Below, one piece after another: positions 1-9,270 of a DNA stretch of 9,270 nt (positions are counted from its first letter, which is position 1; every line of letters begins with the position of its first letter). The translations under genes and the position numbers were made by a program. This stretch comes from Tenericutes bacterium ADurb.BinA155 (lineage in GTDB: Bacteria; Bacillota_I; Bacilli_A; RFN20; CAG-826), in assembly GCA_002068375.1 (NCBI GenBank), contig MVZL01000040.1, forward strand, positions 1 through 9,270, read 5' to 3'. The notes beneath the pieces were generated by a model. That model ran no database searches. It had not been told where the DNA came from and saw only the letters and a list, made by a program, of their open reading frames with translations.

Positions 1-1
1 C

Positions 2-649
2 CCCGCCTCGATCAAGGCCTTCGTCGCGGGACTAGACCCGAAACGAAACTACGATGCGATCATCCTCAACGCCGCGGTTTATTATCCGAAAAAAGGCAGC
101 AAAGCCGGCGATGGGACATCCCTCACTTTCATGACGAACGCGGTCGGAACCTATCTTCTTTATAATGAGTTCCGCGAGAAATTCCCTAAAGCCCGTTACG
201 TCTTCGTCGATTCGATCGTGAATCGGACCCCGCATCATCGGGATTACGCTTCCTATCTTGGGCAAGGAGGCAACCGCCGGGCCGAAGAATACGCGGTCAG
301 CAAACGGGCGGTCATGAATATCTATGGCTATGGGCGGATCCATCATCCGGAAGACGCCCTCTACATGTCGCACCCTGGGGTTTCCGGGACCGCGATCTTC
401 GATGGCTTCCCGCCCCTGATCCGGAAACTCGGCCATAAACTCCTTTATCTCGTGGTTCATCATCCCTGGAAAGCCTGCTTAGGCGAAGTGTATTTAGCGA
501 CGGCGCCCTTACCGGCCGGAACCTTAGCCGGCCCCCGCGGCCTTTTCCAAATCTCGGGGTATCCCCGCATCATCAAAACCAGCGAAAAAAAGATCTTCCG
601 GGATGCGGAAGATCTCCATTTAGCGTTCTATCGGGTCTATCACGTTTAA
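2..649 (+). CDS. Short-chain dehydrogenase/reductase (SDR), 5' end outside window
   Basis: This is the C-terminal 215 residues of an SDR-family NAD(P)-dependent oxidoreductase; the frame is open to the window edge, so the true start and the glycine-rich nucleotide-binding motif lie upstream. Visible family marks, numbered from the first complete codon, are LNAAV at 22-26 (the NNAG-type motif after strand 4), a candidate catalytic Ser71 in VFVDS, and the catalytic YAVSK pair Tyr97/Lys101. These are followed by HPGVSGT, the usual 'HPG..T' cofactor-side motif. The Ser-Tyr distance of 26 residues is longer than the roughly 13 of classical SDRs, so either a loop is inserted or the serine assignment is off. 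The long C-terminal part resembles retinol-dehydrogenase/WWOX-like SDRs. Substrate cannot be predicted. Its TAA stop shares TTAA with the stop of the converging kinase gene. Confidence 0.85.
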   Translation, partial: PASIKAFVAGLDPKRNYDAIILNAAVYYPKKGSKAGDGTSLTFMTNAVGTYLLYNEFREKFPKARYVFVDSIVNRTPHHRDYASYLGQGGNRRAEEYAVSKRAVMNIYGYGRIHHPEDALYMSHPGVSGTAIFDGFPPLIRKLGHKLLYLVVHHPWKACLGEVYLATAPLPAGTLAGPRGLFQISGYPRIIKTSEKKIFRDAEDLHLAFYRVYHV

Positions 650-1188
650 TCGCGTGAGGTGAGAGCCGCCATATATTTCGAATAGATATCGTCGCCGATT
701 TCTTCGATGCTGCGGTCGCCGGTTTCGATCGTGAAATCGGTCGGGAGGATTTTGCCTTTGCTAAAGGCAGTTCGGTCGTTAACGAGGCGTTCTTTGATGA
801 GCTTCGGGTCATCGCCGCGCCCGATCATCCGCTTCTCCCGAACCGCTTCGGGGGCTTCGAGATAGAACGTGATGAGGCGCGGGTCTTCAAGAGCCAAGAA
901 GTTCTTGAGGCCATTTGGATCAACCACGACGCACTTATCGTCATTCACCTGCGACTTGCTGCAGCCGTAGTAGTGGCCATTGTAATAGGTATGCTCAACC
1001 AGCTTATTTTCCACCATCAGCTTTTTAAAGGCGTCTTCGCTCACGAAGAAATAATCGACCCCATCTTTTTCGCCAACCCGCGGTAAACGGGAAGTATGGG
1101 TGATCGCCTTCACAATCCCATAGCGGGAGCGGAGATACTTGGCGATTTCGGTTTTTCCTGAGGCGGAGGCCCCGACAAGAAGAATCAT
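646..1188 (-). CDS. Guanylate kinase-like P-loop nucleotide kinase
   Basis: A 180-residue cytoplasmic protein of the guanylate kinase fold, expected to transfer phosphate from ATP to GMP or a similar nucleotide. Walker A is GASASGKT (6-13). The GMP-binding block follows as TSRLPRVGEKDGVDYFF (32-48, with Arg34 and Arg37). Next come Glu65 and the YYNGHYYG stretch (68-75), matching the 'E...G.YYG' of Gmk, a VVVDPNG segment (87-93) where Gmk has its 'D..G' strand, and a lid-like RMIGRGDD (120-127) with two arginines. It is shorter than typical Gmk (about 200 residues), and its P-loop differs from the usual GPSGVGKG/GxSGxGK form. A Gmk paralogue or related kinase is therefore possible, and no gmk symbol is assigned. 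ATG at 1186-1188 is the only sensible start: no in-frame ATG, GTG or TTG lies just upstream. There is no clear Shine-Dalgarno, but a -10 box sits immediately upstream. Confidence 0.8.
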   Translation of the reverse strand: MILLVGASASGKTEIAKYLRSRYGIVKAITHTSRLPRVGEKDGVDYFFVSEDAFKKLMVENKLVEHTYYNGHYYGCSKSQVNDDKCVVVDPNGLKNFLALEDPRLITFYLEAPEAVREKRMIGRGDDPKLIKERLVNDRTAFSKGKILPTDFTIETGDRSIEEIGDDIYSKYMAALTSRD

Positions 1189-1195
1189 TTGACCT

Positions 1196-1201
1196 ATTAT
1201 A
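1196..1201 (-). promoter_or_regulatory. -10 box for the guanylate kinase-like gene (leaderless transcript likely)
   Basis: A perfect TATAAT on the minus strand ends 7 bases before the ATG. Sigma-A transcription normally starts about 7 bases after the -10, so the mRNA would begin at or next to the start codon. This fits the lack of a ribosome binding site. No good -35 hexamer is visible at 16-18 bases, so the promoter assignment rests mainly on the -10. Confidence 0.5.
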
Positions 1202-1291
1202 AGCCAACTCGTTTTTCAGGAGTAGAGCGAAAAGAACAAAAAAGTTTTCCTGCGATGGCGTCTATCTTTTTTATCTTTCGGAGCAAATTTC

Positions 1292-1321
1292 TTGTCCGTT
1301 TTCTTCTTTCGGGGCTATATA
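1292..1321 (+). promoter_or_regulatory. Sigma-A-type promoter of the Tad-like operon
   Basis: -35 TTGTCC (1292-1297) and -10 TATATA (1316-1321) are separated by 18 bases. Transcription would start around 1328, leaving a leader of only about 13-15 bases. The AGGAGG ribosome binding site (1327-1332) lies 8 bases before the ATG at 1341, so it would sit at the extreme 5' end of the message. It is divergent from the kinase promoter about 90 bases away. Confidence 0.5.
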
Positions 1322-1340
1322 TAAGTAGGAGGAAAAAAAG

Positions 1341-1694
1341 ATGAGCGATGGCGTCGACGTCACCTTAAAGGACCTGGATAGCAAAGAAAAGGCTCTTTTA
1401 ATCGGGGCGGTTTACCGGCAAGCGCTGATCGAGGTCGGACATAGCGCCGATTATCACGTGTATGACCTCGAACAGGATTTGATTGAGCATAAGCTTTCCT
1501 TAGCGGCGGGAGTCTTTCTCCAGCACGTGAAAGCCTTCTATGACTCGCTCCCGGAACTCCAGCAGAAGGTCTTCTTAGTCGAGTGTTTGGAACATGGGCG
1601 GCACTATGCCTATTGGTACCTCCCTTACTTCAGCCCGAAGAACTTCAGCCACGTCTGTTCGTCCGTCTATAAAAAAGCCGATTCGGCTTTCTAA
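1341..1694 (+). CDS. Small soluble protein, first gene of the Tad-like operon, unknown function
   Basis: A 117-residue protein that I do not recognise. It has no signal peptide or membrane segment and reads as mostly alpha-helical, with helices around 14-32, 42-68, 71-86 and 101-115. The last third (LPELQQKVFLVECLEHGR, 70-87, then YFSPKNFSHVCSSVYKKA, 96-113) loosely resembles a helix-turn-helix of the sigma region 4 type, with a bulky helix, a turn and a basic final helix. This is only a weak resemblance. The start is secure: a perfect AGGAGG lies 8 bases before ATG, and the operon promoter is directly upstream. It is 10 bases from the next gene, so probably co-transcribed, and a regulator or accessory factor of the pilus-like system is plausible. 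The last codons form a hairpin (see 1674-1690). Confidence 0.7.
   Translation: MSDGVDVTLKDLDSKEKALLIGAVYRQALIEVGHSADYHVYDLEQDLIEHKLSLAAGVFLQHVKAFYDSLPELQQKVFLVECLEHGRHYAYWYLPYFSPKNFSHVCSSVYKKADSAF
1674..1690 (+). repeat. Hairpin at the 3' end of the first operon gene
   Basis: AAAGCCG and CGGCTTT form a 7-bp stem with a 3-base loop, overlapping the last codons before the stop at 1692-1694. On the plus strand it is followed by CTAAAAAATAG, not a T run, so it is a poor terminator there. On the minus strand the same stem is followed by a run of Ts, but no minus-strand gene reads into it. It could act as an attenuator, a processing site or an mRNA-end stabiliser between the first gene and the rest of the operon. 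Confidence 0.4.
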
Positions 1695-1704
1695 AAAATA
1701 GCCT

Positions 1705-2727
1705 ATGAAATATCGCCTTCTCGCTTGCTTATTTTCGTTATGCGCGGGCTTAGGACTCGGGGGCAGCAAAAACGCGGTTCCCCAAAATGCCGGGATCTTC
1801 GCCCGCGGGCTCCTCTTAACCTTGAACCGTTTCCACACAACGAGCCTTTCTTTCACCTTCATCCCGGCGACGACCTCGCATTACCGGATCACCGTCGGGA
1901 TCACGAACAGCCTTTGCGACCGGGAACAGCTGGTCTACGAACTCCAAGATTATCCCTTGAACGCTTATCAAAGTTTCTATGCCTCGGCCCCGATCGATCC
2001 GACGGTTTGGAAGATCGCCAAAACCGATAACGTCGTTTGGGTCCGGGTCCTTGAGCTGAACTACACGAGGAGCTGGTCGGGTCAATGCACGATCGACGCC
2101 ATCCACGCGACCGGGGTTTATCCCGCGAGCGGTGAGGGTGGGATGAAAAGCGGGAACCAATACGTCTATTTCGACTCGGCCAAGCACCTTCTTAGCTGCG
2201 GATCCGAGTACGCTTGGAGCTTGCCGAGCGGCACCCAATATAACCCGGTCTACAATACGGTCGATTATTCCGCGATCTGGATCCATTACGTCAATCCGGC
2301 CTTTCAGAGCTTCGGCGGGGATTTGACGCTGCGCCTCTACGATCACCTCGATGAATTCGAGGTCGGGACCCTCGTGAATACCGGCCAGACCCGTTATCGG
2401 TCTTTCCCGGTTCGTTTCACCCCAAATAAACTAGGCAATACCGCCTATTATCAGTGGACCATCATGGGGAATGAAACCTATGCGGTCGACCGGCGGAACC
2501 TCCATATGAAGCCCTTAGAAGAAGCCGGCCCTAACGATTTCACTTCGACGAACGTCTATCTTCCGACCGGGTTAGCCCAGGTTGGGGTCCCTTATCACTT
2601 CAGGCTCTGTCTCAACGAAATGGGTAGCGCTGGTGACTTCATCCTGGTCAATTTGACGGTGGAACGAACGAAGGAGCACTTCGGCGATTGCGTCCATAGC
2701 GACTATTGCGTGGTGGTGGGAGGTTAA
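1705..2727 (+). CDS. Exported six-cysteine protein of the Tad-like operon, unknown family
   Basis: A 340-residue protein that I do not recognise. Residues 1-20 (MKYR, then a hydrophobic stretch rich in Leu, Cys, Gly) look like a Sec signal peptide or N-terminal anchor. No proper lipobox is formed by Cys8 or Cys13. The rest is hydrophilic, rich in aromatic residues, Thr, Ser and Asn, and reads as beta-rich, so it is probably outside the membrane. Apart from the leader it has six cysteines (71, 128, 165, 302, 329, 335), enough for three disulfides. The C-terminus is CVHSDYCVVVGG. No enzyme motif was found. It sits 10 bases after the first gene and 2 bases before the next, so it is likely an operon member. 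A surface or tip component, adhesin or pilus-assembly partner is inferred from position only. There is no Shine-Dalgarno before the ATG, yet this start gives the signal-peptide-like leader. Confidence 0.75.
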   Translation: MKYRLLACLFSLCAGLGLGGSKNAVPQNAGIFARGLLLTLNRFHTTSLSFTFIPATTSHYRITVGITNSLCDREQLVYELQDYPLNAYQSFYASAPIDPTVWKIAKTDNVVWVRVLELNYTRSWSGQCTIDAIHATGVYPASGEGGMKSGNQYVYFDSAKHLLSCGSEYAWSLPSGTQYNPVYNTVDYSAIWIHYVNPAFQSFGGDLTLRLYDHLDEFEVGTLVNTGQTRYRSFPVRFTPNKLGNTAYYQWTIMGNETYAVDRRNLHMKPLEEAGPNDFTSTNVYLPTGLAQVGVPYHFRLCLNEMGSAGDFILVNLTVERTKEHFGDCVHSDYCVVVGG

Positions 2728-2729
2728 CG

Positions 2730-3131
2730 ATGCTGAACCTTCTTTTATGGGCGGGGATTCTCACCTTCAGCCTCGCTTCCTTCAATTACACCTACATGAT
2801 CGGGACGATCAATCGGGTCTTCTTAGGTCTCTATAAAGCGGTCCCGGAGTCTTCGGTGATCGCCTATAGCCCCCAAGGACAAGGGACCGTTCCCTACTTT
2901 GACCTCACGCTTTTAAGGAGCGCTCTTAGCCGTTATTTCACCCTCAATCTTCCGAGCTATGTCCCGACGTATACCCTCGATATCGCTTCTTACCTCAAAA
3001 GCGAGACCGGGGTCGTGGCGACGACGACCACCCCCAATCAGGTCTCGATCCATTTCCATAGCAACGTCGGGGCGCTTGGCTCCTACGATAAAACCGCTCT
3101 CTTCACCTTAGTCCGGAGCCGCTATGAGTGA
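2730..3131 (+). CDS. Small N-anchored pseudopilin-like protein
   Basis: A 133-residue protein with a hydrophobic N-terminus (about 1-18) that continues as a likely amphipathic helix (19-37). The remaining soluble, probably mixed alpha/beta part contains a Thr-rich patch (VVATTTT, 95-101). The layout of one N-terminal helix plus a small outer domain is that of TadE/pseudopilin-like subunits, but no diagnostic motif or prepilin cleavage site is visible, so the role is inferred from layout and operon position. The start is ATG 2730, not the in-frame TTG at 2706: GGGAGG inside the last codons of the preceding gene sits 6 bases upstream. The 3' end overlaps the ATPase gene by 8 bases, so translation is probably coupled. 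Confidence 0.75.
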   Translation: MLNLLLWAGILTFSLASFNYTYMIGTINRVFLGLYKAVPESSVIAYSPQGQGTVPYFDLTLLRSALSRYFTLNLPSYVPTYTLDIASYLKSETGVVATTTTPNQVSIHFHSNVGALGSYDKTALFTLVRSRYE

Positions 3132-4089
3132 AGAGAGATTGATCCGCTTCGTGGAGACTTCCTTTCTAAAAGGGATCCTCCAAGAAGCGAATGTGACCGA
3201 TATCGCCTATAACGGTTCCCAAATTTTCTATGAGGATAGCTTATTGGGCCGCCAAAAGGCCAACCTCAAAGTCGGGGTCGAGCAAGTGGGGGACTTTCTC
3301 CGCCAGATCGCTAATCTCGCGGAGAAGCAGTTCTCTTACCAATCCCCGATCCTCGATGTGAGCTTCGGCCGCTACCGCCTTAACGCCGCGTTCCTGAGTC
3401 TCGTCCGGGTCCGCGACTTAAAGTCCTATAGCTTCTCCTTACGTCTAGCGAGCGGTGGCAGCAAACTCACGACCTGTCCCTCCTTCTTTGGGGGCGATAG
3501 CCTCAAGATTTTGCTCGACGCCCTCGCCAAAAAGGAATCGATTGTGATCGGCGGGGCCACGAGCTCGGGCAAGACCGAGCTTCAGAAGTATCTTCTGCTT
3601 CAGCTTCGGCCCAATACCCGGGTGATCGTGATCGATAACGTCGAGGAGCTCGAGATGGTACGGGAAGAAGACAAGATCGACCTCACCAGTTGGCTCGTCG
3701 ATGAGCGTTTCCCTTCGAGCAACTTCCCCGCCTTAATCCGTAACGCCCTCCGGAACGACCCGGATTACATCGTGGTCGCCGAAAGCCGCGGCGGCGAGAT
3801 GCTCGATGTCCTCAATTCCGCGATGTCGGGGCACCCCCTGATCTTGACGCTCCATAGCAAAGACCTCGCTTCGATGCCTTACCGGATGGCTCGGATGGCG
3901 ATGATGGGCGAGCAGAAACTCGTCTATGAAGACGTGCTAGGGGATATCTATCACCATTTCTCTTTATTCGTCTACCTCAAAAAAGACGAGCAACCCAATG
4001 GTTCAATCGCGCGTTACATCCAAAGCATCGGGCGCCTCGATGAGGCCAAACGCAAAATCAGCCTCCTCTATGAAAGGAAATCCGCATGA
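3124..4089 (+). CDS. CpaF/TadA-family type II/IV secretion ATPase
   Basis: A 321-residue cytoplasmic hexameric-type motor ATPase, expected to drive pilus assembly or secretion through the T2SF membrane proteins encoded next. Diagnostic motifs in order: Walker A GGATSSGKT (143-151, Lys150); Asp-box region VIVIDNVEE (167-175); Walker B-type block NDPDYIVVAESRGGEM (211-226, Glu220), equivalent to 'RPDRIVVGEVRGGE' of CpaF; and a His-box LILTLHS (239-245, His244). An arginine-bearing core precedes the P-loop (residues 75-110). At 321 residues it is much shorter than typical CpaF (about 400-500), lacking most of the N-terminal extension, and nearer to VirB11 in size. The ESRGGE motif and the following TadB/TadC pair favour the Tad branch over VirB11 or ComGA/PilB. 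ATG 3124 has a GGAG 5 bases upstream. It overlaps its neighbours by 8 and 4 bases. Confidence 0.93.
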   Translation: MSEERLIRFVETSFLKGILQEANVTDIAYNGSQIFYEDSLLGRQKANLKVGVEQVGDFLRQIANLAEKQFSYQSPILDVSFGRYRLNAAFLSLVRVRDLKSYSFSLRLASGGSKLTTCPSFFGGDSLKILLDALAKKESIVIGGATSSGKTELQKYLLLQLRPNTRVIVIDNVEELEMVREEDKIDLTSWLVDERFPSSNFPALIRNALRNDPDYIVVAESRGGEMLDVLNSAMSGHPLILTLHSKDLASMPYRMARMAMMGEQKLVYEDVLGDIYHHFSLFVYLKKDEQPNGSIARYIQSIGRLDEAKRKISLLYERKSA

Positions 4090-4814
4090 ACAAATTCATC
4101 CAATATCTTCTGATCTTGATCCTCTCATTGGCTTTTGGGGCGATGGCTTGTCTCATGAGCGAGTCCCTTATTTTTTTCGGGGCAGTGGCTTTCTGTTTTT
4201 TCCTCGGACTCACGCTCTTAGTCCGACCCTTATTCCTCCATTATGCCGAAAGAGAACGGAAACGCCACGAAGGCTACCGTTTTGTGAATTCTTTCATCAT
4301 CTCTTATTCGTCCAATCAGTCGTTAGAAAAGGCCTATGCCGCCAGTAGCGAGTATTCGGGCCCGGAACTCACCGAGATCTTAAAAGGGATCGAAAGCAAA
4401 GATATCCCGGCCCGCCTCGATTACCTCAAAACCTATTTCGATAACGACCTCTACGCGATGTTCCTCTCGCTCTTTCATCTTTATGAGGAGCAGGGGGGCG
4501 ATCTTCTCACCATCAGCAAAGGCTTGCTCGACGAGATCACGCGGGTCGAGGAAGCGGGCGATGCCAGCAACCGCGAATCCCTCAAAAATCTCCGGGATTT
4601 CTTGCTCCTTTGGGTCTTCTCGTTAGCGATTTTTCTCTTCCTCCGTTATGGCTTAGCGACCTTCTATAGCAGTTTGGTGAAGAGTCCGGTCTACCTTCTC
4701 ACGATCGGCGTCTTCTTTGGCTTCTTCCTGATCTCGCTAGTGATCTACGCCTTCCGTTTTGCCGAAGCGAAACCCCGCCTCCTGAAAGGACCCACCCATG
4801 AAAAAGCTGCGTGA
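4086..4814 (+). CDS. TadB-position T2SF inner-membrane platform protein
   Basis: A 242-residue membrane protein with predicted helices at about 7-24, 28-48, 172-190 and 201-222, with a cytoplasmic helical domain between (about 55-165). This layout, with the loop FVNSFIISYSSNQSLEKAY (67-85) and the EEQGGDLLTISKGLLDEI stretch (134-151), matches the T2SF (GspF/TadB) fold, in which a helical bundle contacts the ATPase and a membrane part guides subunits. It starts inside an ATGA overlap with the ATPase gene, with AAGGAAA just upstream, and overlaps the next T2SF gene by 17 bases. This is strong evidence for a stoichiometric ATPase-TadB-TadC unit. Assignment to TadB rather than TadC rests on order and size. 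Confidence 0.85.
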   Translation: MNKFIQYLLILILSLAFGAMACLMSESLIFFGAVAFCFFLGLTLLVRPLFLHYAERERKRHEGYRFVNSFIISYSSNQSLEKAYAASSEYSGPELTEILKGIESKDIPARLDYLKTYFDNDLYAMFLSLFHLYEEQGGDLLTISKGLLDEITRVEEAGDASNRESLKNLRDFLLLWVFSLAIFLFLRYGLATFYSSLVKSPVYLLTIGVFFGFFLISLVIYAFRFAEAKPRLLKGPTHEKAA

Positions 4815-5463
4815 AAACATGCTGGCCTTAGGGCTAAACCCAGGCCACGAATATCTCGTCGTTGCTTTGCTCGATATCCTTTGCCTTGCGGTTGGCGGTC
4901 TCCTCTTTTACTTCCGGGGCCGGTTGATCTTCATCCTTTACGCCGCCGGGATCGCCTTCGTCCTCAGCTTCGCCTATCTTTCCCGTTACCCCGCGGCTTT
5001 AAGGAAGGTCAACGCCAAAAAGGAAGAAGAGTTCGTCCGTCTCTTCACCTACTTTGGAATCTATATCCATAACGGCTACAACGTTTACCAGGCTCTCCAA
5101 GCCGTTTCTTCTTTTGCTTCTGACGGCCTTAAAGAAGACTTCCTGAAGCTTCTCAATGCGATCGATAACGATAAATCACCGACCCCGTACATCGCTTTTT
5201 CGAAGAATTTCGAATCTCTCGAGATCAAGCAAGTCCTTCTTTCGGTCTACCAAATGGTCGAAGAAGGCGGAGAAACCTACATCCGGCAATTCGAAGCCTT
5301 GTTCGATCGCTATTCCGCCGAGCGGCATAAGCTCACCCGCGAAGCCCACGTCGCTTCCTTAGGGAGTCTCACGGTCCTTCCCTTGCTTGGAAGCGGAATT
5401 ACGATGCTGAGCCTCACCGCGGCGATCGTGGAAGTGATGGGAGGCATCTACAATGTCCTATAA
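4798..5463 (+). CDS. TadC-position T2SF inner-membrane platform protein
   Basis: A 221-residue second T2SF-type protein. Predicted membrane helices lie at about 20-38, 43-61 and 186-213. The cytoplasmic helical domain starts with EEEFVRLFTYFGIYIHNG (76-93), followed by YNVYQALQAVSS (94-105), the typical 'hydrophobic bundle, NG, aliphatic helix' of GspF domains. It continues to the MVEEGGETYIRQF helix (153-165). Two separate T2SF proteins after a CpaF-type ATPase are the hallmark of Tad/type IVc systems. The ATG has AAGGA 7 bases upstream, within the end of the preceding gene. The C-terminal codons (VMGG) supply the ribosome binding site of the next gene, which overlaps by 11 bases. Confidence 0.85.
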   Translation: MKKLRENMLALGLNPGHEYLVVALLDILCLAVGGLLFYFRGRLIFILYAAGIAFVLSFAYLSRYPAALRKVNAKKEEEFVRLFTYFGIYIHNGYNVYQALQAVSSFASDGLKEDFLKLLNAIDNDKSPTPYIAFSKNFESLEIKQVLLSVYQMVEEGGETYIRQFEALFDRYSAERHKLTREAHVASLGSLTVLPLLGSGITMLSLTAAIVEVMGGIYNVL

Positions 5464-5794
5464 ATTAGGGTTGCTTTTATCCTTCTTCTTCATGGTTCAG
5501 GTCCTTCTATTTGCCGGGGACCTCGCCTGCATCGACGCGATCCATAGCGAACTCGATGCGATCGCGGTCACCGCCTCTTATCAGATCTCGATGAATGGGG
5601 AACTGACCGAGGCGACCAAAAAGCTGGTCCATGATGAGGCCGGCGCTGAAATCTATTTGCTCAGCGAAGGAAGCGCCAAACTCGGCGATTCCATTAGCTT
5701 TGGGGTCTACCGCGACTATCAGCCGTTCATCGTTTCGAAAGAAGCGGTGCGAATCAGTGTTCGAAGAACCGCGATTGTCGGTTACTTCGCATAA
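5453..5794 (+). CDS. TadE-like pseudopilin candidate
   Basis: A 113-residue protein with a strongly hydrophobic N-terminal helix (about 5-24, GLLLSFFFMVQVLLFAGD), continuing as a helix to about residue 42, then a small outer domain that reads as beta-rich towards the C-terminus (ISVRRTAIVGYFA at the end). One N-terminal helix, a short globular domain and a position between TadC and the pilin candidate fit a TadE/TadF-like minor subunit. No Gly-x-x-x-Glu prepilin site is visible, so processing is uncertain. The start is supported by GGGAGG 8 bases before ATG and an 11-base overlap with the upstream gene. One cysteine, Cys26, lies just after the membrane segment. Confidence 0.7.
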   Translation: MSYKLGLLLSFFFMVQVLLFAGDLACIDAIHSELDAIAVTASYQISMNGELTEATKKLVHDEAGAEIYLLSEGSAKLGDSISFGVYRDYQPFIVSKEAVRISVRRTAIVGYFA

Positions 5795-5809
5795 GAAAGG
5801 AGGACCCCG

Positions 5810-6004
5810 ATGTCGGAAATAAAAGGGCAGATGCTGGGAATGATTCTCGTTCTCATGGTGTTCGGCCTCGTCGCTGGCATTCTCTACGCCAGTTTCAGGC
5901 AGAGCGCCCAAAACATCTCGTCGCAACTTGCGAACGAGAACGGCCTCGTCAGTACCGCACCCGCGAAAACCGGTGCCTACCACCCGCTCGCCTATCAAGG
6001 CTAG
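5810..6004 (+). CDS. Flp-like small pilin candidate
   Basis: A 64-residue protein with a short charged leader (MSEIKG), a hydrophobic helix (about 8-27, MLGMILVLMVFGLVAGILYA), an amphipathic extension (FRQSAQNISSQLANE, 29-43) and a short polar tail. Size, layout and place as last gene of a Tad-like operon match Flp-type pilins, which form the fibre. A cleavage after Gly6 is conceivable, but the glutamate at mature position 5 and the EY pair of classical Flp pilins are absent, so this assignment is an inference from context. It has the best ribosome binding site of the operon's 3' part (AGGAGG, 6-7 bases before ATG) and a 15-base gap from the previous gene, which suits high expression. It ends in TAG a few bases before the operon terminator. 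Confidence 0.7.
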   Translation: MSEIKGQMLGMILVLMVFGLVAGILYASFRQSAQNISSQLANENGLVSTAPAKTGAYHPLAYQG

Positions 6005-6007
6005 CTG

Positions 6008-6046
6008 AAAAGAGATCCCTAAAGCACTTTAGGGGTCTTTTCTTTT
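6008..6046 (+). terminator. Intrinsic terminator of the Tad-like operon
   Basis: AGATCCCTAAAG pairs with CTTTAGGGGTCT (one G-T pair) around a very short loop, and the right arm runs into TTTTCTTTT. It starts four bases after the stop of the pilin candidate and closes the operon before the acyl carrier protein promoter. Confidence 0.85.
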
Positions 6047-6062
6047 CGGGCTTATTGTCTAT

Positions 6063-6091
6063 TTGCGCTCCTTGCCCAAGATGCCTATAAT
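6063..6091 (+). promoter_or_regulatory. Promoter of the acyl carrier protein gene, -10 inside a palindrome
   Basis: -35-like TTGCGC (6063-6068) and a perfect -10 TATAAT (6086-6091) are 17 bases apart. The -10 lies in the centre of the inverted repeat GCCTATAATAGGC (6083-6095), directly followed by the 8-base palindrome CCTCGAGG (6095-6102). Transcription would start near 6098, and the ribosome binding site GAGGT (6099-6103) stands 9 bases before the ATG. Confidence 0.6.
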
Positions 6092-6112
6092 AGGCCTCGA
6101 GGTATTAACCAC

Positions 6113-6352
6113 ATGGCTACTTCCCAGATGGACGAAATCAAAAAGATGTTTGCCGAGCGGATCGGCGTCAGCAAAGTCGATGAATCCAAATCGCTCAAAG
6201 AAATCGGTCTCGACAGTCTCGACGTGGTCGAGATGTGCCTTGATCTCGAAGATAAATTCGGCATTCAATTCGAAACCGAAGAATTGAGTCAATTCAAGAC
6301 CGTCGGCGATCTTTTTGCTTCAATCGAAAAGAAACTTGCGGCGAAGAAATAA
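6113..6352 (+). CDS. acpP: Acyl carrier protein
   Basis: A 79-residue acidic, helical acyl carrier protein that carries acyl chains as thioesters on a 4'-phosphopantetheine arm during fatty acid and phospholipid synthesis in the cytoplasm. The attachment site is Ser35 in GLDSLDVVEM (32-41), the classical DSL motif, followed by the helix-2 recognition region rich in Glu and Asp. Further family marks are LEDKFGIQFETEEL (45-58) and the final helix region TVGDLFASIEKKL. The length is typical of bacterial AcpP. ATG 6113 is chosen because GAGGT is upstream; Met6 is an internal alternative without one. It has its own promoter and is not near other fatty acid genes here. The next gene follows after 11 bases. 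Confidence 0.95.
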   Translation: MATSQMDEIKKMFAERIGVSKVDESKSLKEIGLDSLDVVEMCLDLEDKFGIQFETEELSQFKTVGDLFASIEKKLAAKK

Positions 6353-6363
6353 CCGCGTTTTCT

Positions 6364-7893
6364 ATGGCGAAGCGCTTCTCTTTGCTCGGATTTTTGCAAA
6401 GGCATTCGCGCCTCGCTTTTTTGTTAGGCGCCATCGTTTTGTCCTTCGTCACCGTCTTCCTCTCGAATGGCTTATCGAACATCATCATCTATCCGAATTT
6501 CCGGACCGACCAATTCGTTCAGGATCCGGAATTTTTCTATTTGTTCGCTTCTTTGATGCTGAAAGGCAAGACCCCTTATATCGATTTGTTCGACCATAAA
6601 GGCCTCTATATCTTCTGGTTCCACGCCCTTGGGCAGCTCATGGGGGGGTCGGCGCCCCGGGTTGGCCTTTTCTTCCTCGAAGTCCTGAACTTTATCCCGG
6701 TCTTCTATTTCATGTTCCTGATCTTCGAAACGATCGGCTTAGGCAAAAAGACCTCGTGTCTTTGGGTCCTTTTCTTCTCGGCCGTCTTCATCATCCAAAT
6801 CCAAGGCGCAAGCGATGAAGAGATTGAGCTTCCTTCGGTCGTGATCCCGCTCTATTTCTATATCCGGGGGCTCTTACGGAAAAACGATACCGACCTCATG
6901 ATCGGCAATATCTTCTTTGGGGTCTCGGCTGGGATTTGTTTGAACTTGCGCCCGAGCGACGCGATGTTCGCCTTAGGGGCGGTCATCTTCTATGCGATCC
7001 ATATGTTCTACCAAAAGAAGTGGCGGTTGGTCTTACGGGACGCCGCCCTCTGCTTAGGGGCTTTGATCCTCACGAGTTTACCGGCTTATATCGCCGCCGC
7101 CACCGGGGGCTATCTGAACGCGATGTTCCAAAGCGTGATCATCGATAGTTTCCGCTATGTCGGCAATGTCAGCAGCCCCACGAGCTTCCTCACGGTGTCT
7201 TCCCGAGTCGCGGTCGGAACCGCCTTCGTGCTCTTTGGCGGGATCTTAGCCTACCTCTATAAGCGGATCGACCGAGGCGAATGGCATTTCTATGCGGTCG
7301 GCCTTCTTTTTGTGGCCCCCCTTCAATTCTTCATTGGCTTATTCGCCCATTACTGGATCATGGCTTATCCCTATCTGATCCTCGTCTTGGCCCGCTTCGT
7401 CCAGAACCTGCCCAAAGTCCAGAAGTCCAAAGGCTGGAAGATCGGGCTAGCCAGCGCCTGCCTTGCCTTTTTCGTTGCTTGCTCCGCCTTCTGGCCCACG
7501 ATCTATTACGCGGGAGGCCAAGCCCAGGCTGATGTCGATACCATCGCCTATGTGAAGAAAACCATCAGCGAGGATGACCGGAAGAACGAACACGTTCTCG
7601 CGATCGACGGCAACATGGGGGTCTATAACGGAGCGGGGATCATCCCCGGGACCAAAGATTTCGGGATGCAAAGTTGGCATAGCGTCCTCGATGACACCTT
7701 GGTGCCGCGGCTTGAAGACTATCTTCTCTCCGGCCAAATCCATTACGTCATCATGGACGAAGTGGTGGAAGATAATGAACACACCCTCGGCGACTTCGTT
7801 GAGAATAACCCTCAAAACTTCCAATTGGTCGATACGAAAGAGACTTGCCCCTATATCGATATTTATCATTACGTCGGCCCAAATTCGCATTGA
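6364..7893 (+). CDS. Polytopic GT-C/GT39-like glycosyltransferase-family membrane protein
   Basis: A 509-residue integral membrane protein with about ten hydrophobic segments between residues 16 and 385 and a soluble C-terminal domain (about 385-509). The first outer loop carries Asp49 and Asp54 (RTDQFVQDPEFFYL, 47-60), then the motif YIDLFDHKG (72-80). 'Y.D.FDHKG' after an acidic first loop is characteristic of GT39/ArnT-like GT-C proteins, which transfer sugars from polyprenyl-phosphate donors outside the membrane; an Asp in the first loop is catalytic in that family. Other noticeable motifs are LNLRPSDA (193-200) and HYWIMAYPY (329-337). Donor and acceptor cannot be predicted. It follows acpP by 11 bases with no Shine-Dalgarno, so its translation probably depends on coupling to acpP. 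No clear terminator was seen after it. Confidence 0.75.
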   Translation: MAKRFSLLGFLQRHSRLAFLLGAIVLSFVTVFLSNGLSNIIIYPNFRTDQFVQDPEFFYLFASLMLKGKTPYIDLFDHKGLYIFWFHALGQLMGGSAPRVGLFFLEVLNFIPVFYFMFLIFETIGLGKKTSCLWVLFFSAVFIIQIQGASDEEIELPSVVIPLYFYIRGLLRKNDTDLMIGNIFFGVSAGICLNLRPSDAMFALGAVIFYAIHMFYQKKWRLVLRDAALCLGALILTSLPAYIAAATGGYLNAMFQSVIIDSFRYVGNVSSPTSFLTVSSRVAVGTAFVLFGGILAYLYKRIDRGEWHFYAVGLLFVAPLQFFIGLFAHYWIMAYPYLILVLARFVQNLPKVQKSKGWKIGLASACLAFFVACSAFWPTIYYAGGQAQADVDTIAYVKKTISEDDRKNEHVLAIDGNMGVYNGAGIIPGTKDFGMQSWHSVLDDTLVPRLEDYLLSGQIHYVIMDEVVEDNEHTLGDFVENNPQNFQLVDTKETCPYIDIYHYVGPNSH

Positions 7894-7927
7894 AAAAAGA
7901 AAGGCCGAAGAAAAGCGGTGGAAGTTG

Positions 7928-7956
7928 TTGCAAACGGCGGGCCGCTTAATTAGAAT
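7928..7956 (+). promoter_or_regulatory. Promoter of the tRNA-Asn/tRNA-Glu transcript
   Basis: -35 TTGCAA (7928-7933) and -10 TAGAAT (7951-7956) are separated by exactly 17 bases. Start would be near 7963, leaving about 30 bases of leader to be trimmed before the first tRNA. Confidence 0.65.
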
Positions 7957-7992
7957 AATTGGGCGCTTGCAAAGGCGCAAAGTTCTCCACGC

Positions 7993-8067
7993 GCTCACTT
8001 AGCTCAATGGTAGAGCAATCGGCTGTTAACCGATCGGTTGTAGGTTCGAGCCCTATAGTGAGCGCCA
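7993..8067 (+). tRNA. tRNA-Asn (GTT)
   Basis: A complete cloverleaf. The acceptor GCTCACT (7993-7999) pairs with AGTGAGC (8057-8063). The D arm is closed by GCTC/GAGC. The anticodon stem ATCGG/CCGAT encloses loop CTGTTAA with anticodon GTT at 8025-8027. The T stem GTAGG/CCTAT encloses TTCGAGC. The discriminator is G and the CCA end is encoded (8065-8067). It reads AAC/AAT codons. Confidence 0.97.
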
Positions 8068-8074
8068 TTTCTAT

Positions 8075-8151
8075 GGCCCGGTGGAGAAGTGGCTTAACTC
8101 ACATGCCTTTCACGCATGCATTCATGGGTTCGAACCCCGTCCGGGTCACCA
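8075..8151 (+). tRNA. tRNA-Glu (TTC)
   Basis: A complete cloverleaf, 7 bases after tRNA-Asn and surely co-transcribed. The acceptor GGCCCGG (8075-8081) pairs with CCGGGTC (8141-8147, one G-T pair). The D stem is GAG/CTC. The anticodon stem CATGC/GCATG encloses loop CTTTCAC with anticodon TTC at 8109-8111. The T stem ATGGG/CCCGT encloses TTCGAAC. The discriminator is A and the CCA end is encoded (8149-8151). It reads GAA/GAG codons. Confidence 0.95.
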
Positions 8152-8162
8152 TACCGACTATA

Positions 8163-8270
8163 TCCGAACTTCTTCATAATTAGAGGAACGTTCGGATTCA
8201 GCATAGACATTCGAAAAGACATTGCGAAATACTCGAAGATGTTCGCTCATCCTCGGGTATACAAACGAGG
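8163..8270 (+). other. Hairpin-rich trailer after the tRNAs, possible small RNA
   Basis: The 8152-8367 stretch has no gene. Three stem-loops precede a terminator. First, TCCGAACTTCTTC (8163-8175) pairs with GAGGAA-C-GTTCGGA (8183-8196), giving 13 base pairs with one bulged C and loop ATAATTA. Second, GCGAA (8224-8228) pairs with TTCGC (8242-8246). Third, CCTCG (8251-8255) pairs with CGAGG (8266-8270). None is followed by a T run, so they are not terminators. The stretch could be a tRNA-transcript trailer or carry a small RNA released by tRNA processing. It matches no RNA family I know, and the 5-bp stems may be chance. Confidence 0.35.
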
Positions 8271-8282
8271 TCCAAGAAATCA

Positions 8283-8306
8283 CGGAAGCTGATGCTTCCG
8301 TTTTTT
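8283..8306 (+). terminator. Intrinsic terminator of the tRNA transcript
   Basis: CGGAAGC (8283-8289), loop TGAT, GCTTCCG (8294-8300) and then six Ts (8301-8306). This is a textbook terminator on the plus strand, 131 bases after the tRNA-Glu CCA end. No plus-strand gene follows in the window. Confidence 0.9.
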
Positions 8307-8367
8307 CATGCCAATAACGATCTATTGGTTTATATATCTCCTTAGAAAGAAGAAAAGACCAAAATTC

Positions 8368-8766
8368 CTATTTTTCCTCAACTGAGATACATTCGTAAGA
8401 AAGTGTAAAAAGCCCACCAACCCGAAAATGAATAGTAGTTGTTTTACTGACATCTTTGATTTCGAATTGCCCTGAGCAATTACGAACAGTAGGGTTGTTA
8501 TAAGACTGTTTGTTCACGGGATAACCAAATTGATAAGAATGAACCCCAGGTAATAATTGGATTTCAAGCTTTTGGCCGACATCAACATTTCCAACCGGAT
8601 TACCATCAATGCTTGCTTGCGCAGACCACATAGAATTGCCGGATTCTCTAATAATAATCACCTTTTGTTTAGCGGATTTATCGTGCAAAGGATAACCACA
8701 ATGGATACAAACATCAGCTTTGTCAGAGACCATTTGCCCGCATTCAGGACATTTAATTAAAGCCAT
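8368..8766 (-). CDS. Zinc-ribbon protein with C-terminal beta-rich domain
   Basis: A 132-residue protein. Its N-terminus is a zinc ribbon with two knuckles, CPEC (6-9) and CIHC (20-23), spaced as in the small zinc-ribbon domains at the N-terminus of many Bacillota proteins (MALIKCPECG start, HCGYPL end). A basic linker (about 28-36) follows, then a domain that reads as beta strands with IDGNPVGNV (53-61) and LLPGVHSYQFGYP (71-83). The 'IDG..vG...l.pG.H' pattern recalls PEGA/DUF2846-like surface-type domains; I am unsure of that. No membrane helix is present, so it is probably cytoplasmic. The function is unknown. ATG 8766 is chosen over the upstream in-frame TTG at 8799 because AAGGAG lies 6 bases before it. 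Base composition is clearly more A+T-rich than the genes left of the tRNAs. I see no convincing terminator after it. Confidence 0.85.
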   Translation of the reverse strand: MALIKCPECGQMVSDKADVCIHCGYPLHDKSAKQKVIIIRESGNSMWSAQASIDGNPVGNVDVGQKLEIQLLPGVHSYQFGYPVNKQSYNNPTVRNCSGQFEIKDVSKTTTIHFRVGGLFTLSYECISVEEK

Positions 8767-8784
8767 AAAAGACTCCTTTTTATT

Positions 8785-8793
8785 ATTATAACA
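8785..8793 (-). promoter_or_regulatory. Extended -10 promoter of the zinc-ribbon gene
   Basis: The minus strand reads TGTTATAAT, a perfect -10 with the TGn extension, about 18 bases before the start codon. No good -35 is seen at the usual distance, which the extended -10 can compensate. The inverted repeat at 8802-8816 covers the -35 region. Confidence 0.6.
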
Positions 8794-8801
8794 AACCAAA
8801 A

Positions 8802-8816
8802 GTTCAGTTTTTGAAC
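8802..8816. repeat. Short inverted repeat upstream of the zinc-ribbon promoter
   Basis: GTTCA and TGAAC are separated by five bases (GTTTT) and lie where the -35 box would be. It is operator-like in position, but the 5-base arms are short enough to occur by chance. Confidence 0.25.
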
Positions 8817-8821
8817 AAACG

Positions 8822-8844
8822 AAAAAAAGCCTAGTTTCCTAGGC
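8822..8844 (-). terminator. Intrinsic terminator after the 52-residue gene
   Basis: Read on the minus strand: GCCTAG, loop GAAA, CTAGGC, then seven Ts. It lies 8 bases after the stop of the 8853-9011 gene and ahead of the zinc-ribbon promoter, so it separates the two minus-strand units. The plus strand has no T run after the stem. Confidence 0.85.
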
Positions 8845-8852
8845 CTAAAATG

Positions 8853-9011
8853 TTATTTTGAATCAGGTTTTGGATGCCGTCTTTTCCACTTTTTAAAGTC
8901 TTCTTGAATTTTGGGATCCTGAAAGAGTTCCGCAATACAAGGAAGAAGAAACTCGGCAAAGAGTTCGACTTGTTGATTAGAAATACATTCAGTCTTAGCC
9001 GGTTTGTTCAT
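8853..9011 (-). CDS. 52-residue hypothetical protein
   Basis: A small gene that I do not recognise. The product has a polar N-terminus (MNKPAKTECISNQQ), a helical middle (VELFAEFLLPCIAELFQD, 15-32) and a strongly basic end (DFKKWKRRHPKPDSK, 38-52). No membrane segment long enough to span is present. Evidence that it is real: its ATG overlaps the stop of the upstream gene as ATGA (9008-9011), and a well-formed terminator follows its TAA by 8 bases. Short proteins with a 'LLP...f.Dp..q..F..W' pattern and basic tail occur in accessory regions of Bacillota genomes, to my recollection, but no function can be claimed. Confidence 0.65.
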   Translation of the reverse strand: MNKPAKTECISNQQVELFAEFLLPCIAELFQDPKIQEDFKKWKRRHPKPDSK

Positions 9012-9268
9012 GATCCGGACTTCTTTCCATAGAAGAGTTCCATGAGCTCATCAGAGACATTGATGTTCATCCCCGGAAGAGCGAACAAGAACCTCATGGC
9101 CTCATCAACTGAAACGAATTCTTTATTGCCAAGATGGCGGCGCCGCTGATTGATGACCTGAAGGTCTTTCTTATCCAGGCGGCCGGAACCTTCCACAAGA
9201 AGGATTTTGATGATTTCCAAAGGGGATTTGCTGATGGTCGCACAAACCCGGCACAAAGCTTTAGAGGC
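9008..9268 (-). CDS. Unknown protein, C-terminal part; 5' end outside window
   Basis: The minus-strand frame is open to the window edge, so the 5' end is missing. A TTG at 9254-9256 could serve as start, but the frame continues as Ala-Ser-Lys-Ala upstream, and no start signal can be judged. The visible 87 residues are mostly helical, with CRVCA near the beginning, a basic patch (INQRRRHLGNKEF) in the middle and a final acidic helix (SDELMELFYGKKSGS). I recognise no family. It overlaps the 52-residue gene by 4 bases (ATGA) and is co-transcribed with it up to the terminator at 8822-8844. Confidence 0.6.
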   Translation of the reverse strand, partial: ASKALCRVCATISKSPLEIIKILLVEGSGRLDKKDLQVINQRRRHLGNKEFVSVDEAMRFLFALPGMNINVSDELMELFYGKKSGS

Positions 9269-9270
9269 TT

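What the first reader, a model, noticed from the sequence alone, without database searches (positions are those of the whole stretch)
1341..6004. Compact, divergent Tad/type IVc pilus-like operon in a probable Mollicutes-related or other Bacilli genome
The sequence shows a CpaF-type ATPase, two T2SF proteins, two single-helix pseudopilin-like proteins, a Flp-sized hydrophobic protein and an exported cysteine-rich protein in one tightly overlapping unit with one promoter and one terminator. Known Tad loci usually add TadZ, a prepilin peptidase (TadV/CpaA) and RcpC/CpaB; none is here. Five of the eight genes are unrecognised or only matched by layout. I infer a minimal surface fibre or secretion machine, perhaps using a peptidase encoded elsewhere or none.
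Basis: partly seen in the sequence, partly recalled or inferred. Interest (0 to 1): 0.75.

Follow-up and report, generated by a model that had tools for sequence, protein, structure and literature searches.

The report
Tad-like pilus operon lacking prepilin peptidase
A compact eight-gene cluster in apparently wall-less gut relatives of mycoplasmas encodes a pilus-type machine, yet very few of these genomes have the enzyme that well-studied machines of this kind use to trim their building blocks.

Summary
The operon is real and conserved. Of 67 loci (window included) whose contig spans it, 56 have all eight genes in the same order. Every gene is under purifying selection. It usually lies between gmk and acpP, but two divergent genomes keep the block with other flanks. 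Its ATPase family is a clade apart from classical Tad CpaF. Sister operons in other Bacilli carry RcpC/CpaB, so a Tad-like ancestor is likely. The unusual feature is the missing A24 prepilin peptidase: over cut-off in 2 of 100 carriers in a draw of the order and in 2 of 6 further carriers, always in a separate type IVa/Com-like cluster by my reading. Of genomes with the sister ATPase, 53 of 56 have an A24 match. Two pilin-like proteins (g3, g7) have no room for a prepilin leader; g8 has at most six residues, MSEIKG. Only 7 of 100 carriers have a PBP transpeptidase, so most are probably wall-less. I read it as a minimal Tad-derived machine whose subunits probably need no peptidase. Fibre, secretion or DNA uptake remain open.

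The parts
1341..1694 (+). g1, 117 aa: cytoplasmic, HTH-like; MG284/MPN403 family (ArpU-like C-terminus); probably regulatory
   Evidence: 34 of 40 family members match NF045770 at E up to 0.1, best 3.4e-20; the window's own member 16.9 bits, below the cut-off of 37.3; detected in 66 of 74 loci where expected
1705..2727 (+). g2, 340 aa: Sec-exported protein predicted all-beta, fast-evolving, with a C-terminal cysteine pair in many relatives; candidate tip or surface protein
   Evidence: AF2 mean pLDDT 71, blocks of 83-97 over residues 201-300; 75 of 76 loci; median dN/dS 0.09
2730..3131 (+). g3, 133 aa: leaderless pilin-like protein; 40-residue N-terminal helix followed by a beta sheet
   Evidence: AF2 pLDDT 91.3; hydrophobic run starts at residue 1; 81 of 81 loci; pseudopilins in the fold list only at background Z, 5.2 and 4.7
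3124..4089 (+). g4, 321 aa: CpaF/GspE/VirB11-type secretion ATPase
   Evidence: T2SSE 67.4 bits; own clade, support 99/97; invariant K150, T151, E220, R222, H244 in alignment A1
4086..4814 (+). g5, 242 aa: TadB-like membrane platform protein
   Evidence: 77 of 78 loci; sister TadB-position proteins against g5, hhalign 76.6%, 2e-5; 3 of 32 homologues match T2SSF weakly
4798..5463 (+). g6, 221 aa: TadC-like membrane platform protein
   Evidence: T2SSF 17.1 bits, the most frequent family, 9 of 32 homologues; 76 of 76 loci; sister TadB-position proteins against g6 96.2%, 2e-9
5453..5794 (+). g7, 113 aa: leaderless TadF-like minor pilin, MSYKLGLLLS...
   Evidence: TadF is the most frequent Pfam match, 6 of 48 homologues, best 2.4e-4 (the window's own member matches nothing); 74 of 75 loci; hydrophobic run from residue 5
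5810..6004 (+). g8, 64 aa: Flp-sized probable major pilin, MSEIKGQ-hydrophobic helix-short tail
   Evidence: 73 of 73 loci; positions 3, 5 and 6 are E, K and G in 67 of 75 each; Shine-Dalgarno match of 4 nt or more in 69 of 75
6017..6034 (.). hairpin with T-rich tail after g8: possible intrinsic terminator
   Evidence: read in the sequence; listed by the scan on the minus strand only
646..1188 (-). gmk (guanylate kinase): conserved divergent neighbour, not part of the machine
   Evidence: Guanylate_kin 64.5 bits; 66 of 70 loci
6113..6352 (+). acpP (acyl carrier protein): conserved downstream neighbour, not part of the machine
   Evidence: PP-binding 48.3 bits; 66 of 68 loci

Best explanation
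This is a minimal, Tad-derived type IV filament machine of one-membrane, mostly wall-less gut Bacilli. Proposed working: g8 (major) and g3 and g7 (minor) are inserted by Sec/SRP with the N-terminus inside and the body outside, as mature-like pilins. They are recruited without prepilin-peptidase cutting, because g3 and g7 carry no leader and g8 has at most a six-residue one. g3 and g7 start a tip complex to which the secreted beta-protein g2 binds. The g4 ATPase, acting through g5 and g6, pushes g8 subunits under this tip, making a short filament or pseudopilus that presents or moves g2. With no outer membrane and no wall to cross, secretin and related parts are not needed. g1 probably regulates the operon. 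SHOWN by computation: gene content and order, conservation, purifying selection, hydrophobic helices close to the start codon, A24 absence in nearly all carriers searched, PBP absence in most, ATPase clade. INFERRED: topology, assembly order, tip role of g2, absence of cleavage, and any filament at all.
For: Gene set and order in 56 of 67 spanning loci; the block of eight kept without gmk and acpP in L157, and with gmk but without acpP in L156. g7 homologues match TadF in 6 of 48, and the sister 110-aa proteins match g7 (hhalign 74%, 2.7e-5). Sister operons carry RcpC/CpaB over Pfam cut-off, 2 of 2 tested. g3 model: long N-terminal helix plus sheet, pLDDT 91. A24 over cut-off: 5 of 146 genomes of the order draw, 2 of the 100 with the operon ATPase; the same five with an alignment of A24 proteins from relatives; in the class-wide draw 2 of 44 against 53 of 56 sister-ATPase genomes at E up to 1e-3. 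Helix position, Shine-Dalgarno and few upstream starts. PBP transpeptidase in 7 of 100 carriers. In eight loci of other order genomes, g2, g3 and g7 homologues and a membrane protein persist without the ATPase and g8 (hhalign of pooled families 94.8, 93.4, 96.7%), as expected if these form one sub-complex.
Against: g8 begins MSEIKG|Q, which looks like a minimal prepilin leader ending in Lys-Gly, although it lacks Glu5; its near-invariance could mean that something cuts there. Four carriers do have an A24 gene: G083 and G104 of the 100 in the order draw, and G004 and G008 among 6 further carriers, so a shared peptidase is possible in those. No fold match above background for g3 or g2. g5 has no family match of its own. 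The window's own genome is not held, so its A24 status was not tested. The genomes are mostly MAGs. No imaging or protein data exist here. The ATPase-less clusters show that parts of the set can exist without a motor, so a filament need not be the original role.
Confidence: 0.68

Rival explanations
1. A conventional Tad-like pilus in which g8 is cut after MSEIKG by an unrecognised, non-A24 or highly diverged peptidase.
For: K5 and G6 each in 67 of 75 g8 proteins; PMC4471445 (passages) gives prepilin leaders of 6 to 26 residues ending in Gly, and MSEIKG is six. The A24 family search rings in 12 of 14 control genomes. Four of the 106 carriers searched do have A24.
Against: An alignment of A24 proteins from relatives finds the same five order genomes, plus one 18-bit hit with a stop inside; 53 of 56 sister-ATPase genomes have an A24 match; g3 and g7 have no leader to cut.
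Confidence: 0.25
2. A DNA-uptake pseudopilus for natural transformation, working with ComEC.
For: ComEC is common in the order draw, 99 of 146 genomes, while only 5 of 146 have an A24 gene over cut-off, so a classical ComG system with its peptidase is rare.
Against: ComEC is as frequent without the operon ATPase (31 of 46) as with it (68 of 100), p = 1.0. I noticed no comE or comF gene beside the operon, but neighbours were only read by eye in 12 loci.
Confidence: 0.2
3. A secretion machine (type II-like piston) for g2 or other Sec-exported proteins, without any surface fibre.
For: The major subunit is very short (47-87 aa); g2 is exported and fast-evolving; most carriers lack a PBP transpeptidase and are probably wall-less.
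Against: In a one-membrane cell Sec export alone would release g2, so a piston would add nothing obvious (inference).
Confidence: 0.25
4. A conjugation-related module taken from a plasmid.
For: Plasmid ATPases among the nearest in the plasmid collection (Listeria; also Bacillus safensis) sit before two membrane proteins and a ~118-aa protein annotated as hypothetical; G157 has a relative beside genes that I read as conjugation-type.
Against: Most loci have the operon between gmk and acpP and it is spread through the order (100 of 146). I noticed no relaxase or coupling-protein gene beside it, without a systematic search.
Confidence: 0.07
5. A decayed, non-functional remnant of a classical tad locus.
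For: Tad parts (TadV, TadZ, RcpC) are missing from the locus; a reduced, ATPase-less version exists.
Against: Intact ORFs and median dN/dS of 0.038-0.090 for the eight genes (one g1 pair reaches 0.89); invariant ATPase motifs.
Confidence: 0.03

Closest known systems
Tad / type IVc (Flp) pilus
   Same: CpaF-type ATPase, two separate platform proteins, Flp-sized major subunit, TadF-like minor subunit; sister operons with RcpC/CpaB
   Different: No TadV, TadZ or RcpC in the locus; ATPase outside the classical CpaF clade; leaderless minor pilins; added g1, g2, g3; no A24 in nearly all carrier genomes searched
Sister CpaF operons of other Bacilli (often: pilin-like TM gene, RcpC/CpaB, CpaF, TadB, TadC, tiny pilin, 110-aa TM protein); I did not search for a published name
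   Same: ATPase, platform proteins, tiny pilin with its helix near the start codon, g7-like 110-aa protein
   Different: RcpC/CpaB kept (2 of 2 tested); A24 in 53 of 56 genomes; no g2 or g3 profile hit at E below 0.05 in the regions printed
MSHA pili (MSH), loci without their own peptidase
   Same: Locus lacks a prepilin peptidase gene (PMC6668835, passages)
   Different: That paper says MSH genomes systematically hold another system with a peptidase; here 98 of 100 carriers of the order draw have none over cut-off
Com pilus (ComG) of monoderms
   Same: One-membrane pilus; ComEC present in many of these genomes
   Different: ComG uses leader-bearing pilins and the A24 peptidase ComC (recalled); no association with ComEC here
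MG284/MPN403 cluster of Mollicutes
   Same: g1 family with acpP within 2 kb downstream in 13 of 18 loci fetched; in 12 of them two genes lie between
   Different: The two genes between (about 375 aa and 140-210 aa) show no detectable homology to g2 or g3; no ATPase seen beside them

Membership tests
Tad / type IVc pilus | CpaF/TadA-type ATPase | tested here: met
   T2SSE 67.4 bits over cut-off. But the ATPase tree puts it outside the classical Tad CpaF clade, and archaeal GspE, VirB11 and FlaI score above CpaF in PDB
Tad / type IVc pilus | Two T2SF platform proteins (TadB, TadC) | tested here: inconclusive
   g6 17.1 bits and g5 none, both under the cut-off; T2SSF is the most frequent family among homologues of g6, 9 of 32, and tied for most frequent for g5, 3 of 32
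Tad / type IVc pilus | Prepilin peptidase TadV (A24) | tested here: not met
   Not in the operon; over cut-off in 2 of 100 carriers of the order draw and 2 of 6 further carriers, in other pilus clusters by my reading. The window's own genome was not available
Tad / type IVc pilus | RcpC/CpaB and TadZ in the locus | tested here: not met
   No match among the window proteins scanned; the rest of the genome was not searched for them
Tad / type IVc pilus | Flp pilin with class III leader and Glu5 | tested here: inconclusive
   g8 has the right size and a possible six-residue leader; no Flp match; no Glu at the fifth place after Gly6
Tad / type IVc pilus | TadE/TadF minor pilins | tested here: inconclusive
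   TadF 6 of 48 g7 members, best 2.4e-4; TadE 1 of 66 g3 members, 0.044
Type IV filament superfamily | Pilin fold (N-terminal helix plus head) | tested here: inconclusive
   g3 model has a helix of residues 2-41 and a sheet, pLDDT 91; pseudopilins among matches only at background Z
Type IV filament superfamily | Assembled filament or pseudopilus | not testable with these tools
   needs imaging
MG284/MPN403 family (NF045770) | Score over the family's cut-off | tested here: inconclusive
   Window g1 16.9 bits against 37.3; homologous g1 proteins reach 3.4e-20, 34 of 40 at E up to 0.1
Com pilus (ComG) | A24 peptidase ComC | tested here: not met
   Absent over cut-off in 98 of 100 carriers of the order draw

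The most novel reading that the evidence does not exclude
A type IV filament machine that has wholly given up prepilin processing: its pilins are made in near-mature form and assembled uncut, an evolutionary step that began with leader-poor pilins in a Tad-like ancestor, let the peptidase be lost in wall-less gut Bacilli, and continued to a motor-less surface complex in a further lineage and perhaps to the MG284-acpP cluster of mycoplasmas.
Probability: 0.45. Interest if true: 0.82.

Novelty: new variant of a known kind. Interest (0 to 1): 0.62.

Why it matters
Reviews place the prepilin peptidase in the conserved core of type IV filaments (PMC4471445 and PMC10191384, passages). A strongly conserved machine, in 100 of 146 genomes of an order and with no such enzyme over cut-off in 98 of them, would show that cleavage is a removable step, would define the smallest pilus-type machine known to me, and would give uncultured, probably wall-less gut bacteria a surface organelle that two genome surveys do not mention (a word search of their main texts found 'pilus' 0 times in each). 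It can be tested cheaply by looking for the N-terminal peptide of g8 in rumen metaproteomes.

Tried and rejected

PDB sequence searches with the g1, g5, g6, g7 and g8 alignments found nothing convincing. IMG/VR scan: 81 pattern matches, none a relative. Word search for g2 homologues found only 2; relatives were found by iterated profiles within the loci instead, with a loose E-value limit of 1e-3.

ComEC association: none. Tiny pilins of the sister operons against g8: 2.5%, not detected.

Literature searches: type IV filament with Mollicutes (1 paper), Tad pili with RF39 (0), pilins without a peptidase, RFN20 with pili, tight adherence with Tenericutes, MG284-MG287 or MPN403-405 (0). Beyond listings I saw only passages, of six papers: PMC12786226, PMC6668835, PMC10868615, PMC7301438, PMC4471445, PMC10191384. 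None of what I saw describes this operon; most subscription journals are not in that library.

Weak points of the counts. The ATPase is present in all 81 loci by selection. One search took the best ORF per locus. Eight of 75 g8 starts were mis-set by the script; an in-frame upstream start codon exists for 26 of 81 g3, 11 of 75 g7 and 6 of 75 g8 genes. Alignments were thinned from the lists: 61 of 76 g2, 66 of 81 g3, 48 of 74 g7, 36 of 75 g8, 40 of 64 g1, 32 of 77 g6, 32 of 78 g5; the ATPase alignment took 22 of the 120 proteins listed, plus the window. Of 157 relatives only the best 80 were kept. Order and class genomes are draws of 146 and 395; no completeness or kinship is told, although 80% completeness was asked for in the order searches, and 'order' and 'outside' are judged by handle numbers. 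Genomes are related, so Fisher p-values are not independent tests. Neighbour genes were named by eye unless a family search is cited.
Full report
WHAT IS THERE. The window holds eight + strand genes at 1341-6004, tightly packed, between a divergent guanylate kinase gene and an acyl carrier protein gene. Of the eight, only the ATPase (g4) is over a family cut-off.

RELATIVES. An alignment of 23 ATPases drew 157 relatives from species genomes; the best 80 loci were kept, all from uncultured organisms filed as Bacilli, Erysipelotrichaceae, Mollicutes, Bacillales, Bacillota or similar. Iterated profiles for each gene gave, where the contig reaches far enough and with the window included: g1 66 of 74, g2 75 of 76, g3 81 of 81, g4 81 of 81 (by selection), g5 77 of 78, g6 76 of 76, g7 74 of 75, g8 73 of 73, gmk 66 of 70, acpP 66 of 68. 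Of 67 loci spanning g1 to g8, 56 have all eight, in order. L063 lacks g5. Two divergent genomes keep the block of eight with other flanks: L157 has neither gmk nor acpP beside it, L156 has gmk but not acpP. So linkage is not only a matter of frozen flanks. Median dN/dS over close pairs is 0.038-0.090 for each gene (8 to 13 usable pairs; one g1 pair reaches 0.89).

DISTRIBUTION. In a draw of 146 genomes of the order of G001, 106 match the ATPase alignment at E up to 1e-3, 100 of them at E below 1e-30. In a class-wide draw of 395, matches at E below 1e-60 fall on genomes already met in the order, with one exception (G153); a second tier (1e-33 to 1e-45, 56 genomes) marks a sister ATPase elsewhere in Bacilli. 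Twenty regions were fetched, fifteen of them readable sister operons. Most show a pilin-like TM gene, an RcpC/CpaB-position gene (over Pfam cut-off in 2 of 2 tested), ATPase, TadB, TadC, a tiny pilin of about 50-90 aa and, often, a 110-aa TM protein; seven of these together match g7 (hhalign 74%). The ATPase tree (35 rows) separates the window family (support 99/97), the sister family (98/94), two plasmid copies (100/99), and classical Tad with VirB11/TrbB (100/99). It is unrooted, and L195, VirB11 and TrbB are long branches.

PEPTIDASE. A24 over the Pfam cut-off occurs in 5 of 146 genomes of the order draw, 2 of them (G083, G104) among the 100 with the operon ATPase. An earlier search of 12 carriers found it in 2 (G004, G008); six of those 12 are in the draw, so over both searches 4 of 106 carriers have it. 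An alignment of seven A24 proteins from relatives finds the same five order genomes and one chance-level hit. All seven A24 loci read lie next to a PilC-type protein of 401-408 aa or leader-bearing pilins, so I take them as part of another machine. In the class-wide draw, 2 of 44 order genomes with the operon ATPase have an A24 hit at E up to 1e-3 (G083, and G090 under the cut-off), against 53 of 56 with the sister ATPase, so poor search sensitivity is an unlikely cause. G153 has an A24-like gene beside its ATPase. The window's own genome is not held.

LEADERS. From the start codon, the hydrophobic run begins at residue 1 (g3, 81 genes), 5 (g7, 75) and 8 (g8, 75), as medians; for g8 67 of 75 lie at or before 8. 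A Shine-Dalgarno match of 4 nt or more precedes the start in 74 of 81, 57 of 75 and 69 of 75; no other in-frame start lies upstream in 55 of 81, 64 of 75 and 69 of 75. Known prepilin leaders are 6-26 residues, ending in Gly in bacteria (PMC4471445, passages). g3 and g7, read from these starts, therefore have none. g8 begins MSE[I/L]KG[Q/T]; the six residues MSEIKG could be a minimal leader, but Glu5 is missing, and in most carriers no known enzyme is there to cut it. I keep both readings.

CELL ENVELOPE. PBP transpeptidase is found in 25 of 146 genomes of the order draw, 7 of 100 with the operon and 18 of 46 without. [quoted passage not shown] That the order of G001 is RFN20 is my inference, from this pattern and from recalled genus placement; no call states it.

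REDUCED FORMS. Nine genomes of the order draw with g1 but no operon ATPase were examined. None has a T2SSE match over cut-off, though 6 of 9 have sub-cut-off matches in long frames. Eight loci show g1, then homologues of g2 (hhalign of the pooled family 94.8%), g3 (93.4%), a 291-377 aa membrane protein (weak, 39% to g5) and g7 (96.7%), without ATPase or g8 in the region; two pairs among the eight are near-copies, g8 was not searched for genome-wide, and the ninth (L152) is cut by its contig. This groups g2, g3 and g7 as one sub-complex. In Mollicutes (genomes read with TGA as Trp), acpP follows g1 within 2 kb in 13 of 18 loci fetched, in 12 of them with two genes between. I recall that Mycoplasma genitalium MG284-MG287 has this order; no call confirms it, and paper searches found nothing. 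The two middle genes show no detectable homology to g2 or g3, so the link is synteny only. In other Bacilli g1 often sits beside genes that I read as hpf and ptsI, so g1 is not machine-specific.

STRUCTURES. g3: confident model, helix 2-41 plus a sheet, the general build of a pilin, but no match above background. g2: signal peptide and two all-beta parts, the C-terminal one confident.

MECHANISM AND VERDICT. Best reading: a Tad-derived, one-membrane pilus or pseudopilus with g8 as main subunit, g3, g7 and exported g2 at the tip, driven by g4 through g5 and g6, probably assembling uncut subunits. I do not file it as a Tad pilus, because TadV, RcpC and TadZ were tested in the locus and not met. 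It works like one. It is a new variant of a known kind.

Noticed in passing
L128, L129, L132-L135, L138, L139, L163-L166: In Mollicutes the MG284-family gene is followed by a gene of about 360-390 aa, a one-TM gene of about 135-212 aa and acpP; a possible shrunken counterpart of the window's locus, by synteny only.
   Followed up: partly
L145, L148-L151, L153-L155: ATPase-less cluster with g2, g3 and g7 homologues and a membrane protein of 291-377 aa: a pilin-like surface complex without a motor.
   Followed up: partly
L180:7951-9414 and L193:6186-7682: TadB and TadC positions filled by one protein of 487-498 aa, suggesting a fused platform protein in some sister operons.
   Followed up: no
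L199:6800-9970 and L202:208-3366: Listeria and Bacillus safensis plasmids carry an ATPase, two membrane proteins and a ~118-aa TM protein without a leader; in Listeria it lies downstream of WxL, DUF916 and thioester-domain surface proteins.
   Followed up: partly
L195 (G066), coordinates 5492-11257 in the reverse-complement reading: Divergent operon with a fast-evolving ATPase and, in place of g8, two larger membrane-anchored proteins (320 and 195 aa).
   Followed up: no
L063:10001-11857: Operon lacking g5, leaving a single platform protein; could be an assembly loss.
   Followed up: no
window 7993-8151: tRNA-Asn and tRNA-Glu genes downstream of acpP and a 509-aa membrane protein.
   Followed up: no
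window 3124-4089: Database relatives of the ATPase carry a precomputed domain PF27713, which did not appear among the Pfam matches of my own scan.
   Followed up: no
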